Shown one piece after another: positions 1 to 64,000 of a DNA stretch of 64,000 nucleotides (the first letter of the stretch is position 1; each line of letters opens with the position of its first letter). Source of the stretch: Rhodoferax koreense (GTDB lineage Bacteria; Pseudomonadota; Gammaproteobacteria; Burkholderiales; Burkholderiaceae_C); NCBI RefSeq assembly GCF_001955695.1, contig NZ_CP019236.1:1302001-1366000 (forward strand), read 5' to 3'. Below the pieces are notes generated by a model. That model did not search any database, was not told the origin of the DNA, and worked only from the letters and a program-made list of their open reading frames with translations. Made by a program: the position numbers and the translations under genes.

Positions 1-1630
1 CCAGCAGCACCGGCCGCGCCGTGCTTTCGATCACCGGCAGGCGCTCGCCGCGGTGTTCCATGAAGCGCTGCAGCGCCTCGCCCAGGTTCATGTCGGCGGC
101 GATGGGCGAAATGTCCTGCGACACCAGGTCGGCCGCATGTTTGGTCGCAAGGTCGGGCGCGTCGGTGGCGGCGGTCAGGGCCTTGAGCGGCACGACGCCG
201 AGGTACAGCCCCGCCGCATCCACCACGTACAGGTACTTCACCGGGTATTGCAGGAACAGCCTGCCCATCTCGGCCAGGTCGGCGCCGGGCTGCACCACGG
301 TCTGCGCCGGCTCCACGAGGTCGCGCATGTGCAGCGTGCGCAGCCTCAGGCGCTCGTCCTGCTGTTCGCGGCGGCGCAGGGTGATCTCGTACATCGAACC
401 CGCGTTGGCCGAGCGCGCCACGAAGTAGGCCACCACGCTGGCGGCCATGAGTGGCAGCATCACCTGGTAGCTCAGCGTCATCTCGAAGATCATCAGGATG
501 GCCATCAGCGGTGCCTGGGTACTTGCCGCGAGGAAGGCGCCCATGCCGACGATGGCATAGGCGAAAGGCTGGGCCCCGGCCGCGGGAAACAGCGCCTGCG
601 CGGCCGTGCCGAACAGCGCGCCGATCAGGCAGCCGAAGAACAGCGAAGGCGTGAACACGCCGCCCACCGCGCCGGAGCCCACGGTGGCGAAGGTGCTCAC
701 CAGCTTGGCGCCCAGCACGGCCAGCACCAGGCCCCACGGCCAGGGCGAATGCAGCACGCTGTTGACCACGCTGTAGCCGTTGCCCCAGACCTCGGGCATG
801 GGCACCGAGATGAGGCCGACGACCAGGCCGCCGAGCGCCAGCCGCCAGGGCAGGGCGATCGGCAGGCTGGTGAAGGCCTTGCGGCTGGCGGCCAGGCCAC
901 GCAGGAACAGCGCGGCCGCGAAACCGAGCAGCACGCCGAGCAGCGCGAACAGCAGCACCTCGAAGCCGGCTACGTCGGGGAACGGCGGCATCGCGTAGAC
1001 CGGCTGGTAGCCGGGCAAGGCCCGCATCACGATGTTGGCCACCACCGCGGCCACGATGATCGGCCCGACGCTTTCCATGGCGATCGAGCCGAGCACGATC
1101 TCGGCCACGAAGAAGGCGCCGGCGATCGGTGCGTTGTAGGCCGCGGTCAGCCCCGCGGCCGCGCCGCAGCCGACCAGCAGGCGCAGCCGTTCGCCAGGGA
1201 ACTTGAAGGCGCGGCCGAGCAGCGAAGTGCACAGCGCGGCCAGCTGCACCATCGAGCCTTCGCGGCCGATCGAGCCGCCGCTGGCCACGCTGGCCAGGGA
1301 GGACGCGCTGCGCGCCAGCGTCTGGGCCACCGGAATGCGGCCGTCGCCGAGCACGATGGCTTCCATGTAGTCGGAGGTCGCCTTCTGCACCGTCGCGCGC
1401 TGGGCGAGCAGCAGCAGCCCGCCGGCGATCAGTCCGCCGCAGGCCGGCGTCACGATGCGTGCCCAGGGCGGCAGGCTGCGCGCCAGCGCCACCATGCCGT
1501 TGCCCTCGCCGAGCAGGCCGGCATCGACGAGGCGCAACGCCAGCCGGAACAGTTCGGTGGCCAGCGCGCCGAGCACACCGGCCACGATGGCCCAGAGCAG
1601 CGTGAGTTGCCATTCGGCGATGCGGAACAT
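1..1630 (-). CDS. ClC-family chloride channel/transporter with CBS domain (3' end outside window)
   Basis: Reading leftward, this encodes a ClC-type anion channel or H+/Cl- exchanger of the inner membrane. Visible are multiple hydrophobic helices, the GREGS motif with its gating Glu, GGVFTP (the GxFxP filter motif) and, after the membrane part, a CBS-like region running off the left edge. The first ClC filter motif reads GDGRIP rather than GSGIP, which fits a divergent ClcB-like subgroup. The start is uncertain: ATG at 1630 begins MFRIAEWQ, but an in-frame TTG at 1681 overlaps the stop of the upstream YeeE gene and would couple translation. The gene appears to be last in the arsR-yeeE-yeeE operon. 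Partial: the C-terminus is missing. Confidence 0.9.
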   Translation of the reverse strand, partial: MFRIAEWQLTLLWAIVAGVLGALATELFRLALRLVDAGLLGEGNGMVALARSLPPWARIVTPACGGLIAGGLLLLAQRATVQKATSDYMEAIVLGDGRIPVAQTLARSASSLASVASGGSIGREGSMVQLAALCTSLLGRAFKFPGERLRLLVGCGAAAGLTAAYNAPIAGAFFVAEIVLGSIAMESVGPIIVAAVVANIVMRALPGYQPVYAMPPFPDVAGFEVLLFALLGVLLGFAAALFLRGLAASRKAFTSLPIALPWRLALGGLVVGLISVPMPEVWGNGYSVVNSVLHSPWPWGLVLAVLGAKLVSTFATVGSGAVGGVFTPSLFFGCLIGALFGTAAQALFPAAGAQPFAYAIVGMGAFLAASTQAPLMAILMIFEMTLSYQVMLPLMAASVVAYFVARSANAGSMYEITLRRREQQDERLRLRTLHMRDLVEPAQTVVQPGADLAEMGRLFLQYPVKYLYVVDAAGLYLGVVPLKALTAATDAPDLATKHAADLVSQDISPIAADMNLGEALQRFMEHRGERLPVIESTARPVLL

Positions 1631-1677
1631 CCGGCGCAAGGCCGTGCGGGCGGCCAGCAGCCAGGTGGCGGGGCTTT

Positions 1678-2091
1678 TCAAGGGCGCGCCTCGAGCAGGT
1701 TGAAGATGCCCATGCCCGCCACCATGGCCAGCACGAACACCAGCGCCTTCGCCTCGGCCATGCCCAACGCCACCAGGGCAGGCGCAGGGCAGAAGCCGGC
1801 CAGGCCCCAGCCCGCACCGAACAGCAGGCTGCCCGTCACCAGCCGCCGGTCGATGCCGCGGGCCGTGGGCAGGTGCATCGGCGTGCCGAGCAGCGACCGT
1901 TGGCGTCGCGCCGCCAGCCGGAAGGCCGGGAAGGCCACGCCCACGGCTCCTGCCATGACCAGCGCCAGCGATGGATCCCATCGCCCGGCCAGATCGAGGA
2001 AGTCCAGCACCTTGGCCGGGTTGGCCATGCCGGAGACGATGAGCCCGAGGCCGAAAATCAAACCCGCCAACAAGGCGCTGAAAATGGACAT
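1678..2091 (-). CDS. YeeE/YedE family protein (DUF6691), second half-transporter
   Basis: A 137-residue membrane protein beginning MSIFSALLAG. The family transports sulfur compounds (thiosulfate uptake in TsuA/YeeE). The GLAGFCPAPAL segment carries the conserved Cys at about residue 101, matching one of the in-channel cysteines thought to hold thiosulfate. The neighbouring gene encodes the complementary half, so the two probably form one split transporter. ATG at 2091 sits 12 bases after the stop of the upstream half. Membership in a BigR-type operon points to import of thiosulfate, sulfide or persulfide; the exact substrate is inferred. Confidence 0.88.
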   Translation of the reverse strand: MSIFSALLAGLIFGLGLIVSGMANPAKVLDFLDLAGRWDPSLALVMAGAVGVAFPAFRLAARRQRSLLGTPMHLPTARGIDRRLVTGSLLFGAGWGLAGFCPAPALVALGMAEAKALVFVLAMVAGMGIFNLLEARP

Positions 2092-2102
2092 GCGATCTCC
2101 CC

Positions 2103-2540
2103 TCAGCTGCCGAGCAGATGCCGCAGCACAAAGACCGTGAGGAAGCCCGTGCCCATGAAACACAGCGTGGCCACCATCGAGCGTGGCGACAGGCGGGCGA
2201 TACCGCACACGCCATGGCCGCTGGTGCAGCCCGCGCCGTAGCGCGTGCCGATGCCCACCAGAAGACCTGCCGCGACCAGGCCCGCGAAGCCGGCGTCGAT
2301 CTGCAGGACCGGCATGGTCGCCACCAGGCCGTAGACCCAGGGCGCGGCCACCAGCCCGAGCAGGAAGGCCGCGCGCCAACCCGCATCGCCCATGGCGGGC
2401 CGCAGCAGGCCGCCGAGGATGCCGCTGATGCCGGCGATGCGCCCGTTGAACAGCGCGAACACGCCGGCCGCCACACCGATCAGCGCGCCACCGGCCAGGG
2501 CGGACCACGGGGTGAAATGCATCCAGTCGATGGCCATCAT
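2103..2540 (-). CDS. YeeE/YedE family protein, first half-transporter
   Basis: A 145-residue membrane protein with the YeeE signature GAGCTSGHGVCG (Cys near 105 and 112), the cysteine-bearing motif of thiosulfate-type transporters. It is the N-terminal partner of the following YeeE half. Its start (ATGATG at 2540-2535) overlaps the TGA of the arsR gene, so translation is probably coupled. The set of ArsR repressor, two YeeE halves and a divergent persulfide dioxygenase is the organisation known for BigR regulons in Xylella and Agrobacterium. Confidence 0.9.
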   Translation of the reverse strand: MMAIDWMHFTPWSALAGGALIGVAAGVFALFNGRIAGISGILGGLLRPAMGDAGWRAAFLLGLVAAPWVYGLVATMPVLQIDAGFAGLVAAGLLVGIGTRYGAGCTSGHGVCGIARLSPRSMVATLCFMGTGFLTVFVLRHLLGS

Positions 2541-2863
2541 CGGTCTCCTTCGGGGCAGTAGAGGCGGTACAGCACCGCCAGGATGTCCAGCGCCGCCGGA
2601 TCGGCCACGCGGTAGTAGATGTTCTTGCCGTCGCGGCGCGTGTCGACCAGGCCTTCGGCGCGCAATACGCCCAGCTGCTGGGACAGGCTGGGCTGGTGCA
2701 GGTCCAGCAGCTCCTCGAGCTCGCCGACGCTGCGCTCGCCCTGCGCCAGTTGGCACAGCAACAGCAGGCGCGATTCGTGGGCCAGGGCCTTGAGCGTGGA
2801 AACCGCCTGGCCCGCGGCTTCCCGCAGCCGGACAGGGTCGATCGGGGCGGCGCGTTTTCTCAT
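2537..2863 (-). CDS. bigR: ArsR-family repressor, BigR/SqrR-like persulfide sensor
   Basis: A 108-residue winged-helix regulator. The helix-turn-helix is around QPSLSQQLGVLRAEGLV, followed by a wing RRDGKNIYYRV. It has exactly two cysteines, one in LLLLCQL (about 37) and one in YCPEGDR (about 103). These match the pair that forms a di- or tetrasulfide bridge in BigR and SqrR and releases the DNA when sulfide or persulfide is present. It is divergent from the persulfide dioxygenase gene across an AT-rich palindrome that is its likely operator. The symbol rests on the cysteine pair and context. Confidence 0.85.
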   Translation of the reverse strand: MRKRAAPIDPVRLREAAGQAVSTLKALAHESRLLLLCQLAQGERSVGELEELLDLHQPSLSQQLGVLRAEGLVDTRRDGKNIYYRVADPAALDILAVLYRLYCPEGDR

Positions 2864-2890
2864 TTTTTTCTCAGGGTACCGAAGGGTGTG

Positions 2891-2927
2891 TTGATTTAAT
2901 TATACAAATTAATATAATGTAAATCAA
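2891..2927. promoter_or_regulatory. Palindromic operator, probable BigR box
   Basis: An AT-rich island between divergent genes in GC-rich DNA. The outer arms TTGATTTA (2891-2898) and TAAATCAA (2920-2927) are perfect inverted repeats. The inner arms ATTATA (2899-2904) and TATAAT (2913-2918) are also perfect, with one extra G at 2919. The inner TATAAT could serve as a -10 element for the rightward gene. BigR binds AT-rich palindromes of this sort, so one repressor dimer pair could shut both directions. Confidence 0.8.
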
Positions 2928-2947
2928 CAGATTGAAAGGCACCCACC

Positions 2948-3841
2948 ATGTCCGCCCGAATGCACATCGAGGCCTTTTTCGACGGGCCCACGGGCACCGT
3001 CAGTTATGTCGTATCGGACGCAGTGGCCCGGCGTGCGGCCATCATCGACCCGGTGCTCGACTACGACGCCAAGTCCGGGTGCACCGGCACGGCCTCCATC
3101 GATCGCCTGCTTGCCTACATCGCAGCGCAATCGCTGGTGGTGGACTGGATTCTGGAAACCCACGCCCATGCCGATCACCTGTCGGCCGCGCCCTACCTGA
3201 AGGCCAAGGTGGGTGGACGGCTGGCCATCGGGCGCCACATCCTCGGCGTGCAGGCCACCTTCAAGAAGCTGTTCAACCTCGAGTCGTCGTTCGTGCCCGA
3301 CGGCCGGCAGTTCGACCATCTGTTCGAGGAAGGCGAGCATTTCCGGATCGGCGGGCTCGACGCCCAGGCCATCGCCGTGCCGGGGCACACGTCGGCCGAC
3401 GTGGCCTATGGCGTCGGTGACGCGGTGTTCGTGGGCGACACCTTGTTCATGCCCGACGTGGGCACGGCGCGTGCTGACTTTCCCGGTGGCGACGCGGCCA
3501 TGCTGTACCGGTCGATCCACCGGCTGCTGGCGCTGCCCGAAGCCACGCGCCTCTTCGTCTGCCACGACTATCCGCCGGCAGGGCGCGCGCCGGCCTGGCA
3601 GACCACGGTGGCGGCCCAGCGGGCCGGCAACATCCACGTGCACGAGGGCGTGTCGGAAGCCGCGTTCGTGGCCATGCGCAATGCCCGCGACGCCGGACTC
3701 GAATTGCCGACGCTGATCATCCCCGCGATCCAGGTGAACGTGCGGGCGGGACAACTCCCCCCGGCCGAGGACGACGGTGTGCGCTACCTGAAGATTCCGA
3801 TCAACGTGCTCGGCGGCGCCGCGGCGAAACCACCCGGCTGA
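2948..3841 (+). CDS. blh: Persulfide dioxygenase-like metallo-beta-lactamase fold hydrolase (Blh/ETHE1 type)
   Basis: A 297-residue MBL-fold enzyme. The metal motif THAHADH (H72, H74, D76, H77) is followed by PGHTSADVAY (H147), GDTLF (D164) and CHDYPP (H206), as in ETHE1/Blh persulfide dioxygenases, which oxidise glutathione persulfide to sulfite in the cytoplasm. No rhodanese domain is fused. It starts 21 bases right of the putative BigR box and runs opposite to the repressor gene, so derepression by persulfide is likely. The product would be sulfite, which could leave by other transporters. Confidence 0.88.
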   Translation: MSARMHIEAFFDGPTGTVSYVVSDAVARRAAIIDPVLDYDAKSGCTGTASIDRLLAYIAAQSLVVDWILETHAHADHLSAAPYLKAKVGGRLAIGRHILGVQATFKKLFNLESSFVPDGRQFDHLFEEGEHFRIGGLDAQAIAVPGHTSADVAYGVGDAVFVGDTLFMPDVGTARADFPGGDAAMLYRSIHRLLALPEATRLFVCHDYPPAGRAPAWQTTVAAQRAGNIHVHEGVSEAAFVAMRNARDAGLELPTLIIPAIQVNVRAGQLPPAEDDGVRYLKIPINVLGGAAAKPPG

Positions 3842-3859
3842 TCGTCGCGCCGTGGTCGT

Positions 3860-4606
3860 TCAGGCGCCGGCGCCGACCAGCACGGGTTGCGCCCGGAAAC
3901 GGTCCGCGAACACGCGCTGCAGGTTTTCCACCTTGGGCTTGTCGTTGATCACGATGTACGGGTGCGAGGGGTGCCGCACGAGGAAGTCCTGGTGGTAGGC
4001 CTCGGCCGCGTAGAACTTCGCGCCGGGCTCCACCGTGGTGGCGATCTTCGCGCCGAACACGCGGGCCTTGTCGAGCTGCGCGATGTAGTTCTTCGCCACA
4101 CGCATCTGCTCGGCATTGGCCGGGAAGATGGTCGAGCGGTACTGCGTGCCGCTGTCCGGGCCCTGGCGGTTCAGCTGGGTCGGGTCGTGCGCCACGGAAA
4201 AGTAGATCTGCAGCAGCTGGCCGTAGCTGATCTCCGCCGGGTCGTAGCTGATCTGCACGGCTTCTGCATGGCCGGTGCGGCCGCTGCCGACCTGCTCGTA
4301 GCTCGCCGTGGCCGCCGCGCCGCCCGCGTAACCGGAGACCGCATTGCGCACGCCTTTGACATGCTGGAACACGGCTTGCACGCCCCAGAAGCAGCCACCG
4401 GCGAACACCGCCGTGGTGGTGGTGGCGCCACCGGCGGCCAAGTCTTCGGCCGGCGTCGGGATGACGACTGCGGACTCGCCGGCGAAGGCGGGCAGCACGC
4501 GCCAGGCGACGATACCTGCGGCCACGGCGTAGAAGCCGCCGAGCCAGCCGCGGCGCGACACGGCGGCGGCGTTCACGGTACGGGTGGTTTGAGTGGTGCT
4601 TTTCAT
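3860..4606 (-). CDS. msrA: Exported peptide-methionine (S)-S-oxide reductase MsrA with Tat-like signal
   Basis: A 248-residue MsrA that reduces methionine-S-sulfoxide in proteins. The catalytic GCFWG is present with Cys at 72. The N-terminus has a twin-arginine pair in SRRGWLGG and a hydrophobic run ending near AFAGES, so it probably acts in the periplasm. No other cysteine exists in the chain, so there is no resolving Cys; reduction must come directly from an external thiol donor. The gene overlaps the upstream DipZ-like gene by 4 bases, making that protein's thioredoxin domain the obvious donor. Last gene of the island operon. Confidence 0.93.
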   Translation of the reverse strand: MKSTTQTTRTVNAAAVSRRGWLGGFYAVAAGIVAWRVLPAFAGESAVVIPTPAEDLAAGGATTTTAVFAGGCFWGVQAVFQHVKGVRNAVSGYAGGAAATASYEQVGSGRTGHAEAVQISYDPAEISYGQLLQIYFSVAHDPTQLNRQGPDSGTQYRSTIFPANAEQMRVAKNYIAQLDKARVFGAKIATTVEPGAKFYAAEAYHQDFLVRHPSHPYIVINDKPKVENLQRVFADRFRAQPVLVGAGA

Positions 4607-5886
4607 GAGGTCGTGTTCTCCTTGTGGGCTTCCTCCAGCAATTGCCGGATCACCTGTTCCGATTTCTCGTATTCGCCCTCACCGAAGTGGTGAAAACGGA
4701 TGTTGCCCTTGGCGTCGATGAAGTAGTGGGCCGGCCAGTACTGGTTGTTGAACGCGCGCCAGACCGCAAAGTTGTTGTCCACCGCCACCGGGAACTGCAC
4801 GCCGAGGTCGCGGACGGCGCGTTTCACGTTGGCGAGGTTCTTCTCGAACGCAAACTCCGGTGCATGCACGCCGATCACCACCAGGCCCTGGTCCTTGTAC
4901 TTGCGGTGCCATTCGCGCACGTAGGGTAACGCGTTGCGGCAATTGATGCAGCCGAAGGTCCAGAAGTCGACCAGCACGACCTTGCCGTGCAGCTGCTCGG
5001 CCGTCAGGGGCGGGGAGTTGAGCCACTCGACCACGCCGTCCAGCGGCTGCATCCGGCCTTCGACCGGCAGCACCAGGCGCGACGCGGCGGGCGGCTGCGG
5101 CATCGCGACCGTCATGAAGCCGGCGCGCTCGGGTGCCGCGGGGACGGCGGGTTTGAAGCGATCGAACAAGGCCTTTTCCAGCCGGATCGCGCCACCGCTG
5201 GACATCTCGGCCAGGGCGCCGGTATCCAATCCCAGCGCAATCGCGCCGACGCCGGCCAGCACCGCGGCGCCGATGCCCTTGCGCACCCATTCTCCGTGGC
5301 CAGAGAAGCGTTTCACGCGCGCCAGCAGGCGGCCGCCGCCGATCAGCGCCAGCGCCAGCGAACTCAGCGCGCCGGCCGCGTAGGCGAGCAGCAGCAGCGA
5401 GGTGTGCAGGCTCGGACCCTGGATGGCCGCGGCGGTCAGGATCAGGCCGAGGATCGGGCCGGCGCAGGGTGTCCACAGCAACCCCGTGGCCAGGCCGAGC
5501 ACGAAAGAGCCTGCGGCCGGGCCGCGGGGCGAGGATGCGCCGTTCGATGCACCATCCGACCCGTTTGCCAGGCGTGAACCGAGCGCCACGAAGGGACCCG
5601 CGAGTGTTTGCGCCAGCCGCGGCAGCAGCAGGCTCAGGCCCGCCACGGCCAGCAGCGCCATGGCGATGAAGCGGCCGTATTCATTGGCTTCGACCGCCCA
5701 ATGCCCGGCCACCGCGCCGAGGGTGGCCACGCCGGTGAAGGCCAGCGCCATGCCGGCCAGCAGCGGCAAGCCGCTCTGCGTGAAAGGCTGGTCGGCCCTG
5801 GCGAAGACGAACGGCAGCACCGGCAGGATGCAGGGCGCCAGGATGGTCAGCGCCCCGCCCAGGTACGACAAGATGAAGGCCATCAT
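4603..5886 (-). CDS. DipZ-like fusion of CcdA/DsbD membrane domain and thioredoxin-like domain
   Basis: A 427-residue protein. Residues 1-220 are a CcdA-type membrane domain with the redox cysteines in LAPCILP (C19) and TPCAGP (C141). Residues 270-427 are a thioredoxin/redoxin domain with FGCINC (C313, C316). Such proteins carry electrons from cytoplasmic thioredoxin across the membrane to periplasmic thiol partners. Here the partner is probably the single-Cys MsrA encoded immediately downstream. The CINC motif is a variant also seen in DipZ. ATG at 5886 and ATG at 5883 are both possible starts. Confidence 0.9.
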   Translation of the reverse strand: MMAFILSYLGGALTILAPCILPVLPFVFARADQPFTQSGLPLLAGMALAFTGVATLGAVAGHWAVEANEYGRFIAMALLAVAGLSLLLPRLAQTLAGPFVALGSRLANGSDGASNGASSPRGPAAGSFVLGLATGLLWTPCAGPILGLILTAAAIQGPSLHTSLLLLAYAAGALSSLALALIGGGRLLARVKRFSGHGEWVRKGIGAAVLAGVGAIALGLDTGALAEMSSGGAIRLEKALFDRFKPAVPAAPERAGFMTVAMPQPPAASRLVLPVEGRMQPLDGVVEWLNSPPLTAEQLHGKVVLVDFWTFGCINCRNALPYVREWHRKYKDQGLVVIGVHAPEFAFEKNLANVKRAVRDLGVQFPVAVDNNFAVWRAFNNQYWPAHYFIDAKGNIRFHHFGEGEYEKSEQVIRQLLEEAHKENTTS

Positions 5887-5914
5887 GGTGATCGGGTCCT
5901 CTGGCTTGAAGGGT

Positions 5915-6214
5915 TTACTTCTTCATCTCGTCCTTCTTCATCATGTCGTCCTTCTTCATGGCGTCCTTGGCCATGCTGTCCTTCTTCATCGCATCCTTCT
6001 TCATCCCGTCCTTGGCCATGCCGTCCTTGGCCATGCCGTCTTTCGCCATGGCGTCCTTGCCCATGGCATCCTTGGCCATCGCGTCCTTGCCCATGGCGTC
6101 CTTGGCCATCGCGTCCTTGCCCATGGCGTCCTTCTTCATTTCTTCAGCGGCGAAGGCCGAGACCGAGCCGATGGCGAGCATGGCGGCGAGCAGGGTGGTG
6201 GAGAGCTTGTTCAT
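5915..6214 (-). CDS. Methionine-rich MxKDx pentapeptide-repeat protein, exported (MrpX-like)
   Basis: A 99-residue protein. A signal peptide ends at SAFA (residue 22); the mature 77 residues are almost entirely tandem pentapeptides of the form M-x-K-D-x, with 16 Met. Known repeat families match (pentapeptide MXKDX proteins). Start at 6214 was chosen because it begins the signal peptide and has AAGGA just upstream; a longer ORF start at 6265 is unlikely. It lies between an MsrP-like gene and DipZ/MsrA genes. In Azospira suillum the comparable MrpX acts as a sacrificial methionine sink for hypochlorite next to YedY1/YedZ1. Function here is inferred from that. Confidence 0.88.
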   Translation of the reverse strand: MNKLSTTLLAAMLAIGSVSAFAAEEMKKDAMGKDAMAKDAMGKDAMAKDAMGKDAMAKDGMAKDGMAKDGMKKDAMKKDSMAKDAMKKDDMMKKDEMKK

Positions 6215-6301
6215 AGAGGTTCCTTTGGAGTGGTTCAAAAAATCGGCGCGGTCCGGCATGGACACGGCCTTGCGTTTCGGCAGGGTTGAATCGGCTTCGA
6301 T

Positions 6302-7093
6302 TCAACTCCCGCCAAACCAGTTGTAGCCCTGGTCTTCCCAGTAGCCGCCGGTGTAGGTGTTGGTGACGAAGATCGCCTGGATGTGCTTCGGGTTCTTGTA
6401 GCCGAGCTTGGTCGGCATGCGCAGCTTCATTGGAAAGCCGTATTTGGGCGGCAGCGGCTGGCCGTCGTAGGTCAGCGCCAGCAGGGTCTGCGCATGCAGT
6501 GCCGTGGCCATGTCGATGCTGGTGTAGTAGTCGTCGGCACACTTGAAGCCGACGTATTTCGCCGTGGTGTCGGCCCCCACGCGGTGCAGGAAATCGGCGA
6601 AGCGCACGCCGCCCCATTTCCCGATGGCGCTCCAGCCTTCCACGCAGATGTGGCGTGTGATCTGGTCCTGCTGCGGCATGGCGCGCAACTCGGGCAGGGC
6701 CCAGCGCCGCTTGTCGGCGACCATGCCGGTGACTTCCAGCCGGTAGCCGGCTTCATCCACGACATGCACCTCGTCCTCGCCGTAGTAGGCGTTGAACGGG
6801 AACGGCCGCGTGATCTCGGCATCGGTATAGGTCGGCGCCATGCGATTCGGATCGAACAGCCAGCCCTGCGCGGCGTCGTTGAAGCGCGAGATGCGCGTGA
6901 GCGCGGCTTCCACGCCGGCGTTGTCGCTGATGCTGCAGCCGGTGAGCAGCGACAGGCCGCCGAGCGTGAGGGAGCGCTGCAGGAAGGCGCGGCGCGCGGG
7001 TTGTTCGATGCGGCGCACGATCAGCTTCTTTGCTTCGTGCAGCGCGGCGCCGGAGTCGATGCCGCTCAGGATGCGGGGCACTTGGATCTTCAT
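6302..7093 (-). CDS. MsrP/YedY-like periplasmic molybdopterin oxidoreductase
   Basis: A 263-residue enzyme of the sulfite oxidase fold family. HICVEGWSAIGKWGG contains the molybdenum-ligand Cys (C150). The N-terminus holds a Tat-like motif ARRAFLQRS (R34-R35) and a hydrophobic stretch ending LLTGCS, which could alternatively be a lipobox. MsrP enzymes reduce protein methionine sulfoxide in the periplasm using electrons from a membrane haem b protein. Its start overlaps the stop of the cytochrome b561-like gene (ATGA), giving that protein as electron donor. Closest precedent is YedY1 of Azospira suillum rather than E. coli MsrP, which has a different size. Confidence 0.88.
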   Translation of the reverse strand: MKIQVPRILSGIDSGAALHEAKKLIVRRIEQPARRAFLQRSLTLGGLSLLTGCSISDNAGVEAALTRISRFNDAAQGWLFDPNRMAPTYTDAEITRPFPFNAYYGEDEVHVVDEAGYRLEVTGMVADKRRWALPELRAMPQQDQITRHICVEGWSAIGKWGGVRFADFLHRVGADTTAKYVGFKCADDYYTSIDMATALHAQTLLALTYDGQPLPPKYGFPMKLRMPTKLGYKNPKHIQAIFVTNTYTGGYWEDQGYNWFGGS

Positions 7094-7737
7094 ACGGACT
7101 TCACTTTCTGGGCGCTGAGCATGCTCAGCAGGGTGCGTGGCACCAGGGCCACCATCACGAGGTGCACGGCGACGAAGGCCACCAGCAGCGCCATGGCGAC
7201 GAAGTGGATGCGGCGTGCGAATTCGTAGCCGCCGAGCAGCTCGCGCAGCAGGCCGAACTGCACCGACTTCCACAGCACCAGCCCCGACAGCACCAGCAGC
7301 ACGATGTCGAGCATCACGAACAGGTAGGCGAAGCGCTGCACCTGGTTGTAGTGGCGCGGATCGGCATGCGAGAGCTTGCCGCGCAGCGCGGCGAGGGCGT
7401 CGTGCCAGAGGCCGGCGGGCGACACCGGAAGGAACTTGGCGAACAAGCGGCCGCTGAAGAGGTTGCTGCACAGGTAGACCAGGCCATTGGCAGCTAGCAG
7501 CCACATCGCCGCGAAGTGCCACTGCAGCGCGCCGCCGAGCCAGCCGCCGAGCGTGAGGGTGGCGGGGATGTTGAACGGGAAGAACGGCGCGGCGTTGTAG
7601 ATGCGCCAGCCGCTGGCCACCAGCACCAGCACGGCCAGCGCGTTGAGCCAATGGGTGAGCCGTACCCATAGCGGCTGAATCGGCTTGCCATCCGCTAGCG
7701 GGCGGTGGCCATGGGTGGGTGTGGTGGTGGTGTCCAT
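7090..7737 (-). CDS. Cytochrome b561-family membrane protein (YedZ1-like electron donor)
   Basis: About 215 residues with four predicted membrane helices and histidines suited to haem b ligation (for example RLTHWLNAL, WHFAAMW, RRIHFVAM and FVAVHLV). It is translationally coupled to the MsrP-like gene and probably passes quinol electrons to it. The start is uncertain: ATG at 7737 (MDTTTTPT) or ATG at 7773 (MKRRAHG); neither has a strong ribosome site. It is the first gene of the leftward operon and is divergent from the response regulator at 7835, with about 100 bases of shared promoter region. Confidence 0.85.
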   Translation of the reverse strand: MDTTTTPTHGHRPLADGKPIQPLWVRLTHWLNALAVLVLVASGWRIYNAAPFFPFNIPATLTLGGWLGGALQWHFAAMWLLAANGLVYLCSNLFSGRLFAKFLPVSPAGLWHDALAALRGKLSHADPRHYNQVQRFAYLFVMLDIVLLVLSGLVLWKSVQFGLLRELLGGYEFARRIHFVAMALLVAFVAVHLVMVALVPRTLLSMLSAQKVKSV

Positions 7738-7834
7738 GGCTGCATTGTTGAAGCCGTGCGCTCGCCGTTTCATCACGGAAAGTTCAATTAATCGTGATAA
7801 CTCTCCAGGGAGGAACGGCCGATAATTCCACCGG

Positions 7835-8554
7835 ATGGACAACCCCAAACGCGTACTCATCGTCGAAGACGACGCCCACATCGCCGAGCTGCTGCGCCTG
7901 CACCTGCAGGACGAGGGTTATGCCGTGGTGCATGCGGCCGACGGCCATGCGGGCGTGCGCGAGCTCGAGCGTGGCGCCTGGGACGCGCTGGTGCTGGACC
8001 TGATGCTGCCCGGCGTGGACGGTCTGGAGATCTGCCGCCGCGCCCGCGCCATGACGCGCTACACGCCGATCATCATCATCAGCGCGCGTTCGAGCGAGGT
8101 GCACCGCATCCTCGGCCTCGAGCTCGGCGCCGACGACTACCTGGCCAAGCCGTTCTCGGTGCTGGAACTGGTGGCGCGCGTGCGTGCCTTGCTGCGGCGC
8201 ACCGAGGCCATGGCACGCAACGCCCGCATGGAATCGGGCCGGCTCGATTTCGGCAAACTCAGCATCGATCCGCTGCCGCGCGAAGTGAGCATGGACGGCA
8301 AACCGATCGAGCTCACGCCGCGCGAATTCGACCTGCTGTATTTCTTCGCGCGCCACCCGGGCCGGGTGTTCTCGCGGCTGGACCTGCTGAACCAGGTCTG
8401 GGGTTACCAGCACGACGGCTACGAGCACACGGTCAACACCCACATCAACCGCCTGCGCATGAAGATCGAGGACGACCCGGCTGCGCCGAGCCGCATCCTC
8501 ACCGTCTGGGGGCGGGGCTACAAGCTCGCCGTGCCCGAAGAAGGTGCGGCATGA
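7835..8554 (+). CDS. OmpR-family response regulator
   Basis: A 239-residue regulator. The receiver domain has the acidic pair ED near residue 11, phospho-acceptor D55 in VLDLMLPG and the conserved Lys in LAKPFS. The C-terminal winged-helix includes LTPREFDLLYFFARHPGRVFSR and WGRGYKL. The gene overlaps the kinase gene by 4 bases. It is divergent from the cytochrome/MsrP/MxKDx operon, like HprR next to msrPQ in E. coli, which suggests that it controls that operon in response to periplasmic oxidation. Confidence 0.93.
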   Translation: MDNPKRVLIVEDDAHIAELLRLHLQDEGYAVVHAADGHAGVRELERGAWDALVLDLMLPGVDGLEICRRARAMTRYTPIIIISARSSEVHRILGLELGADDYLAKPFSVLELVARVRALLRRTEAMARNARMESGRLDFGKLSIDPLPREVSMDGKPIELTPREFDLLYFFARHPGRVFSRLDLLNQVWGYQHDGYEHTVNTHINRLRMKIEDDPAAPSRILTVWGRGYKLAVPEEGAA

Positions 8555-10011
8555 GAAAGCTGTCGCTCTCGACGCGCCTGTCGCTGGTGTTCGCGGCGCT
8601 GCTGCTGGCTTGCTGCGGCGTGTCGGCATGGCTGCAGCTGCGCGCCAGCGAACGCCACGAACAGGAGGTGACGCAGCGCCTGTCGCTCGGGCTGGCGGCG
8701 CATATCGCCAGCAGCTCGACGCTGATGGCGCAAGGCAGGCTCAACGAGCCCGCGGTGAAGGATCTGTTCGACAAACTCATGGCCGTGAACCCGAGCGTCG
8801 AGGTCTATCTGCTGTCCGCCGATGGCCGCATCCGGGCCCAGGCCGCGCCCGAGGGGCATGTGAAGCGCGAACGCGTGGACCTCGGCCCGGTGCGGCGCCT
8901 GCTGGCCGGCGCGCCGCTGCCGATCCTCGGCGACGACCCGCGGGGCGACGGTACACGCAAGGTGTTCAGCGCCGCGCCGATCACCGAGGCGGGCCGTGAG
9001 GTCGGCTTCGTCTACGTGGTGCTGTTCGGCGAGGACCGCACCGCGCTGGCGGCCCGTCTGGCGGCCGATGGCGTGCTGCGCACCACGCTGTGGTCGATGC
9101 TGCTGGTGGCGCTGCTCGGCCTGCTTGCGGGGCTGGCCGCGTTTTATCTCATCACCCGGCCGTTGCGCGAGCTCACGGTGGCGGTGCGCCGTTTCGAAGC
9201 CGACGGCGTGGCCGCACTGGACAGCGCGGCCCCGCTGCTCGCGCATGCCAGCCGCGGCGGCGGCGAGATTGCCCTGCTGGGCCAAGCCTTCGCCCGCATG
9301 ACCGAGCGCATCGCCGCGCAGTGGCGTGAACTCACCGCGCAGGACCAGCAGCGGCGCGAGCTGTTCGCCAACATCTCGCACGACCTGCGCACGCCGCTCA
9401 CCTCGCTGCACGGCTACCTGGAAACGCTGCTGCTCAAGGCCGATACCCTGGAGGCAGCCGAGCGCCGGCGCTACCTGGAGATCGCGCTCGGCCAGAGCCG
9501 CAAGGTCGGCCGGCTGGCGCAGGAGTTGTTCGAGCTGGCGCGGCTCGAATACGGCGTGGTCAAGCCCGAGAAGGAAAGTTTTGCCGTGCCCGACCTGGTG
9601 CAGGACGTGTTCCAGAAGTTCGAGCTCGCTGCCGAGACGCGGCACCAGCGCCTGGTGGCCGACATGGCGCCGGGCCTGCCGGCCGTCACGGCCGACCTCG
9701 GCATGATCGAACGGGTGTTGACCAACCTGCTCGACAACGCCATCCGCCACACGCCCGAAGGTGGCGAGATCGTGGTGCAGCTGCGGCCCGAGCAACAGGC
9801 GGTGCGCATCGAGATCAGTGACACCGGCCCGGGCATCTCCGGCGAGCAGCGCCAGGCCTTGTTCACCCGGCCGGTGTTCTCGAGCCGGCCCGATGCGCGC
9901 AGCGGCGGCCTGGGTCTGATGATCGTGCACCGCATCCTGCAGCTGCACGGCAGCGACATCCAGCTGTTGCCGCGCGAAAAAGGCGCGGTGTTTTCCTTCG
10001 TGCTGAGCTGA
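8551..10011 (+). CDS. Sensor histidine kinase
   Basis: A 486-residue membrane kinase. One helix lies near residues 10-30, a periplasmic sensor of about 130 residues follows, then a second helix near 170-195 and a HAMP region. The dimerisation domain holds phospho-acceptor H277 in NISHDLRTPL. The ATPase domain has LLDNAIRHT, DTGPGIS and GGLGLMI. The partner is the adjacent OmpR-type regulator. The ligand is unknown; the flanking methionine sulfoxide repair genes suggest reactive chlorine or related oxidants. Confidence 0.93.
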   Translation: MRKLSLSTRLSLVFAALLLACCGVSAWLQLRASERHEQEVTQRLSLGLAAHIASSSTLMAQGRLNEPAVKDLFDKLMAVNPSVEVYLLSADGRIRAQAAPEGHVKRERVDLGPVRRLLAGAPLPILGDDPRGDGTRKVFSAAPITEAGREVGFVYVVLFGEDRTALAARLAADGVLRTTLWSMLLVALLGLLAGLAAFYLITRPLRELTVAVRRFEADGVAALDSAAPLLAHASRGGGEIALLGQAFARMTERIAAQWRELTAQDQQRRELFANISHDLRTPLTSLHGYLETLLLKADTLEAAERRRYLEIALGQSRKVGRLAQELFELARLEYGVVKPEKESFAVPDLVQDVFQKFELAAETRHQRLVADMAPGLPAVTADLGMIERVLTNLLDNAIRHTPEGGEIVVQLRPEQQAVRIEISDTGPGISGEQRQALFTRPVFSSRPDARSGGLGLMIVHRILQLHGSDIQLLPREKGAVFSFVLS

Positions 10012-10012
10012 T

Positions 10013-10951
10013 CTATCCGGCTGCGTTGCCGGCCACGCGCCACAGGGCCTCGGCCATCGCCGTCTGGGCCGCCTTGGCGCGAAACAGATGGATTTCCACC
10101 GGCAGTTGCCAGCCGGCATCGTCCTCGGGCGTGGCCATGACCAGGCGGCCGTCGGCGAGTTCGGCGCTGACCAGGCTCAGCGGCAGCCAGCCCAGGCCGC
10201 GGCCGCCCAGGGCGAGGTTCTTCAGCAGCCCGGTGTGGTGCGACGTGACCACGGGCTTGAAGCGCGCCGGGTCGAACACCTGGGCCATGCGCACCCGCAT
10301 GATCTGCCCGAGCCAGGATTCATCGCTGTAGGCCAGCATCGGCAGCGGGGTGTGATCGCCATGAATGGCATGCTGGGCCTTGCCTTCGGCGTCGGGCGCG
10401 GACACGGGAACCAGCCGATCCGCACCGATGCAGGTGAATTCGAAATCGGGCGCGAGCAGCCGCGTTGCGACCGACGCATGGCCGTAACACAGAAAAAACT
10501 GCACCCGGCGCTGCAGCATGAGTTCTTCGCAGACCTTGAAGCTGTCGGACACCATGTGGATCGGCCCGAGCTGCGTGGTTAGTTGCTGCTCGATCTGCTG
10601 CAGCCAGCCCGGAAAGAACGCCAGCGACAGCACATGCGTGGCGGCAAAGCGCAGGCTGCGACCGGCTTGCTCGTGCGCTTCGTGGGCCCGGGCGTGCGCC
10701 TGCGAAAGCCGCAGCACCACATCGCGCGCCACGTCCATGATGATTTCGCCTGCCGGTGTGGCCGAGGCCGGGTGCTGGGAACGGTCGATGAGTTCGACGC
10801 CGGCCCATTCCTCGAGCGAGCGGATGTGGCGGCTGAAAGCCGGCTGGGCGATGTTGCGCGCCTGCGCCGCGCGCGAGAAGTTGCCGGTCTCGGTCAGGGC
10901 CAGAAAGTCCTCCAGCCATTCGAGGTCCAGCGGTCGGTTAACGGGGCCCAT
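10013..10951 (-). CDS. LysR-family transcriptional regulator
   Basis: A 312-residue regulator. The helix-turn-helix is LALTETGNFSRAAQARNIAQPAFSR in the first 45 residues (seen in pieces), followed by a substrate-binding domain. Start at 10951 (MGPVNRPLDLEW) was chosen because it places the HTH at the usual distance; an upstream extension lacks family similarity. It is divergent from the DapA-like/Bug/SDR operon and presumably controls it. It ends one base from the stop of the sensor kinase gene on the other strand. Confidence 0.92.
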   Translation of the reverse strand: MGPVNRPLDLEWLEDFLALTETGNFSRAAQARNIAQPAFSRHIRSLEEWAGVELIDRSQHPASATPAGEIIMDVARDVVLRLSQAHARAHEAHEQAGRSLRFAATHVLSLAFFPGWLQQIEQQLTTQLGPIHMVSDSFKVCEELMLQRRVQFFLCYGHASVATRLLAPDFEFTCIGADRLVPVSAPDAEGKAQHAIHGDHTPLPMLAYSDESWLGQIMRVRMAQVFDPARFKPVVTSHHTGLLKNLALGGRGLGWLPLSLVSAELADGRLVMATPEDDAGWQLPVEIHLFRAKAAQTAMAEALWRVAGNAAG

Positions 10952-11073
10952 GGTGCAGCGTGCTCGGCTTGTCTCGCGGAAGGTTCGAATAGTTCTATGC
11001 GATTCGGGTATTGGACCGGCGGGGGCCCGGCCCGGATGATCCGTGCATTCCAAACCCCTCAGGAGACCTGAAC

Positions 11074-12006
11074 ATGCCGACCATCGCCAATTATCGCGGG
11101 ATTATTCCCGCCATCGCCTGCCCCTTCACCGCCGAGGGCGCGATCGACGAAACCTCGCTGCGCCGTCTGGCGTCCTGGCTCGCCAGCCACAAGGGCGTGG
11201 TTGCCATCATGACCAACGGCCATACCGGCGAGGTGTTCTCGCTCACGCCGCTCGAGCGTGCCGAGGTCACGCGCATCGTGGCCGACGAGCTCAAGGGCCG
11301 GCTGCCGGTGATTTCGTCCATCGTCTGCGAAGGCCTGGCCGACGCGGCCGACCATGCCCGCCTGGCCAAGGAGGCCGGTGCCGCCGCGCTCGACGTGATG
11401 CCGCCGCACCATTGGCTGCGCTTCGGCTTCCATGCCGACCATGCGCTCACCTACTTCGACAACATCTGGAAGGCCTCGCGCCTGGACCTGGTGTGCCATG
11501 TGTATCCGGCCTACAGCAAGGCTTCGTACTCGTCGGCACTGCTGGCCGACCTGGCGCGACTGCCCTACGTGCAGGCTTTCAAGGTCGGCCAGCGCGAGAT
11601 GAGCAAGTACGCCCGCGACCTCAAGGCCATCCGCGATGCGGACGCCAGCAAGGCCATCCTCACCTGCCACGACGAATACCTGCTGGCCTCGATGGTGCAG
11701 GGCGTGGACGGTGCGCTGGTGGGCTTCGCGAGCTTCATCCCGCAGCTCATCATCGACCTGTTCGCCGCCGTGCAGAAGGGCGACCTGCATGAGGCCATGC
11801 GCATCCAGGGCATCATCACGCCGCTGAAGGAAGCGGTGTACGGTGCCGGCGAGCCCACCGGCGAAGCCCATGCGCGCATGAAGACAGCCATGAAGTGCGC
11901 CGGCGTGATCGCCAACGACTTCGTGCGTGCGCCGACCCATCGGCCGTCCGCGGCCGAAGAAGCCGAGATCCAGCGCGCCGTGAGCGCCGCGGGCCTGGCC
12001 CGCTGA
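11074..12006 (+). CDS. Dihydrodipicolinate synthase-family aldolase/lyase
   Basis: A 310-residue member of the DapA/NAL superfamily of TIM-barrel enzymes that form a Schiff base with a 2-oxo acid. The likely catalytic Lys is in VQAFKVG (about 170), with a CHVYPAY segment where the family tyrosine lies. The ATG at 11074 follows AGGAG. It is unlikely to be lysine-biosynthetic DapA because it sits in a LysR-controlled cluster with a Bug receptor and an SDR, which points to sugar-acid or hydroxy-acid catabolism. The substrate cannot be read from the sequence. Confidence 0.88.
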   Translation: MPTIANYRGIIPAIACPFTAEGAIDETSLRRLASWLASHKGVVAIMTNGHTGEVFSLTPLERAEVTRIVADELKGRLPVISSIVCEGLADAADHARLAKEAGAAALDVMPPHHWLRFGFHADHALTYFDNIWKASRLDLVCHVYPAYSKASYSSALLADLARLPYVQAFKVGQREMSKYARDLKAIRDADASKAILTCHDEYLLASMVQGVDGALVGFASFIPQLIIDLFAAVQKGDLHEAMRIQGIITPLKEAVYGAGEPTGEAHARMKTAMKCAGVIANDFVRAPTHRPSAAEEAEIQRAVSAAGLAR

Positions 12007-12029
12007 ATGCCCCGGAGGAGACAAATACC

Positions 12030-13022
12030 ATGCAAAAAATCACCAACCGCCGCTCATCCCTGCAACGCGTCCTGGGGCTGGCTGCCGCCGTGGCCGCTTT
12101 GTGCTCGCCGCTGCACAGCGCATGGGCACAGGCCTATCCGAACAAGCCGGTGAAGTTCATCATCCCGTTCCCGCCCGGCGGCACGCTGGACACCGTGGGC
12201 CGCCAACTGGCGCAGAAGCTCAGCGAGCAGACCGGGCAGAACTTCATCGTCGAGAACCGCGCGGGCGGTAACGGGACCATCGGTGCCGACGTGGTGGCCC
12301 GCTCGCCGGCCGACGGCTACACGCTGCTGTTCAACGCGTCCACCTTCGTCACCGCGCCGATGACGATGAAATCCGTGCCCTACGGCATCGTGAAGGATTT
12401 CACCCCGGTGGCGCTGGTGGCCAAGGCGCCGTTGTCGGTGGCCGTCAACAAGAACCTGCCGATCACCGACATCAAATCGATGATCAGCTATGCCAAGGCC
12501 AATCCGGGCAAGATGACCTTCGCCGTGGGCTCGATCGGCTCGGCCGGCCACCTGTCGACCGAACTGCTCAAGCGTGCCGGGCACCTGGACTACCTGATCG
12601 TGCCGTACAAGGGCACGGCACCGGCGTTCCAGGACCTGATTGGCGGCCAGATCGACGGCTTCATCGATCCCATCCTCGGCTCGCTGCAGTACCACAAGGC
12701 CGGCATGCTGCGCGTGATCGCCGTCACCTCGGCCAGCCGCGCGCCGAACCTGCCCGATGTGCCGACCGTCGGCGAAACCGTGCCCGGCTACGAGTTCTAC
12801 AGCTGGTATGGTCTGTGGGGCCCGGCGAAGTTGCCGGCCGATGTCACCGCGAAGCTCAATGCCGAGGTGAACAAGGCGCTGGCCACCGACATGAAGGACA
12901 AGCTGCAGGAACAAGGGCTGCTGTTGACGCCGGGCAGCACGGCGGACTTCGCCAAGTTCCAGCAGGACGATATGAACCGATCGCAAAAGATCATCACCGA
13001 AGGCAACATCCGTGTGGACTGA
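12030..13022 (+). CDS. Bug-family (TctC-like) periplasmic substrate-binding protein
   Basis: A 330-residue binding protein. A signal peptide ends near SAWAQ (about residue 31), followed by the family's opening YPNKPVKFIIPFPPGGT. Bug proteins bind carboxylates or related small acids. No TctA/TctB membrane subunits are encoded nearby, which is common for orphan Bug receptors in Burkholderiales. GGAGGAG precedes the start. The gene overlaps the following SDR gene by 11 bases. Confidence 0.93.
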   Translation: MQKITNRRSSLQRVLGLAAAVAALCSPLHSAWAQAYPNKPVKFIIPFPPGGTLDTVGRQLAQKLSEQTGQNFIVENRAGGNGTIGADVVARSPADGYTLLFNASTFVTAPMTMKSVPYGIVKDFTPVALVAKAPLSVAVNKNLPITDIKSMISYAKANPGKMTFAVGSIGSAGHLSTELLKRAGHLDYLIVPYKGTAPAFQDLIGGQIDGFIDPILGSLQYHKAGMLRVIAVTSASRAPNLPDVPTVGETVPGYEFYSWYGLWGPAKLPADVTAKLNAEVNKALATDMKDKLQEQGLLLTPGSTADFAKFQQDDMNRSQKIITEGNIRVD

Positions 13023-13719
13023 TGCATCCTCGCGGCCGCAGGTGGTGGTGACTGGCAGCAGTGCCGGCATCGGCCGCGCCATCGCCGAGGCGCTGCTGGC
13101 CGCCGGCTGGCGCGTGACGGGCCTGGACATTGCCGACCCTTCGATCGAACACGCTGGCTTTCATCACCTGTCGGTGAACCTGGGCCATGGCGAGGACATC
13201 GCGCGCGTGGGGCCGCAACTGCTGGCGGCCGAGGCCCTGGTGCATGCGGCCGGCGTGCTGCGCGTCGGCCCGCTGGGGGCGCTCGACCATGCGGGCGGCG
13301 AGTTGATGTGGCGGCTGCATGTGGATGCCGCCACGCGGCTCGCCGATGCCGTCGTTCCGGCCATGGCGGCGCGTGGGCACGGCCGCGTGGTGTTCATCGG
13401 CAGCCGGGTCGCGCAAGGCATGCCGGGGCGCGGGCAGTATGCGGCCACCAAGGCCGCGCTGCTGGCCCTGGCCCGCAGCTGGGCGGCGGAGGTGGCCGCG
13501 CAGGGCGTGACGGTCAACGTCGTGTCGCCCGCCGCCACGCAGACGGCCATGCTGAATGATCCGGCCCGCGCCGGCAGCGCGCCGCGGCTGCCACCCATCG
13601 GCCGGCTGATCCAGCCCGGGGAGATCGCCGCGCTGGTGGCTTACCTGCTGTCGCCGCAGGCGGCGGCCATCACCGGGCAGGACATCGCCATCTGCGGCGG
13701 CTCGTCGTTGCCGAAATAG
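13012..13719 (+). CDS. Short-chain dehydrogenase/reductase
   Basis: A 235-residue SDR. The nucleotide-binding motif TGSSAGIG lies near residue 14-21, and the active-site YAATK follows a serine in FIGSR. It is a cytoplasmic NAD(P)-dependent oxidoreductase. The start overlaps the end of the Bug gene, so the three genes dapA-like, bug and sdr form one operon. It converges on the PdxA-like gene with a 2-base gap. Substrate is probably a hydroxyl acid or polyol acid handled by the same pathway, which is inference. Confidence 0.9.
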   Translation: MWTDASSRPQVVVTGSSAGIGRAIAEALLAAGWRVTGLDIADPSIEHAGFHHLSVNLGHGEDIARVGPQLLAAEALVHAAGVLRVGPLGALDHAGGELMWRLHVDAATRLADAVVPAMAARGHGRVVFIGSRVAQGMPGRGQYAATKAALLALARSWAAEVAAQGVTVNVVSPAATQTAMLNDPARAGSAPRLPPIGRLIQPGEIAALVAYLLSPQAAAITGQDIAICGGSSLPK

Positions 13720-13721
13720 CG

Positions 13722-14738
13722 CTAAACCGCTGCCGTCTTGCGCGCATCGGCCATGCGCACGCACAGGTTGAAGGCTTCCTGCAGCCCTTCGATCTGCGCG
13801 ATGCCCTTGCCGGCGATATCGAAGGCGCTGCCGCTGGCCGAAGTGGCCACGGGCACGGGCAGGCCGCCGTGCAGCGTCACGCCACCTTCGAAACCCATGA
13901 GTTTCATCGCGATCTGGCCCTGGTCGTGGTACATCGACACCACCGCGTCCACGTCGCCGCGGCGCGCGCCGATGAACACCGTGTCGGGCGAGAACGGGCC
14001 GCGTGCGTCGAAACCTTCGGCCTGCAATTGCCGCACGGCCGGTTCGATGACCTCGATCTCCTCCAAACCAATCGAGCCGCCGTCGCCCGCATGTGGGTTC
14101 AAGCCCGAAACGGCGATGCGTGGCTTGGCCACGCCGGCCTGGCGCAGCGCGCCGTCGATGATCTTCACCGCATCGCTCACGCCTTTGCCGGTGATGAGCC
14201 GTGCCACGTCCTTGATCGGCACGTGGGACGTCACACGGGACGTCCACAGGCCCTTGGTGATGTTGAATTCACACACGAAGCCGTTCACGTCGAAGCGTTC
14301 CTGCATGTAGCGCAGCTCGTCTTCCTGCGTCAAGCCGCCCAGGCGCAGCGAGTGTTTGTTCAGCGGCGCGAACAGCAGCGCATCGACGAGCTTTTGCTTG
14401 ACGGCCACGGTGGCCAGCTCCAGCGCCTGGAACGAGGCCCGGCCCGACGCGAGGTTGGAGGTGCCGATGAACAGTTTCTCGCCGGCAAACGTGTCCTGCA
14501 GCAGCACCGTCGGGCGGCCGGGCTCGAAGCGCACTTCGGCCAGATCGTGCACCACCAGCGCGTCGAGAGTGTGCCCGGCAATCTGCTGGCCGCTGGCCAG
14601 GGCCTGCGGGTCGGCGATCAGCAGGATGTCGGCCGCCGCGAGGTTGGCCGGCCGCGCCAGCAGCTTGATGGCCATTTCGGGGCCGACGCCGCTCGGGTCG
14701 CCGAGCAGCAGGCAGAGTCTGGAACGTGCGGAAGTCAT
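13722..14738 (-). CDS. PdxA-family NAD-dependent dehydrogenase/decarboxylase
   Basis: A 338-residue protein of the 4-hydroxythreonine-4-phosphate dehydrogenase family. Signature LLGDPSGVGPE at the start, NPHAGDGG and YHDQGQ later hold the metal and substrate residues. True PdxA makes vitamin B6, but paralogues (PdxA2, TphB) oxidatively decarboxylate catabolic intermediates. The gene lies behind a Bug receptor under a divergent LysR gene, so a catabolic paralogue is more likely. The upstream 180 bases contain a dispersed repeat, not a gene. Confidence 0.87.
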   Translation of the reverse strand: MTSARSRLCLLLGDPSGVGPEMAIKLLARPANLAAADILLIADPQALASGQQIAGHTLDALVVHDLAEVRFEPGRPTVLLQDTFAGEKLFIGTSNLASGRASFQALELATVAVKQKLVDALLFAPLNKHSLRLGGLTQEDELRYMQERFDVNGFVCEFNITKGLWTSRVTSHVPIKDVARLITGKGVSDAVKIIDGALRQAGVAKPRIAVSGLNPHAGDGGSIGLEEIEVIEPAVRQLQAEGFDARGPFSPDTVFIGARRGDVDAVVSMYHDQGQIAMKLMGFEGGVTLHGGLPVPVATSASGSAFDIAGKGIAQIEGLQEAFNLCVRMADARKTAAV

Positions 14739-14781
14739 AAAGCAAGCCTTTGAAAAATTGATGGTTTAACTCGTCGCAAAG

Positions 14782-14917
14782 AGGCCACTGTCTTTCCCAG
14801 AACAACCGCGGAGCTGGCTCTGCCAGGCCGCTGGTTGTGCCCCCTGCAAGCCTGTCCTGAGCTTGTCGAAGCGGGGGGTGGGCGCGACACGCCAGTGCGC
14901 AACCTGGGGGTGTGCCA
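14782..14917. repeat. Dispersed structured repeat, copy A (interrupted by a 22-base element)
   Basis: Homologous to the copy at 17001-17107. It begins one base after the stop codon of the Bug gene when read leftward. Shared blocks include ACAACCGCGGA, GGTTGTGCCCCCTGCAAG, GGTGGGCGC and CAACCTGGGGGTG. At 14851-14872 it is split by CCTGTCCTGAGCTTGTCGAAGC, which looks like another common proteobacterial repeat. A hairpin CTGGC/GCCAG (14814-14826) is retained. No coding potential is evident. Confidence 0.85.
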
Positions 14918-14918
14918 A

Positions 14919-15899
14919 TCACTCAGCTTTGATCGCCGCCTCTTTCACGAGGCGGCCGTAGTGTTCGTATTCGCTGCGGTTCATCTCGCTGAACTGCTCG
15001 ATCGTCATCGGCGTGATCTCGCCGCCCAGGCCCTTGATGCGGGCCTGCACGTCGGGCATCTTCAACGCGGCCAGCAGCTCGGCATTGAGCCGGTCGGCCA
15101 TGGGGCGAGGCGTGCCGCCGGTGGCGAACAGGCCGTACCAGGTCGACACGTCGGCGCCGGTGATGCCCTGCTCGGCGAGCGTGGGCACGTCGGGCAGTTC
15201 GGCCGCGCGGCGTGGTGAGGTGACGGCCAGCGCGCGGAACTTGCCGGCCTTGATCTGGCCCATGGCGGACGAGGTGCTGTCGAACATCATGTCGACCTCG
15301 CCGCTGATGATGTCAATGTGCGCCTGGGAACTGCCTTTGTAGGGAATGTGGATGGACTTCGTGCCCGTCACCAGGCCGAAGGCCTCGCCACCGATGTGCT
15401 GCGTGCTGCCGATGCCCGACGATGCGTATTTGAAGCCGCCCGGCTTGGCCGCCATGGCCGCGAGCAGGTCTTTCACGTTCCGGTACGGCGCGTTGGCCGA
15501 GACGACGAGCACGTTGGGCATCACGGCCACCAGGCCGATCGGCTGCAGGTCTTTCAGCGAGTCGTACTTGAGCTTGAGCAGGTGCGGCGCGATCGCCTGG
15601 CCGGTGTTGGTGGCCAGCAGCAGGGTGCTGCCGTCGGGCTGGGCGCGGGCCGTGAGTTCGGCGGCGATGGTGTTGGAGGCGCCGGGCCGGTTCTCCACGA
15701 CCACGGCCTGCTTGAGCACCGGGCCGAACTTGTCGGCCAGCACGCGCGCCAGGATGTCGGTGCCGCCGCCGGGCGAGGCGCCCACCATGATGCGCACGGA
15801 TTTGTCGGGGCTGGACTGGGCGCAGACGAGGCTCGGCAGGGCCAGCAGCGCGGTAGCCGTCAGGGCGGTGGGCAGGAGCAAGCGCAGGAAGCGTTTCAT
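14919..15899 (-). CDS. Bug-family (TctC-like) periplasmic substrate-binding protein
   Basis: A 326-residue orphan Bug receptor. A signal peptide ends near LVCAQ, followed by KSVRIMVGASPGGGTDILAR, the family's first ligand loop. Start at 15899 begins the signal peptide. It is transcribed with the PdxA-like gene and is divergent from a LysR gene, so it probably brings or senses the substrate of that enzyme. Only distantly similar to the Bug protein at 12030 by eye, so it is not a recent duplication. Confidence 0.93.
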   Translation of the reverse strand: MKRFLRLLLPTALTATALLALPSLVCAQSSPDKSVRIMVGASPGGGTDILARVLADKFGPVLKQAVVVENRPGASNTIAAELTARAQPDGSTLLLATNTGQAIAPHLLKLKYDSLKDLQPIGLVAVMPNVLVVSANAPYRNVKDLLAAMAAKPGGFKYASSGIGSTQHIGGEAFGLVTGTKSIHIPYKGSSQAHIDIISGEVDMMFDSTSSAMGQIKAGKFRALAVTSPRRAAELPDVPTLAEQGITGADVSTWYGLFATGGTPRPMADRLNAELLAALKMPDVQARIKGLGGEITPMTIEQFSEMNRSEYEHYGRLVKEAAIKAE

Positions 15900-15960
15900 G
15901 GGGTGGGTCTCCGGTATCGTTTTTGGAATCAGCGAAGCCGAGACTACGGGTCTTTGCCAT

Positions 15961-16008
15961 TCATTTCCAATCGCATTTCCTGAAGAATCCATATACAAAA
16001 GGAAATGA
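15961..16008. promoter_or_regulatory. Inverted repeats between divergent Bug and LysR genes, candidate operator
   Basis: TCATTTCC at 15961-15968 is the exact reverse complement of GGAAATGA at 16001-16008. A second CATTTCC at 15974-15980 repeats the left arm 12 bases on. The region is AT-richer than its surroundings and lies in the 122-base divergent spacer, where a LysR-type regulator would be expected to bind. Confidence 0.5.
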
Positions 16009-16021
16009 TCCGACCCCCTCC

Positions 16022-16948
16022 ATGCCCGCCGAACGCACCGACCACACCCTGCTGCTGCGCCTGAAGACCCGCCAGTTGCTGCTGCTGACGGCGCTCGATG
16101 CGCAGCGCAACCTCGGCCGCGCGGCCTTGGCGATGCACATGAGCCAGCCCGCGGCGACCAAGTTGCTGCAGCAGTTGGAGGAAACCATGGGCGCGACGCT
16201 GTTCACGCGCCAGGCGCGCGGCATGGCGCCCACGGCGATGGGCGAGGTGCTGGTGCGTTACGCCAAACAGGTGCTCACCGATTTCGGCACGGTGCGCCAC
16301 GAAATGACGGCGCTGCAGGCCGGCCTGTCCGGCGTGCTGCGCATCGGCAGCGTGCCCGGCGCCGTGCCCGAACTGGTGGCGCCGTCGCTCATCGAATACA
16401 AGCGCAACCATCCCAGGGTGGCGGTGTCGGTGATGGTCGAGACCAGCAACGTGATGCTGGCGCTGCTGGGCCGTGGCGAGGTCGACCTGATGCTGGGTCG
16501 ACTCACACCCGGCAACGACGCCGATGCCTACCGCTGCACGCTGCTGCTGGGTGAATCGCAAGTCGTGGTGGCGCGCGCGGCGCATCCGCTGTTCGACCGG
16601 CCCACGCTCGCACTCGCCGACCTGGTCGATTGGCCGTGGATCCTGCAGCCACCAGGCTCGCCGCAACGCGGCCATTTCGAAGCCGCACTGCACCAGGCGG
16701 GCCTGAACCCGCGCCTCGACATCACCGAAACCGCCTCCGCCATCGCCATCACGGCCCTGCTCGAAATCTCCGACATGCTCGCCGTCATGCCGCATTCCCA
16801 GGCCGAGCACTACGCGCGCCTGGGCGTGCTACGTGTCGTGCCGCTCGCGCTACCCGTCAACGTGCCGCCGATCTACCTGGTCACACGCATCGACCGCGTG
16901 CTCTCACCGGCGGCCACGGCTTACGTCCAACAGTTGACCCCCAAATAG
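16022..16948 (+). CDS. LysR-family transcriptional regulator
   Basis: A 308-residue regulator with an N-terminal helix-turn-helix including GRAALAMHMSQPAATKLLQQLE and a C-terminal effector-binding domain. Start at 16022 (MPAERTDH) gives a normal family length. It is divergent from the Bug/PdxA-like pair. The segment reading QARGMAPTAMGE matches the usual LysR linker. It ends just before a hairpin shared with the groEL transcript. Confidence 0.92.
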   Translation: MPAERTDHTLLLRLKTRQLLLLTALDAQRNLGRAALAMHMSQPAATKLLQQLEETMGATLFTRQARGMAPTAMGEVLVRYAKQVLTDFGTVRHEMTALQAGLSGVLRIGSVPGAVPELVAPSLIEYKRNHPRVAVSVMVETSNVMLALLGRGEVDLMLGRLTPGNDADAYRCTLLLGESQVVVARAAHPLFDRPTLALADLVDWPWILQPPGSPQRGHFEAALHQAGLNPRLDITETASAIAITALLEISDMLAVMPHSQAEHYARLGVLRVVPLALPVNVPPIYLVTRIDRVLSPAATAYVQQLTPK

Positions 16949-16949
16949 A

Positions 16950-16980
16950 AAAAGCCCCGCAGCTTTCGCCACGGGGCTTC
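16950..16980. terminator. Bidirectional hairpin terminator, strongest for groEL
   Basis: AAGCCCCG (16952-16959) pairs with CGGGGCTT (16972-16979). On the minus strand the stem is followed by a run of T (complement of 16950-16954), giving an intrinsic terminator downstream of groEL. On the plus strand it lies 3 bases after the LysR stop but lacks a good T tract. Confidence 0.78.
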
Positions 16981-17000
16981 CAAATCATCACGGCGGTATC

Positions 17001-17107
17001 GGCCACCCCTTCCAGGACAACCGCGGAACCGGCTCCGCCGGGCCGCAGGTTGTGCCCCCTGCAAGGGGGTGGGCGCTACACGCAGTGAGCAACCTGGGGG
17101 TGAGCCA
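17001..17107. repeat. Dispersed structured repeat, copy B (uninterrupted)
   Basis: Homologous to 14782-14917. Read leftward it starts one base after the groEL stop codon. It can form an outer stem CAGGTTG/CAACCTG, a CCCCC/GGGGG hairpin and a CCGGC/GCCGG hairpin (17029-17041). Compared with copy A the last stem differs by a compensatory pair (C-G here, T-A there). Confidence 0.85.
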
Positions 17108-17108
17108 C

Positions 17109-18782
<1,674 letters not shown>

Positions 18783-18811
18783 TTAAAAATAGGGACGGAA
18801 GGAAAAGCGGA

Positions 18812-19102
18812 TTACTTTTCGACGACTGCGAACAGGTCGTCTTCCTTCATGACCAGCAGTTCGTCGCCGCCGACCTTGACGGTCTGGCCGCTGTACTTGC
18901 CGAACAGGACGCGGTCGCCGACCTTGACGGTCAGAGCAGCCAGTTCACCCTTGTCGTTGCGCTTGCCCGGGCCGACGGCCAGGACTTCGCCTTGATCGGG
19001 CTTTTCGGCGGCTGCGTCGGGGATGACGATGCCGGAGGCGGTCTTGGTTTCGCTGTCAACACGCTTGACGATCACGCGATCTGCCAGAGGACGAAGGTTC
19101 AT
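18812..19102 (-). CDS. groS: Co-chaperonin GroES (10 kDa)
   Basis: A 96-residue co-chaperonin beginning [16 protein letters not shown]. The mobile loop [14 protein letters not shown] binds GroEL, and the chain ends [15 protein letters not shown]. It is the first gene of the groESL operon. A purine-rich ribosome site TAGGAGAT precedes the ATG at 19102. The CIRCE operator lies about 85 bases upstream. Confidence 0.99.
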
Positions 19103-19185
19103 TGCATCTCCTAAAATTGGAACGGAAGAGTTGAATCAGTCGGCGCCGACCCGGGCCGGCGCGTCTTAATGGCGTGGGGAGGGTG

Positions 19186-19212
19186 TTAGCACTCATCCCC
19201 AACGAGTGCTAA
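19186..19212. promoter_or_regulatory. CIRCE operator (HrcA binding site)
   Basis: A perfect TTAGCACTC-N9-GAGTGCTAA inverted repeat, the consensus CIRCE element bound by the HrcA repressor. It is placed in the groESL leader, directly downstream of the predicted promoter. Confidence 0.98.
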
Positions 19213-19240
19213 TGATAAGGCCAAGTTGGTCAGTTTCAAG
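19212..19240 (-). promoter_or_regulatory. groESL promoter, sigma-32-like and overlapping a possible sigma-70 form
   Basis: On the minus strand CTTGAAA (complement of 19234-19240) is followed by 13 bases and CCTTATCAT, close to the sigma-32 pattern CTTGAAA-N13-CCCCAT. The same stretch contains a TTGAAA and TATCAT that could serve sigma-70. The -10 end abuts CIRCE. The rest of the 307-base spacer 19103-19409 holds the groES leader and the dacA upstream region; I see no gene in it. Confidence 0.7.
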
Positions 19241-19415
19241 ACAACGGCGCTAAATCGGCCGAGAATTTACCGTCGGATTTCAGCCAGCGCTGAACTCCAG
19301 GGCGACAACGGCGACCCTTTTCATCGTTCTCGGCCATCGTGCCGCCACCGCTCCCGCTGACGAAAATCTCCTCTGCGCGCGAAAGCGGGGGTACGCTGCG
19401 CCACAATGCTTGGTC

Positions 19416-20663
19416 ATGACCTTGAATCCCATGCAATCCACAAAATTCTCCCTTCTGCCTCTCGTATTCGCCATCGCCGCAGCCACCCTGGTGCCCAGTT
19501 CGGCGACTTTTGCCGCTGATCGCCACGCAGCCAAGCCTGCCGCGCACAAAAAGTCCGTATCCACGGCGCCAGCACCTGAGCCATTGGCCGGGCAATCTGC
19601 CGTTGCCACCGGCGCGCCGGCCATCCCGGCCAAGGCCTGGCTGTTGATGGACTTCGACTCCGGCGAGGTGCTGGCCTCGGCCAACCCCGATGAACCGTTG
19701 CCGCCCGCGTCACTGACCAAGATGATGACCAGCTTCCTGGTTGAGCAGGCCCTTCGCTCGGGCAAGCTCAAAAAGGAGGATCTGGTTTCGGTCAGCGAGA
19801 ATGCCTGGTGCCGCGGTTCGAGCACCGAGTCCTGCATGTACCTGCCGCTGAACAGCCAGGCCACGGTGATCGACATCCTGCGCGGCATCGTCATCCAGTC
19901 GGGCAACGACGCCTCCAAGGCGATTGCCGAGCACATGGCTGGCTCCGAAGAGGGCTTCGCCAAACTGATGAACGCCGAAGCCAAGCGCCTCGGGATGACG
20001 CACACGAATTTCGTGAACGCCACAGGCCTGCCCGACCCGGCGCACAAGTCGTCTGCCCGCGATCTCGCCATCCTCGCGCGGGCGATCATTCGCGACAGTG
20101 CCGACTACTACCCGCTCTATGCCGAACGCGAGTTCAAGTACAACGGCATCAAGCAAGGCAACCGCAATGCCTTGCTCTACACGGACCCCACGGTGGATGG
20201 CCTGAAGACGGGGCACACCGAGGAAGCGGGCTACTGCCTGGTGACTTCGTCCAAGCGCAACGACATGCGCCTCATCACGGTCATCCTCAACACCAACAGC
20301 GCCAAGGCGCGAGCCGACGAGTCCCGCAAGCTGCTGGGTTGGGGATTCAGCCAGTTCGAGAAGGCCACCCCGATTCAGCCGAACGCCGTGGTCACGAATG
20401 CCAAGGTCAGCTTTGGCAAGGCCGACACCGTCGCCGCGGGCCTCGGGGCTCCATGGACGTTGACCGTGCCGCGCGGCCAGAAATTGCAGACCTCGGTGCA
20501 GGTCAAGCCAGACCTGGAGGCGCCGGTGGCCAAGGGTGCCGTGATCGGCAAGGTGATCGCAGAATCGAACGGCAAGCCGATTGGCGAAACGCCGCTCATC
20601 GCGCAGGCGGACGTGGAGCGCGCGGGCTTCATCCAGCGCATGTGGCAGCGCCTGGTCAAGTAA
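19416..20663 (+). CDS. dacA: D-alanyl-D-alanine carboxypeptidase (PBP5/6 type)
   Basis: A 415-residue penicillin-binding protein that trims the terminal D-Ala from peptidoglycan stem peptides. The signal peptide ends near ATFAAD. The three active-site motifs are SLTK (about residue 99), SGN (162) and KTG (264), and a C-terminal beta domain ends with GFIQRMWQRLVK, a likely membrane-anchoring amphipathic helix. ATG at 19416 and ATG at 19431 are both possible starts; 19431 gives a tighter signal peptide. Confidence 0.95.
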   Translation: MTLNPMQSTKFSLLPLVFAIAAATLVPSSATFAADRHAAKPAAHKKSVSTAPAPEPLAGQSAVATGAPAIPAKAWLLMDFDSGEVLASANPDEPLPPASLTKMMTSFLVEQALRSGKLKKEDLVSVSENAWCRGSSTESCMYLPLNSQATVIDILRGIVIQSGNDASKAIAEHMAGSEEGFAKLMNAEAKRLGMTHTNFVNATGLPDPAHKSSARDLAILARAIIRDSADYYPLYAEREFKYNGIKQGNRNALLYTDPTVDGLKTGHTEEAGYCLVTSSKRNDMRLITVILNTNSAKARADESRKLLGWGFSQFEKATPIQPNAVVTNAKVSFGKADTVAAGLGAPWTLTVPRGQKLQTSVQVKPDLEAPVAKGAVIGKVIAESNGKPIGETPLIAQADVERAGFIQRMWQRLVK

Positions 20664-20707
20664 CCCGGGATCGCCCCGAAGGGGCCTCCGCCAGGACGGC
20701 GGCCGGG

Positions 20708-21442
20708 GTGGTTGCGGGCACGGCGGGCTGGAGCGTTCCGCGGGCGCTCGCCGAAGATTTTCCCGGCGACGGCAGCCATCTGGCGCGTTATGCCCGCGTG
20801 CTGGACTGCGCCGAGATCAATACCTCCTTCTACCGCAGCCACCGGCCCGAGGTGTATGCCCGTTGGGCCGCGCAGACACCACCCGGTTTCCGATTCGCCG
20901 TCAAGCTGCCGCGCGCCGTCACGCACGACCAACGTCTGCGGGGCGCGCGCGCCCCGCTGGAGCGCTTCAAGGCGGAAGTGACCGGGCTGGGGGACCGGCT
21001 GGGCGTGCTGCTGGTTCAATTGCCGCCTTCGCTGGCCTACGAGGCCAGGCCGGTTCGTACCTTCTTTGACCTGCTTGCCGGCCTGTTCGAGACGTCGGTC
21101 GTTTGCGAACCGCGTCACCTCAGCTGGTTCGAACCGGCTGCGGACCGAATGCTGGTGAAGCTGCGGGTGGGCCGTGTCGCCGCCGATCCCGCGCGCTGTC
21201 CGGCGGCCGCAGTCCCCGGCGGCTGGCTGGGGCCGGCCGGTGACGGCGCCGGTGCCGTGCTCTACCACCGCTGGCACGGGTCGCCCCGCATCTATTACTC
21301 GGCCTACGGCGATGCGTGGCTGCGGGCGCAGGCGGAGCAGCTGCAACGCTGGCCGGCGTCGGCCGAGCGCTGGTGCATCTTCGACAACACCGCATCCGGC
21401 GCGGCGGCCTCCGACGCCCTGCGGCTGCGTCGCTGTATGTGA
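20708..21442 (+). CDS. DUF72 family protein (YecE-like), GTG start
   Basis: A 244-residue DUF72 protein of the TIM-barrel-like YecE family, function unknown. It begins GTAGWSVPRAL, then has INTSFYRSHRPEVYARWA, FRFAVKLPRAVTH and a late YYSAYGDAWL, all typical of the family. No ATG fits; the GTG at 20708 places the family's opening GTxGW near residue 4. It begins 45 bases after dacA, past a short GCCCC/GGGGC hairpin (20673-20685). Its stop codon lies inside a strong palindrome. Confidence 0.88.
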   Translation: MVAGTAGWSVPRALAEDFPGDGSHLARYARVLDCAEINTSFYRSHRPEVYARWAAQTPPGFRFAVKLPRAVTHDQRLRGARAPLERFKAEVTGLGDRLGVLLVQLPPSLAYEARPVRTFFDLLAGLFETSVVCEPRHLSWFEPAADRMLVKLRVGRVAADPARCPAAAVPGGWLGPAGDGAGAVLYHRWHGSPRIYYSAYGDAWLRAQAEQLQRWPASAERWCIFDNTASGAAASDALRLRRCM

Positions 21443-21472
21443 CAGTGGCCGTGACGGTCACGCCACTGTCAC
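21439..21472. repeat. Strong palindrome over the DUF72 stop codon
   Basis: GTGACAGTGGC (21439-21449) and GCCACTGTCAC (21462-21472) are perfect reverse complements. The spacer contains a second GTGAC/GTCAC pair (21451-21461). As RNA it would fold into one long hairpin, but no T tract follows. It could be a factor-dependent termination or mRNA-stabilising structure, or a protein-binding site. The remaining bases to 21620 show no gene. Confidence 0.75.
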
Positions 21473-21620
21473 GTGGCTGACGTCCAATGGACCTCCCATT
21501 ACCGGCGGATGCCATGCCCCACACAGAGATGCGGTTGAGGTTGATCTCGAGGCGCGAAGCCCACCTGCGTGAGCCTGCCTGCGGCCGCGCGAGCGCCTCG
21601 CCCACGGGCGCGAAGGCCTG

Positions 21621-23462
21621 ATGCGCGCCGATCCATCGGTGGACGGCCCGTCCCAGGCCCGCACAGCCACCGACACGCCGGCGCTGGCCAGCATCGGCGC
21701 CAGGCTGCGGCTGCGCACCGGCGAACTCGGCAGGCTGCTCCAGGCAAATGCGCTGGCACCCGTGTTTCAGCCGATCGCGCAGGTCGAGAACGGCGCGATC
21801 TATGCGCACGAGGCCTTGATCCGCGGCCCGGTCGGCAGCTTGCTCCATGCCCCGGACGCGCTGTTCCGGCTGGCGCGCGAGCAGGACGTGGTGACCGAAT
21901 TCGAGTTGCACTGCGTCGAGTTGACGCTGGCCACCTGGAGCCGGCTGAACCAGCCGGGCCGGCTGTTCGTCAACATCAGTGCGGACGCCCTGGTCCACGT
22001 GGTCCACCGGCGCGGGCGCAACTGGCTGACGGATTACCTGCGTGGCTTCGGCATCTCGCCGCGCATGCTGGTGTTCGAGCTCACCGAGCATGAGCGGGTT
22101 TCCGACCTGGGCGCGCTGTTGCGTGTCGGCGAGGAAGTGCGCTTCGCGGGGGCGTCGCTGGCGCTGGACGATTTCGGCGATGGCCGCTCGAGCCTGCGCC
22201 TGTGGTCCGAACTGCGGCCCGATTACGTCAAGATCGACAAATACTTTAGCAAGGACATCAGCCTGCATGCGGACAAGCTGCAGACCCTGCGTGCGCTCAA
22301 GCAGATCGCCGTGGTCTTCGGCACGGTGCTGGTGGCCGAAGGCATCGAGACCGAGGACGATCTGCGTGTGTTGCGCGATCTGGCCATCGGGCACGGGCAG
22401 GGCTACTTCCTGGGCCGGCCCGAGGCGTTTCCACGCGCGCAGATCCTCGAGGCCGCGCTCGGCGCCCTGAACGACCAGCGCGTCACCGTGCTGCCGGAGC
22501 TCAAGCGCGCGTCGCATGCCGGGCGGCTGTCCAAACTATCGATCATCCATGCGCCCACCGTCGCACCGGACACGGTCAACAACGAAGTGGAAGCCATCTT
22601 CAACGCCGACCCGGGCCTGCACGCGGTGGCGGTGGTGGACGACGGCCGGCCGGTGGCGATCGTGAACCGCCAATCCTTCATGCAGCATTACGCCCAGCAG
22701 TTCTTCAAGGAGATTTTCGGTCGCAAGCCCTGCCTGGTGCATGCCAATCCCGCGCCGCGCCTGATCGAGAGCGAGCACGACGTGGACGACCTGGTCGGCA
22801 TCCTGACCTCGCAGGACCAGCGCTACCTGGTGGATGGCTTCATCGTGACCAACAATGGCCGCTACGTGGGCCTCGGCACCGGCGAGCAACTGGTGCGCTC
22901 GGTGACGGAGGTGCGGCTGGAGGCGGCGCGCCACGCGAACCCGCTCACCTTCCTGCCGGGCAACATCCCGATCAGCGAACACATCGACCGGCTGCTGCAG
23001 GGCGGCGCCGAATTCGTGGCCTGCTACGCCGACCTCAACAGCTTCAAGCCGTTCAACGACCACTACGGCTACTGGCGCGGCGACGAGATGATCCGGCTGG
23101 TGGCCAAGGTCGTCGTGGCCCACTGCGATGCGCAGCGCGACTTCGTCGGCCACGTGGGCGGCGACGATTTCGTGATCCTGTTCCAGAGCAGCGACTGGCA
23201 GCCGCGCTGCGAGCGCATCGTGGACGAATTCAAGCTGCTGGCCCTGTCGCTGTTCGACGATGCGGCCAGGCAGCTCGGCGGCATCGAGGCCGAGGACCGC
23301 GATGGCGTCATGCGGTTCTTTCCCTGCTCCACGCTGTCCATCGGTGCGGTGCGCATCCGCAGAGGCCAGTGCGCGAACGCGGAAGAGGTGGCCACGCTGG
23401 CCGCGCTGGCCAAGCACGACGCCAAACGCGCGGGCGCGGGTCTGCTGGTCCACGGGGCATGA
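21621..23462 (+). CDS. Cyclic-di-GMP protein with EAL, CBS-like pair and degenerate GGDEF (GGDDF) domains
   Basis: A 613-residue cytoplasmic signalling protein. EAL domain about 40-290: HEALIRG (E64), VNISADAL, FELTEHE, DDFGDG, YVKIDK, AEGIETEDD and GQGYF keep all metal and catalytic residues, so it is probably an active c-di-GMP phosphodiesterase. A CBS-like region spans about 305-440. The C-terminal GGDEF domain has GGDDF at 513-517, a one-residue departure that may leave it regulatory. Start at 21621 is the first ATG in frame. No membrane helices are seen. Confidence 0.9.
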   Translation: MRADPSVDGPSQARTATDTPALASIGARLRLRTGELGRLLQANALAPVFQPIAQVENGAIYAHEALIRGPVGSLLHAPDALFRLAREQDVVTEFELHCVELTLATWSRLNQPGRLFVNISADALVHVVHRRGRNWLTDYLRGFGISPRMLVFELTEHERVSDLGALLRVGEEVRFAGASLALDDFGDGRSSLRLWSELRPDYVKIDKYFSKDISLHADKLQTLRALKQIAVVFGTVLVAEGIETEDDLRVLRDLAIGHGQGYFLGRPEAFPRAQILEAALGALNDQRVTVLPELKRASHAGRLSKLSIIHAPTVAPDTVNNEVEAIFNADPGLHAVAVVDDGRPVAIVNRQSFMQHYAQQFFKEIFGRKPCLVHANPAPRLIESEHDVDDLVGILTSQDQRYLVDGFIVTNNGRYVGLGTGEQLVRSVTEVRLEAARHANPLTFLPGNIPISEHIDRLLQGGAEFVACYADLNSFKPFNDHYGYWRGDEMIRLVAKVVVAHCDAQRDFVGHVGGDDFVILFQSSDWQPRCERIVDEFKLLALSLFDDAARQLGGIEAEDRDGVMRFFPCSTLSIGAVRIRRGQCANAEEVATLAALAKHDAKRAGAGLLVHGA

Positions 23463-23526
23463 ATCCAAGGCGGGTTGTCATCCCGCTTTCAGGAAGGCAT
23501 GCGATGGTCTGCGCCTTGTACGGCTC

Positions 23527-23881
23527 GTGCCGGGTGGATCCTTCGAAACCGGCGCTCAAGCAGGTGCTTCCTTGACGACAGCTATCCAACGCGGCGCGTC
23601 CAGTGGCCTGGGCCGCCGCCTTCTCGCAGATGCCTACCGCTTCCAGTCCATCGGTGCGGTGACCGCCGTCACGCAGGAACGACCCGCGGCATCGGCCTGA
23701 TCAGCACCGCCGTGTCCGGTCTCGAAAACGTCACGCACGAAATGCCGCGCTGGTCGAGCAGTCCGCCGCCGCAGCGCAGAGCCTGCGCAGCCAGGCCAGC
23801 GATCTCAATGGGCAGATCGGGCGGTCGGAATTGCCGGGTGAGCCCGCGGTGCTACACAGGGAACCAGCCGGGCCATGCTGA
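23527..23881 (+). pseudogene. Decayed 3' end of a methyl-accepting chemotaxis protein gene
   Basis: Three reading frames join to give the C-terminal tail of a chemoreceptor. Frame one from 23527 reads GGSFETGAQAGASLTT and later AVTQER; frame two from 23685 reads RGIGLISTAVSGLENVTHE; frame three from 23741 reads NAALVEQSAAAAQSLR then SQASDLN. Together these match the canonical MCP end (AG-T-M, ASQEQ-GI-QVN-AV, TQQNAALVEQSAAAAESL). At least two frameshifts and no upstream signalling domain mean it is non-functional. The 489-base spacer otherwise has nothing I recognise. Confidence 0.85.
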
Positions 23882-23951
23882 TCGCGGCCTGACCCGTTGC
23901 AGGCACGCACACTGACACACTGGTTTCACGGGCGAGGTGAACACTGGCCTG

Positions 23952-25133
23952 ATGACCAAAACACCAGCCCTCACCCAGATCAGGTTCCCCGTCCTCGCCA
24001 TCGCATTCGCTTCGGTGGTGCTCACCGCCTGCGGCGGTTCGGATGAAGCCGAACGCTCAGTCACCTCGCTGCGACTGATCGGCCAACAGGTCCTGCCGCG
24101 ACGCACCGAGTTCCAGGGCACGGTGATCGGCGGACTTTCGGGTATCGACTACGACGCCGCGAACGGCCGTTACGTGCTGATCTCCGACGACCGCACGACG
24201 ACCGATTCGGCTTCCGCGCCGCGTTTCTACACCGCCTCGCTGAGCTTCGACCTGAACACCTTCAGCGCCGTGCAGTTCCTGTCGACGACGACCATGAAGC
24301 AGCCGGGCGGCACGGTGTTTCCCAAGGTGCCGGATGCGCGTGTCGCCGATCCGGAAAGCATCCGCGTCGATCCGGTGAACGCCAATCTGGTCTGGGCGAG
24401 CGAGGGTGACCGGACGCTGACCAGCGTGCCGACGCGCATCATCGATCCCTTCGTGCGCGAGATGAAGCCCGACGGCAGTTATGTGCGCGACTACAGCGTT
24501 CCCGGCATGTTCCGCATGTCCGCGGCCGACACCGGGCCGCGTGGCAACCTGGTGTTCGAGGGCCTGGCCTTCACGCCCGACAAGAAGCAATTGCTGGTGG
24601 CCACGGAAGGTGCGCTCTTTGCCGATGGCGCCACGCCGACGGTGGACGCCGGGTCGGTTTCGCGCTTCACGGTGTTTGACCGTGGCACCGGCAACGCGGT
24701 AGCCCAATACGCCTATCCGATCGACAGGATCCAGGCCACGCCGGTGCCGGCCACGGCGTTCTCGGTCAATGGCCCCACCGAGGTCCTGGCGATCACCAAT
24801 TCAAAATTCCTCGTGCTGGAGCGCAGCTTCTCGGTCGGCGTGGAGGGTAACCAGATCCGCCTGTACGAGATCGACCTTGCGGGCGCCAGCGATGTCCTTG
24901 GTGTGCCGGCACTGGCGGGGGCAAGCTACAAGCCGTTGAGCAAGCGGCTCGTGTTGAACTTCGAGACGCTGAAGGCACAACTGGGCGGCATTGCCAACCT
25001 GGAAGGCCTCACGTTCGGCCCGAGACTGGCGAACGGCCACGACTCGCTGGTGGTGGTGGCGGACGACAATTTCCCGACCGCCGATTCGACGACGGACCGC
25101 AATCAGATCCTGGTGTTCGAGGTTCTGCCCTGA
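23952..25133 (+). CDS. Phytase-like (esterase-like) lipoprotein
   Basis: A 393-residue secreted protein. The signal peptide ends in the lipobox LTAC, so it is probably a lipoprotein. The mature part resembles the esterase-like activity of phytase family (PF13449 type): GGLSGIDYDAANGRYVLISDD near the start, then DPESIRVDP, FEGLAFTPDKKQLLVATEG and NLEGLTFGPRLANG, typical of a beta-propeller. Substrate unknown; phosphate ester or phytate hydrolysis is only a family-level suggestion. GTG at 23937 is an alternative start. Confidence 0.85.
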   Translation: MTKTPALTQIRFPVLAIAFASVVLTACGGSDEAERSVTSLRLIGQQVLPRRTEFQGTVIGGLSGIDYDAANGRYVLISDDRTTTDSASAPRFYTASLSFDLNTFSAVQFLSTTTMKQPGGTVFPKVPDARVADPESIRVDPVNANLVWASEGDRTLTSVPTRIIDPFVREMKPDGSYVRDYSVPGMFRMSAADTGPRGNLVFEGLAFTPDKKQLLVATEGALFADGATPTVDAGSVSRFTVFDRGTGNAVAQYAYPIDRIQATPVPATAFSVNGPTEVLAITNSKFLVLERSFSVGVEGNQIRLYEIDLAGASDVLGVPALAGASYKPLSKRLVLNFETLKAQLGGIANLEGLTFGPRLANGHDSLVVVADDNFPTADSTTDRNQILVFEVLP

Positions 25134-25152
25134 AGATGGCGGGGTGGCCGCT

Positions 25153-25773
25153 TCATGCGCGCCACAGTTTCAGCGTGAAGGCCAGGGCAACGTAATGGCT
25201 GATGGTGCCGGCTACCACGAACAGGTGCCACATGCCGTGTGCATGCGCCCAGCCGGCGCGGTTGCGGTAGAAGTAGGTGCCCGCGCTGTAGAAGGCCGCG
25301 CCCGCCAGCAGCCACGCGGTGCCGGCGTTGCCCAGCCGCGAGGCGAAAGACAGGGCGCCAAACACGCACAACCAGCCCAGGCCCACGTACAGCCAGAGCG
25401 TCGGGCGGCGTGAACCGGCCATTTCCCGTGCGGCGCCGATGGTGGCGCACAGCCACACGACACACAGGAAGAAGCCTTCCGTGGCGCCTTGGCGCACCGG
25501 CAGCGCAAATGCGGTGTAGCTGCCGGCGATCAGCATGAAGATGGCTGCATGGTCGGCGCGCTGCCACCATTGCTTGCGGGCCCCACGGCTGCTGTGGAAC
25601 AGCAACGAGGCCACATACAGCGCCGCACTCGACGCCGCGAAAGCCCCCACCCCCGCCATCTCGGTGGCCGTGCCGGTGCGCCATACGTGATCGAACAAGG
25701 CCGCGGCCGCAGCCAGCACCGCGGCCAGGCCGAGCAGATGGCTGTAGCTGTTGAAGCGTTCTCCGTGGTACAT
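25153..25773 (-). CDS. Hemolysin III family (PAQR/TrhA-like) membrane protein
   Basis: A 206-residue protein with seven predicted membrane helices. The family's conserved metal-site residues appear in LLFHSS, RADHAAIFMLIAGSYTAF and MWHLFVVAGTISHY. Homologues (TrhA/YqfA) affect membrane energetics and lipid composition; hemolysis is not generally shown. It converges on the phytase-like gene with a 19-base gap. Ordinary length for the family. Confidence 0.92.
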   Translation of the reverse strand: MYHGERFNSYSHLLGLAAVLAAAAALFDHVWRTGTATEMAGVGAFAASSAALYVASLLFHSSRGARKQWWQRADHAAIFMLIAGSYTAFALPVRQGATEGFFLCVVWLCATIGAAREMAGSRRPTLWLYVGLGWLCVFGALSFASRLGNAGTAWLLAGAAFYSAGTYFYRNRAGWAHAHGMWHLFVVAGTISHYVALAFTLKLWRA

Positions 25774-25885
25774 GGTGCGCCACTACACCACGCCTGTGCT
25801 GCAAGGCTGTGACGCACGCCTTTCGGTTTGCCGTGCGCCCTTGAAGAGCGGGATGTCATGAACGCGTCACATCGGCACGTTCCAA

Positions 25886-25901
25886 TGGAAAACGTTTTCC
25901 A
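25886..25901. promoter_or_regulatory. LacI-type operator palindrome
   Basis: TGGAAAACGTTTTCCA, a perfect 16-base palindrome with the central CG typical of LacI/GalR operators. It lies 51 bases before the LacI gene, in the 179-base spacer facing the hemolysin III gene, so it probably mediates autoregulation and control of the downstream ABC operon. Confidence 0.85.
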
Positions 25902-25952
25902 GATCTTCTTCCTGACTTTCATGACCTTGCCCATGTGCGCAGACCGAACCCG

Positions 25953-26951
25953 ATGAGTATCCAGACCGTTGCCCGAGAAGCAGGCGTGTCGATCGCCACC
26001 GTATCGCGCGTCTTCAACCTGCCAGGCCGTGTCGCCAGCGAAACGCGCGAACACGTGGAGCGCGTCGCCCTGGCCCTGGGTTATGCGCCAAACGCCAGCG
26101 CGCGCACGTTGCGCACCCACCGCAGCCGCGCGCTGGGAGTGGTGCTGCCCACGCTGCTCAACCCGGTGTTCGCCGAATGCCTGGAGGGCATCGCCAGCGC
26201 CGCCACGGAAGCGGGATATTCGATCCAGCCGCTGACCACCGAATACAGCATCGAGCGCGAGAACCACGCCGTGGGCACGCTGATCGCCCATGGCGTGGAC
26301 GGCATGGTGATGGTGGCGTCCAATCCCGGCACATCGGCCGCGTTGAGGCGGGTGGTCGCCGCAGGCACGCCCTACGTGCTGGCGTACAACCGCCACGAGG
26401 CCCATCCCTGCGTGTCGGTCGACGGCGAGGCTGCGGTGGCCGCGCTGGTGGAGCGCCTTGCCGCCGTGGGCCACCGGCGCATCGCGCTCGTGACCGGCCA
26501 GCTCGCGGCGTCGGACCGCGCACAACAGCGTTGCCGCGGCTTTCGGCTGGCGATGCGGCAGGCCGGGCTCGATGCCTCGCGCATTCTCGAAGTGCCGTTC
26601 GTGCAGACCGCCATCGAGCAGATCCGTGCCCTGTTGCAGGACACGGCCGTGCCCCGGCCCAGCGCACTGGTCTGCTCCAACGATCTGCTGGCCATCCGCA
26701 GCCTGCGCGCCGCGCATCTGGCCGGCCTGGCCGTGCCGCGGGACCTGAGCGTGATCGGCTTCGACGGCATCGCGCTCGGGGAAGACCTCACGCCCGTGCT
26801 CAGCAGCATCACGCAGCCCAATACCGAGATCGGCCGGTGCGGCGTCGCGCTGCTGCTGCAGGCGATGGCCGATGGCCTGCCGCTCACACCCGCATCCAGC
26901 CTCACGCTGGCGCACGGCTTTCGGGCCGGCGAATCTTTCGCGCCCGCTTGA
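25953..26951 (+). CDS. LacI-family transcriptional regulator
   Basis: A 332-residue repressor. The helix-turn-helix TVAREAGVSIATVSRVFN and hinge LGYAPNASARTLRT precede a periplasmic-binding-like effector domain (LGVVLPTLLNPVFAE, IALVTG, LVCSNDLLAI, VIGFDGI). Start at 25953 (MSIQTVAR) matches family length; a GTG at 25935 is in frame. It is transcribed ahead of the ABC importer genes, with its palindromic operator upstream. Confidence 0.94.
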   Translation: MSIQTVAREAGVSIATVSRVFNLPGRVASETREHVERVALALGYAPNASARTLRTHRSRALGVVLPTLLNPVFAECLEGIASAATEAGYSIQPLTTEYSIERENHAVGTLIAHGVDGMVMVASNPGTSAALRRVVAAGTPYVLAYNRHEAHPCVSVDGEAAVAALVERLAAVGHRRIALVTGQLAASDRAQQRCRGFRLAMRQAGLDASRILEVPFVQTAIEQIRALLQDTAVPRPSALVCSNDLLAIRSLRAAHLAGLAVPRDLSVIGFDGIALGEDLTPVLSSITQPNTEIGRCGVALLLQAMADGLPLTPASSLTLAHGFRAGESFAPA

Positions 26952-27003
26952 GGCGCCACGCATTTCCCATCATCCATCCAACCATCCACCAAGGAGTTTC
27001 AAC

Positions 27004-28017
27004 ATGCGAGTCCAACTCAAACAATTCGGCCGCCAGGCCGTCCTGGCGCTTGGCCTGCTGGCCGGTACCGCGGCCATGGCCCAGACCGCCATCTGCTACA
27101 ACTGCCCGCCCGAATGGGCCGATTGGGGCACGCAGCTGCGCGCCATCAAGGAAAAGACCGGCGTCACCGTGCCGCCGGACAACAAGAACTCGGGCCAGTC
27201 GCTGGCGCAGATGACGGCCGAGAAGGCCAGCCCCGTGGCCGACGTGACCTACGTCGGCGTGACCTTCGCGATCCAGGCGCAGAAAGACGGCCTCGTCGCC
27301 GCCTACAAGCCCGCCCACTGGAACGACATCCCCGATGGCCTGAAGGACCCCCAGGGCCACTGGTTCACGATCCATTCGGGCACCCTGGGCTTCATGGTCA
27401 ACGTGGATGCGCTCAAGGGCAAGCCGGTGCCGCAGTCCTGGGCCGACCTGCTCAAGCCCGACTACAAGGGCCTGATCGGTTACCTCGATCCGGCTTCCGC
27501 CTTCGTCGGCTACGTGGGCGCGGTCGCGGTGAACCAGGCACGCGGCGGCAGCATGGACAACTTCACGCCCGCCATCGACTACTTCAAGGCGCTGCAGAAG
27601 AACGAGCCCATCGTGCCCAAGCAGACCTCGTACGCGCGCATGCTGTCCGGCGAGATCGCCATCCTGCTGGACTACGACTTCAACGCCTACCGCGCCAAAT
27701 ACAAGGACAAGGCCAACGTGCAGTTCGTGATCCCGGCCGAAGGCACGGTGGTCGTGCCCTACGTCATGAGCCTGGTGGCCAACGCACCGCACGCCGACAA
27801 CGCCCGCAAGGTGCTCGACTTCGTGCTGTCCGACGAGGGCCAGGCCCTCTGGGCCAACGCCTACCTGCGCCCGGTGCGCGCCAGCGCCATCTCGCGCGAG
27901 GCGCAATCGCGTTTCCTGCCGGCCAGCGACTACGCCCGCGCCAAGCCGGTGGACTACGGCCGCATGGCCGCGGCGCAGAAGGCCTTCTCCGACCGCTACC
28001 TCAAGGAAGCGCAGTAA
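27004..28017 (+). CDS. ABC importer periplasmic substrate-binding protein (PotD/AfuA-like)
   Basis: A 337-residue extracellular solute-binding protein. The signal peptide ends near AMAQTA. A CxxC pair (AICYNC) lies right after cleavage, followed by PPEWADWG. Later segments (ADVTYVGVTFAIQAQ, GYLDPASAFVGY, LLDYDFNAYR, FVLSDEGQALWAN) fit the class that includes ferric, polyamine and 2-aminoethylphosphonate or organophosphate binders. AAGGAG precedes the ATG. First transport gene of the operon; substrate is suggested only by the phosphodiesterase at its end. Confidence 0.9.
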   Translation: MRVQLKQFGRQAVLALGLLAGTAAMAQTAICYNCPPEWADWGTQLRAIKEKTGVTVPPDNKNSGQSLAQMTAEKASPVADVTYVGVTFAIQAQKDGLVAAYKPAHWNDIPDGLKDPQGHWFTIHSGTLGFMVNVDALKGKPVPQSWADLLKPDYKGLIGYLDPASAFVGYVGAVAVNQARGGSMDNFTPAIDYFKALQKNEPIVPKQTSYARMLSGEIAILLDYDFNAYRAKYKDKANVQFVIPAEGTVVVPYVMSLVANAPHADNARKVLDFVLSDEGQALWANAYLRPVRASAISREAQSRFLPASDYARAKPVDYGRMAAAQKAFSDRYLKEAQ

Positions 28018-28059
28018 GCGTCTGGATGGCGTCAGCGCTGTCCAGCCAAACCTTCAACC

Positions 28060-28128
28060 CCGTTCGCACCGAGCCTGTCGAAGTGCCGTCGCACAAGCCC
28101 AGAGCTTCGACCAGCGCAGCCAGAACGG
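28060..28128. repeat. Degenerate inverted pair of dispersed repeats
   Basis: In the 157-base spacer between the binding-protein and first permease genes. A left arm with CCGTTCG and GAGCCTGTCGAAG (28060-28086) faces a right arm with GCTTCGAC and CAGAACGG (28102-28128). It resembles the widespread CTGAGCCTGTCGAAG-type repeats in paired inverted form and may attenuate permease expression relative to the binding protein. Confidence 0.65.
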
Positions 28129-28174
28129 ATTCCCAACGATCGAACCGGACGGCGCTTCGCGCTTCCCTATCGCC

Positions 28175-29002
28175 ATGCGCCTTCTGCCTTATTTCTCTTC
28201 ACCGAACCGCCTGCTGCTGGCCTGCGCCGCGCCGGCGGCGGCCTTCTTCACCGCGTTCTGGCTGTTGCCAGTGGTGCAACTGATCGTGCTGCCGTCGCGC
28301 ACCGGCGCCAGCACCTATTTCGCCGTGCTCGGCAACCCGCGCTACCTGCAAAGCCTGCTGCAGACCGTCGGCCTGTCGATCGTGGTCACCCTGGCCACGC
28401 TGCTGCTCGGCGCCGCGGTCGGCATCACACTGGCACGGTACCGGTTCCGCGGGCGGCAACTGCTGCTGTCGTTGCTGACGCTGCCGCTGTCCTTTCCCGG
28501 CGTGATCGTCGGCTTCTTCATGATCCTGCTCGGCGGCCGCCAGGGGCTGGTGGCCGATCTGAGCGAGGCCATGGGCTGGGGCCGTACCACCTTCGCGTAT
28601 GGGCTCACCGGCCTGTTCCTGGCCTACCTGTATTTTTCGCTGCCGCGCGCCATCGCGACCTACACCGCCGCGGCCGGTGCGATGGACGCGCAGCTGGAGG
28701 AAGCCGCGCGGTCGCTCGGCGCCTCGCGGTGGCGGGTGGCGCGCGACGTGTGGCTGCCCGAACTCGGCCCGACCACGCTGGCCTGCGGCGCCATCGTGTT
28801 CGCCACCGCCATGGGCGCCTTCGGCACCGCGTTCACGCTGGCGAGCAAGTTCGAAGTGCTGCCCATCACCATCTACAACGAGTTCACCAACTATGCCAAC
28901 TTCGCGCTGGCGGCCAGCCTGTCGATCACGCTGGGGCTGATCACCTGGCTGGTGCTGTTCGTGGCGCGCCGCCTCCCCGGCGCCGTCGCGGTGGGGGCCT
29001 GA
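28175..29002 (+). CDS. ABC transporter permease, first subunit
   Basis: A 275-residue inner-membrane permease with about six helices. The EAA loop reads EEAARSLGASRWRVARDVWLPEL, which contacts the ATPase. Part of the LacI-controlled importer; the second permease starts 5 bases after its stop. ATG at 28175 begins MRLLPYFSSP. Family: spermidine/putrescine and ferric-type permeases. Confidence 0.92.
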   Translation: MRLLPYFSSPNRLLLACAAPAAAFFTAFWLLPVVQLIVLPSRTGASTYFAVLGNPRYLQSLLQTVGLSIVVTLATLLLGAAVGITLARYRFRGRQLLLSLLTLPLSFPGVIVGFFMILLGGRQGLVADLSEAMGWGRTTFAYGLTGLFLAYLYFSLPRAIATYTAAAGAMDAQLEEAARSLGASRWRVARDVWLPELGPTTLACGAIVFATAMGAFGTAFTLASKFEVLPITIYNEFTNYANFALAASLSITLGLITWLVLFVARRLPGAVAVGA

Positions 29003-29006
29003 AGCG

Positions 29007-29810
29007 ATGCGATCGAACCCCAGGTTTCCCTTGCCCTTGCCCTTGCTGGCGCTGACGGCGCTGGTCGTCGCGTTCATGCTGGTGCCCATCGGGCTGTCGG
29101 TGCTGGCCGGCCTCGTCAACAACTACAGCGCGGGCCTCAAGAGCGGGCTCACGCTGCGCTGGCTCGGCGAGGTGTGGGAGCAATACGGCGGCACCGTCGG
29201 CTGGTCGCTGGCGCTGGCCGCGATGTCGGTGGCCGGCAACCTCGTGATCGGCGTGCCGTGTGCCTATGCGCTGGCGCGCAGCCGGTCGCGGGCGGCCCGC
29301 CTCTTCGAGGAACTGCTCACGTTGCCGGTGGCCGTGCCCGGCCTGGCCACGGCGCTGGCGCTGATCCTGACCTACGGCACGCTGCAGGGCTTCCGGCAAA
29401 GCTTCGGCTTCATCCTGGTGGGCCACATGGTGTTCACCTTGCCCTTCATGGTGCGCACCGTGGGCTCGGCCTTCCAGCGGCACGAGCTGCTCGCGCTGGA
29501 GGAGGCCGCGCGTTCATTGGGTGCGAGCTTCGGCCAGCGTTTCCTCGGCGTGCTGGTGCCGGCGGTGCTGCCGGCCATCGTCGCCGGCAGCCTCATGGTG
29601 TTCACGCTGTCGGTCGGCGAGTTCAACCTCACCTGGATGCTGCATACGCCGCTCACGCGGACGCTGCCGGTGGGGCTGGCCGACAGCTATGCCTCGGCGC
29701 GCATCGAGATCGGCTCGGCCTACACCCTGGTCTTCCTGCTCGTCATCCTGCCCGTGCTCTGGCTGCTGCAGGCCGTGGGCAACTTCATCGAAAGAAAACA
29801 TGGAATTTGA
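29007..29810 (+). CDS. ABC transporter permease, second subunit
   Basis: A 267-residue permease with about six helices and an EAA loop LEEAARSLGASFGQRFLGVLVP. It pairs with the first permease to form the channel. Its end overlaps the ATPase gene start by 11 bases. No oddities in length or motif. Confidence 0.92.
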   Translation: MRSNPRFPLPLPLLALTALVVAFMLVPIGLSVLAGLVNNYSAGLKSGLTLRWLGEVWEQYGGTVGWSLALAAMSVAGNLVIGVPCAYALARSRSRAARLFEELLTLPVAVPGLATALALILTYGTLQGFRQSFGFILVGHMVFTLPFMVRTVGSAFQRHELLALEEAARSLGASFGQRFLGVLVPAVLPAIVAGSLMVFTLSVGEFNLTWMLHTPLTRTLPVGLADSYASARIEIGSAYTLVFLLVILPVLWLLQAVGNFIERKHGI

Positions 29811-30858
29811 ACGTACCCGCGTCGACGTCGTCGACTGCGCCAAGACTTATGCCGACGGCACGCGCGGCCTGCACCCGACCTCGCTGGTGGTCGAGCCCGG
29901 AGAGATCCTGGCGCTGCTCGGGCCTTCGGGCTGCGGCAAGACCACGCTGCTGCGCCTCATCGCGGGGCTGGAGACGGCCGACGTCGGCAGCCGGCTCCTG
30001 TTCGGCGGCACGGACGTGACGGCCACGCCGATCGAGCGGCGCGGCGTCGGCATGGTGTTCCAGCACTACGCCTTGTTTCCCCAGATGACGGTGGCCGCCA
30101 ACATCGCCTATGGCCTGCGCATCCGCGGCACGGCCGAGGCCGAGTGCCGGCGTGCCGTGGGCGAACTCATCGAACTCGTGCGCCTGCAGGGGCTCGAACA
30201 AAGGCGGCCGGCCGAACTCTCCGGCGGCCAGCGCCAGCGGGTGGCCCTGGCTCGGGCCATCGCCGTGCGTCCGCGCGTGCTGCTGCTGGACGAGCCGCTG
30301 ACCGCGCTCGACGCCAAGCTCAAGGCTTCGCTGCGCGACGAACTCGCCGAACTGCTGCGCCGGCTGCACATCACCACCGTGCATGTGACGCACGACCAGC
30401 ACGAGGCCATGGCCATCGCCGACCGGCTGGCGGTGATGCAGGCCGGACGCATCGTCGAGACGGGCGACGGCGAAACGCTGTACCGCCATCCGCGGCATGC
30501 CTTCGTCGCCAGCTTCCTGGGCAGCGTGAACCGGCTGTCGCGCAGCCCCGAGGAATGCGCCCGCCATGTGGTCACGCTGGGTGGCGCCGATTTCGCTTGC
30601 CGTGCGGACTGGGGCGCAAAATCCACAGTGTTGGCGCGGCCCGAGGATGTGGAAGTTGGCCCGCTCGCGCCCGGCTGGGGCTGGGCGCAGGTGCTGCGCC
30701 GCAGCTTTCTCGGCGAGCGCGTCCGACTGAGCCTGGGGGTCGAGGGCCGGGCGGCGCTGACCGCCGACGCTGACCGCGACCATCCAGCGCGCCAGGGCGA
30801 CGTGGTGGGCATCCGCATCCGGCCCGAGCGCCTGATTCCGTGTACCGAAGAGGCCTGA
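29800..30858 (+). CDS. ABC transporter ATP-binding protein
   Basis: A 352-residue ATPase. Walker A GPSGCGKTT, Q-loop FQHYALFPQ, signature LSGGQRQRVALARA, Walker B LLLDEPLTALD and switch His in VTHDQ are all present, followed by a C-terminal TOBE-like domain. Start at 29800 (MEFERTRV) overlaps the second permease gene. It energises the importer encoded by the two upstream permease genes and the binding-protein gene. Confidence 0.95.
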   Translation: MEFERTRVDVVDCAKTYADGTRGLHPTSLVVEPGEILALLGPSGCGKTTLLRLIAGLETADVGSRLLFGGTDVTATPIERRGVGMVFQHYALFPQMTVAANIAYGLRIRGTAEAECRRAVGELIELVRLQGLEQRRPAELSGGQRQRVALARAIAVRPRVLLLDEPLTALDAKLKASLRDELAELLRRLHITTVHVTHDQHEAMAIADRLAVMQAGRIVETGDGETLYRHPRHAFVASFLGSVNRLSRSPEECARHVVTLGGADFACRADWGAKSTVLARPEDVEVGPLAPGWGWAQVLRRSFLGERVRLSLGVEGRAALTADADRDHPARQGDVVGIRIRPERLIPCTEEA

Positions 30859-30872
30859 ACCGGAGCGACGAC

Positions 30873-31697
30873 ATGCCCACTTTTCTTCTTCAACTCAGCG
30901 ACCTGCACATCCGTGAACCGGGTCGGCTGGCTTATGGCCGCATCGACACGGCTCCTTTCCTCGCCCAGGCGGTCGCCCGCATCCGCCGCCTGCCGCAGCA
31001 GCCGGATGCGGTGGTGGTCACCGGCGATCTCACCGACTTCGGCCGCGACGCCGAATACGCGCACCTGCAGGCCTTGCTCGCGCCGCTGGCGATGCCGGTC
31101 TATCTGATGCCGGGCAACCACGACGACCGTGCCCGGCTGCGCGCCGGATTCGCCGACCACACCTACCTCGGCACCGAGGGTTTCGTGCAATACAGCGTGG
31201 CCATCGGCGGCCTGCAATTGCTCGCGCTGGACACCGTGGTGCCCGGTGCGAGCGAAGGCGGCTTGTGCGAAGAGCGGTTGGACTGGCTCGCGACGCAACT
31301 CGATGCGCACCGCGACCGCCCCGTGGTCATCGCCATGCACCACCCGCCGTTTCGCACGCTGATCGGCCACATGGACGAGATTGGCCTGCTGCACGGCGCA
31401 CAGGCGCTGGAGGCGCTGGTGGCGCGGCATCCGAATGTGGAGCGCATCATCTGCGGCCATCTGCACCGCAGCATCCAGGTGCGTTTCGGCGGCAGCATCG
31501 CCGCTACCGCGCCATCGCCGGCGCACCAGGTGCAGCTGGACCTGGCACCCGACGCCGCTTCGGCCTGGACGCTGGAGCCGCCCGGCTTTGTGGTCCATGC
31601 GCTGGAAGCCGGTGGCCGGCTGGTGAGCCACACGGTGGCCAGCGGCGACTACGGGCCGGCCTATCCGTTTCACGAGGAGGGCGCGCTCATCGATTGA
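30873..31697 (+). CDS. Metallophosphoesterase, GpdQ/CpdA-like phosphodiesterase
   Basis: A 274-residue cytoplasmic dinuclear metal phosphoesterase. Motifs in order: SDLHI (D, H), TGDLTD (D), GNHDDR (N, H), MHHPP (H), GHLH (two H), matching glycerophosphodiesterase GpdQ and cAMP phosphodiesterase CpdA. It is the last gene of the ABC importer operon, 14 bases after the ATPase, so it probably hydrolyses the imported phosphodiester. CpdA-type cAMP hydrolysis is less likely given the context. Confidence 0.88.
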   Translation: MPTFLLQLSDLHIREPGRLAYGRIDTAPFLAQAVARIRRLPQQPDAVVVTGDLTDFGRDAEYAHLQALLAPLAMPVYLMPGNHDDRARLRAGFADHTYLGTEGFVQYSVAIGGLQLLALDTVVPGASEGGLCEERLDWLATQLDAHRDRPVVIAMHHPPFRTLIGHMDEIGLLHGAQALEALVARHPNVERIICGHLHRSIQVRFGGSIAATAPSPAHQVQLDLAPDAASAWTLEPPGFVVHALEAGGRLVSHTVASGDYGPAYPFHEEGALID

Positions 31698-31756
31698 GGG
31701 GAGTGGTTGTCAGGCGCCCCTGCCGTACCCTCATCGCGCAGGGCTGCGTGCCGGCT

Positions 31757-32446
31757 TCAGACCCCGACGCTGTCGAGCTCGCCGTACACGTCCTTCAGCC
31801 ACATCTTCACGCGCTGGCGGTCCATCAGGCCGAGGCCGCCGCTATCCTGGGCCGTCTTGGCCTTCCAGAAGCTGCTGCTGCCGGCGTCGATCTTGTTGAT
31901 CACGCCTTCGTTGAGCTTCTTCAGCGAAACGATCTTGGCGCCCATCTCCTGCGCCCGCGCCTGCTGGCCCGAGGCTTCGAGGGCCGAGAAGTCGTTGCCG
32001 CGCACCTGGTTGCGCACCAGCACGTACTGCACGTTCGGGCCGAAGCGGTCGAGCAGTTTCTCGAGCAGGTCGACGGAGTCGCGGCCTGAATCCATCACGT
32101 GCCAGTAGAAGATGCGCAGGCCGAGTTCGCCGGCCATCTCGACCACACCGGCGTCGTCCATCCATTGCACCAGCGGCGCATGGGTCTGCGCCGCCAGGTC
32201 GACGAGGATGCGGCGGTCGGGCACTTCGGCCGCGGCCTCGACCACCACGTCGAGCGCTTCCTGGCCTTCCATCACCACCGGCGAGGCATAACCGGCGTAG
32301 AAACGCATCAGCGCCGGGTGCGATCGGTCGGTGTCGAAGCCGAGGAACGGGATCTCACGGTCGATCATGTATTGCGCCAACACGCGCGAGGTCAGAGATT
32401 TACCGACGCCGCCCTTTTCGCCGCCGATGAAGTGGATGTTTGCCAT
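31757..32446 (-). CDS. Orphan ParA/MinD-like P-loop ATPase
   Basis: A 229-residue protein with a deviant Walker A motif GGEKGGVGKS at the N-terminus, as in ParA/MinD/Soj ATPases. Next comes GFDTDRSHPAL with an early acidic motif, then VDLAAQTHAPL. No ParB or parS-like gene adjoins, so it is not an obvious partition system. Start at 32446 (MANIHFIGG) fixes the P-loop at residues 6-15. It is divergent from nitronate monooxygenase. Function unknown. Confidence 0.85.
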   Translation of the reverse strand: MANIHFIGGEKGGVGKSLTSRVLAQYMIDREIPFLGFDTDRSHPALMRFYAGYASPVVMEGQEALDVVVEAAAEVPDRRILVDLAAQTHAPLVQWMDDAGVVEMAGELGLRIFYWHVMDSGRDSVDLLEKLLDRFGPNVQYVLVRNQVRGNDFSALEASGQQARAQEMGAKIVSLKKLNEGVINKIDAGSSSFWKAKTAQDSGGLGLMDRQRVKMWLKDVYGELDSVGV

Positions 32447-32611
32447 CTGTAAGTCCGTTGTTTGAAAATGAAGGATTGTGCGCGGTTGCCAAACCGCGGA
32501 GCAAAAGCCGGCGGAGCCGCTGTCAGGTGGCCTTGCAAATTGTGTGCCCCTGGCATGGCATTTTGATGGCGTGTCTGTCCAAAATCGCAACCGGATACTT
32601 CAGGAGACGCT

Positions 32612-33655
32612 ATGAACTCGACCTTCGGGCTTTTCGGCACCCGCCTGCCCATTCTCCAGGCGCCGATGGCCGGCGTGCAGGGCAGTGCCCTGGCCATCGC
32701 CGTTGGCCAAGCCGGCGGGCTCGGTGCGTTGCCCGCGGCCATGCTGAGCCTGGACGTGCTGCGCGAGGAACTCGCGCGCATCCAAGCCGGTACGGATGCG
32801 CCGTACAACGTCAACTTCTTCTGCCACACGCCGCCCACGCCCGATGCGGCGCGCGACGAGGCCTGGCGCGTGGCGCTGCAGCCGTATTACGACGAGGCCG
32901 GGTTGTCCGCCGAAGTGCCGCCGGGCGCCGGCCGCGCACCGTTCAGCGCCGAGGCGGCGGACGTGCTGGAGGCGTTCAGGCCCGCGGTCGTGAGCTTCCA
33001 TTTCGGGTTGCCCGCGGACGATCTGCTGGCCCGTGTGCGCGGCTGGGGCAGCAGGATCATTGCGTCGGCGACGACGGTGGACGAAGCCCTGTGGCTCGAG
33101 GCCAAGGGGGTGGATGCAGTGATTGCCCAGGGGCTGGAGGCGGGTGGCCACCGCGGCATGTTCCTGACCCGCGATCTCACCACCCAGGTCGGCACTTTCG
33201 CCTTGCTGCCGCAGCTCGTGCGCGCGGTGAAGGTGCCCGTGATCGCCGCCGGCGGCATCGTCGATGCCTCGGGCGTGGCGGCGGCCATGGCGCTGGGCGC
33301 TGCCGGCGTGCAGGTCGGCACGGCTTACCTGTGCTGTACCGAGGCGACCACCAGCGCGCTGCACCGCAGGATTCTGCAAAGCCCGGCTGCGCGCCACACC
33401 GCGCTCACCAGGCTGTTCACCGGTGCGCCGGCCCGCGGCATCGTCAACCGGCTGATGCGGGAAATCGGTCCGATGAGCGAGGCGGCTCCGGCGTTTCCGT
33501 TGGCCACGGCCCGCATCGCGCCGCTGCGTGCCCATTTCGAAAAGCAGGGCAGCGGCGATTTCTCGCCGCTGTGGTCAGGGCAGAACGCCAGCGCCTGCCG
33601 CGAGGTTTCGGCGGCCGAGATCACGCGCGAATTGGCGGCCGGTCTGCCCGACTGA
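32612..33655 (+). CDS. Nitronate monooxygenase (2-nitropropane dioxygenase family)
   Basis: A 347-residue FMN-dependent TIM-barrel enzyme that oxidises alkyl nitronates. The opening LPILQAPMAGVQGS, the GLEAGGHRG glycine-rich phosphate site and the VIAAGGIVDASGVAAAMALGAAGVQ run (seen in parts) are family hallmarks. Stands alone, followed closely by a convergent AI-2E family gene. Other flavin oxidoreductase activities cannot be excluded. Confidence 0.9.
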   Translation: MNSTFGLFGTRLPILQAPMAGVQGSALAIAVGQAGGLGALPAAMLSLDVLREELARIQAGTDAPYNVNFFCHTPPTPDAARDEAWRVALQPYYDEAGLSAEVPPGAGRAPFSAEAADVLEAFRPAVVSFHFGLPADDLLARVRGWGSRIIASATTVDEALWLEAKGVDAVIAQGLEAGGHRGMFLTRDLTTQVGTFALLPQLVRAVKVPVIAAGGIVDASGVAAAMALGAAGVQVGTAYLCCTEATTSALHRRILQSPAARHTALTRLFTGAPARGIVNRLMREIGPMSEAAPAFPLATARIAPLRAHFEKQGSGDFSPLWSGQNASACREVSAAEITRELAAGLPD

Positions 33656-33657
33656 GT

Positions 33658-34878
33658 TCAGGCGCCCAGGAATTCACCGATCGGTTTGAGGTCGTCCACG
33701 CGGTCGCACACCGCCTTGACCACCATCAGCAGCGGCACGCCCAGCAGCAGGCCCCACACGCCCCAGAGCCAGCCGAAGGCGATCACGCCGACGAAGATCG
33801 CCACCGGGTTGAGCGAACTCGCGCGGCTGGTGAGCCAGGGCGTGACCAGGGTGCCGGCGATGCTGTGGATCAGCAGCGAGGTGCCCGCGACCAGCAGCGC
33901 CATGTCGGCCGTGCCGAATTGCAGGAACGCCACCAGCGATGCTCCCGCCGCCGCGGCGGCAGAACCCACGTAGGGCACGAGCCGGAACACCGCGCCGATG
34001 ATGCCCCACACGGCCGCGTTCTCCAGGCCCATGGCCCAGAACGCCAGGCCGGTGGCCACGCCGGCCAGCGCGCTGATGAAGACGTGCATCAGCAGGAACC
34101 GCTGGATCTGCTGCGTGATCTCATTGAGCGCCTGCACCGTGACCTTGCGCTTGGCCAGGGTCGGCCCGGCCACGCGCACCAGCTTGCGCCGGAAGGTGTC
34201 GCCGGCCACGAGCAGGAAAAACGTCATGAACAGCACCAGCAGACCCTGGCCCAGCAGGCTGGCGAGGCCGACGGTGCCGGTCCACAGGTAGTCCTTGAAG
34301 CTGAAGCGTGAACCCTCGATGCGCACGCGCGACACGTTGCGGCTGCCATCGGCGCGGCCGCCGTTGGCCACTTGTTCCAGCTGGTCGGCAGCCTTCTGCA
34401 CGGTCTGCAGCGCGCTCTTCTTGTCGCCGGTGCGCGTCTCGGCCACTTCCTTCATTTTCTGGACCGCCAGTGGCAGGGCTTCGATCAGGCGGCTGGTGTC
34501 GCCGCTGAGCGAATAGGCCGTGGCGCCCAAGCCGAAGACGATGCCGAGCAGCAGCGCTGCCGCGCCGAGCACGCGCGGCACATGCCAGCGCTGCAGGAAG
34601 TCCACCACCGGCGACAGCGCGTAACTCATGAGCAAGCCGAGCAGCAGCGGGATGAAGACCGCGCTGGCCCAGTGCAGCAGATAGACGCCCGCGACCATCG
34701 CGATGAACATCAGCGCGAAACTGCGGATGTCCACCGGCAGGTGCGCCACCGGGAACGTGGTGGTGGCTTCCTCGCCGGTTCGCACGGGCAGCTCGGCCTT
34801 GGCAATCACCTCGGCGGTGCCTGGGAGGGGATCAGGCGGGAGCTCGGAGGCAAGGGCGGGAACGCCGGGGCTGGACAT
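33658..34878 (-). CDS. AI-2E family transporter (PerM/YdiK-like permease)
   Basis: A 406-residue membrane protein with about eight predicted helices and a large loop in the middle. Segments near the C-terminus such as GLENAAVWGIIGAVFRLVPYVG and GVWGLLLGVPLLMVVKAVCDR are typical. Members export autoinducer-2 or act as Na+/H+ antiporters; the substrate is not predictable. A Pro/Ala/Glu-rich cytoplasmic N-terminus of about 50 residues precedes the first helix. Confidence 0.9.
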   Translation of the reverse strand: MSSPGVPALASELPPDPLPGTAEVIAKAELPVRTGEEATTTFPVAHLPVDIRSFALMFIAMVAGVYLLHWASAVFIPLLLGLLMSYALSPVVDFLQRWHVPRVLGAAALLLGIVFGLGATAYSLSGDTSRLIEALPLAVQKMKEVAETRTGDKKSALQTVQKAADQLEQVANGGRADGSRNVSRVRIEGSRFSFKDYLWTGTVGLASLLGQGLLVLFMTFFLLVAGDTFRRKLVRVAGPTLAKRKVTVQALNEITQQIQRFLLMHVFISALAGVATGLAFWAMGLENAAVWGIIGAVFRLVPYVGSAAAAAGASLVAFLQFGTADMALLVAGTSLLIHSIAGTLVTPWLTSRASSLNPVAIFVGVIAFGWLWGVWGLLLGVPLLMVVKAVCDRVDDLKPIGEFLGA

Positions 34879-35050
34879 GGACGGAACTCCGAATCAGAAG
34901 GAAAGCAAAGGGCGGACACAAGAACGCATCGTCACCTTAACCGGTCGGGTCCGGCGTGCAGTCGGCGCGCGCTGACGACCGCTGTAGGCTGCGGGCCTGA
35001 GCGTACGCATCGCATCACCCGGACAAAGCGCGGAGAATCGCCATCGAACC

Positions 35051-35734
35051 ATGAAACTGCACAACTACTTCCGTTCTTCCGCCTCGTACCGTGTGCGCAT
35101 CGCGCTCGCGCTCAAGGAACTGCCCTACGAGTACATCGCGGTGCATCTGGTCAAGGGTGAGCAGCGCGCCCCCGCGCATGCGGCGATCTCGCCCGATCGC
35201 CTGGTGCCGGTGCTCGAGGTGGACGGGCATTTCCTGCCACAGTCGATGGCCATCATCGAATACCTCGACGAGCGCCATCCAGCGCCGGCGCTGCTGCCCA
35301 CCGACGCCATGGCCCGGGCCCAGGTGCGCGCGCTGGCGCAACTGATCGCCTGCGAGGTGCACCCCGTCACCAACCTTCGCGTCCTGAAATACCTCACGAC
35401 CGAGTTGCGGCACGACGAGGCCGAAAAGAACGCCTGGTACCACCATTGGTGCCGGCAGGGCCTTGAAGCCTTCGAGCGTCAACTCGAGTTGCTGGCGCGT
35501 CAACGGGAGCGCGACGGCCTGGCGGCATCGCGTCATTGCTTCGGCGATGCCCCGACGCTGGCCGACTGCTGCCTCGTGCCGCAGATCTACAACGCGCGGC
35601 GCTTCGAAGTGCCGCTCGACGGTTTGCCGCGCGCCATGGCCGCGGTGCAGGCTTGCGAGGCCTTGCCCGCATTCCAGAAGGCCCACCCTTCGCAGTGTCC
35701 CGATGCGCCGGATGCCGCCGGCCCCGCGCCATGA
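35051..35734 (+). CDS. maiA: Maleylacetoacetate isomerase (zeta-class glutathione transferase)
   Basis: A 227-residue GST. The zeta-class motif SSASYRVRIALALK sits at residues 9-22; the C-terminal helical domain includes FGDAPTLADCCLVPQIYNARRF. It isomerises maleylacetoacetate (or maleylpyruvate) in tyrosine or gentisate breakdown. No other homogentisate genes are in the window. It overlaps the following pgeF gene by 4 bases (ATGA). Confidence 0.92.
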   Translation: MKLHNYFRSSASYRVRIALALKELPYEYIAVHLVKGEQRAPAHAAISPDRLVPVLEVDGHFLPQSMAIIEYLDERHPAPALLPTDAMARAQVRALAQLIACEVHPVTNLRVLKYLTTELRHDEAEKNAWYHHWCRQGLEAFERQLELLARQRERDGLAASRHCFGDAPTLADCCLVPQIYNARRFEVPLDGLPRAMAAVQACEALPAFQKAHPSQCPDAPDAAGPAP

Positions 35735-36522
35735 GCAACCCGCATCCGGATTGGCTGCGGCCCGCCTGGCCCGCGCCCGCCAACGTGCAGGCCATCTTCA
35801 CCACCCGCGCCGGCGGTGTGTCCGCCGCCCCCTTCGATCGCTTGAACCTCGGCGACCACGTGAACGATGCGCCCGAGGCCGTGCTGGCCAACCGGGCCGT
35901 GCTGAAAGCGGCGATCACCGCCGAGCCGGTGTTCCTGCAGCAGGTGCATGGCACCCGGGTCGCCGCACTCGACACGGCGCCACGCGGCGGGCCCATCGTT
36001 TCCGATGCCTGTCTTGCCACGCAGCCCGGCCTGGCCTGCACCATCATGGTCGCCGACTGCCTGCCGGTGCTGTTCAGCAACCGCCAGGGTTCGGCCGTGG
36101 CGGCGGCACATGCGGGTTGGCGCGGCCTGGCCGGCGAGCAGGGGCTGGGCGTGCTGGAGTCGACCGTCAACGCTCTCCTCCAAGCCGCGGGGCCGGGCGC
36201 CTGCGTGTCCGACATGATTGCCTGGCTCGGGCCGTGCATCGGGCCCGAGGCCTTCGAAGTCGGTGACGAGGTGAGGGCGGCCTTCGTGGCGTGGCAGGCC
36301 GATGCCGCGGCCCTGTTCCGTGCGGGCCGGCCCGGCAAGTGGTTCGCCGATCTGCCCGGCTTGGCGCGGCTGAGGCTACGGGCGCTCGGCTTCGCGAATG
36401 TGCAGATTCACGGAAATGACGGCAGCCCGGCGTGGTGCACCGTGCACAACCCGTCAAGGTTCTTTTCGTACCGGCGCGAAGGTCTCACCGGCCGCATGGC
36501 CGCCTGCGTCTGGCTCGCCTGA
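35731..36522 (+). CDS. pgeF: Laccase-domain protein PgeF/YfiH (peptidoglycan editing factor)
   Basis: A 263-residue DUF152 protein. The conserved Zn/Cu ligands occur in QQVHGTRV, VADCLPVL, AAHAGWRGLAG and WLGPCIGPEAFEVG. Homologues hydrolyse UDP-MurNAc carrying a wrong amino acid, and some show purine nucleoside phosphorylase activity. The start at 35731 is coupled to maiA. Its last 69 bases are overlapped by an opposite-strand small membrane protein gene. Confidence 0.92.
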   Translation: MSNPHPDWLRPAWPAPANVQAIFTTRAGGVSAAPFDRLNLGDHVNDAPEAVLANRAVLKAAITAEPVFLQQVHGTRVAALDTAPRGGPIVSDACLATQPGLACTIMVADCLPVLFSNRQGSAVAAAHAGWRGLAGEQGLGVLESTVNALLQAAGPGACVSDMIAWLGPCIGPEAFEVGDEVRAAFVAWQADAAALFRAGRPGKWFADLPGLARLRLRALGFANVQIHGNDGSPAWCTVHNPSRFFSYRREGLTGRMAACVWLA

Positions 36523-36768
36523 AGCCCGGGCCAGCGCGGCGTGCTCGGCGTGCTCGGCGATTGCCCTTGCACGTTCGGCGGCCTCCCGCGCCTTGGCCCG
36601 GCGGCGCCGGCCCGGGCTCCCCATCAGGTAAACCACCAGTGCCACAGGTGCCGCTCCATAGAGTACAAAGGTGATCACGCCGCCCAGCACGGTGCCGGTG
36701 GTGTTGGTGGCTTCTGCCACCGACATCATCAGGGCGACGTAGATCCACGCGATTACAACTAGGTACAT
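36454..36768 (-). CDS. Small membrane protein of unknown function
   Basis: A 104-residue protein with two predicted helices (VIAWIYVALMMSVAEA and GVITFVLYGAAPVALVVYLM), then a basic segment GSPGRRRRAKAREAAERAR and an Ala-rich tail. I do not recognise a named family, but the hydrophobic pattern and start without frame problems suggest a real gene. It overlaps pgeF tail to tail. Role unknown; the extended polar tail lies probably in the cytoplasm. Confidence 0.7.
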   Translation of the reverse strand: MYLVVIAWIYVALMMSVAEATNTTGTVLGGVITFVLYGAAPVALVVYLMGSPGRRRRAKAREAAERARAIAEHAEHAALARASGEPDAGGHAAGETFAPVRKEP

Positions 36769-36809
36769 GTATGGCGCTTGCCTCTCGGTGATGACTCTGT
36801 GAAAATCTC

Positions 36810-36819
36810 GGGTTAACCC
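36810..36819. promoter_or_regulatory. Palindrome upstream of phaC
   Basis: GGGTTAACCC, a perfect 10-base palindrome 33 bases before the phaC start and between divergent genes. It may be an operator or overlap the promoter; no regulator can be named. Confidence 0.35.
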
Positions 36820-36851
36820 TAATAACTAGACCATTTGCGTGAGGAGACCAC

Positions 36852-38615
36852 ATGCATTCTGAGCCAGACTGGGCCGCCGCGGCCCGTCAATTCCAGCAGA
36901 CGATGAACACATCGTTGACCGATGGCTGGAGCAAATCACTGGCCCAGGCCACCCAGGCATTCCAGTCCGCCGGCACGGCGGCCGTCGCCGAAAACGGCAC
37001 GCTCGCGAGTCTTCCCAAGATCGCATTCTCGCCGGTCAAGCTGCAGGCCCTGCAGCAGCAATACCTCGAGGAATCAGCCAAGCTGTGGAACATCGGCATG
37101 GACGCCGATTCGATCGTCAAGGACCGCCGCTTCGCCGACCAGGCCTGGGGCAGTAACCCGTTCGCCGCCTTCTCGGCCGCGGCTTATCTGCTAAACACAC
37201 GCACGCTGATGGGCCTGGCGGAGGCCGTCGAGGCCGACGACAAAACCAAGGCGCGCATCCGCTTCGCCATCGAGCAGACCACGGCGGCCTCGGCGCCGAG
37301 CAACTTCCTCGCCTTCAATGCGCATGCGCAGAAGGTGGCGCTCGAGACCCAGGGCGAGAGCATTGCCAAGGGCCTGAAGAACCTGATGCACGACATCCAG
37401 CAGGGCCATGTGTCGATGACCGACGAGAGCCTGTTCGAGGTCGGGCGCAACGTCGCCACCACCGAGGGCGCGGTGGTGTTCGAGAACGAACTTTTCCAGC
37501 TCATCGAGTACAAGCCGATCCCGGCCGAGGGTGCAACGGCGAAATCCGCGACCAAGGTCTACGAACGCCCGCTGCTGCTGGTGCCGCCGTGCATCAACAA
37601 GTACTACATCCTCGACCTGCAGCCCGAAAATTCGCTGATCCGCTACGCCGTGGCGCAAGGGCATCGCACCTTCGTGGTGAGCTGGCGCAACCCCGACAAG
37701 ACGCTGGGCCACAAGACCTGGGACGACTACATCGAGGAAGCCGCGATCAAGGCCATCCACGTGACGCAGGAGATCGCCGGCACCGACACCATCAACACCC
37801 TCGGCTTCTGTGTCGGTGGCACCATCCTCACCACCGCGCTGGCGGTGCTGGCCGCGCGCGGCGAAAAGCCAGCCGAAAGCGTGACGCTGCTGACCACGCT
37901 GCTGGACTTCAGCGACACCGGCATCCTGGACCTGTTCATCGACGAGGGCATGGTGGCCTACCGCGAGATGCAGATGGGCAAGGGCGGCCTGCTGCCCGGC
38001 GGCGAACTGGCCTCGACCTTCAGCTTCCTGCGGCCGAACGACCTGGTGTGGAACTACGTGGTGGGCAACTACCTCAAGGGTGAAACGCCGCCGCCGTTCG
38101 ACCTGCTGTACTGGAACAGCGACGCCACCAACCTGCCCGGGCCGTTCTACGCCTGGTACCTGCGCAACACCTACCTGGAAAACCGCCTCATCGAAGCCGG
38201 CCATACCACGGTGTGCGGCGAGAAGATCGACCTGGGCAAGGTCGACATGCCGGCCTACATCTACGGTTCGCGCGAAGACCACATCGTGCCGATCAACTCG
38301 GCCTATGCGTCCACCCAGCACCTGCCAGGCAAGAAGCGTTTCGTGATGGGCGCCTCCGGCCACATCGCCGGGGTGATCAATCCGCCGGCCAAGAAGAAGC
38401 GCAGCCACTGGACCAATGCCTCGGCCAAGTTCCCGGCCGACCTGCAGGACTGGCTCGCCGGTGCCACCGAGCATCCCGGCAGCTGGTGGACCGACTGGGC
38501 GGCCTGGCTCAAGGGCCACGCTGGCAAGCAAATTGCTGCGCCCGCCAATTATGGCAAGGGCAAGTACAAGGCGATCGAGGCCGCACCAGGCCGCTACGTC
38601 AAGGCACGGGCTTGA
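36852..38615 (+). CDS. phaC: Class I poly(3-hydroxyalkanoate) synthase PhaC
   Basis: A 587-residue polymerase that joins 3-hydroxyacyl-CoA units into PHA at the granule surface. The lipase-like box GFCVGG holds the nucleophile C320; the general-base Asp is in REDHIVP and the His in ASGHIAGV. Length is normal for class I enzymes of betaproteobacteria. GAGGAG precedes the ATG. It heads phaC-phaA-phaB, with a 178-base spacer before phaA in which I see no further gene. Confidence 0.97.
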   Translation: MHSEPDWAAAARQFQQTMNTSLTDGWSKSLAQATQAFQSAGTAAVAENGTLASLPKIAFSPVKLQALQQQYLEESAKLWNIGMDADSIVKDRRFADQAWGSNPFAAFSAAAYLLNTRTLMGLAEAVEADDKTKARIRFAIEQTTAASAPSNFLAFNAHAQKVALETQGESIAKGLKNLMHDIQQGHVSMTDESLFEVGRNVATTEGAVVFENELFQLIEYKPIPAEGATAKSATKVYERPLLLVPPCINKYYILDLQPENSLIRYAVAQGHRTFVVSWRNPDKTLGHKTWDDYIEEAAIKAIHVTQEIAGTDTINTLGFCVGGTILTTALAVLAARGEKPAESVTLLTTLLDFSDTGILDLFIDEGMVAYREMQMGKGGLLPGGELASTFSFLRPNDLVWNYVVGNYLKGETPPPFDLLYWNSDATNLPGPFYAWYLRNTYLENRLIEAGHTTVCGEKIDLGKVDMPAYIYGSREDHIVPINSAYASTQHLPGKKRFVMGASGHIAGVINPPAKKKRSHWTNASAKFPADLQDWLAGATEHPGSWWTDWAAWLKGHAGKQIAAPANYGKGKYKAIEAAPGRYVKARA

Positions 38616-38793
38616 ACTTCGGCCCGTGGACCGGCATCTGACCTGCGTCAACCACGTCCAACAGAAACAGCCAAAGAATGCAGTGAATCTGGAGCGCCGC
38701 CACAAGCGGGCCTCCATGCCAACAACCAACGGCATCGCCACTTCCGATCACGAGGTTGCGCGGTCCAACACCATCAACAAACAGGAGCAAACC

Positions 38794-39972
38794 ATGGAAG
38801 ACATCGTCATCGTTTCAGCAGCCCGCACCGCCGTGGGCAAATTCGGCGGAAGCCTGGCCAAGATTGCGGCCACCGAACTCGGCGCCGCCGTCATCAAGGA
38901 AGTGCTCGCGCGCAGCGGCCTGGCGGCCGAGCAGATCAATGAAGTCATCATGGGCCAGGTGCTGGCCGCGGGCGCGGGCCAGAACCCGGCACGCCAGGCC
39001 GTCATCAAGAGCGGCCTGAGCCAGGGCACGCCGGGCCTCACCATCAACGCCGTCTGCGGCTCGGGCCTGAAGTCCGTGATGCTGGCCGCGCAGGCCGTGG
39101 CCTACGGCGACAGCGAGATCGTGATCGCCGGCGGCCAGGAGAACATGAGCGCCGCGCCGCACGTGCTGCTGGGTTCGCGCGACGGCCAACGCATGGGCGA
39201 CTGGAAACTCACCGACACCATGATCACCGACGGCCTGTGGGACGTGTACAACCAGTACCACATGGGCATCACCGCCGAGAACGTCGCCAAGAAATACGGC
39301 ATCACGCGCGAGATGCAGGACGCGCTGGCCCTGGCCAGCCAGCAGAAGGCGGCCGCCGCGCAGGAAGCTGGCAAGTTCAAGGACGAGATCGTGCCGATCA
39401 CCATTCCGCAGAAGAAGGGTGACCCGGTGGTCTTCGCCAACGACGAGTTCATCAACAAGAAGACCACGGCCGAAGCCCTGGCCGGCCTGCGTCCCGCCTT
39501 CGACAAGGCTGGCGGCGTGACCGCGGGGAATGCATCGGGCATCAACGACGGCGCCGCCGCCGTGATGGTGATGACGGCCAAGAAGGCCGCCGCGCTCGGC
39601 CTGAAGCCGCTCGGCCGTATCGCGAGCTTCGCCACCGTCGGGCTCGACCCGGCCATCATGGGCATGGGCCCGGTGCCGGCCGCCAAGAAGGCGCTGGAGC
39701 GCGCTGGCTGGAAGCCCCAGGACCTGGACCTGCTGGAAATCAACGAAGCCTTCGCCGCACAGGCCTGTGCCGTGAACAACGAGATGGGCTGGGACACGAG
39801 CAAGGTCAACGTCAATGGCGGCGCGATCGCGATTGGTCACCCGATTGGTGCATCCGGTTGCCGCATTCTGGTCACGCTGCTGCACGAAATGGGTCGGCGC
39901 GACGCGAAGAAGGGCATCGCCTCCCTGTGCATCGGTGGCGGCATGGGAGTTGCCCTAACTATCGAACGCTGA
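38794..39972 (+). CDS. phaA: Acetyl-CoA acetyltransferase (beta-ketothiolase) PhaA
   Basis: A 392-residue thiolase that condenses two acetyl-CoA. Nucleophile C88 lies in NAVCGSGLKS, the catalytic His in GHPIGASG and the second Cys in SLCIGGGMG. It supplies acetoacetyl-CoA to PhaB. AGGAG precedes the ATG at 38794; the longer frame upstream lies in phaC. Full length for the family. Confidence 0.97.
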   Translation: MEDIVIVSAARTAVGKFGGSLAKIAATELGAAVIKEVLARSGLAAEQINEVIMGQVLAAGAGQNPARQAVIKSGLSQGTPGLTINAVCGSGLKSVMLAAQAVAYGDSEIVIAGGQENMSAAPHVLLGSRDGQRMGDWKLTDTMITDGLWDVYNQYHMGITAENVAKKYGITREMQDALALASQQKAAAAQEAGKFKDEIVPITIPQKKGDPVVFANDEFINKKTTAEALAGLRPAFDKAGGVTAGNASGINDGAAAVMVMTAKKAAALGLKPLGRIASFATVGLDPAIMGMGPVPAAKKALERAGWKPQDLDLLEINEAFAAQACAVNNEMGWDTSKVNVNGGAIAIGHPIGASGCRILVTLLHEMGRRDAKKGIASLCIGGGMGVALTIER

Positions 39973-40100
39973 TTTAGCGAACACAATCATCCGACAGGGG
40001 CCGCAGGGAGGAAGCGCGGCCGCTGCCGGATGCGTGCCGACCCCTTGTGGTCGCTCGCCACGCGTTTATTGATCATTCGAAAGAGCAAGAGGAAAAAATC

Positions 40101-40838
40101 ATGAGCCAAAAAGTAGCGTACGTCACCGGAGGGATGGGTGGGATCGGGACCGCCATCTGCCAGCGTCTGCACCAGGAAGGCTTCAAAGTCATCGCCGGCT
40201 GTGGCCCGACCCGCGACCACGCCAAGTGGCTCGCCGAGCAGGCTGCGCAGGGCTTCACTTTCTACGCGTCGGTCGGCAACGTGGGTTCTTGGGATTCCAC
40301 CGTCGAAGCCTTCACCAAGACCAAGGCCGAACATGGCACGATCGACGTGCTGGTCAACAACGCCGGCATCACCAAGGATCGCATGTTCCTGAAGATGAGC
40401 CGCGAAGACTGGGATTCGGTGATCGAGACCAACCTCAACAGCATGTTCAACGTCACCAAGCAGGTGGTGGCCGACATGGTGGAAAAAGGCTGGGGCCGCA
40501 TCATCAACATCTCGTCGGTGAACGGCGAAAAAGGCCAGGCTGGCCAGACCAACTACTCAGCCGCCAAGGCCGGCATGCACGGTTTCTCGATGGCCCTGGC
40601 GCAGGAACTGGCCACCAAGGGCGTGACGGTCAACACCGTGAGCCCGGGCTACATCGGTACCGACATGGTCAACGCGATCCGCGAAGACGTGCTGGCCAAG
40701 ATCGTCGCCACCGTGCCGGTGAAGCGCCTGGGCAAGCCGAGCGAAATCGCCTCCATCATTGCCTGGCTGGCATCCGAAGAAGGTGGCTACGCGACCGGCG
40801 CGGACTTCTCCGTCAACGGCGGCCTGCACATGGGCTGA
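40101..40838 (+). CDS. phaB: Acetoacetyl-CoA reductase PhaB
   Basis: A 245-residue NADPH-dependent SDR giving (R)-3-hydroxybutyryl-CoA for PhaC. Cofactor site TGGMGGIG, then NNAGIT and active-site SAAKAG after NYS. AAGAGGA precedes the ATG at 40101. Last gene of the PHA operon; an intrinsic terminator follows 20 bases after its stop. Confidence 0.97.
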   Translation: MSQKVAYVTGGMGGIGTAICQRLHQEGFKVIAGCGPTRDHAKWLAEQAAQGFTFYASVGNVGSWDSTVEAFTKTKAEHGTIDVLVNNAGITKDRMFLKMSREDWDSVIETNLNSMFNVTKQVVADMVEKGWGRIINISSVNGEKGQAGQTNYSAAKAGMHGFSMALAQELATKGVTVNTVSPGYIGTDMVNAIREDVLAKIVATVPVKRLGKPSEIASIIAWLASEEGGYATGADFSVNGGLHMG

Positions 40839-40857
40839 GGCTGTACTTCGACTCTGG

Positions 40858-40884
40858 AAAACCCGCCTCGTGCGGGTTTTTTTA
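40858..40884 (+). terminator. Intrinsic terminator of the pha operon
   Basis: AAACCCGC (40859-40866) pairs with GCGGGTTT (40872-40879) around a 5-base loop and runs into seven consecutive T. A textbook rho-independent terminator directly after phaB. Confidence 0.93.
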
Positions 40885-40984
40885 CGCCCGCGTTTTGCGC
40901 ACCGCTGACACGGCTTTGAAATACCCCGTCTACACAATCCCGAAGGTGCCCCCCACAAAACCGACATCCAACAGGAGGAATCCC

Positions 40985-43195
40985 ATGACCACCATCGATC
41001 GCCGCGCCATCCTGCGCGGCATGGCCGCCCTCGGCACCACGGCCGCGCTGCCCGACAGCATCAAGCAGGCCTTGGCGATTCCCGCCGCCGGCACCACCGG
41101 CACCATCGAGGACGTGAAGCACATCGTCGTGCTGATGCAGGAGAACCGCTCCTTCGACCATTATTTCGGCACGTTGCGCGGCGTGCGTGGCTTCAGCGAT
41201 CCGCGTGCGGTGAAGCTCTATGGCTCGGGCAACTCCGTGTTCCAGCAACCCAACCTCAACAGCCAGGGCGTGCCGCAGACGCCCAACACCGTCCTGCCGT
41301 TCCACCCCACCGCAGCCAATCTCGGCCAGCAGTTCCTCACCGGTCTGCCGCACGGCTGGTCCGACGCGCACACCGCCTGGAACAACGGCCATAACGACCG
41401 CTGGGTGCCGGCCAAGGGCAAGAGCACCATGGCTTACCTGCAGCGCGCGGACATTCCGTTCTATTACGCGCTGGCCGATGCCTTCACCATCTGCGACGCC
41501 TACCACTGCTCGATCATGGCCTCGACCGATCCCAACCGCTACTACCTGTGGAGCGGCTGGTGTGGCCAGAACGGCACCTTGCCTGGCGGCATCGACGTGC
41601 CAAACACCGGCAGCACACCTGGTGTGATCCCGCTCACCTCCGGCGGCAACGGCACCGCGCCCAACGGGCCCGTGGTCAATAACGCCGAGGCCGGCTACGG
41701 CTGGGCCACCTACCCCGAACGCCTGCAGCAGGCCGGCATCTCCTGGAAGATCTACCAGGACATCGGCCATGGGTTGGACGCGGCCGGCAGCTGGGGCTGG
41801 GACGGCCAGAACCCTTACATCGGCAACTACGGCGACAACGCGCTGCTGTACTTCAACCAGTACCGCACGGCCCAGCCCGGCAGCCCGCTCTATGACAAGG
41901 CGCGCACCGGCACCAACATGCTCAACGGCGGCGCCTTCAACAACGGCACGTTCTTCGACCAGCTCAAGAACGACGTGATGAACAACACGCTGCCGCAGGT
42001 GTCGTGGATCGCCGCACCCGAAGCCTACAGCGAGCATTCGAACTGGCCCACGAGCTATGGCATGTGGTACATCCAGAACGTGCTCAACGCGCTCACGTCG
42101 AACCCGGCCGTCTGGGCCAGCACGGTGTTCATCATCTGCTTCGACGAGAACGACGGCTTCTTCGACCACGTGGTCGCGCCGACGGCGCCGGCGTCGGCGG
42201 CGCAAGGCCTGTCCACCGTCAGCACCGCCAACGAGCTGTATCCCGGTGCCAGCGCCAGCTACATGGCCGGCCCGTACGGACTTGGCGCACGCGTGCCGAT
42301 GCTGGTGATCTCGCCCTGGAGCAAGGGCGGCTGGGTGAATTCGCAGACCTTCGACCACACCTCGATCATTCGCTTCATCGAGAAACGCTTCGGTGTGATC
42401 GAGCCCAACATCACGCCATGGCGCCGCGCCGTCTGCGGCGACCTGACCAGCACACTGGACTTCTCCATCGCCAACGCCTCGGCCGCGCGGCTGCCGAGCA
42501 CGGCCACGCTCGCCGCGCCCCAGTCCGACATCGTCGCCGGCAAGAAGTACGCGACCTATGTGCCGGCCTTGCCGTCCAATCAGGTGATGCCGGTGCAGGA
42601 GCCGGGCCAGCGCCTGGCGCGCGCACTGCCCTACGAACTGCAGGTCGACTGGCGCGCTCTGCCGGGCAACCTCACGTTCGGCCTGACTTTCACCAACACC
42701 GGCCGGGCCGGTGCCTGGCTGCATGTGCGCACCGCCAACGGGACCAGGGCCGGCGATTCCACCGGCCCCTGGGGCTATACCGTGGAGAGCGGCAAATCGC
42801 TCGCCGACACCTTCACCGCGGCCACGGGCGGCGCCTACGACGTCGCGGTGCACGGGCCGAACGGCTTCTACCGCGCGTTCGCGGGCAGCGTCGAAGCCTC
42901 TGCGGCCAAGCTGGCCTGCCGCACGGTGTACGACGCCATCGGCGGCGGCCTGTCGCTGGTGGTGACCAATGCCGGCACGGCATCGACCACGGTCACCATC
43001 ACCGACCGCTACACCAACGCCACCTCGCACCAGACCGTGGCGCCGGGCGCGAGCTTCCGTTCCGACTGGAGCCTGCAGACCACCTCGCGCTGGTACGACC
43101 TGGCGGTGACGGCCAGCACCGACGCACGTTTCTTCGCGCAGTTCGCCGGCCATGTGGAGACCGGGGCCGACGGCCTCAGCGATCCCCTGCTCTGA
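40985..43195 (+). CDS. Tat-exported phosphocholine-specific phospholipase C-like enzyme
   Basis: A 736-residue phosphoesterase. The N-terminus MTTIDRRAILRGMAALG is a Tat signal. The catalytic start KHIVVLMQENRSFDHYFG and later FIICFDENDGFFDHVVAP and YGLGARVPMLVISPW are hallmarks of the PlcN/PlcH and acid phosphatase AcpA superfamily. Two repeated C-terminal beta domains (about 600-736) match those of non-hemolytic PLC. Start at 40985 follows AGGAGG. It would release phosphorylated head groups from lipids outside the cytoplasm. Confidence 0.92.
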   Translation: MTTIDRRAILRGMAALGTTAALPDSIKQALAIPAAGTTGTIEDVKHIVVLMQENRSFDHYFGTLRGVRGFSDPRAVKLYGSGNSVFQQPNLNSQGVPQTPNTVLPFHPTAANLGQQFLTGLPHGWSDAHTAWNNGHNDRWVPAKGKSTMAYLQRADIPFYYALADAFTICDAYHCSIMASTDPNRYYLWSGWCGQNGTLPGGIDVPNTGSTPGVIPLTSGGNGTAPNGPVVNNAEAGYGWATYPERLQQAGISWKIYQDIGHGLDAAGSWGWDGQNPYIGNYGDNALLYFNQYRTAQPGSPLYDKARTGTNMLNGGAFNNGTFFDQLKNDVMNNTLPQVSWIAAPEAYSEHSNWPTSYGMWYIQNVLNALTSNPAVWASTVFIICFDENDGFFDHVVAPTAPASAAQGLSTVSTANELYPGASASYMAGPYGLGARVPMLVISPWSKGGWVNSQTFDHTSIIRFIEKRFGVIEPNITPWRRAVCGDLTSTLDFSIANASAARLPSTATLAAPQSDIVAGKKYATYVPALPSNQVMPVQEPGQRLARALPYELQVDWRALPGNLTFGLTFTNTGRAGAWLHVRTANGTRAGDSTGPWGYTVESGKSLADTFTAATGGAYDVAVHGPNGFYRAFAGSVEASAAKLACRTVYDAIGGGLSLVVTNAGTASTTVTITDRYTNATSHQTVAPGASFRSDWSLQTTSRWYDLAVTASTDARFFAQFAGHVETGADGLSDPLL

Positions 43196-43245
43196 CTGCT
43201 TTCGAAGCGACATCGACCCCGTCTCACCTATATCCAGGAATTCAC

Positions 43246-43887
43246 ATGTCTTTCTCTTTGCCAAACATCCTGCGCGCCGCGTCCACCGTCGTGGCTGGCT
43301 TCGCGCTGTGCGCCGTGGCGGCCCAGGCCAGCCCGGTCTACGACAACCTCGGTGCGAGCCAGGTCGGCTCCGATCCCATCTACAGCTACGGCCCGATCGC
43401 CAATTCGTTCAACACCGGCGCCAACGGCTCGGGCTTCCTCACCGGATTCAAGGCCCTGCTAGGCAACGGCAGCACGGCCATCGTCGGCGACATCAGGGTC
43501 AGCCTGCATGCCGACGGCGCGAACGCCCCGGGCGCGGAACTGGTTTCGCTCGGCAGCCTGTCGAGCGCCGATGTCGCCACCGGCGGCTTCGCGGCCTACG
43601 GCTTCGCACCGGTCAGCGCGTTCCAGCTGGCGGCCAACACCACCTACTGGATCGAGATCGAATCCACCAGTGCCAACGACATCTTCTGGTCGTGGTCGGA
43701 CGATCTGCTTGCACTCGGCGTGGCCGGCCAGTCCAACTACAGCGCGGTGCTCGGCACCAATGCCAACAGCGCCAGCTTCGGCCCTTACCAGATGGCCGTC
43801 GAAGTACCGGAGCCCGCTTCGCTGGCCCTGGTGTTCATGGGGCTGTCGATGATGGCGGTCACCGCCCAGCGCCGCCGCCGGCGCTGA
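43246..43887 (+). CDS. PEP-CTERM sorting-domain protein
   Basis: A 213-residue exported protein. Signal peptide ends near AAQASP. The mature part is Ser/Asn/Gly-rich. The C-terminus is a full PEP-CTERM tripartite signal: VPEPASLALVF, a hydrophobic helix, and a run of arginines at the end. It should be processed by an exosortase (EpsH type), not encoded in this window. The gene is 50 bases downstream of the phospholipase and may be co-transcribed. Function unknown. Confidence 0.9.
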   Translation: MSFSLPNILRAASTVVAGFALCAVAAQASPVYDNLGASQVGSDPIYSYGPIANSFNTGANGSGFLTGFKALLGNGSTAIVGDIRVSLHADGANAPGAELVSLGSLSSADVATGGFAAYGFAPVSAFQLAANTTYWIEIESTSANDIFWSWSDDLLALGVAGQSNYSAVLGTNANSASFGPYQMAVEVPEPASLALVFMGLSMMAVTAQRRRRR

Positions 43888-43941
43888 AGACAAAGCCCCG
43901 CGTGGGGTCTGTTCCAGAGGCAATGTAGTAAATTGCCACAC

Positions 43942-45651
43942 ATGCCCCACAGTGTTTCCCTCATCAGCACCATCGCCGCCGGCCTGGGCCTCGCCCTGGT
44001 GCTGGGCATGCTCGCCGTCCGGCTGAAACTGCCCGCGCTCGTGGGCTACCTGTTGGCCGGCGTGGTCATCGGGCCGTTCACGCCGGGCTTCGTGGCCGAC
44101 GCCAGCATTGCCAGCCAGCTGTCCGAGATCGGCGTGATGCTGCTGATGTTCGGCGTGGGCCTGCATTTCTCGCTCGACGACCTGCTGGCCGTGCGCAAGA
44201 TCGCCGTGCCGGGCGCCGTGGTGCAGATGACGGTGGCCACGGCGCTGGGTATGGGGCTGGCGCACTGGTGGGGCTGGAACCTCGGCGGCGCGCTGGTGTT
44301 CGGGCTGTCGCTGTCGGTGGCGAGCACGGTGGTGCTGCTGCGCGCGCTCGAAGGCCGGGGCGTGCTCGACAGCTTCAACGGCCGCATCGCGGTCGGCTGG
44401 CTGGTGGTCGAAGACCTGGCGATGGTGCTGGTGCTGGTGTTGTTGCCGCCGCTGGGGGGCATGCTGGCCGGCAACGGCGGCGGTGATTTCTCGGGCCTGT
44501 GGCGCACGCTCGGCCTCACGCTGCTGCAGGTCGGCGGCTTCATCGCGCTGATGCTGGTGGTGGGCCGGCGCTTCTTCCCTTGGGTGTTGTGGCAGGTGCA
44601 GCGCACCGGCTCACGCGAGCTGTTCACGCTGTGCGTGGTGGCCGCGGCGGTGAGCATCGCCTTCGGCTCCACGGCGCTGTTCGGCGTGTCGTTCGCGCTC
44701 GGTGCTTTCTTCGCCGGCATGGTGATGCGCGAGTCCGAGTTCAGCCACCGCGCGGCCGAGGAATCGCTGCCGTTGCGCGATGCTTTCGCCGTGCTGTTCT
44801 TCGTCTCGGTCGGCATGCTGTTCGACCCGTGGGTGCTGGTCGAGCGGCCGCTGCAGGTGCTGGCGGTGGTGGGCATCATCGTGGTCGGCAAGTCGCTGGC
44901 GGCCGGCCTGCTGGTGCTGGCCTTCCGTTATCCGCTGAACACGGCGCTCACCGTGTCGGCCAGCCTGGCGCAGATCGGCGAGTTCTCGTTCATCCTGATC
45001 GGCCTGGGGGCCTCCATGGGGCTGCTGCCGCCCGAGGGCCAGAGCCTGGTGCTGGCCGGTGCGCTGATCTCCATCGCGTTGAACCAGCTCACCTTCACCA
45101 TGGTCGAGCCGCTGCAGCAATGGATCCTGGCCAAGTCGGCGTATGCGCGCCGGCTGGAGGCGCGCGACGACCCGATGGCCGAACTGCCCACCACCACGGA
45201 GGAGAAATACCTGTCACGCCAGGTGGTGCTGGTCGGTTACGGCCGCGTCGGCCGGCGCATCGCCAGCGCCATGCAGGCGCACCACATCGCGTTCGTGGTG
45301 GCCGAGCAGAACCGCGAGGTCGTCGAGAAGCTGCGCGCGGAAGGGATCGCCGCGGTGTACGGCGACGCCTCCGAGCCCGCGGTGCTGATCCAGGCCCACA
45401 TCGCCAACGCGCGCATGCTCGTCATCGCCACGCCCGATTCGCTCAACGTGCGCCAGATGATCGCCACCGCGCGGGCCCTGAATCCCGCCATCGAGACCGT
45501 GGTGCGCACGCACAACGAGACCGAGGCGCGCCTGCTCGAGGAGGAAGACGCGGGCAAGGTGTTCCTCGGCGAGCACGAACTGGCGCAGTCGATGATGCGT
45601 TATGTGCTGGAGCGCTCCGCGCCGGGCCATTCGGCCAAGGTAGCGGCCTGA
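43942..45651 (+). CDS. CPA2-family cation/proton antiporter with RCK domain (YbaL/KefB-like)
   Basis: A 569-residue transporter. The N-terminal ~395 residues form about 12 helices with the family run GYLLAGVVIGPFTPGF, VGLHFSLDDL and LGAFFAGMVM. The C-terminal RCK/TrkA-N domain has GYGRVGRRIA as its nucleotide-binding loop. It probably exchanges K+ (or another cation) for H+. ATG at 43942 was chosen; a TTG 9 bases upstream is in frame. Confidence 0.93.
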   Translation: MPHSVSLISTIAAGLGLALVLGMLAVRLKLPALVGYLLAGVVIGPFTPGFVADASIASQLSEIGVMLLMFGVGLHFSLDDLLAVRKIAVPGAVVQMTVATALGMGLAHWWGWNLGGALVFGLSLSVASTVVLLRALEGRGVLDSFNGRIAVGWLVVEDLAMVLVLVLLPPLGGMLAGNGGGDFSGLWRTLGLTLLQVGGFIALMLVVGRRFFPWVLWQVQRTGSRELFTLCVVAAAVSIAFGSTALFGVSFALGAFFAGMVMRESEFSHRAAEESLPLRDAFAVLFFVSVGMLFDPWVLVERPLQVLAVVGIIVVGKSLAAGLLVLAFRYPLNTALTVSASLAQIGEFSFILIGLGASMGLLPPEGQSLVLAGALISIALNQLTFTMVEPLQQWILAKSAYARRLEARDDPMAELPTTTEEKYLSRQVVLVGYGRVGRRIASAMQAHHIAFVVAEQNREVVEKLRAEGIAAVYGDASEPAVLIQAHIANARMLVIATPDSLNVRQMIATARALNPAIETVVRTHNETEARLLEEEDAGKVFLGEHELAQSMMRYVLERSAPGHSAKVAA

Positions 45652-45672
45652 CTCCCACACCGGGCGGCCGGC

Positions 45673-46695
45673 TCAGGCCAACAGTTTCCCGTTGAGCGCG
45701 ATCTGCACGGTGCGCACTGTGAGGACCGCCAGGGCCAGGCTCAGCGCACCCAGGAGCAGCATGGCCAGCAGCCACAGCGGCGCGCTGGCGCGGTGCGCGG
45801 CGTACTTCAACGCGGCATTGGCCAGGGCCGCCATCGGAAAGCCGATGGCCCACCAGGCCGGGGAGAACGGGACGCCCGGGCGGAACACCTTGGGCGCGAC
45901 CACGGCGAACATGAACAGCGCGAAATAGAACAGCAGCGCGGCGAAGCGGTCGATTTCGCCGACGATGTTGCTGTACGCCAGGAAGCCCACGGCGAACGGG
46001 GCCACCAGAATCATCAGCGACGGCGCCATGCCGGCCGGCAGAGGATGGTGGTGCACCAGGCGGCTGACGATCATCCCGAAGAGCACCAGAGCCAGTACGG
46101 CCCCGATCGCGGCCGCGAGCAGATTGACCTCCGAGGTCCAGGCCATCGGCATCTGGGCGCCGGTGACGGGGATGTCTAGCGTGGCCACGCAGGGGATGAT
46201 CCAGGCCGGCACGGCGTGCGACGCGTCCACCTGCCCCTTGAGCAGCCGCGAGACCACCACGAAGCACAGCACCAGCGTCGCCAGCAGGCCCACGCTCCAC
46301 AAGGCCTGCGCGGCGGCGGGCTGGTAGGGTCCCACGATGGCGGAGAGCAACAGAAGGGAGATCACGATGGTGCCGAAGAAGTTGCCGGACACGGGATGGT
46401 GGAATTCTGCGGCCACGGCCTCGCGGTGCCGGGCGAACTTCAGCAGGTAGCTGCACGCGACCAGCAGGAAGACGCCGACCGCCAGCGCGCCGATGGCCTC
46501 CCCGATCCATGCCGGTGCGCCAAGGCCCTGGTGCGCGATGCGCCACGCCAGAGCCAGGCCCGAGAGTCCCATCACCGAGGCGAACAGGTTCACCGGCAGA
46601 TTTCGCACCGAGGCTTCGCGGGGCGGACGAAGGGCGGCCGAAGCCGGGGGGATGGAAGGACTTTGCAAAACGGACTCCTCTGGCAGAATTTGCAT
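45673..46695 (-). CDS. TDT/SLAC1-family anion transporter (TehA-like)
   Basis: A 340-residue membrane protein with about ten helices. The pattern NLPVNLFASVMGLSGLALAWR near the N-terminus and VSGNFFGTIVIS resemble tellurite-resistance/dicarboxylate transporter family members. Those proteins are anion channels or malate-type carriers. Start at 46695 (MQILPEES) chosen because the longer upstream frame is out of family length. Divergent from the GlxA-type regulator at 46779, which may control it. Confidence 0.87.
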   Translation of the reverse strand: MQILPEESVLQSPSIPPASAALRPPREASVRNLPVNLFASVMGLSGLALAWRIAHQGLGAPAWIGEAIGALAVGVFLLVACSYLLKFARHREAVAAEFHHPVSGNFFGTIVISLLLLSAIVGPYQPAAAQALWSVGLLATLVLCFVVVSRLLKGQVDASHAVPAWIIPCVATLDIPVTGAQMPMAWTSEVNLLAAAIGAVLALVLFGMIVSRLVHHHPLPAGMAPSLMILVAPFAVGFLAYSNIVGEIDRFAALLFYFALFMFAVVAPKVFRPGVPFSPAWWAIGFPMAALANAALKYAAHRASAPLWLLAMLLLGALSLALAVLTVRTVQIALNGKLLA

Positions 46696-46778
46696 GGATA
46701 GATAGTTTCTGCCAGACTGTCCGCACCATCGTTCCAAACCCGCGGCGTTTCCTGCCAAACACCGGGCCATCTCCGCCA

Positions 46779-47732
46779 ATGCGCGTCGCCATCCTCGCCT
46801 TTCCCCGTTTTCAGCTGCTCGACGTCGCCGGGCCGGCCGATGTTTTCCAGGAGGCATCGCGCCAGCTCGGCAGGCCCGATGCCTACCGGGTTCAACTGAT
46901 CGGCGCCAAGGGCGGCATGTTGCGCAGCAGCGGCGGGTTGCGCATGGCCGTGGACGCGACGGTGGCCACGCAACGCGGCGCCATCGATACCCTGCTCATC
47001 GCCGGCAGCCCCGACATCGAGGACATGGCCAGCGACGCGAAGCTGCAGGACTGGCTGCGGCGCCAGGCCCGCACCGTGCGGCGTTATGGCTCGGTCTGTA
47101 CCGGCGCCTTCGTGCTGGCGGCGGCCGGGCTGCTCGAGGGCAAACGCGTGGCCACGCACTGGAACGCCACCGCGCGGCTGGCGGCGGCCTGTCCGGCGGC
47201 GCGCGTCGAAGCGGACGCTATCCACGTGCAGGACGGCAGGCTCTTCACCTCGGCCGGGGTGACGGCCGGCATGGACCTGGCGCTGGCGATGGTGGAGGAA
47301 GACCATGGCCGCGAGCTCGCACTGCGCGTGGCGCGCGAGCTGGTGATGTTCCTGAAACGGCCCGGCGGCCAGAGCCAGTTCAGTGCCCACCTGGCGGCGC
47401 AGACGGCGGAGCGCTCCAGCGTGCGCGAGGTGCAGGACCACGTGCTCGCGCACCTGAAGGACGATCTGTCGGTGCCGGTGCTGGCCTCGGTCGCCGGCAT
47501 GAGCGACAGGAATTTCGCGCGGATCTTCCGCAGCGAGACCGGGACCACGCCAGCGGATTTTGTCGAGCAAGCCAGGATCGACGCGGCGCGCCGCCTGGCG
47601 GAGGAAACCGACCTGCCCGCCAAGCGCCTGGCCGACATGGTGGGTTATGCGAACGTGGACGGCTTCCGGCGGGCGTTCGGGCGGCGCCTGGGGGTAAGCC
47701 TGGCGGAGTACCGGCGGCGCTTTGCGCGATGA
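46779..47732 (+). CDS. GlxA-type regulator: DJ-1/PfpI domain plus AraC DNA-binding domain
   Basis: A 317-residue regulator. N-terminal DJ-1/PfpI-like domain (about 1-190) with the nucleophile-elbow Cys in SVCTGAFVLAAAGLL; C-terminal AraC domain with two HTH motifs, including VPVLASVAGMSDRNFARIFR and LADMVGYANVDGFRRAF. Start at 46779 begins MRVAILAF. Divergent from the TDT transporter gene by 83 bases. Effector unknown. Confidence 0.92.
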   Translation: MRVAILAFPRFQLLDVAGPADVFQEASRQLGRPDAYRVQLIGAKGGMLRSSGGLRMAVDATVATQRGAIDTLLIAGSPDIEDMASDAKLQDWLRRQARTVRRYGSVCTGAFVLAAAGLLEGKRVATHWNATARLAAACPAARVEADAIHVQDGRLFTSAGVTAGMDLALAMVEEDHGRELALRVARELVMFLKRPGGQSQFSAHLAAQTAERSSVREVQDHVLAHLKDDLSVPVLASVAGMSDRNFARIFRSETGTTPADFVEQARIDAARRLAEETDLPAKRLADMVGYANVDGFRRAFGRRLGVSLAEYRRRFAR

Positions 47733-47756
47733 AAACTGCGCCTTAAGAAGACCGGC

Positions 47757-49034
47757 TCAGCGCCCCTGTCCCGCCCGCAGCCGGTTCACCTCGACCTCGG
47801 CCACGCCGCCGGCCTGGTTGCCCCAGCTGTTGCGCACGTGGGTGAGCACGGCGGCCACGTCGGCGTCGTTCAGCACCAGCACGAAGGGCGGCATGCCGTA
47901 GGGCCGCGGGTTGCCTGCGGTGGCCGGGGCGTAGCCGCCGTTCAGCACGGCCTGCACCAGGTTCGCCACCTTCGGCATGGTCACGGCGCGGTTGCCGGCC
48001 AGGGGGGGATAGGCGCCGGGCACGCCCTGGCCTTGTTCGCCGTGGCATTGCGCGCAGTGTTGCTCGTAGAGACGGCTGCCGCGCGCCGCGACCCGGCTGT
48101 CGACGGCAGCGCTGACCGGGGCTTCGTCGCTCTGTGGCAAGGCCTTGAGATAGGTGGCCATCGCGCCCAGGTCGCCTTCGTTCAGGTGCTGCGTGCTTTT
48201 GAGCACCACTTCGGCCATCGGGCCGAGGACCGAGCCGCCCGGCGCCACGCCGGTCTGCAGCAGGCGCACGATGTCCTCGCGCGGCCAGCCGGCCACGCCG
48301 GCTTCATGCGGCGAGGTCAGCGATGGGGCGTACCAGTTCTGCATCGGGATCATGCCGCCGGCCAGGTTCAGCCGGTCGTCGGTGGCGCCTAGCGCATTGC
48401 GCGCGGTGTGGCATGCGCCACAGTGGCCGAGGCCGCGCACGAGGTAGGCGCCGCGGTTCCATTCGGCCGATCGGTCGGCGTCGGCAGGTGGCGCACCGGG
48501 CGTGAAATACAGCGCGCGCCACACGGCCAGGGCGGGCTGCTGGTTGTAGGGGAACCGCACGGTATGGGGTGTGGCGGGCTGTTCCGTGGCCGGCAGGTTG
48601 TGCAGGTAGGCGTAGAGCGCATCGGCGTCGGCGCGGCTGATCTCGGTGTAGCTGGTGTACGGAAAGGCCGGGTACAGCAGCCTGCCGTCCCTGGCGCGGC
48701 CGTTGTGCATGGCGCGCCAGAACTCGGCCGGCGTCCAGGCGCCGATGCCGGTCTTGACGTCGGGGGTGAGATTGCTGGTGAAGACCGTGCCGAACGGCGT
48801 CTCGATGCCGCGCCCGCCCGCATACGGCACGCCGCCGCGCGTGGTGTGGCAACTGGCGCAATTGCCGGCCAGCGCCAGATAGGCGCCGCGCGCGAGCAAC
48901 TCGGGGCTGGCCGGTACGGCCGCCGAGGGCATGGACAGATCCGGCTCGTCGCGCAGGTTCAGGTGCCACACCCAGGCGGCCAGGGTGATGGCCACGGCGC
49001 AGGCCGCCAGCAGGCTGATGCCCAGTTTTTTCAT
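47757..49034 (-). CDS. Membrane-anchored triheme cytochrome c (alcohol dehydrogenase cytochrome-subunit type)
   Basis: A 425-residue protein with three heme c motifs: CASCH (from residue 59), CGACH and CAQCH. An N-terminal helix AACAVAITLAAWVWHL anchors it with the hemes in the periplasm. It resembles the cytochrome subunit of quinone-linked alcohol, gluconate or aldehyde dehydrogenases (AdhB type). The dehydrogenase itself is not in the window. Downstream of a diheme cytochrome gene on the same strand. Confidence 0.93.
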   Translation of the reverse strand: MKKLGISLLAACAVAITLAAWVWHLNLRDEPDLSMPSAAVPASPELLARGAYLALAGNCASCHTTRGGVPYAGGRGIETPFGTVFTSNLTPDVKTGIGAWTPAEFWRAMHNGRARDGRLLYPAFPYTSYTEISRADADALYAYLHNLPATEQPATPHTVRFPYNQQPALAVWRALYFTPGAPPADADRSAEWNRGAYLVRGLGHCGACHTARNALGATDDRLNLAGGMIPMQNWYAPSLTSPHEAGVAGWPREDIVRLLQTGVAPGGSVLGPMAEVVLKSTQHLNEGDLGAMATYLKALPQSDEAPVSAAVDSRVAARGSRLYEQHCAQCHGEQGQGVPGAYPPLAGNRAVTMPKVANLVQAVLNGGYAPATAGNPRPYGMPPFVLVLNDADVAAVLTHVRNSWGNQAGGVAEVEVNRLRAGQGR

Positions 49035-49116
49035 ACGGCCGGGCCTTCCCAGGGCATGAAGCGCCCCATTGGGGGGCAGGGCGCTGCATGCCGTGCGCGA
49101 ACGTGGGGATGGTTCC

Positions 49117-49848
49117 TCATGGCCGCGTCCCCGCCGGCTGTGGCGCGCTGCCGCAGGCGATGGCGCGTGCGCCGGGCCGCAGGGCCAGCATGGCGCCAGC
49201 CGGGTGCGTGTCGGCCGGCAGCGGTTGCGCCGCGAGCCAGTTGGTCACGGCGTTGATGTCCTCGGGTGCGAGTTGCGTCGCCACCGCGGCCATGCAGTCG
49301 GGCGCATGCGCGCGGCGCTGGCCGGTACGCCAGGCGCCGAGCTGGGCGTTCAGGTAGTCGCGCGGCAGGCCGAGCAGGCCGGGAATGTTCGGCGCCACGC
49401 CGGTGAGGGCCGCGCCGTGGCACTGGGCGCAGGCCGGCACCTGGCGCGCGGCGTCGCCCTGTACCGCCAGTTGCTGGCCGCGCCGCAGCACCTCGGCGCC
49501 GGCGCTGCTGGGCTGCGGCAGGGGATAGGGCAGGTCGAGGCTCGAGAAATACTGCGCGATCTCCATCAGGTAGGCATCGCTCAGCGGGTCGACCATCTGC
49601 GTCATGAGGCCGTAGTGGCGGCGGTTGTCGCGGAAGTTGAGCAATTGGTGGTACAGGTAGCCGGCCGGTTTGCCGGCGATGCGCGGGTAATAGCCGTCGG
49701 CCGCGGCCCGGCCTTCCTTGCCGTGGCAGGCGGTGCAGGCCAGCGTGCGCTGGGCGATGCTGTCTTCGAACGCGGGCGGGGCCGCATCGGCCGGGCCGAG
49801 GAGCAGCCACGCGGCCAGCAAGAGGAGGGGGCGCAGGTTCATGTTCAC
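49117..49848 (-). CDS. Diheme cytochrome c (c4-like)
   Basis: A 243-residue periplasmic cytochrome. Signal peptide ends near GPADAAPP. Two heme motifs, CTACH and CAQCH, lie in two similar halves with the c4-type sequence YHQLLNFRDNRR. Followed, after an 82-base spacer with a CCCCATTGGGG palindrome, by the triheme gene. Together they are probably an electron-transfer chain to a terminal oxidase. A second in-frame ATG lies at 49842. Confidence 0.9.
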   Translation of the reverse strand: MNMNLRPLLLLAAWLLLGPADAAPPAFEDSIAQRTLACTACHGKEGRAAADGYYPRIAGKPAGYLYHQLLNFRDNRRHYGLMTQMVDPLSDAYLMEIAQYFSSLDLPYPLPQPSSAGAEVLRRGQQLAVQGDAARQVPACAQCHGAALTGVAPNIPGLLGLPRDYLNAQLGAWRTGQRRAHAPDCMAAVATQLAPEDINAVTNWLAAQPLPADTHPAGAMLALRPGARAIACGSAPQPAGTRP

Positions 49849-49963
49849 GATGCCGCATCATGCCGGAGCTCGCGGCCGGCGGTAAGCAGCAGAAGCCGCC
49901 TAAAAAACCATACCAGATGCCAGAAATGCAAAAATCTAGGGATCAGTTGCCGCCGAGGTCCGC

Positions 49964-51394
49964 ATGAAACGCTACGAAACGCTCGCCGAGCTGCTGGCCA
50001 CCGACATCCGTTCCGGCCGGCGGGCGCCGGGCAGCCGCCTGCCTTCGATCCGCAGCCTCACGGCGCAGCATGGCGTCAGCCCGTCCACGGCGTTCCAGGC
50101 CTATTACCGGCTCGAGGAAAAGGGACTGGTGCGCGCGCGCCAGCGTTCGGGCTACTACGTCACCGGCGCCGTCGCCTTGCCGGTGCCGCCGCCGCGCCCC
50201 GCGCCTGCCCCGGCCGAGGTGGCGGCGCACATCGACGTGAGCGAACTGGTGTTCTCGGTGCTGGGCGCCGCGCAGCAGCCGGGCATCGTGCCGCTGGGCT
50301 CGGCCTTTCCTTCGCCGGAATTGTTCCCCCTGCAGCGGCTGGCCCGATCGATGGCCAGGGCCGTGCGTTTCATGCAGCCCTGGGAGACCGTGCAGCACCT
50401 GCCGCAGGGCAGCGCCGCACTGCGCCAGCAGATCGCGCGGCGTTACCTGGCACTGGGCATGGCCCAGCCGGCCGAGGAACTGGTGGTCACCAGCGGCGCG
50501 ATCGAGGCGCTCAACCTGTGCCTGGCCGCGGTGGCCGAGCCCGGCGACCTGATCGCCGTCGAGTCCCCCGGCTTCTACGCCAGCCTGCAGGCGCTGGAGC
50601 GGCTGAAGATGCGCGCGCTGGAGATCCCGGTGGACCCCGTCCACGGGCTCGATCTGGCCGCGCTCGAACAGGCGCTGGCGCGGCATCCGGTCAAGGCCTG
50701 CTGGTTCATGACCACGTTCCAGAACCCCACGGGGGCGAGCCTGCGCGACGCACAGAAGCGCCAGTTGGTGGCGTTGCTGGCCGGCTGCGGCATTCCGCTG
50801 ATCGAAGACGATGTCTATGGCGAGCTGTATTTCGGCCACCAGCCACCCCTACCGGCCAAGGCGCATGACCGCGAGGGCCTGGTGCTGCACTGCAGTTCGT
50901 TCAGCAAGACGCTGGCGCCCGGCTACCGCGTGGGCTGGGTGGCGCCGGGCCGCTTCGGGCAGAAGATCGAGCGGCTCAAGCTGATGACCACGCTCAGCGC
51001 CAGCCAGCCGTCCCAGGCCGCGCTGGCCGACTACCTGCAGCACGGCGGCTACGACAAACACCTGCGCCGGCTGCGGCACATGCTCGAATCGCAGAAGGCC
51101 AGCCTGGTGGCCGCCATCGCCCGGCATTTCCCGGCCGATGTGCAGGTCTCGCAGCCCGAAGGCGGCTACTTCCTGTGGGTGACGTTTGCGCCGGGCTTCG
51201 ACACGCTGGCGCTGCATCAGCAGGCCCTGGCGCTGGGCATCAGCATCGCGCCCGGCCCGATCTTTTCCGCGCGGCGCGGCTTCGGCCATTGCGTGCGTCT
51301 GAATTTCGGCCACCCATGGAGCGAGCGGCTGGAAGACGCGATGGCCACGCTGGGCCGGCTGGCCCACCGCCTTCAAAGTCCCGTCAGAAGGTGA
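49964..51394 (+). CDS. MocR-family regulator: GntR DNA-binding domain fused to aminotransferase-like domain
   Basis: A 476-residue MocR regulator. The GntR HTH lies in residues 1-70 (LPSIRSLTAQHGVSPSTAFQ). The fold-type I PLP domain spans about 100-470, with Lys315 in SSFSKTLAPGYRVGW as the PLP-binding residue and DDVYGELYF before it. PdxR-like members respond to PLP. Its 3' end overlaps the ferredoxin gene by 11 bases, tail to tail. Target unknown. Confidence 0.93.
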   Translation: MKRYETLAELLATDIRSGRRAPGSRLPSIRSLTAQHGVSPSTAFQAYYRLEEKGLVRARQRSGYYVTGAVALPVPPPRPAPAPAEVAAHIDVSELVFSVLGAAQQPGIVPLGSAFPSPELFPLQRLARSMARAVRFMQPWETVQHLPQGSAALRQQIARRYLALGMAQPAEELVVTSGAIEALNLCLAAVAEPGDLIAVESPGFYASLQALERLKMRALEIPVDPVHGLDLAALEQALARHPVKACWFMTTFQNPTGASLRDAQKRQLVALLAGCGIPLIEDDVYGELYFGHQPPLPAKAHDREGLVLHCSSFSKTLAPGYRVGWVAPGRFGQKIERLKLMTTLSASQPSQAALADYLQHGGYDKHLRRLRHMLESQKASLVAAIARHFPADVQVSQPEGGYFLWVTFAPGFDTLALHQQALALGISIAPGPIFSARRGFGHCVRLNFGHPWSERLEDAMATLGRLAHRLQSPVRR

Positions 51395-51716
51395 CGCCCA
51401 GGCGCAGCACCACGTCCCCCACGGGGTAGGCCACACACGGCAGGATGTAGCCCTCGGCCTTCTCCTCGGCGCTGAGGCCCGGCCACTGGATGCGGTAGCG
51501 TACCTGGCCCTGCGTCAGTTGGGCGATGCAGGTGCGGCAGGTGCCGTTGCGGCAGGAACTGGGCGGGTTGAGGCCAGCGTGCTCGGCCGCCACCAGCAGC
51601 GGCAGGTCGGCCGGGGCCGGGAAAGTGGCGCCGGAGACCAGGCGGGCGGTAAAAACGTCGGCGGGCTTGCGCGCAGGAGGCGGGCCGTCGACGGGGTCGG
51701 CAATCGGGTCGGTCAT
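51384..51716 (-). CDS. Plant-type [2Fe-2S] ferredoxin
   Basis: A 110-residue electron carrier. The cluster ligands are C55, C60 and C63 in SCRNGTCRTC and C94 in LPCVAYP. A Pro-rich N-terminal extension of about 20 residues precedes the fold. No reductase or oxygenase gene is adjacent, so the redox partner is unknown. It lies 11 bases past the end of the efflux outer-membrane gene on the same strand and could be co-transcribed. Confidence 0.92.
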   Translation of the reverse strand: MTDPIADPVDGPPPARKPADVFTARLVSGATFPAPADLPLLVAAEHAGLNPPSSCRNGTCRTCIAQLTQGQVRYRIQWPGLSAEEKAEGYILPCVAYPVGDVVLRLGVTF

Positions 51717-51727
51717 GCCGCCGGAGT

Positions 51728-53182
51728 TTAGGGCCGCAGCGCCACGGGCGCCTGGTCCCAGCGGCCCGCGATGTTCTTCAGCAACTGGCCGATGGCCGCC
51801 AGGCGCCGGTTGCGCACGTCGAGCAGGCTGCGCTCGGCACTCAGCACCGCCGTCTGCGCCGAGACCACGTTGAGGTAGCTCACGGTGCCGGCGCGGTACT
51901 GGTTGTCGGTCACTTCGAGCGCGCGCCGCGCGGCCACCAGCGCCTCGGACAACACGCCCGCCTCGTCCTGCAGGCTGGCGGCGATGACCAGGTTGTCTTC
52001 CACCTCCTGCAACGCCGTGAGCACGGCCTGGCGGTAGCCGGCGGTCGCTTGGTCGAAGGCGGCGCGCGCCGAATCGACTGCGGCCTGGCGCTGGCCGCCA
52101 TCGAACGCGGTGAGCGCCAGGGCCGGCCCGAGCGACCAGACCAGGTTGGGCGCGCGCACCAGGTCGGCCAGCACGCTGCCGCGGTAGCCGGTGCTGGCCG
52201 AGAGCGTGAGCGCGGGGAAGAACGCCGTGCGCGCCACGCCGATCTGCGCATTGGCTGCCGCCACGCGGCGCTCGGCGGCCGCGATGTCGGGCCGCCGTTC
52301 GAGCAGTTGCGCGGGCAACTGCAGCGGCGCGTCCGGTGCGGCGGGCAAGGTCGCGGTGCGCGGCAGGCTGAAGCCCCCGGGCGGGCGGCCGAGCAGCACG
52401 GCCAACGCGTGTTCGAGCTGGGCCCGGCTGCTTTCGGCTTCGATGCGCTGCGCCTGCGTGGACTTGAGCTGGTTCTGCGCCTGGGCCACGTCGGCGGCCG
52501 AGGCCACCCCACCCTGGTAGCGGTTCTGCGTGAGATCGAGCGAGCGCTGGTAGGCGGCCAGCGTGTCCTGCAGCAGGGCGGACTGGGCCTCGGCGGCCCG
52601 CAGCGAGAAATAGGTTTGCGTCAGCGTGGCGCGCACCGAGAGTTCGGCTGCGGCCAGGTCATCGCGGCTGGCCTGCAGCTGCGCCTGCGCGGTATCGACC
52701 TGGCCCGACAACCGGCCCCACAGATCGACCTCCCAGCTCGCCGTGCCGGTGAGGCTGAAGCTGTTGTTCACGCCGGCGCCGGTGCTGCCGGTGGTCGTAC
52801 CGGTGCCGTTGCGGTTGCTGCCGCTGCGCGATGCGTCCAGGCCCAGGCCGAAACTCGGCCACAGCGCGCCGCGGCTGGAGGCCAGCGTCGCCTGGGCCGC
52901 GCGGTACTGCGCCACGCTGGACTGCAGGCTCTGGTTGCCCAGCGCCACCTGGGCCTGCAGCGCATCGAGCGCCGGGTCGCCGAACAGCTTCCACCAGTCG
53001 TCGGGTACCTCGGCGGCGGCCGTGTTCGCGGCCTGCCATGACGCGTACAGCGGGGCTTCGCGAAACGCGGCGGGTATTGCCATGGCCGGGCGTTCGTAGG
53101 GCGGTGTGCTGGTGCAGGCCGACAGCGCGGCCAGCACAAACAGGCCGGCCGGCTTCAGGTAGGAACTTCGCTCAGGCAGCAT
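51728..53182 (-). CDS. RND efflux outer-membrane lipoprotein (NodT/OprM family)
   Basis: A 484-residue TolC-like channel. Lipobox LSAC in [12 protein letters not shown]; then [16 protein letters not shown] and repeats of long alpha-helical segments (coiled coil barrel), ending [15 protein letters not shown]. Start at 53182 (MLPERSSY) overlaps the upstream RND gene by 11 bases. It is the outer-membrane exit for the pump encoded by the three upstream genes. Confidence 0.93.
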
Positions 53183-56100
53183 GGTCGATTTTCTCGAAGA
53201 CGGGTGGGTTGGCGTGGCCGCACAGGCGCCGCGCCGCGCGCAGCACACGCCCGCGCAACCGGTCCATGGCCACGTAGACCACGGGCGTGGTGTAGAGCGT
53301 GAGCAACTGGCTCAGGATCAGCCCCCCGACCACCGCGATGCCCAGCGGCTGGCGCAACTCAGCGCCGTCGCCGACGCCGATGGCCAGCGGCACCGCGCCG
53401 AAGATCGCGGCCACGGTGGTCATCAGGATCGGGCGCACACGCAGCTGGCAGGCCTTGTAGATGGCCTGCGCGGCGCTGAGGCCATGGGCCCTGCCATCGC
53501 CACGCTGCCGCGTGATGGCGAAGTCGATCATCATGATGGCGTTCTTCTTGACGATGCCGATCAGCAGGATCACGCCGATCAGCGCGATGATGGAGAATTC
53601 GGTGCCGGTGGCCATCAGCGCCAGCAGCGCGCCCACGCCGGCCGAGGGCAGGGTGGAGAGGATGGTCAGCGGATGCACCAGGTTCTCGTACAGGATGCCG
53701 AGCACCAGGTAGATGGTGGCGAGCGCGGCCAGGATCAGCAGAGGCTGGCTGCTCAGCGACTGGGCGAACGCCTGTGCCGTGCCGGCGAAGGTGCCGCGCA
53801 CCGACACCGGCACGCCGATCTCGGCCATGGCGCCATTCACCGCGTCGGTGGCCTCCGAGAGCGATACGCCAATCGGCAGGTTGAAGCTCACCGTGGTGGC
53901 GGGCGTGCCGCCCTGGTGGTTCACCGCGAGTGCGGTGTTGGTGAGCTCCATGCGCGCGAAGCTGGCCAGCGGCACCATGGCGCCGGTGTTCGAGACGAAC
54001 ATGATCTGGCGCAACGTCTCCGGGCTCTGCAGGTACTGCGGCGCAATCTCCATCACCACGCGGTACTGGTTCAGCGGGTTGTAGATCACGCCCACCTGGC
54101 GCTGGCCGAAGGCGTCGTTGAGCGTGGAATCCACGGCGGCCATGGTCAGGCCGTGGCGCGCGAGCGCGTCGCGGTCGATCACCAGCGAGGTCTGCAGGCC
54201 GTGGTCCTGCTGGTCGCTGTTGACGTCGGCCAGCTCGGGCAGGCGCTGCAGCGCCTGGCGGATGCGCGGTTCCCAGTTGCGCAGGTCTTCGAGTGCATCG
54301 GCCTGCAAGGTGTACTGGTAGGCCGCGTTCGACTGGCGCCCGCCGATGCGGATGTCCTGCACCGGGTTCAGGAACAGGTTGGCGCCGGCCTCGCGCGCGA
54401 GCCGTATGCGCAGCCGCGCCACCACTTGGTCGGCCGAGACCTTGCGCTCGGTCAGGGGCTTGAGCGACAGGAACATCTGCGCCGTGTTGCGCTGGCTGCC
54501 GCCGGTGAAGCCGGTCACCGACTCCGCGGCCGGGTCGGCCTGCACGATGGCCAGGAAACGGTCGAGCCGCTGCTGCATGGCCTGGAACGACGTCGCCTGG
54601 TCGGCCTGGATGAAGCCGGTCACCCGGCCCGTGTCCTGCTGCGGAAAGAAGCCCTTGGGAATCACGCCATAGAGGTAGACGTTGAGCCCGATGACCGCGG
54701 CGAACACCAGCAGCGTCACCGGCTGGTGGCGCAGCGCCCAGGCCAGGCTGTGGCGGTACAGGCGCAGCACCCGCGTCTCGAGACGGCCCGCCCAACGCCG
54801 CATGCGTGCGCCCCACCCATTCGATGTTTTCGCGGTTGGCGTCGGAGTCTTCAGCAGCGCGGCACACATCATCGGCGTGGTGGTCAGCGACACCACCATC
54901 GACACCAGGATCGCCGCCGACAGCACCACCGCGAATTCGCGGAACAGCCGCCCCACCACGCCGCCCATCATCAGGATCGGGATGAACACCGCGATCAGCG
55001 ACAGGCTGATGGAGACGACGGTGAAGCCGATTTCGCGCGCGCCTTCCAGCGAAGCCTGCAAGGCCGTCTTTCCGCGCTCCATGTGCCGCGTGATGTTCTC
55101 CAGCACCACGATGGCGTCGTCCACCACGAAGCCGGTGGCCACCGTGAGCGCCATCAGCGAGAGGTTGTCCAGGCTGTAGCCGCACAGGTACATCACGCCG
55201 AAGGTGCCGGCCAGCGACACCGGTACGGCCACGCTCGGGATCAGCGCCGCGCGGCCGTTGCGCAGGAACAGGAACACCACCAGGATCACCAGCGCAATGG
55301 AGATGGCCAGCGCGCGTTCCACCTCGACCAGCGAGGCGCGGATGGTCGGGCTGCGGTCCATCACCACGTCGAGGTTGATCGTCGGCGGGATCGAGGCGCG
55401 CAGCCGCGGCAGCAGGGCGCGCACCTCGTCCACGGTCTCGATGATGTTGGCGCCGGGCTGCTTGTTGAGGATCAGCAGGATCGCCGGCTTGCCGTTGGCC
55501 GCCCCGTAGTTGCGCACGTCCTGCACCGAATCGCGGACCTCGCCCACGTCCTGCAGCCGCACGGCGTTGCCGTTGCGGTAGCGCACGATCAGCGGCGCGT
55601 ATTCGGCGGCGCTGCGCGCCTGGTCGTTCGCGCCGATCTGCCAGTACCGATCTTCGCTTTCCACCGAGCCCTTGGGCCGGTTGGCGTTGGTGGCGGTGAT
55701 GGCGGTGCGCACGTCGTCGAGCGCGATGCCGTTGGCGGCCAGGCGGTTCGGGTCGAGCTCCACGCGCACGGCCGGCAGCGCGCCCCCGCCGATGCTGACC
55801 TGGCCGATACCTTCCACCTGCGACAGCCGCTGGGCGAGCACGGTGGAGGCCGCGTCGTACATCTGGCCGCGCGTGAGCACGTCGGAGGTCAGCGCCAGGA
55901 TCATGATCGGCGCGTCGGCCGGGTTCACCTTGCGATAGGTCGGGTTGCTCGGCAGGCTGGTGGGCAGCAGGGTGCGCGCGGCGTTGATCGCGGCCTGCAC
56001 GTCGCGCGCGGCGCCGTCGATGTCGCGGTTCAGGTCGAACTGCAGCGTGACGCGGCTGCTGCCGAGCGAGGACGAGGACGTCATTTCCGTCACGCCGGCG

Positions 56101-56321
56101 ATGGCGCCGAGCGCGCGCTCCAGCGGCGTGGCCACGGTGGCGGCCATGGTCTCGGGGCTGGCACCGGGCAGCGAGGCGGACACCGAGATCGTCGGGAAAT
56201 CCACCTGCGGCAGCGGCGCCACCGGCAGCCGGAAGAAGGCCAGCACGCCGGCCATGGCCAGGCCGAGGGTGAGCAGCGAAGTGGCGATCGGCCGGTGGAT
56301 GAAGACGGCGGAGAAGCTCAT
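53172..56321 (-). CDS. mdtC: RND multidrug transporter subunit (MdtC-like)
   Basis: A 1049-residue proton-driven inner-membrane exporter with 12 helices and two large periplasmic loops. It opens [20 protein letters not shown]. The proton-relay acidic pair is in [13 protein letters not shown]. It forms the heterotrimer with the upstream MdtB-like protein. Overlap with both flanking genes indicates one operon. The long open frame on the opposite strand is a coding shadow. Confidence 0.94.
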
Positions 56322-59300
56322 TCCACGACCTCGCGACGCGCAGGGCGCCGATCTCGCCGATCACGCCAGCGTTGCGCCAGGTTCGCGAAGCCGAGGTAGA
56401 TCACCGGCGTGGTGAACAGTGTGAGCAACTGGCTCACGATCAGCCCGCCGACCATGGTCACACCGAGCGGATGGCGCAGTTCGCTGCCGACGCCGGTGCC
56501 GAGCATCAGCGGCAACGCGCCCAGCAGCGCGGCCAGCGTGGTCATGAGGATGGGGCGAAAGCGCAGCAGGCAGGCCTGGTGGATCGCTTGGCGCGGCGGT
56601 AAACCTTGCTCGCGTTCGGCATCGAGTGCGAAGTCGATCATCATGATCGCGTTCTTCTTCACGATGCCGATCAGCAGCACGATGCCGATGATCGCGATGA
56701 TGTCGAGCTCCTGCCCCGTGGCCAGCAGCGCCAGCAGCGCGCCCAGGCCGGCCGAGGGCAGGGTGGACAGGATGGTGACCGGGTGGATCGTGCTCTCGTA
56801 CAACACGCCGAGCACGATGTACATGGTGACGATGGCGGCCAGGATCAGCAGCAGCGTGTTCGACAGCGAGGCCTGGAACGCCAGCGCCGCGCCCTGGAAG
56901 CTGGTCTCCATGCTGGCCGGCATGTCGAGCGCGGCCTCCTCGGCCTTGATCGCGTCCACCGCCGCGCCGAGCGACACACCCGGCGGCGTGTTGAAGGAGA
57001 TCGTGGCCGACGGGAACTGGCCCACGTGGTTGACCGACAGCGCCGCCGCGCGCTGGCTTGCGCGCGCCACCGAGCCGAGCGGCACCTGCGTGGTCACGCC
57101 GTTCAGGGTGCCCGGCACGTACAGCCCGGCCAGCGCATCCGGCCCCGACTTGAAGCCCGGCGCCACTTCGAGCACCACGCGGTACTGGTTGGACTGCGTG
57201 AAGATCGTGGAGATGAGCCGCTGGCCGAAGGCGTTGTAGAGCGCGGTGTCGATGGCCGCCACCGTCACGCCGAGCCGGCCGGCGTTCACGCGGTCGATCT
57301 CCAGGTAGGCCTGCAGGCCCTGATCCTGCAGGTCGCTGGCCACGTCGGCGAGCTGGGGCAGGGCGCGCAGGCGCTCGACCAGCTGGCCGGTCACGTTCGA
57401 CAGCGCCGTGGCGTCGGGCGAGGACAGCAGGAACTGGTATTGCGTCTTGGCGATGCGGTCCTCGATGGTCAGGTCCTGCACCGGCTGCATATACAGGGCG
57501 ATGCCCGGCACCTGGCGCGTGGCGTCGGCGACGCGGCGCATCACGGCGCTGGCCGAGGCGCCGCGCGTTTCCTTGGGCTTGAGGTTGATCAGCAGGCGGC
57601 CCGCGTTCAAGGTGGCGTTGCCGCCGTCCACGCCGATGAAGGACGACAGGCTCTGCACGGCCGGGTCTTTGAGGATTTCCTCGGCCAGCGCCTGCTGGCG
57701 TTCGGCCATGGCCGGGAACGAGGTGGCTTGCGCGGCTTCGGTGATGCCCTGGATCACACCCGTGTCCTGCACCGGGAAGAAGCCCTTGGGCACCATGAAG
57801 TACAACAGCACGGTGAGCGCGGCCGTGGCCACGAACACCAGCAGCGTGATGAAGCTGCGGTCCAGCACCCAGTCGAGCATGCGGCCGTAGCGCGCGATGG
57901 TGGCGTCGAAGAACCGCCCGGTGGCCTGGTACAGCCGGCCGTGGCTGGCTTCGGGCGTGTGTTTCAGCAGCCGGGCACACAGCATCGGCGTGAGCGTGAG
58001 CGAGACCACGGCCGAGATCAGGATCGCCACCGCCAGCGTGATCGCGAACTCATGGAACAGCCGGCCGACCACGTCGCCCATGAACAGCAGCGGGATCAGA
58101 ACGGCGATCAGCGAGATGGTGAGCGAGATGATGGTGAAGCCGATCTGCTTCGCGCCCTTGAGCGCGGCCTGCATCGGCGGCTCGCCGTCTTCCACGTAGC
58201 GCGCGATGTTCTCGATCATGACGATGGCGTCGTCCACCACGAAACCGGTGGAAATGGTCAGCGCCATCAGCGTGAGGTTGTTGATCGAGAAGCCGGCCAG
58301 GTACATCACGCCGAAGGTGCCGATGAGCGACAGCGGCACGGCGAAGCTCGGGATCAGCGTGGCCTGGGCGCTGCGCAGGAACACGAAGATCACCAGCACC
58401 ACCAGCGCGATGGAGAGCATCAGCTCGAACTGCACGTCGTGCACCGAGGCGCGGATGGTGACGGTGCGGTCGGTCAGCACCTGCACGTCGAGCGAGGCCG
58501 GCAGCGTGGCGCGCAACTGCGGCAGCAATGCCTGGATGCGGTCCACGGTCTGGATGACGTTGGCGCCGGGTTGGCGCTGGATGTTGAGGATCACCGCGGA
58601 AGCATTCGTCGCGGCGCGTGGCGGCTTGGCCATGTCGTCGGCCGACATGCCGGCCCAGGCGGCCAGGCGCGTGTTTTCCGCATCGTCCACGATGGCCGCC
58701 ACGTCGCTGAGCCGCACGGGGTTGCCGTTCTTGTAGGCGATGATGAGTTGCGCGTATTCGGCCGCCGACTTGAGCTGGTCGTTGGCGTCGATGGTCGAGG
58801 CGCGCAGCGGGCCGTCGAAGCTGCCCTTGGCCTGGTTCACGTTGGCCGCGGCTATTGCCGAGCGCGCGTCGTCGAGCGACAGGCCGAGGGCGGCCAGCCG
58901 CTGCGGATTGGCCTGGATGCGCACGGCGGGCCGGCCGCCGCCGGCGATGGCCACCAGCCCCACGCCGGCCACCTGCGAGAGCTTGGGCGCGAGCCGGTTT
59001 TCCACCAGGTCGTGGATGCGGATCACCGGTAGCGTGGGCGAGGTGATGGCCAGCGTGAGGATGGGTGCATCGGCCGGATTGACCTTGCTGTAGGTCGGCG
59101 GCATCGGCAGGTCGCTGGGCAAAAGGTTGCTGCCCGCGTTGATGGCGGCCTGCACCTGCTGCTCGGCCACGTCGAGCGAGATCGCCAGCGTGAAGCGCAG
59201 CGTGATCACCGAGGCGCCGCCCGAGCTGATGGACGACATCTGGGACAGGCCCGGCATCTGGCCGAACTGGCGCTCCAGCGGCGCGGTGACCGAAGACGTC

Positions 59301-59476
59301 ATCACGTCCGGACTGGCGCCGGGATACAGCGTGGTGACCTGGATCGTCGGGTAGTCGACCTCGGGCAAGGCCGACTGCGGCAGCAGCCGGTAGGCGAGCG
59401 CGCCGCCGATGAGGATCGCCACCATCAGCAAGGCGGTGGCGATCGGCCGCAGGATGAAAAGGCGCGACAGGTTCAT
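56318..59476 (-). CDS. mdtB: RND multidrug transporter subunit (MdtB-like)
   Basis: A 1052-residue RND exporter, the second pump subunit. It opens [18 protein letters not shown] and has the acidic pair in [13 protein letters not shown]. The two RND genes are adjacent and overlap by 4 bases, the arrangement of mdtBC. Such pumps expel bile salts, novobiocin and other hydrophobic compounds. The gene precedes mdtC on the minus strand. Confidence 0.94.
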
Positions 59477-59507
59477 GGCCGTGGCATCGACTGGGCGGAG
59501 GGCAGGC

Positions 59508-60959
59508 TCAAGGGGTGCCGCCGCCCTGTGGCTGCTGCTGGCGGCGTTCGCGCAGCTTCTGGACGAAGGCCTGGCGTTCCTCGGGGCTCATGGCCTGGAC
59601 CTTGGCCTGCACCTCGGGCGGCAGCCGGTCCATCCAGCGCGGGCGTTCGGCGGCGGCTTCACTGGCCACGCCGGCCGGCGTGGCCGCCGCGGCATCCGCC
59701 GATGCGGGCCTGCGCCGGTGCGGCGCCGGGTCGCTGCCGGCCGCGGCGGGACCACGCGCGGCGGGCGTGATGACTTCGACCTTGGCGCCGTCGCGCAGCC
59801 GGTCGGCGCCGTCGGTCACCACCTTGTCGCCTTCGCTCAGGTTGCCCTGCACGCTGGTGGCGTCGCCATCGGTCGCGCCGAGTTTCACCACGCGCAGGGC
59901 CACGCTGCCGTCGTCCTGCAGGACGTAGACGAAGGTGCCCTGCGCGCCGCGCTGCACGGCGGCCGTGGGTACGGTGAGCGCGCCGACCAGGGTATCGAGC
60001 TGCAGCCGGACGTTGGCGAACTGGTTCGGATACAGCGAGCCGTCGGCATTGGCGAACTCGGCCTTGAGCTTGATGGTGCCGGTGCTGGTGTCGATGCTGT
60101 TGTCGATGGTGGCGACCTTGCCCACGGCCAGGCGGGTCTTCTGCTCGCGGTCCCAGGCCTCCACGGCCATGGGCTGGCCGGCCTGCAGCTTGCGGTTGAT
60201 CTGCGGCAGGTTGAATTCCGGCACGGCGAACACCAGCGCGATTGGCTGGACCTGCGTGATGCTGACGATGCCGGTGGTGTCGCTGGCGTGCACCACGTTG
60301 CCCAAGTCGGCCTGCTTCAGCCCCAGCCGCCCGCTGATGGGCGCGGTCACGCGGGTGTAGGAAAGCTGCAGCTTCGCGCTGTCCACCGCCGACTGGTCGG
60401 CCTGCACCGTGCCTTCGAGCTGGCGCGCGAGCGCGGCCTGGGTGTCGACCTGCTGGCTGGCGATGGAATCCTTGGCCAGCAGATCCTTGTAGCGCTGCAG
60501 GTCGAGCCGCGCGTTGACGAGCTGGGCCTGGTCGCGGGCGAGCTGCCCCTGGGCTTGGCCCAATGCTACCTGGTAGCTGCGCGGGTCGATCTCGGCCAGC
60601 AACTGGCCCGCCTTGACCATCTGGCCTTCCTTGAAATGGATGGCCTTGAGCTCGCCATCGGCCTTGGTGCGCACCAGCGCGGTGTTCTGCGCGGTGATGG
60701 TGCCGATGGCGGAGACCAGCACGCGCACGTCCTGCTTGCGCACCGGCGCCACGGTGACCGGCTGTGTGCGGTTGGCGCCCGCGAAACGGCGGCCGCCGCC
60801 CGTGCCGCCCGCCGGGGCGCTGGCGGGCGCACCCGGTCCTGCCGTGTCGCCGGCCTGCGGCCTGCCGTGGCGCCACCACAGCCCGCCGGCGACGAGCAAG
60901 GCGACGGCGCACAGCGCGAGCGCCAGGGCAGGGCGCCGGTTTTTCAGTTTTGTATTCAT
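59508..60959 (-). CDS. mdtA: RND pump periplasmic adaptor (MdtA-like)
   Basis: A 483-residue membrane-fusion protein. N-terminal helix [19 protein letters not shown] anchors it; then a low-complexity Gly/Ala linker, barrel-sandwich lipoyl-like and helical hairpin segments ([18 protein letters not shown]) and a beta-barrel domain. C-terminal tail is Arg/Gln-rich (about 60 residues). It bridges the RND pair to the outer-membrane channel. First gene of mdtABC-oprM; 208 bases upstream show no gene. Confidence 0.93.
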
Positions 60960-61167
60960 GGGACCGGTGGCGAAGCTTCGGAGAACAAGGCCGAATGTAA
61001 GCGGCGCCGCGCCGGCACGGGCGCGGCCGGGCGCAGATTTACGGGAGGTTTACCCTGGGTTGACCCGCCCGGCACCGTGGTCGGCCGCACGGGCCGGGCC
61101 GGCATTTGCGGCGACAATGCGCTCCCCCGATTTTTTTGCGGCCGTCCTGTGGACGCGCCTCTTTTCC

Positions 61168-61695
61168 ATGTCCAGTTCCTCCAGCTACGAAGTCCGGCCC
61201 GCCAAATTGAGCGAGGCGCAGGCCATCGCCGACCTGCACGTCAGTGCCAGCCAGGCGGCCTACCACGACCTGATCCCCGCCGAACACCTGAACAAGATGC
61301 CCCTGGCCAAGCGCGTGACGATGTGGCGCGAGGCCATCGAGTTCGGCGACCCGCAGGTGCAGGTGGCGCTGGACGGCGGAAGAATCGTCGGCTTCGTCGG
61401 CTTCGACCGTTCGCGCGACAAGGGCACGAAGAACACCGTCGGCGAGATCTGGTCGATCTACGTCGATGACGGCTACTGGAACCAGGGTGTCGGCCTGGCG
61501 CTGTGGGACGCCGCGCGCGAAGCCCTGGTCGAGGAAGGCTGCACCACCGTCACCGTGTGGATTCCCCTGCGCAACGAGCGCGCGCTGCGTTTCTTCGACC
61601 TGGCCGGTTTCAAGCGGGAGCTCAACACCGCCAAGACCGTGCCGATGGGCGACATCAAGATCGAGGAGATGCGGCTCAAGAGAGCGCTGGACTGA
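61168..61695 (+). CDS. GNAT-family N-acetyltransferase
   Basis: A 175-residue acetyltransferase. The acetyl-CoA loop is in YWNQGVGLALWD with the preceding IYVDDGY strand, and the C-terminal VWIPLRNERALRFFDLAGF is typical. Start at 61168 (MSSSSSYEVRP). The substrate is not predictable. It precedes the TRAP permease genes by 43 bases and may be co-transcribed. Confidence 0.92.
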   Translation: MSSSSSYEVRPAKLSEAQAIADLHVSASQAAYHDLIPAEHLNKMPLAKRVTMWREAIEFGDPQVQVALDGGRIVGFVGFDRSRDKGTKNTVGEIWSIYVDDGYWNQGVGLALWDAAREALVEEGCTTVTVWIPLRNERALRFFDLAGFKRELNTAKTVPMGDIKIEEMRLKRALD

Positions 61696-61738
61696 TCTTC
61701 CTCCGCAGCCCGCTTCCCGAGCTTCCATCCTGGCGCCG

Positions 61739-62254
61739 ATGCCGCAAGCCGAAACCTCCCGCTTCAGGCGCGGCCTGGCCCGGCTGGACCGGCTGCTGGC
61801 GCGCACCACCGCCGCGGCGTCCTGCCTGGTGATACCGCTGGCGCTGCTGCTGTGCCTGCAGTGGCCCCTGCGCGACGGGCTGCATGCCTTCTCCAGCCAG
61901 GCCAATGACCTGGCCCAACTGCTGTTCGGCCTGTACGTGGCCGTGGGCCTCACCCATGCGACGCGCGCCGGCACCCACCTCACGCCGGACCTGCTGGCCC
62001 GGCGTTATCCAGCGCGGCTGCGCCGCTGGTGCCAGCGGGCCGCCGCCATCTGCGTGGCCCTGCCGTGGGCGGTGTTCGTCTTCGTCGCCGCCCTGCCCAT
62101 GGTGCGGCAGTCGCTGGCGCAGCTCGAGGGCTTTCCCGATACGTCCAATCCCGGCTACTTCGTGCTCAAGCTCGGCGTGCCGCTGATGGCCCTGCTGGCG
62201 GGGTTGCAAGCCGTGCTCGGCCTTTGGATGCCGGCGGTGCCTGAGCAGCGCTGA
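61739..62254 (+). CDS. TRAP transporter small permease (DctQ type)
   Basis: A 171-residue membrane protein with four predicted helices and an N-terminal basic segment FRRGLARLDRLLART. TRAP small subunit length and topology fit. It is followed directly by the large permease (TGATG overlap). No TRAP substrate-binding gene is in the window, so the cargo is unknown. Similarity is structural more than motif-based. Confidence 0.8.
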   Translation: MPQAETSRFRRGLARLDRLLARTTAAASCLVIPLALLLCLQWPLRDGLHAFSSQANDLAQLLFGLYVAVGLTHATRAGTHLTPDLLARRYPARLRRWCQRAAAICVALPWAVFVFVAALPMVRQSLAQLEGFPDTSNPGYFVLKLGVPLMALLAGLQAVLGLWMPAVPEQR

Positions 62255-63726
62255 TGGGTGCCGCGGGATTGTGGATGCTGCTGGCCACGGCGTTGCTGAT
62301 GGCGGTGAGCGGCCTGCCCGCCTGGACGGTGCTGGTCGGTACCGCGATGGCGTTCGCGGTGGGCGGCATGGTGCTGGGGCTTTGGCCGGCGCAATTGTTC
62401 TTCGCCCTGCCGCTGCGCCTGCTCGGCCTGCTGGAGCACGACCTGCTGCAGGCGTTGCCGCTGTACGTGCTGATCGGCGCCCTGCTGAATCGGCTGCCGC
62501 TGACCGACATCCTGTTCCGCGTGGCGTTGCGGCTGATGCGCAGGACGGCCGCGGCACCCTACCTGGCCGGCCTCGGGCTGGGCACGCTGCTGGCGCCGAT
62601 GAACGGCTCGGTGGGCGCCAGCATCACCATGCTCTCGCGGGCCATGGGGCGGCGGCTCGGTGCGCGGGGCATTCCGGCCGAAAGCGGTGCCGCGTTGATC
62701 TGCACGGCCAGCACGGTGGGCGTGGTGGTGCCGCCCTCCCTGGTGCTGATCCTGCTCGGTGACGCCATGATGCGCGCCCATACCGAAGCCGTGAACACCG
62801 CCGCGCGGGCGGCGCTGATCGTCAACACGCAGGACATCTTCCTCGGCGCGCTGCGGCCGGCCGCGGCCATGCTGGTGCTGTTCATGGTGGCGACCTGGTG
62901 GCGGCACCGCGGCGTGTCGCCGGCGGAGTCGGCGGCGGCTTCGACGGCCACTCCGACGGGCCCGGCATCGCCGAGCCGCGCGGACTGGGCCATTGCCGTC
63001 GGCGCCGTGGCCTGCATCCTCGCGCTGCTCACCGGTGTCACCCTGGGCTATCTTTATGCCGTCGAAGGCGCGGCCACCGGCGCGTTGGCCCTGTGCGGCT
63101 TTGGCCTGGCCACCGGCACGCTGACCCGGTCGGTCGGGCGGCAGGTGCTGCAAGACACGCTGGCCATCACCGGCGCCCTGTTCGCCCTGCTGATGGCCGC
63201 CACCACCTACACGCTGGTGCTGCGCGCGCTCGGCACCGACGTCTGGATTGGCGACTTGCTGCGCAGCCTGCCGGGAGGCGGCTCGGCGGCGCTGGCCGCG
63301 GTACTGGGCATGCTGGTGTTGAGCGCGTTCGTGCTGGACGCGTTCGAGATCATCTTCGTCATCGTGCCCATCGCCATGCCACCTTTGCTGGTGCTGGTGC
63401 CCGATGCCGCCTGGGTGGCGGTGCTGGCGCTGCTGGTGCTGCAGATGGGGTTCCTGCTGCCGCCGTTCGGCTATGCCATCCTCATGGTCGGCCACCTGCT
63501 GCCCGGGCGGCTGTCCACCCGCAGGCTGAGCCGTGCGCTGGCCCCCTATCTGCTGGTCCAGGCGGCGGTGATCGCGGCGGTATGGTGCTGGCCGGCGCTC
63601 GTGTGGCAGCCCAGGTCGGCGGCGGTCGCGGCAGAGGCCGCGCCCCTGTCGGAGGAGGAAGTGCAAAAGCTGTTCGACCAGCAGCGCCTCGAATTCGACA
63701 AGCCGCCGGCCGAAGCGACCCCGTGA
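62254..63726 (+). CDS. TRAP transporter large permease (DctM type)
   Basis: A 490-residue permease with about 12 helices. The repeated family segments GLGTLLAPMNGSVGASITMLSRAMG and VVVPPSLVLILLGDAMM fit DctM; MGFLLPPFGYAILMVG lies near the C-terminus. It takes organic acids or similar solutes in by Na+ coupling with a periplasmic receptor. The C-terminus has an extra acidic tail LSEEEVQKLFDQQRLEF of unknown role. Confidence 0.92.
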   Translation: MGAAGLWMLLATALLMAVSGLPAWTVLVGTAMAFAVGGMVLGLWPAQLFFALPLRLLGLLEHDLLQALPLYVLIGALLNRLPLTDILFRVALRLMRRTAAAPYLAGLGLGTLLAPMNGSVGASITMLSRAMGRRLGARGIPAESGAALICTASTVGVVVPPSLVLILLGDAMMRAHTEAVNTAARAALIVNTQDIFLGALRPAAAMLVLFMVATWWRHRGVSPAESAAASTATPTGPASPSRADWAIAVGAVACILALLTGVTLGYLYAVEGAATGALALCGFGLATGTLTRSVGRQVLQDTLAITGALFALLMAATTYTLVLRALGTDVWIGDLLRSLPGGGSAALAAVLGMLVLSAFVLDAFEIIFVIVPIAMPPLLVLVPDAAWVAVLALLVLQMGFLLPPFGYAILMVGHLLPGRLSTRRLSRALAPYLLVQAAVIAAVWCWPALVWQPRSAAVAAEAAPLSEEEVQKLFDQQRLEFDKPPAEATP

Positions 63727-63733
63727 CCGAACC

Positions 63734-64000
63734 TCAGGCCGCCGGCCCGGTCGTGGCCTGCGCGACCGCATCGATGCGCGCCCGGTGCACCCATTCGCCG
63801 ATCTGCGGCCCCTTCGCGCCCGCATGCTGCGCGGCCTGCGCCACGGCGGCCGTGTCCACGGACTGTGCCGCCGCCAGCGCCTGCGTCAGCCGCTCGCGCT
63901 GGGGATAGGCGTCTTCCGCCATTCCCAGCCTGCCGCGGGCATCGCATTCGCAGGCCAGCAGCACCTGCGCGAAACGCTGCGGTTTCCTGATCGCGTCGCA
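63734..64000 (-). CDS. cca: CCA tRNA nucleotidyltransferase, C-terminal part (5' end outside window)
   Basis: The last ~89 residues of a tRNA nucleotidyltransferase, reading leftward to a stop at 63734. Recognisable are LLACECDARGRLG, YPQRERLTQALAAAQSVDT and AKGPQIGEWVHRARIDAVA, the terminal segment of the proteobacterial Cca family. It adds or repairs the CCA end of tRNA. Convergent with the TRAP permease gene. Partial at the right edge. Confidence 0.85.
   Translation of the reverse strand, partial: CDAIRKPQRFAQVLLACECDARGRLGMAEDAYPQRERLTQALAAAQSVDTAAVAQAAQHAGAKGPQIGEWVHRARIDAVAQATTGPAA

Follow-up and report, generated by a model that had tools for sequence, protein, structure and literature searches.

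A probable OrhK/OrhR-type island for periplasmic methionine oxidation in Rhodoferax koreense

Seven genes at positions 3860-10011 of the window (the whole stretch of 64,000 nucleotides of DNA analyzed from the soil-type bacterium Rhodoferax koreense) probably form an OrhK/OrhR-type stress island that is self-contained and deals with periplasmic methionine oxidation, in which a methionine sink is combined with two repair branches. According to the proposed mechanism, the sensor kinase (HK) would sense a periplasmic oxidant, possibly via oxidation of Met77 and Met59, and the response regulator (RR) would bind at 7773-7797 and activate the five-gene operon and probably its own gene as well. The methionines of the MxKDx repeat protein would take up the oxidant, and MetO on this protein and on envelope proteins would be reduced by a quinol-fed branch that runs from the b561 subunit to the MsrP-like Mo enzyme. 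In the thiol branch, DipZ would move cytoplasmic electrons across the membrane to a one-Cys MsrA for MetO reduction. The enzyme activities of both branches are predicted from the families of the respective proteins, and we infer both the identity of the oxidant and the sacrificial use of the Met-rich protein.

The operon and its predicted repair branches

Profile matches and coordinates bear out all seven genes named in an earlier note on this DNA. The RR and HK genes (7835-10011, plus strand) are divergent from the five-gene operon (7737-3860), which comprises, all on the minus strand, the genes for b561, MsrP-like protein, MxKDx protein, CcdA/redoxin fusion (DipZ) and MsrA, in this order. 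The spacing of the five genes is operon-like (b561/msrP -4, msrP/MxKDx +87, MxKDx/dipZ +28 and dipZ/msrA -4 bp); the RR and HK genes likewise are separated by -4 bp. No terminator-like site was found on the minus strand in 3700-10100, where the yield of the scan was no higher than in shuffles.

The cytochrome b561-type membrane subunit (7090-7737, minus strand, start ATG at 7737; PF01292, 89.1 bits) is 55-57% identical to the b-type subunits encoded in OrhKR-type loci of E. coli. In an equivalog profile search, it does not match the MsrQ model, and its scores on hydrogenase/formate dehydrogenase b-type models stay below the cut-off; it is presumably the electron donor from quinol. The MsrP-like molybdopterin oxidoreductase (6302-7093, minus strand; PF00174, 112.5 bits) has an N-terminus that, by eye, contains a twin-Arg and a lipobox-like motif, and among solved structures E. 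coli YedY (1xdq, E 2.9e-10) is the nearest by sequence, the Cys column being in register. Identification of this protein as canonical MsrP was rejected because it scores 74.7 bits on the MsrP equivalog model, for which 207 are needed. The b561/Mo pair falls outside canonical MsrPQ, and a true MsrPQ pair is located at another place in the host genome (locus L001). Reduction of MetO by the MsrP-like protein is a family-based prediction, and this substrate is putative. The missed equivalog, the weak resemblance to SorA (51.6 bits of 600) and the separate canonical MsrPQ would also fit a co-regulated small-sulfoxide, N-oxide or sulfite-type enzyme in place of a MetO reductase; we consider this quite improbable given the close linkage of the Mo-enzyme gene to MxKDx, the operator shared with MsrB/MsrA operons and the reported requirement of the homologue in uropathogenic E. 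coli (UPEC) for peroxide resistance (PMC8550376).

The secreted MxKDx repeat protein (5915-6214, minus strand; TIGR02953, 88.8 bits, cut-off 41) shares the features of MrpX, namely a signal peptide (by eye), MxKDx repeats, a very high Met content and an adjacent YedYZ-like pair. With the cleavage site placed by eye, the mature protein consists of 77 residues that include 16 Met, in exact agreement with the previous count, and 14 M-x-K-D units, with no Cys and no His. By analogy with MrpX, for which scavenging is described, and BcrX, a proposed scavenger (PMC5748585, PMC8315932), it is a predicted sacrificial Met sink. In 80 of 84 loci, the window counted, the MsrP-like gene is followed downstream by an MxKDx-type repeat ORF whose start is no more than 600 bp away, and this linkage is found under either regulator type (two-component system or SigF/NrsF). 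The earlier note would have abandoned its reading had the linkage proved absent from related genomes; it is conserved. The two branches might instead serve ordinary periplasmic proteins, with MxKDx being a structural, chaperone-like or substrate-delivery protein and not a sink. Compatible with such envelope repair, the protection reported for UPEC is traced to c3566 and c3567, its b-type and Mo subunits (PMC8550376), and at L026 and L087 an ORF scan over 7-8 kb of downstream sequence detected no repeat ORF. Nevertheless, the linkage under both regulator types, the share of Met in the mature protein and the scavenging role described for MrpX and proposed for BcrX all count against this explanation, which we regard as unlikely compared with a sink.

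The DipZ-like fusion (4603-5886, minus strand; AhpC-TSA, 51.1 bits) scores 20.8 bits on DsbD_TM, below the cut-off of 27.1; despite this, it unites a membrane Cys pair and a CxxC redoxin, as in thiol relays, and Cys19 and Cys141 (membrane) as well as Cys313 and Cys316 (redoxin) are invariant in all five aligned sequences. The redoxin part is similar to M. tuberculosis DipZ (2hyx, E 1.2e-49) and to the N-terminal domain of Neisseria PilB (2fy6, E 1.3e-4); the CcdA structure 5vkv was also matched (E 5.6e-4). The MsrA (3860-4606, minus strand; PF01625, 196.9 bits), judged by eye to be exported, contains a single catalytic Cys in GCFWG and no resolving Cys; the catalytic column is Cys in 50 of 50 aligned sequences, and at no other column does Cys exceed 10%. 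Its twin-Arg N-terminus makes the label 'Tat-type' plausible for the window protein but not for the family in general, several relatives having N-termini without twin-Arg (by eye). The idea that MsrA renders the repair 'stereo-complete' was rejected, as the window operon lacks a gene for MsrB; moreover, reduction of MetO diastereoisomers is described for MsrP itself (PMC8945050). Ten of the 39 other loci with an adjacent two-component system show no MsrA, MsrB or DipZ; three of these reach contig ends within 600 bp, and seven have 7-8 kb in view, which makes the thiol branch an optional part.

The two-component system and its operator

The OmpR-family RR (7835-8554, plus strand) is 62% identical to the RR of the E. 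coli chromosomal locus L200, which is assigned to OrhKR by its gene order and site, and 69% identical to an E. coli plasmid RR. The stretch GYEHTVNTHINRLR, which we take to be the DNA-recognition helix, is identical in all four RRs compared. A homologous RR with the same putative recognition stretch, together with an operator of the same form, probably places the island among OrhR-type systems. Assignment of this protein to HprR was rejected (155.9 bits on the HprR model, cut-off 353).

The operator, TCACG-N15-CGTGA at 7773-7797 (no strand), has the form of the published OrhR site: OrhR is reported to control c3566-c3568 directly and to bind a promoter fragment holding TCACA-N15-TGTGA (PMC8550376). 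From this E. coli relative, binding of the window RR at 7773-7797 would be expected; conservation of the site is observed. TCAC-N17-GTGA is exact in 40 of the 41 promoters adjacent to two-component systems (20 after de-duplication of the 40, which are not independent) and has one mismatch in the remaining promoter, compared to a mean of 0.07 of 41 in dinucleotide shuffles; it occurs in none of the seven SigF/NrsF loci. Promoters were scored at the 81 of 84 loci with a b561 match (L039, L044 and L083 lack that end), and the 41 loci counted here become 40 in the gene-content count, the difference being L071, where only a fragment of the RR remains at the end of the contig. When the host genome is searched with the full 25-bp pattern and up to three mismatches are allowed, 7773-7797 is the sole match; the pattern was drawn from msrP-promoter sites, so zero-mismatch matches at such promoters are partly circular. 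Chance origin of the operator was rejected on the basis of the shuffles and of a reversed-pattern control (3 vs 28 sites in 399 genomes). Possible -10 elements are GATAAT (7821-7826, plus strand) for the RR promoter and AACAAT (7744-7749, minus strand) for the b561 promoter, their positions being partly conserved and conserved, respectively, in the 20 de-duplicated promoters. The operator is absent from the earlier note.

The sensor kinase (8551-10011, plus strand) has a periplasmic domain predicted to be PAS/CACHE-like in a model of moderate confidence (mean pLDDT 75.8, pTM 0.46). This domain contains no Cys; in an alignment of 45 kinases chosen at at least 45% identity, Met77 is present in 45 and Met59 in 41, and the first membrane helix contains Cys at 21 and/or 22 in all 45. 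Met77 is also present in the E. coli chromosomal kinase. HprS reportedly makes use of two Met in the periplasm and one Cys in the membrane (PMC10151825), and the window kinase conserves residues of the same kinds. Judging from this conservation, Met77 and Met59 are possibly oxidant-sensing residues, with Met77 being the candidate sensor residue. As for the signal, hypochlorite had been favored previously, whereas the nearest tested relative, OrhK/OrhR, reportedly answers H2O2/tert-butyl hydroperoxide (PMC8550376).

Relation to known systems

The core of the island, that is, the two-component system, b561, MsrP-like protein and Met-rich peptide, is already known from OrhK/OrhR and c3566-c3568 of UPEC, with the same order of HK-RR and of b-type subunit, MsrP-like protein and Met-rich peptide (PMC8550376); the view that such a merger had not been seen before does not hold. 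L200 combines this gene order with the exact TCACA-N15-TGTGA form, of which the window site is a TCACG-N15-CGTGA variant. Unlike the window, the OrhK/OrhR locus has no DipZ/MsrA after the Met-rich gene. The UPEC resistance data, as reported, concern the kinase, RR, b-type and Mo subunits and not the Met-rich peptide, and ROS rather than RCS, and the c3566-c3568 operon is described as continuing into the hemolysin operon (PMC8550376). More speculatively, and somewhat against our own expectation, OrhK/OrhR might be misnamed and could represent the master switch of a periplasmic Met-oxidation regulon widespread in beta- and gammaproteobacteria, with a sink and two redundant electron routes as native targets, one from quinol to the Mo enzyme and one from cytoplasmic thiol through DipZ to MsrA/MsrB. 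The kinase would then respond to the oxidation state of its own Met77 and could be switched off by the reductases that it induces, and the hemolysin link in E. coli would be a late capture.

In Brucella, bcrXQP under BcrS/AbcS comprises an MxKDx peptide and an MsrPQ-like pair and is HOCl-induced; it differs from the window in its ECF sigma control, and the accessible account mentions no thiol branch (PMC8315932). The CcdA-Trx-MsrAB relay proposed in H. influenzae and DsbD-PilB of Neisseria pass cytoplasmic thiol electrons across the membrane and through a periplasmic thioredoxin-like domain to MsrA/MsrB (PMC9404787, PMC6210582), whereas in the window CcdA and redoxin are fused (DipZ type), the one-Cys MsrA is separate and MsrB is missing. 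Among the matches listed, no open-access PMC title or abstract describes an OrhR-type regulator in charge of DipZ/MsrA or MsrB/MsrA operons. Relatives are known for the switch and for most of the parts, but the set in its merged form, like the conserved control site, seems not to have been described.

The MrpX/YedY1/YedZ1 system of Azospira suillum, which Melnyk reportedly described in 2015 as being under SigF/NrsF, is said to pair a YedYZ-like reductase with a periplasmic scavenger rich in Met. By gene content the window resembles this system, except that a two-component system replaces SigF/NrsF and DipZ-MsrA is added; the regulatory neighbors of the window operon are RR and HK, which sets it apart from SigF/NrsF control. 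The seven SigF/NrsF loci share the b561-MsrP-like pair, with MxKDx directly downstream in five and upstream in L028; L105 is cut off. HprSR-msrPQ of E. coli, like the window, places a periplasmic MetO reductase under a two-component system, but its reductase belongs to another subfamily, and we know of no Met-rich protein there.

Occurrence of the module and its operator across genomes

In the locus scan (best 80 of 584 matches kept), the exact seven-gene set occurs in one of 84 loci, the window itself; the set, for which no described locus had been known, is indeed rare, although two more genomes (L126, L127) have it plus MsrB. Among the 38 loci without an adjacent two-component system whose genomes were searched for the RR (all but the plasmid records L026 and L028), 20 have the operator site and 18 lack it. 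In each of the 20 genomes of the former, an RR at 72-76% is encoded at another place. In 16 of the latter, nothing matched the RR at E<=1e-60, another shows a match of 55%, and in the last, L087, the genome encodes the RR but the msrP operon lacks the site. Among 399 genomes of the family, the site is found in all 22 whose RR reaches at least 73% vs 3 of the 377 others, an RR being counted as absent when none of the few candidates scored in a genome matched at E<=1e-100. G170 and G252 (RR 64-66%) have no operator site.

Met-rich periplasmic proteins often bind copper, and it could be argued that the MxKDx protein binds Cu(I) within a metal-stress locus to which redox repair is attached. The E. 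coli relatives of the protein contain MCKDxMCK motifs; the b561-MsrP-like pair of L026, which has no two-component system or repeat match and may be NrsF-controlled since its record annotates a DUF1109 protein, adjoins metal-resistance genes including metal transporters; and the window kinase scores 151.1 bits on a heavy-metal sensor model. This score is, however, far below the cut-off of 292.55, the mature window protein contains neither Cys nor His, and 25 of the 28 operator sites in the 399 family genomes adjoin RR, b561, MsrB or MsrA, the other neighbors being left unannotated. We consider a copper-handling island highly improbable.

Eleven of 12 Pseudomonas genomes encode the RR away from the b561-msrP-MxKDx operon, with a site in front of that operon and another in front of the RR gene. 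In the six of the 12 RR regions that were opened in full, the divergent genes are MsrB-MsrA, with DipZ between them in three. The RR-side sites, which were not used for drawing the pattern, have 1-3 mismatches; the reversed-pattern control gave four matches in the same 12 genomes. In the window's own family, G231, G301 and G043 have one operator site per operon. By comparison of these sequences, the window appears to be the merged form of a regulon kept elsewhere as two operons under the same operator. The previously suggested union of two branches with an adjacent sensor thus stands at the regulon level, through conserved linkage and one operator type before both branches. MrpX scavenging, OrhKR of UPEC and CcdA-fed MsrAB would be joined in one regulon with a sequence-defined operator, and the 25-bp pattern predicts genes under periplasmic Met-oxidation control in bacteria with an OrhR-type regulator. 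This raises the question why both respiratory and thiol routes lead to the same repair.

A class-wide scan of 274 genomes gave 14 sites besides the window, all at two mismatches. Two-mismatch matches alone are noise because the reversed control likewise gave 14 and, in a stretch of up to 3 kb, no module genes are found near 13 of the 14 sites. The scan adds only one genome of another family to the regulon, G574 (L197), where the operator site lies between the RR gene (77%) and MsrB-DipZ.

Gene content and conservation of the methionine island

All seven genes that the earlier note had assigned to the island (3860..10011) were found, with domains as expected in domain searches, in a window that corresponds to G000:C1:1302001-1366000 of the 5.9 Mb host genome. 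The response regulator (RR) and sensor kinase genes (7835-10011, plus strand) are divergent from five minus-strand genes (7737-3860). Among the latter, the cytochrome b561 gene and msrP, which encodes the MsrP-like molybdoenzyme, overlap by 4 bp, msrP and the MxKDx gene are separated by 87 bp, the MxKDx gene and dipZ by 28 bp, and dipZ and msrA again overlap by 4 bp, a spacing that resembles a single operon. The mature MxKDx protein (77 residues) contains 16 methionines and 14 M-x-K-D units; the family was found at a single place in the host genome, where the two matches overlap. A canonical MsrP-MsrQ pair (locus L001; MsrP 484.2 bits, cut-off 207; MsrQ 168.5 bits, cut-off 130) and a second, cytoplasmic-looking MsrA (L007) are encoded elsewhere in this genome, so the island is an extra, distinct system.

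The MsrP-like protein was scanned against species genomes; of 584 confirmed stretches, the best 80 gave 79 loci which, with four annotated loci and the window, make up a set of 84. In 80 of these 84 loci, the MsrP-like gene is followed within 600 bp by the start of an MxKDx-type repeat, defined by at least four M-x-K-D/E units; the MsrP-MxKDx part of the linkage on whose conservation the earlier note had made its reading depend is conserved within this set. The repeat is located upstream of the MsrP-like gene in L028 and is absent, at four or more units, from L026 and L087; L105 is truncated. The downstream genes and the regulator differ between the 84 loci (best 80 of 584 included), with an adjacent two-component system (TCS) in 40, SigF/NrsF in 7 and neither in 37. 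Among the 40 TCS loci, from the same sample, 13 encode MsrA, 11 both MsrB and MsrA, 10 neither (three of these end less than 600 bp on), three DipZ alone, and one, the window, DipZ with MsrA; in L033, DipZ is broken by the contig end. In the TCS locus L036 of Variovorax sp. EL159 (9240-10120), CcdA alone replaces DipZ, the redoxin half being absent, and is directly followed by MsrA. A Bordetella genomosp. 2 contig (L055, 3634-11600) carries a tandem double b561-msrP-MsrA array, possibly an assembly artefact.

A common operator for the molybdoenzyme and thiol branches

According to excerpts of PMC8550376, the RR C3565/OrhR of uropathogenic E. coli (UPEC) CFT073 controls c3566-c3568 and binds their promoter fragment, and a TCACA-N15-TGTGA inverted repeat directly 5' of the -35 box has been proposed as its site. 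This exact repeat is present in the chromosomal locus of E. coli strain Rb-3, which has the same gene order as the UPEC locus, and a putative operator of the form TCACG-N15-CGTGA is located at 7773-7797 of the window. The promoter is readable in 81 of the 84 loci (best 80 of 584 included); exact TCAC-N17-GTGA occurs in 40 of the 41 promoters with an adjacent RR (the exception, L054, has one mismatch), in 0 of the 7 promoters of SigF/NrsF loci and in 20 of the 33 with neither, counts that overstate independence because many loci are closely related. Shuffled promoters contained the site in a mean of 0.07 of 41 (maximum 2, 300 rounds). In the 20 promoters left after de-duplication, the 25 site columns average 1.60 bits, with flanks at 0.68 and 0.96, 8 of the 25 being fixed by the way the sites were selected and the inner 17 averaging about 1.4 bits. 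Positions of the A-A-T type, -10-like, flank the operator on both sides in the aligned promoters. In the window (7737-7749), the likely b561 -10 is only about 6 bp 5' of the ATG at 7737, and the mRNA may therefore be leaderless.

The RR was searched for in 38 genomes whose loci have no adjacent TCS. All 20 with a site at the msrP operon encode the RR elsewhere at 72-76% identity (with an internal stop in genome G700), and 16 of the 18 without a site gave no RR match at E<=1e-60. The remaining two are the genome of L087, which has the RR yet a siteless msrP operon, and that of L103 (MAG Pseudomonadota bin10), where the best RR match is 55%. The latter locus consists of b561-msrP-MxKDx-DipZ without adjacent TCS, SigF or operator and may point to a further regulator type. 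Across the window's family (399 genomes), an RR of at least 73% identity is encoded in 22, and all of these carry a site with no more than two mismatches versus 3 of the other 377, an agreement that is partly by construction since the search pattern was built from msrP-locus operator sites. Two genomes with an RR at 64-66% (G170 and G252) have no site at up to two mismatches. The 28 family sites adjoin b561-msrP (17), MsrB (5), the RR (3; one with MsrA, two without a module gene in view) or none of b561-msrP, MsrB, MsrA and RR (3); the reversed pattern gave 3 sites in the same 399 genomes. The host genome contains a single site even at up to three mismatches.

In Pseudomonas, the RR-kinase pair is not linked to b561-msrP-MxKDx, and 11 of 12 genomes have one site at this gene set and one upstream of the RR (up to three mismatches); the twelfth, G155, has the RR-side site only. 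One genome (G157) shows an additional three-mismatch match, and another (G161) has one place matching both strands. With the reversed control, 4 matches were obtained across the 12. The RR-side sites (1-3 mismatches) played no part in building the pattern. Six of the 12 RR regions were opened, and all six have MsrB-MsrA on the divergent side of the RR; in three, a DipZ-type protein is encoded between these two. Three genomes of the window's family (G231, G301 and G043) likewise have one site for each operon; a 77% RR, a divergent MsrB-DipZ and a two-mismatch site are combined in G574, which belongs to a different family within the class. Because a site precedes each operon where these are split, the molybdoenzyme and thiol branches have a common operator and are fused in the window, which supports the two cooperating branches postulated in the earlier note. 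The seven-gene set was found again only in L126 (G069) and L127 (G388), both with MsrB after MsrA; there, judged from coordinates, the RR and the site adjoin the operon.

Proposed chemistry and sensing

The CcdA-type Cys pair and the redoxin CxxC of DipZ are invariant in all five sequences aligned; its redoxin part is nearest to M. tuberculosis DipZ, and the PilB N-terminal domain is matched too. MsrA has a sole conserved Cys column (50 of 50 aligned); L059 MsrA contains one more Cys inside the domain, and extra cysteines of the other sequences are found only near the N-terminus. Given this single conserved Cys, a sulfenic-acid intermediate of MsrA would likely be reduced directly by the DipZ redoxin. 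The molybdoenzyme would reduce MetO and the MxKDx protein would be oxidised sacrificially. As to the inducing oxidant, the UPEC relative OrhK/OrhR is described as ROS-responsive in excerpts of PMC8550376, and a passage of a review mentions induction of yedY by NaClO in P. fluorescens biofilms, the copy not being specified (PMC7464077).

None of the 45 aligned kinases has a periplasmic Cys; Met77 is present in 45 and Met59 in 41, and the first membrane helix of all 45 has Cys at position 21, 22 or both. In the chromosomal E. coli kinase, Met77 and Cys21 are retained but position 59 is Leu. The periplasmic domain of the window kinase is predicted to be a helix-flanked beta sheet, which we read as PAS/CACHE-like. 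HprS is reported to sense HOCl via two periplasmic Met and to require a membrane Cys (PMC10151825, in part), and, with this precedent and the conserved residues, we propose a like sensing logic in which the window kinase would sense oxidant via periplasmic Met and membrane Cys.

Relation to known systems and adjoining loci

The locus type formed by the kinase, RR, b561, MsrP-like and Met-rich genes has already been described in UPEC (excerpts of PMC8550376), whereas sigma-factor control of the core genes is indicated for Brucella (PMC8315932, in part) and for A. suillum (through passages of PMC5748585); CcdA-Trx-MsrAB and DsbD-PilB relays are also known (sections of PMC9404787 and PMC6210582). 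As far as our searches reach, the two-branch merger is new, and so are the operator common to both branches in Burkholderiales as well as in Pseudomonas and the tightness of the regulon: no paper on the merged regulon was found among the open-access matches listed.

A persulfide/sulfite-type locus (1678-3841) adjoins the island. It encodes a BigR-like ArsR regulator (110.9 bits, below the model cut-off of 155), a Blh-like metallo-beta-lactamase persulfide dioxygenase convergent to msrA (396.6 bits, below the cut-off of 625) and membrane proteins that we take to be YeeE/YedE-like. Finally, E. coli plasmid NZ_CP066807.1 carries an OrhKR-type locus (L025, 5486-9477) distinct from the chromosomal one; it was matched in 73 of 5,426 E. 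coli genomes, with the best place at least 99% in 73 of 74 records and all 76 places plasmid-borne.
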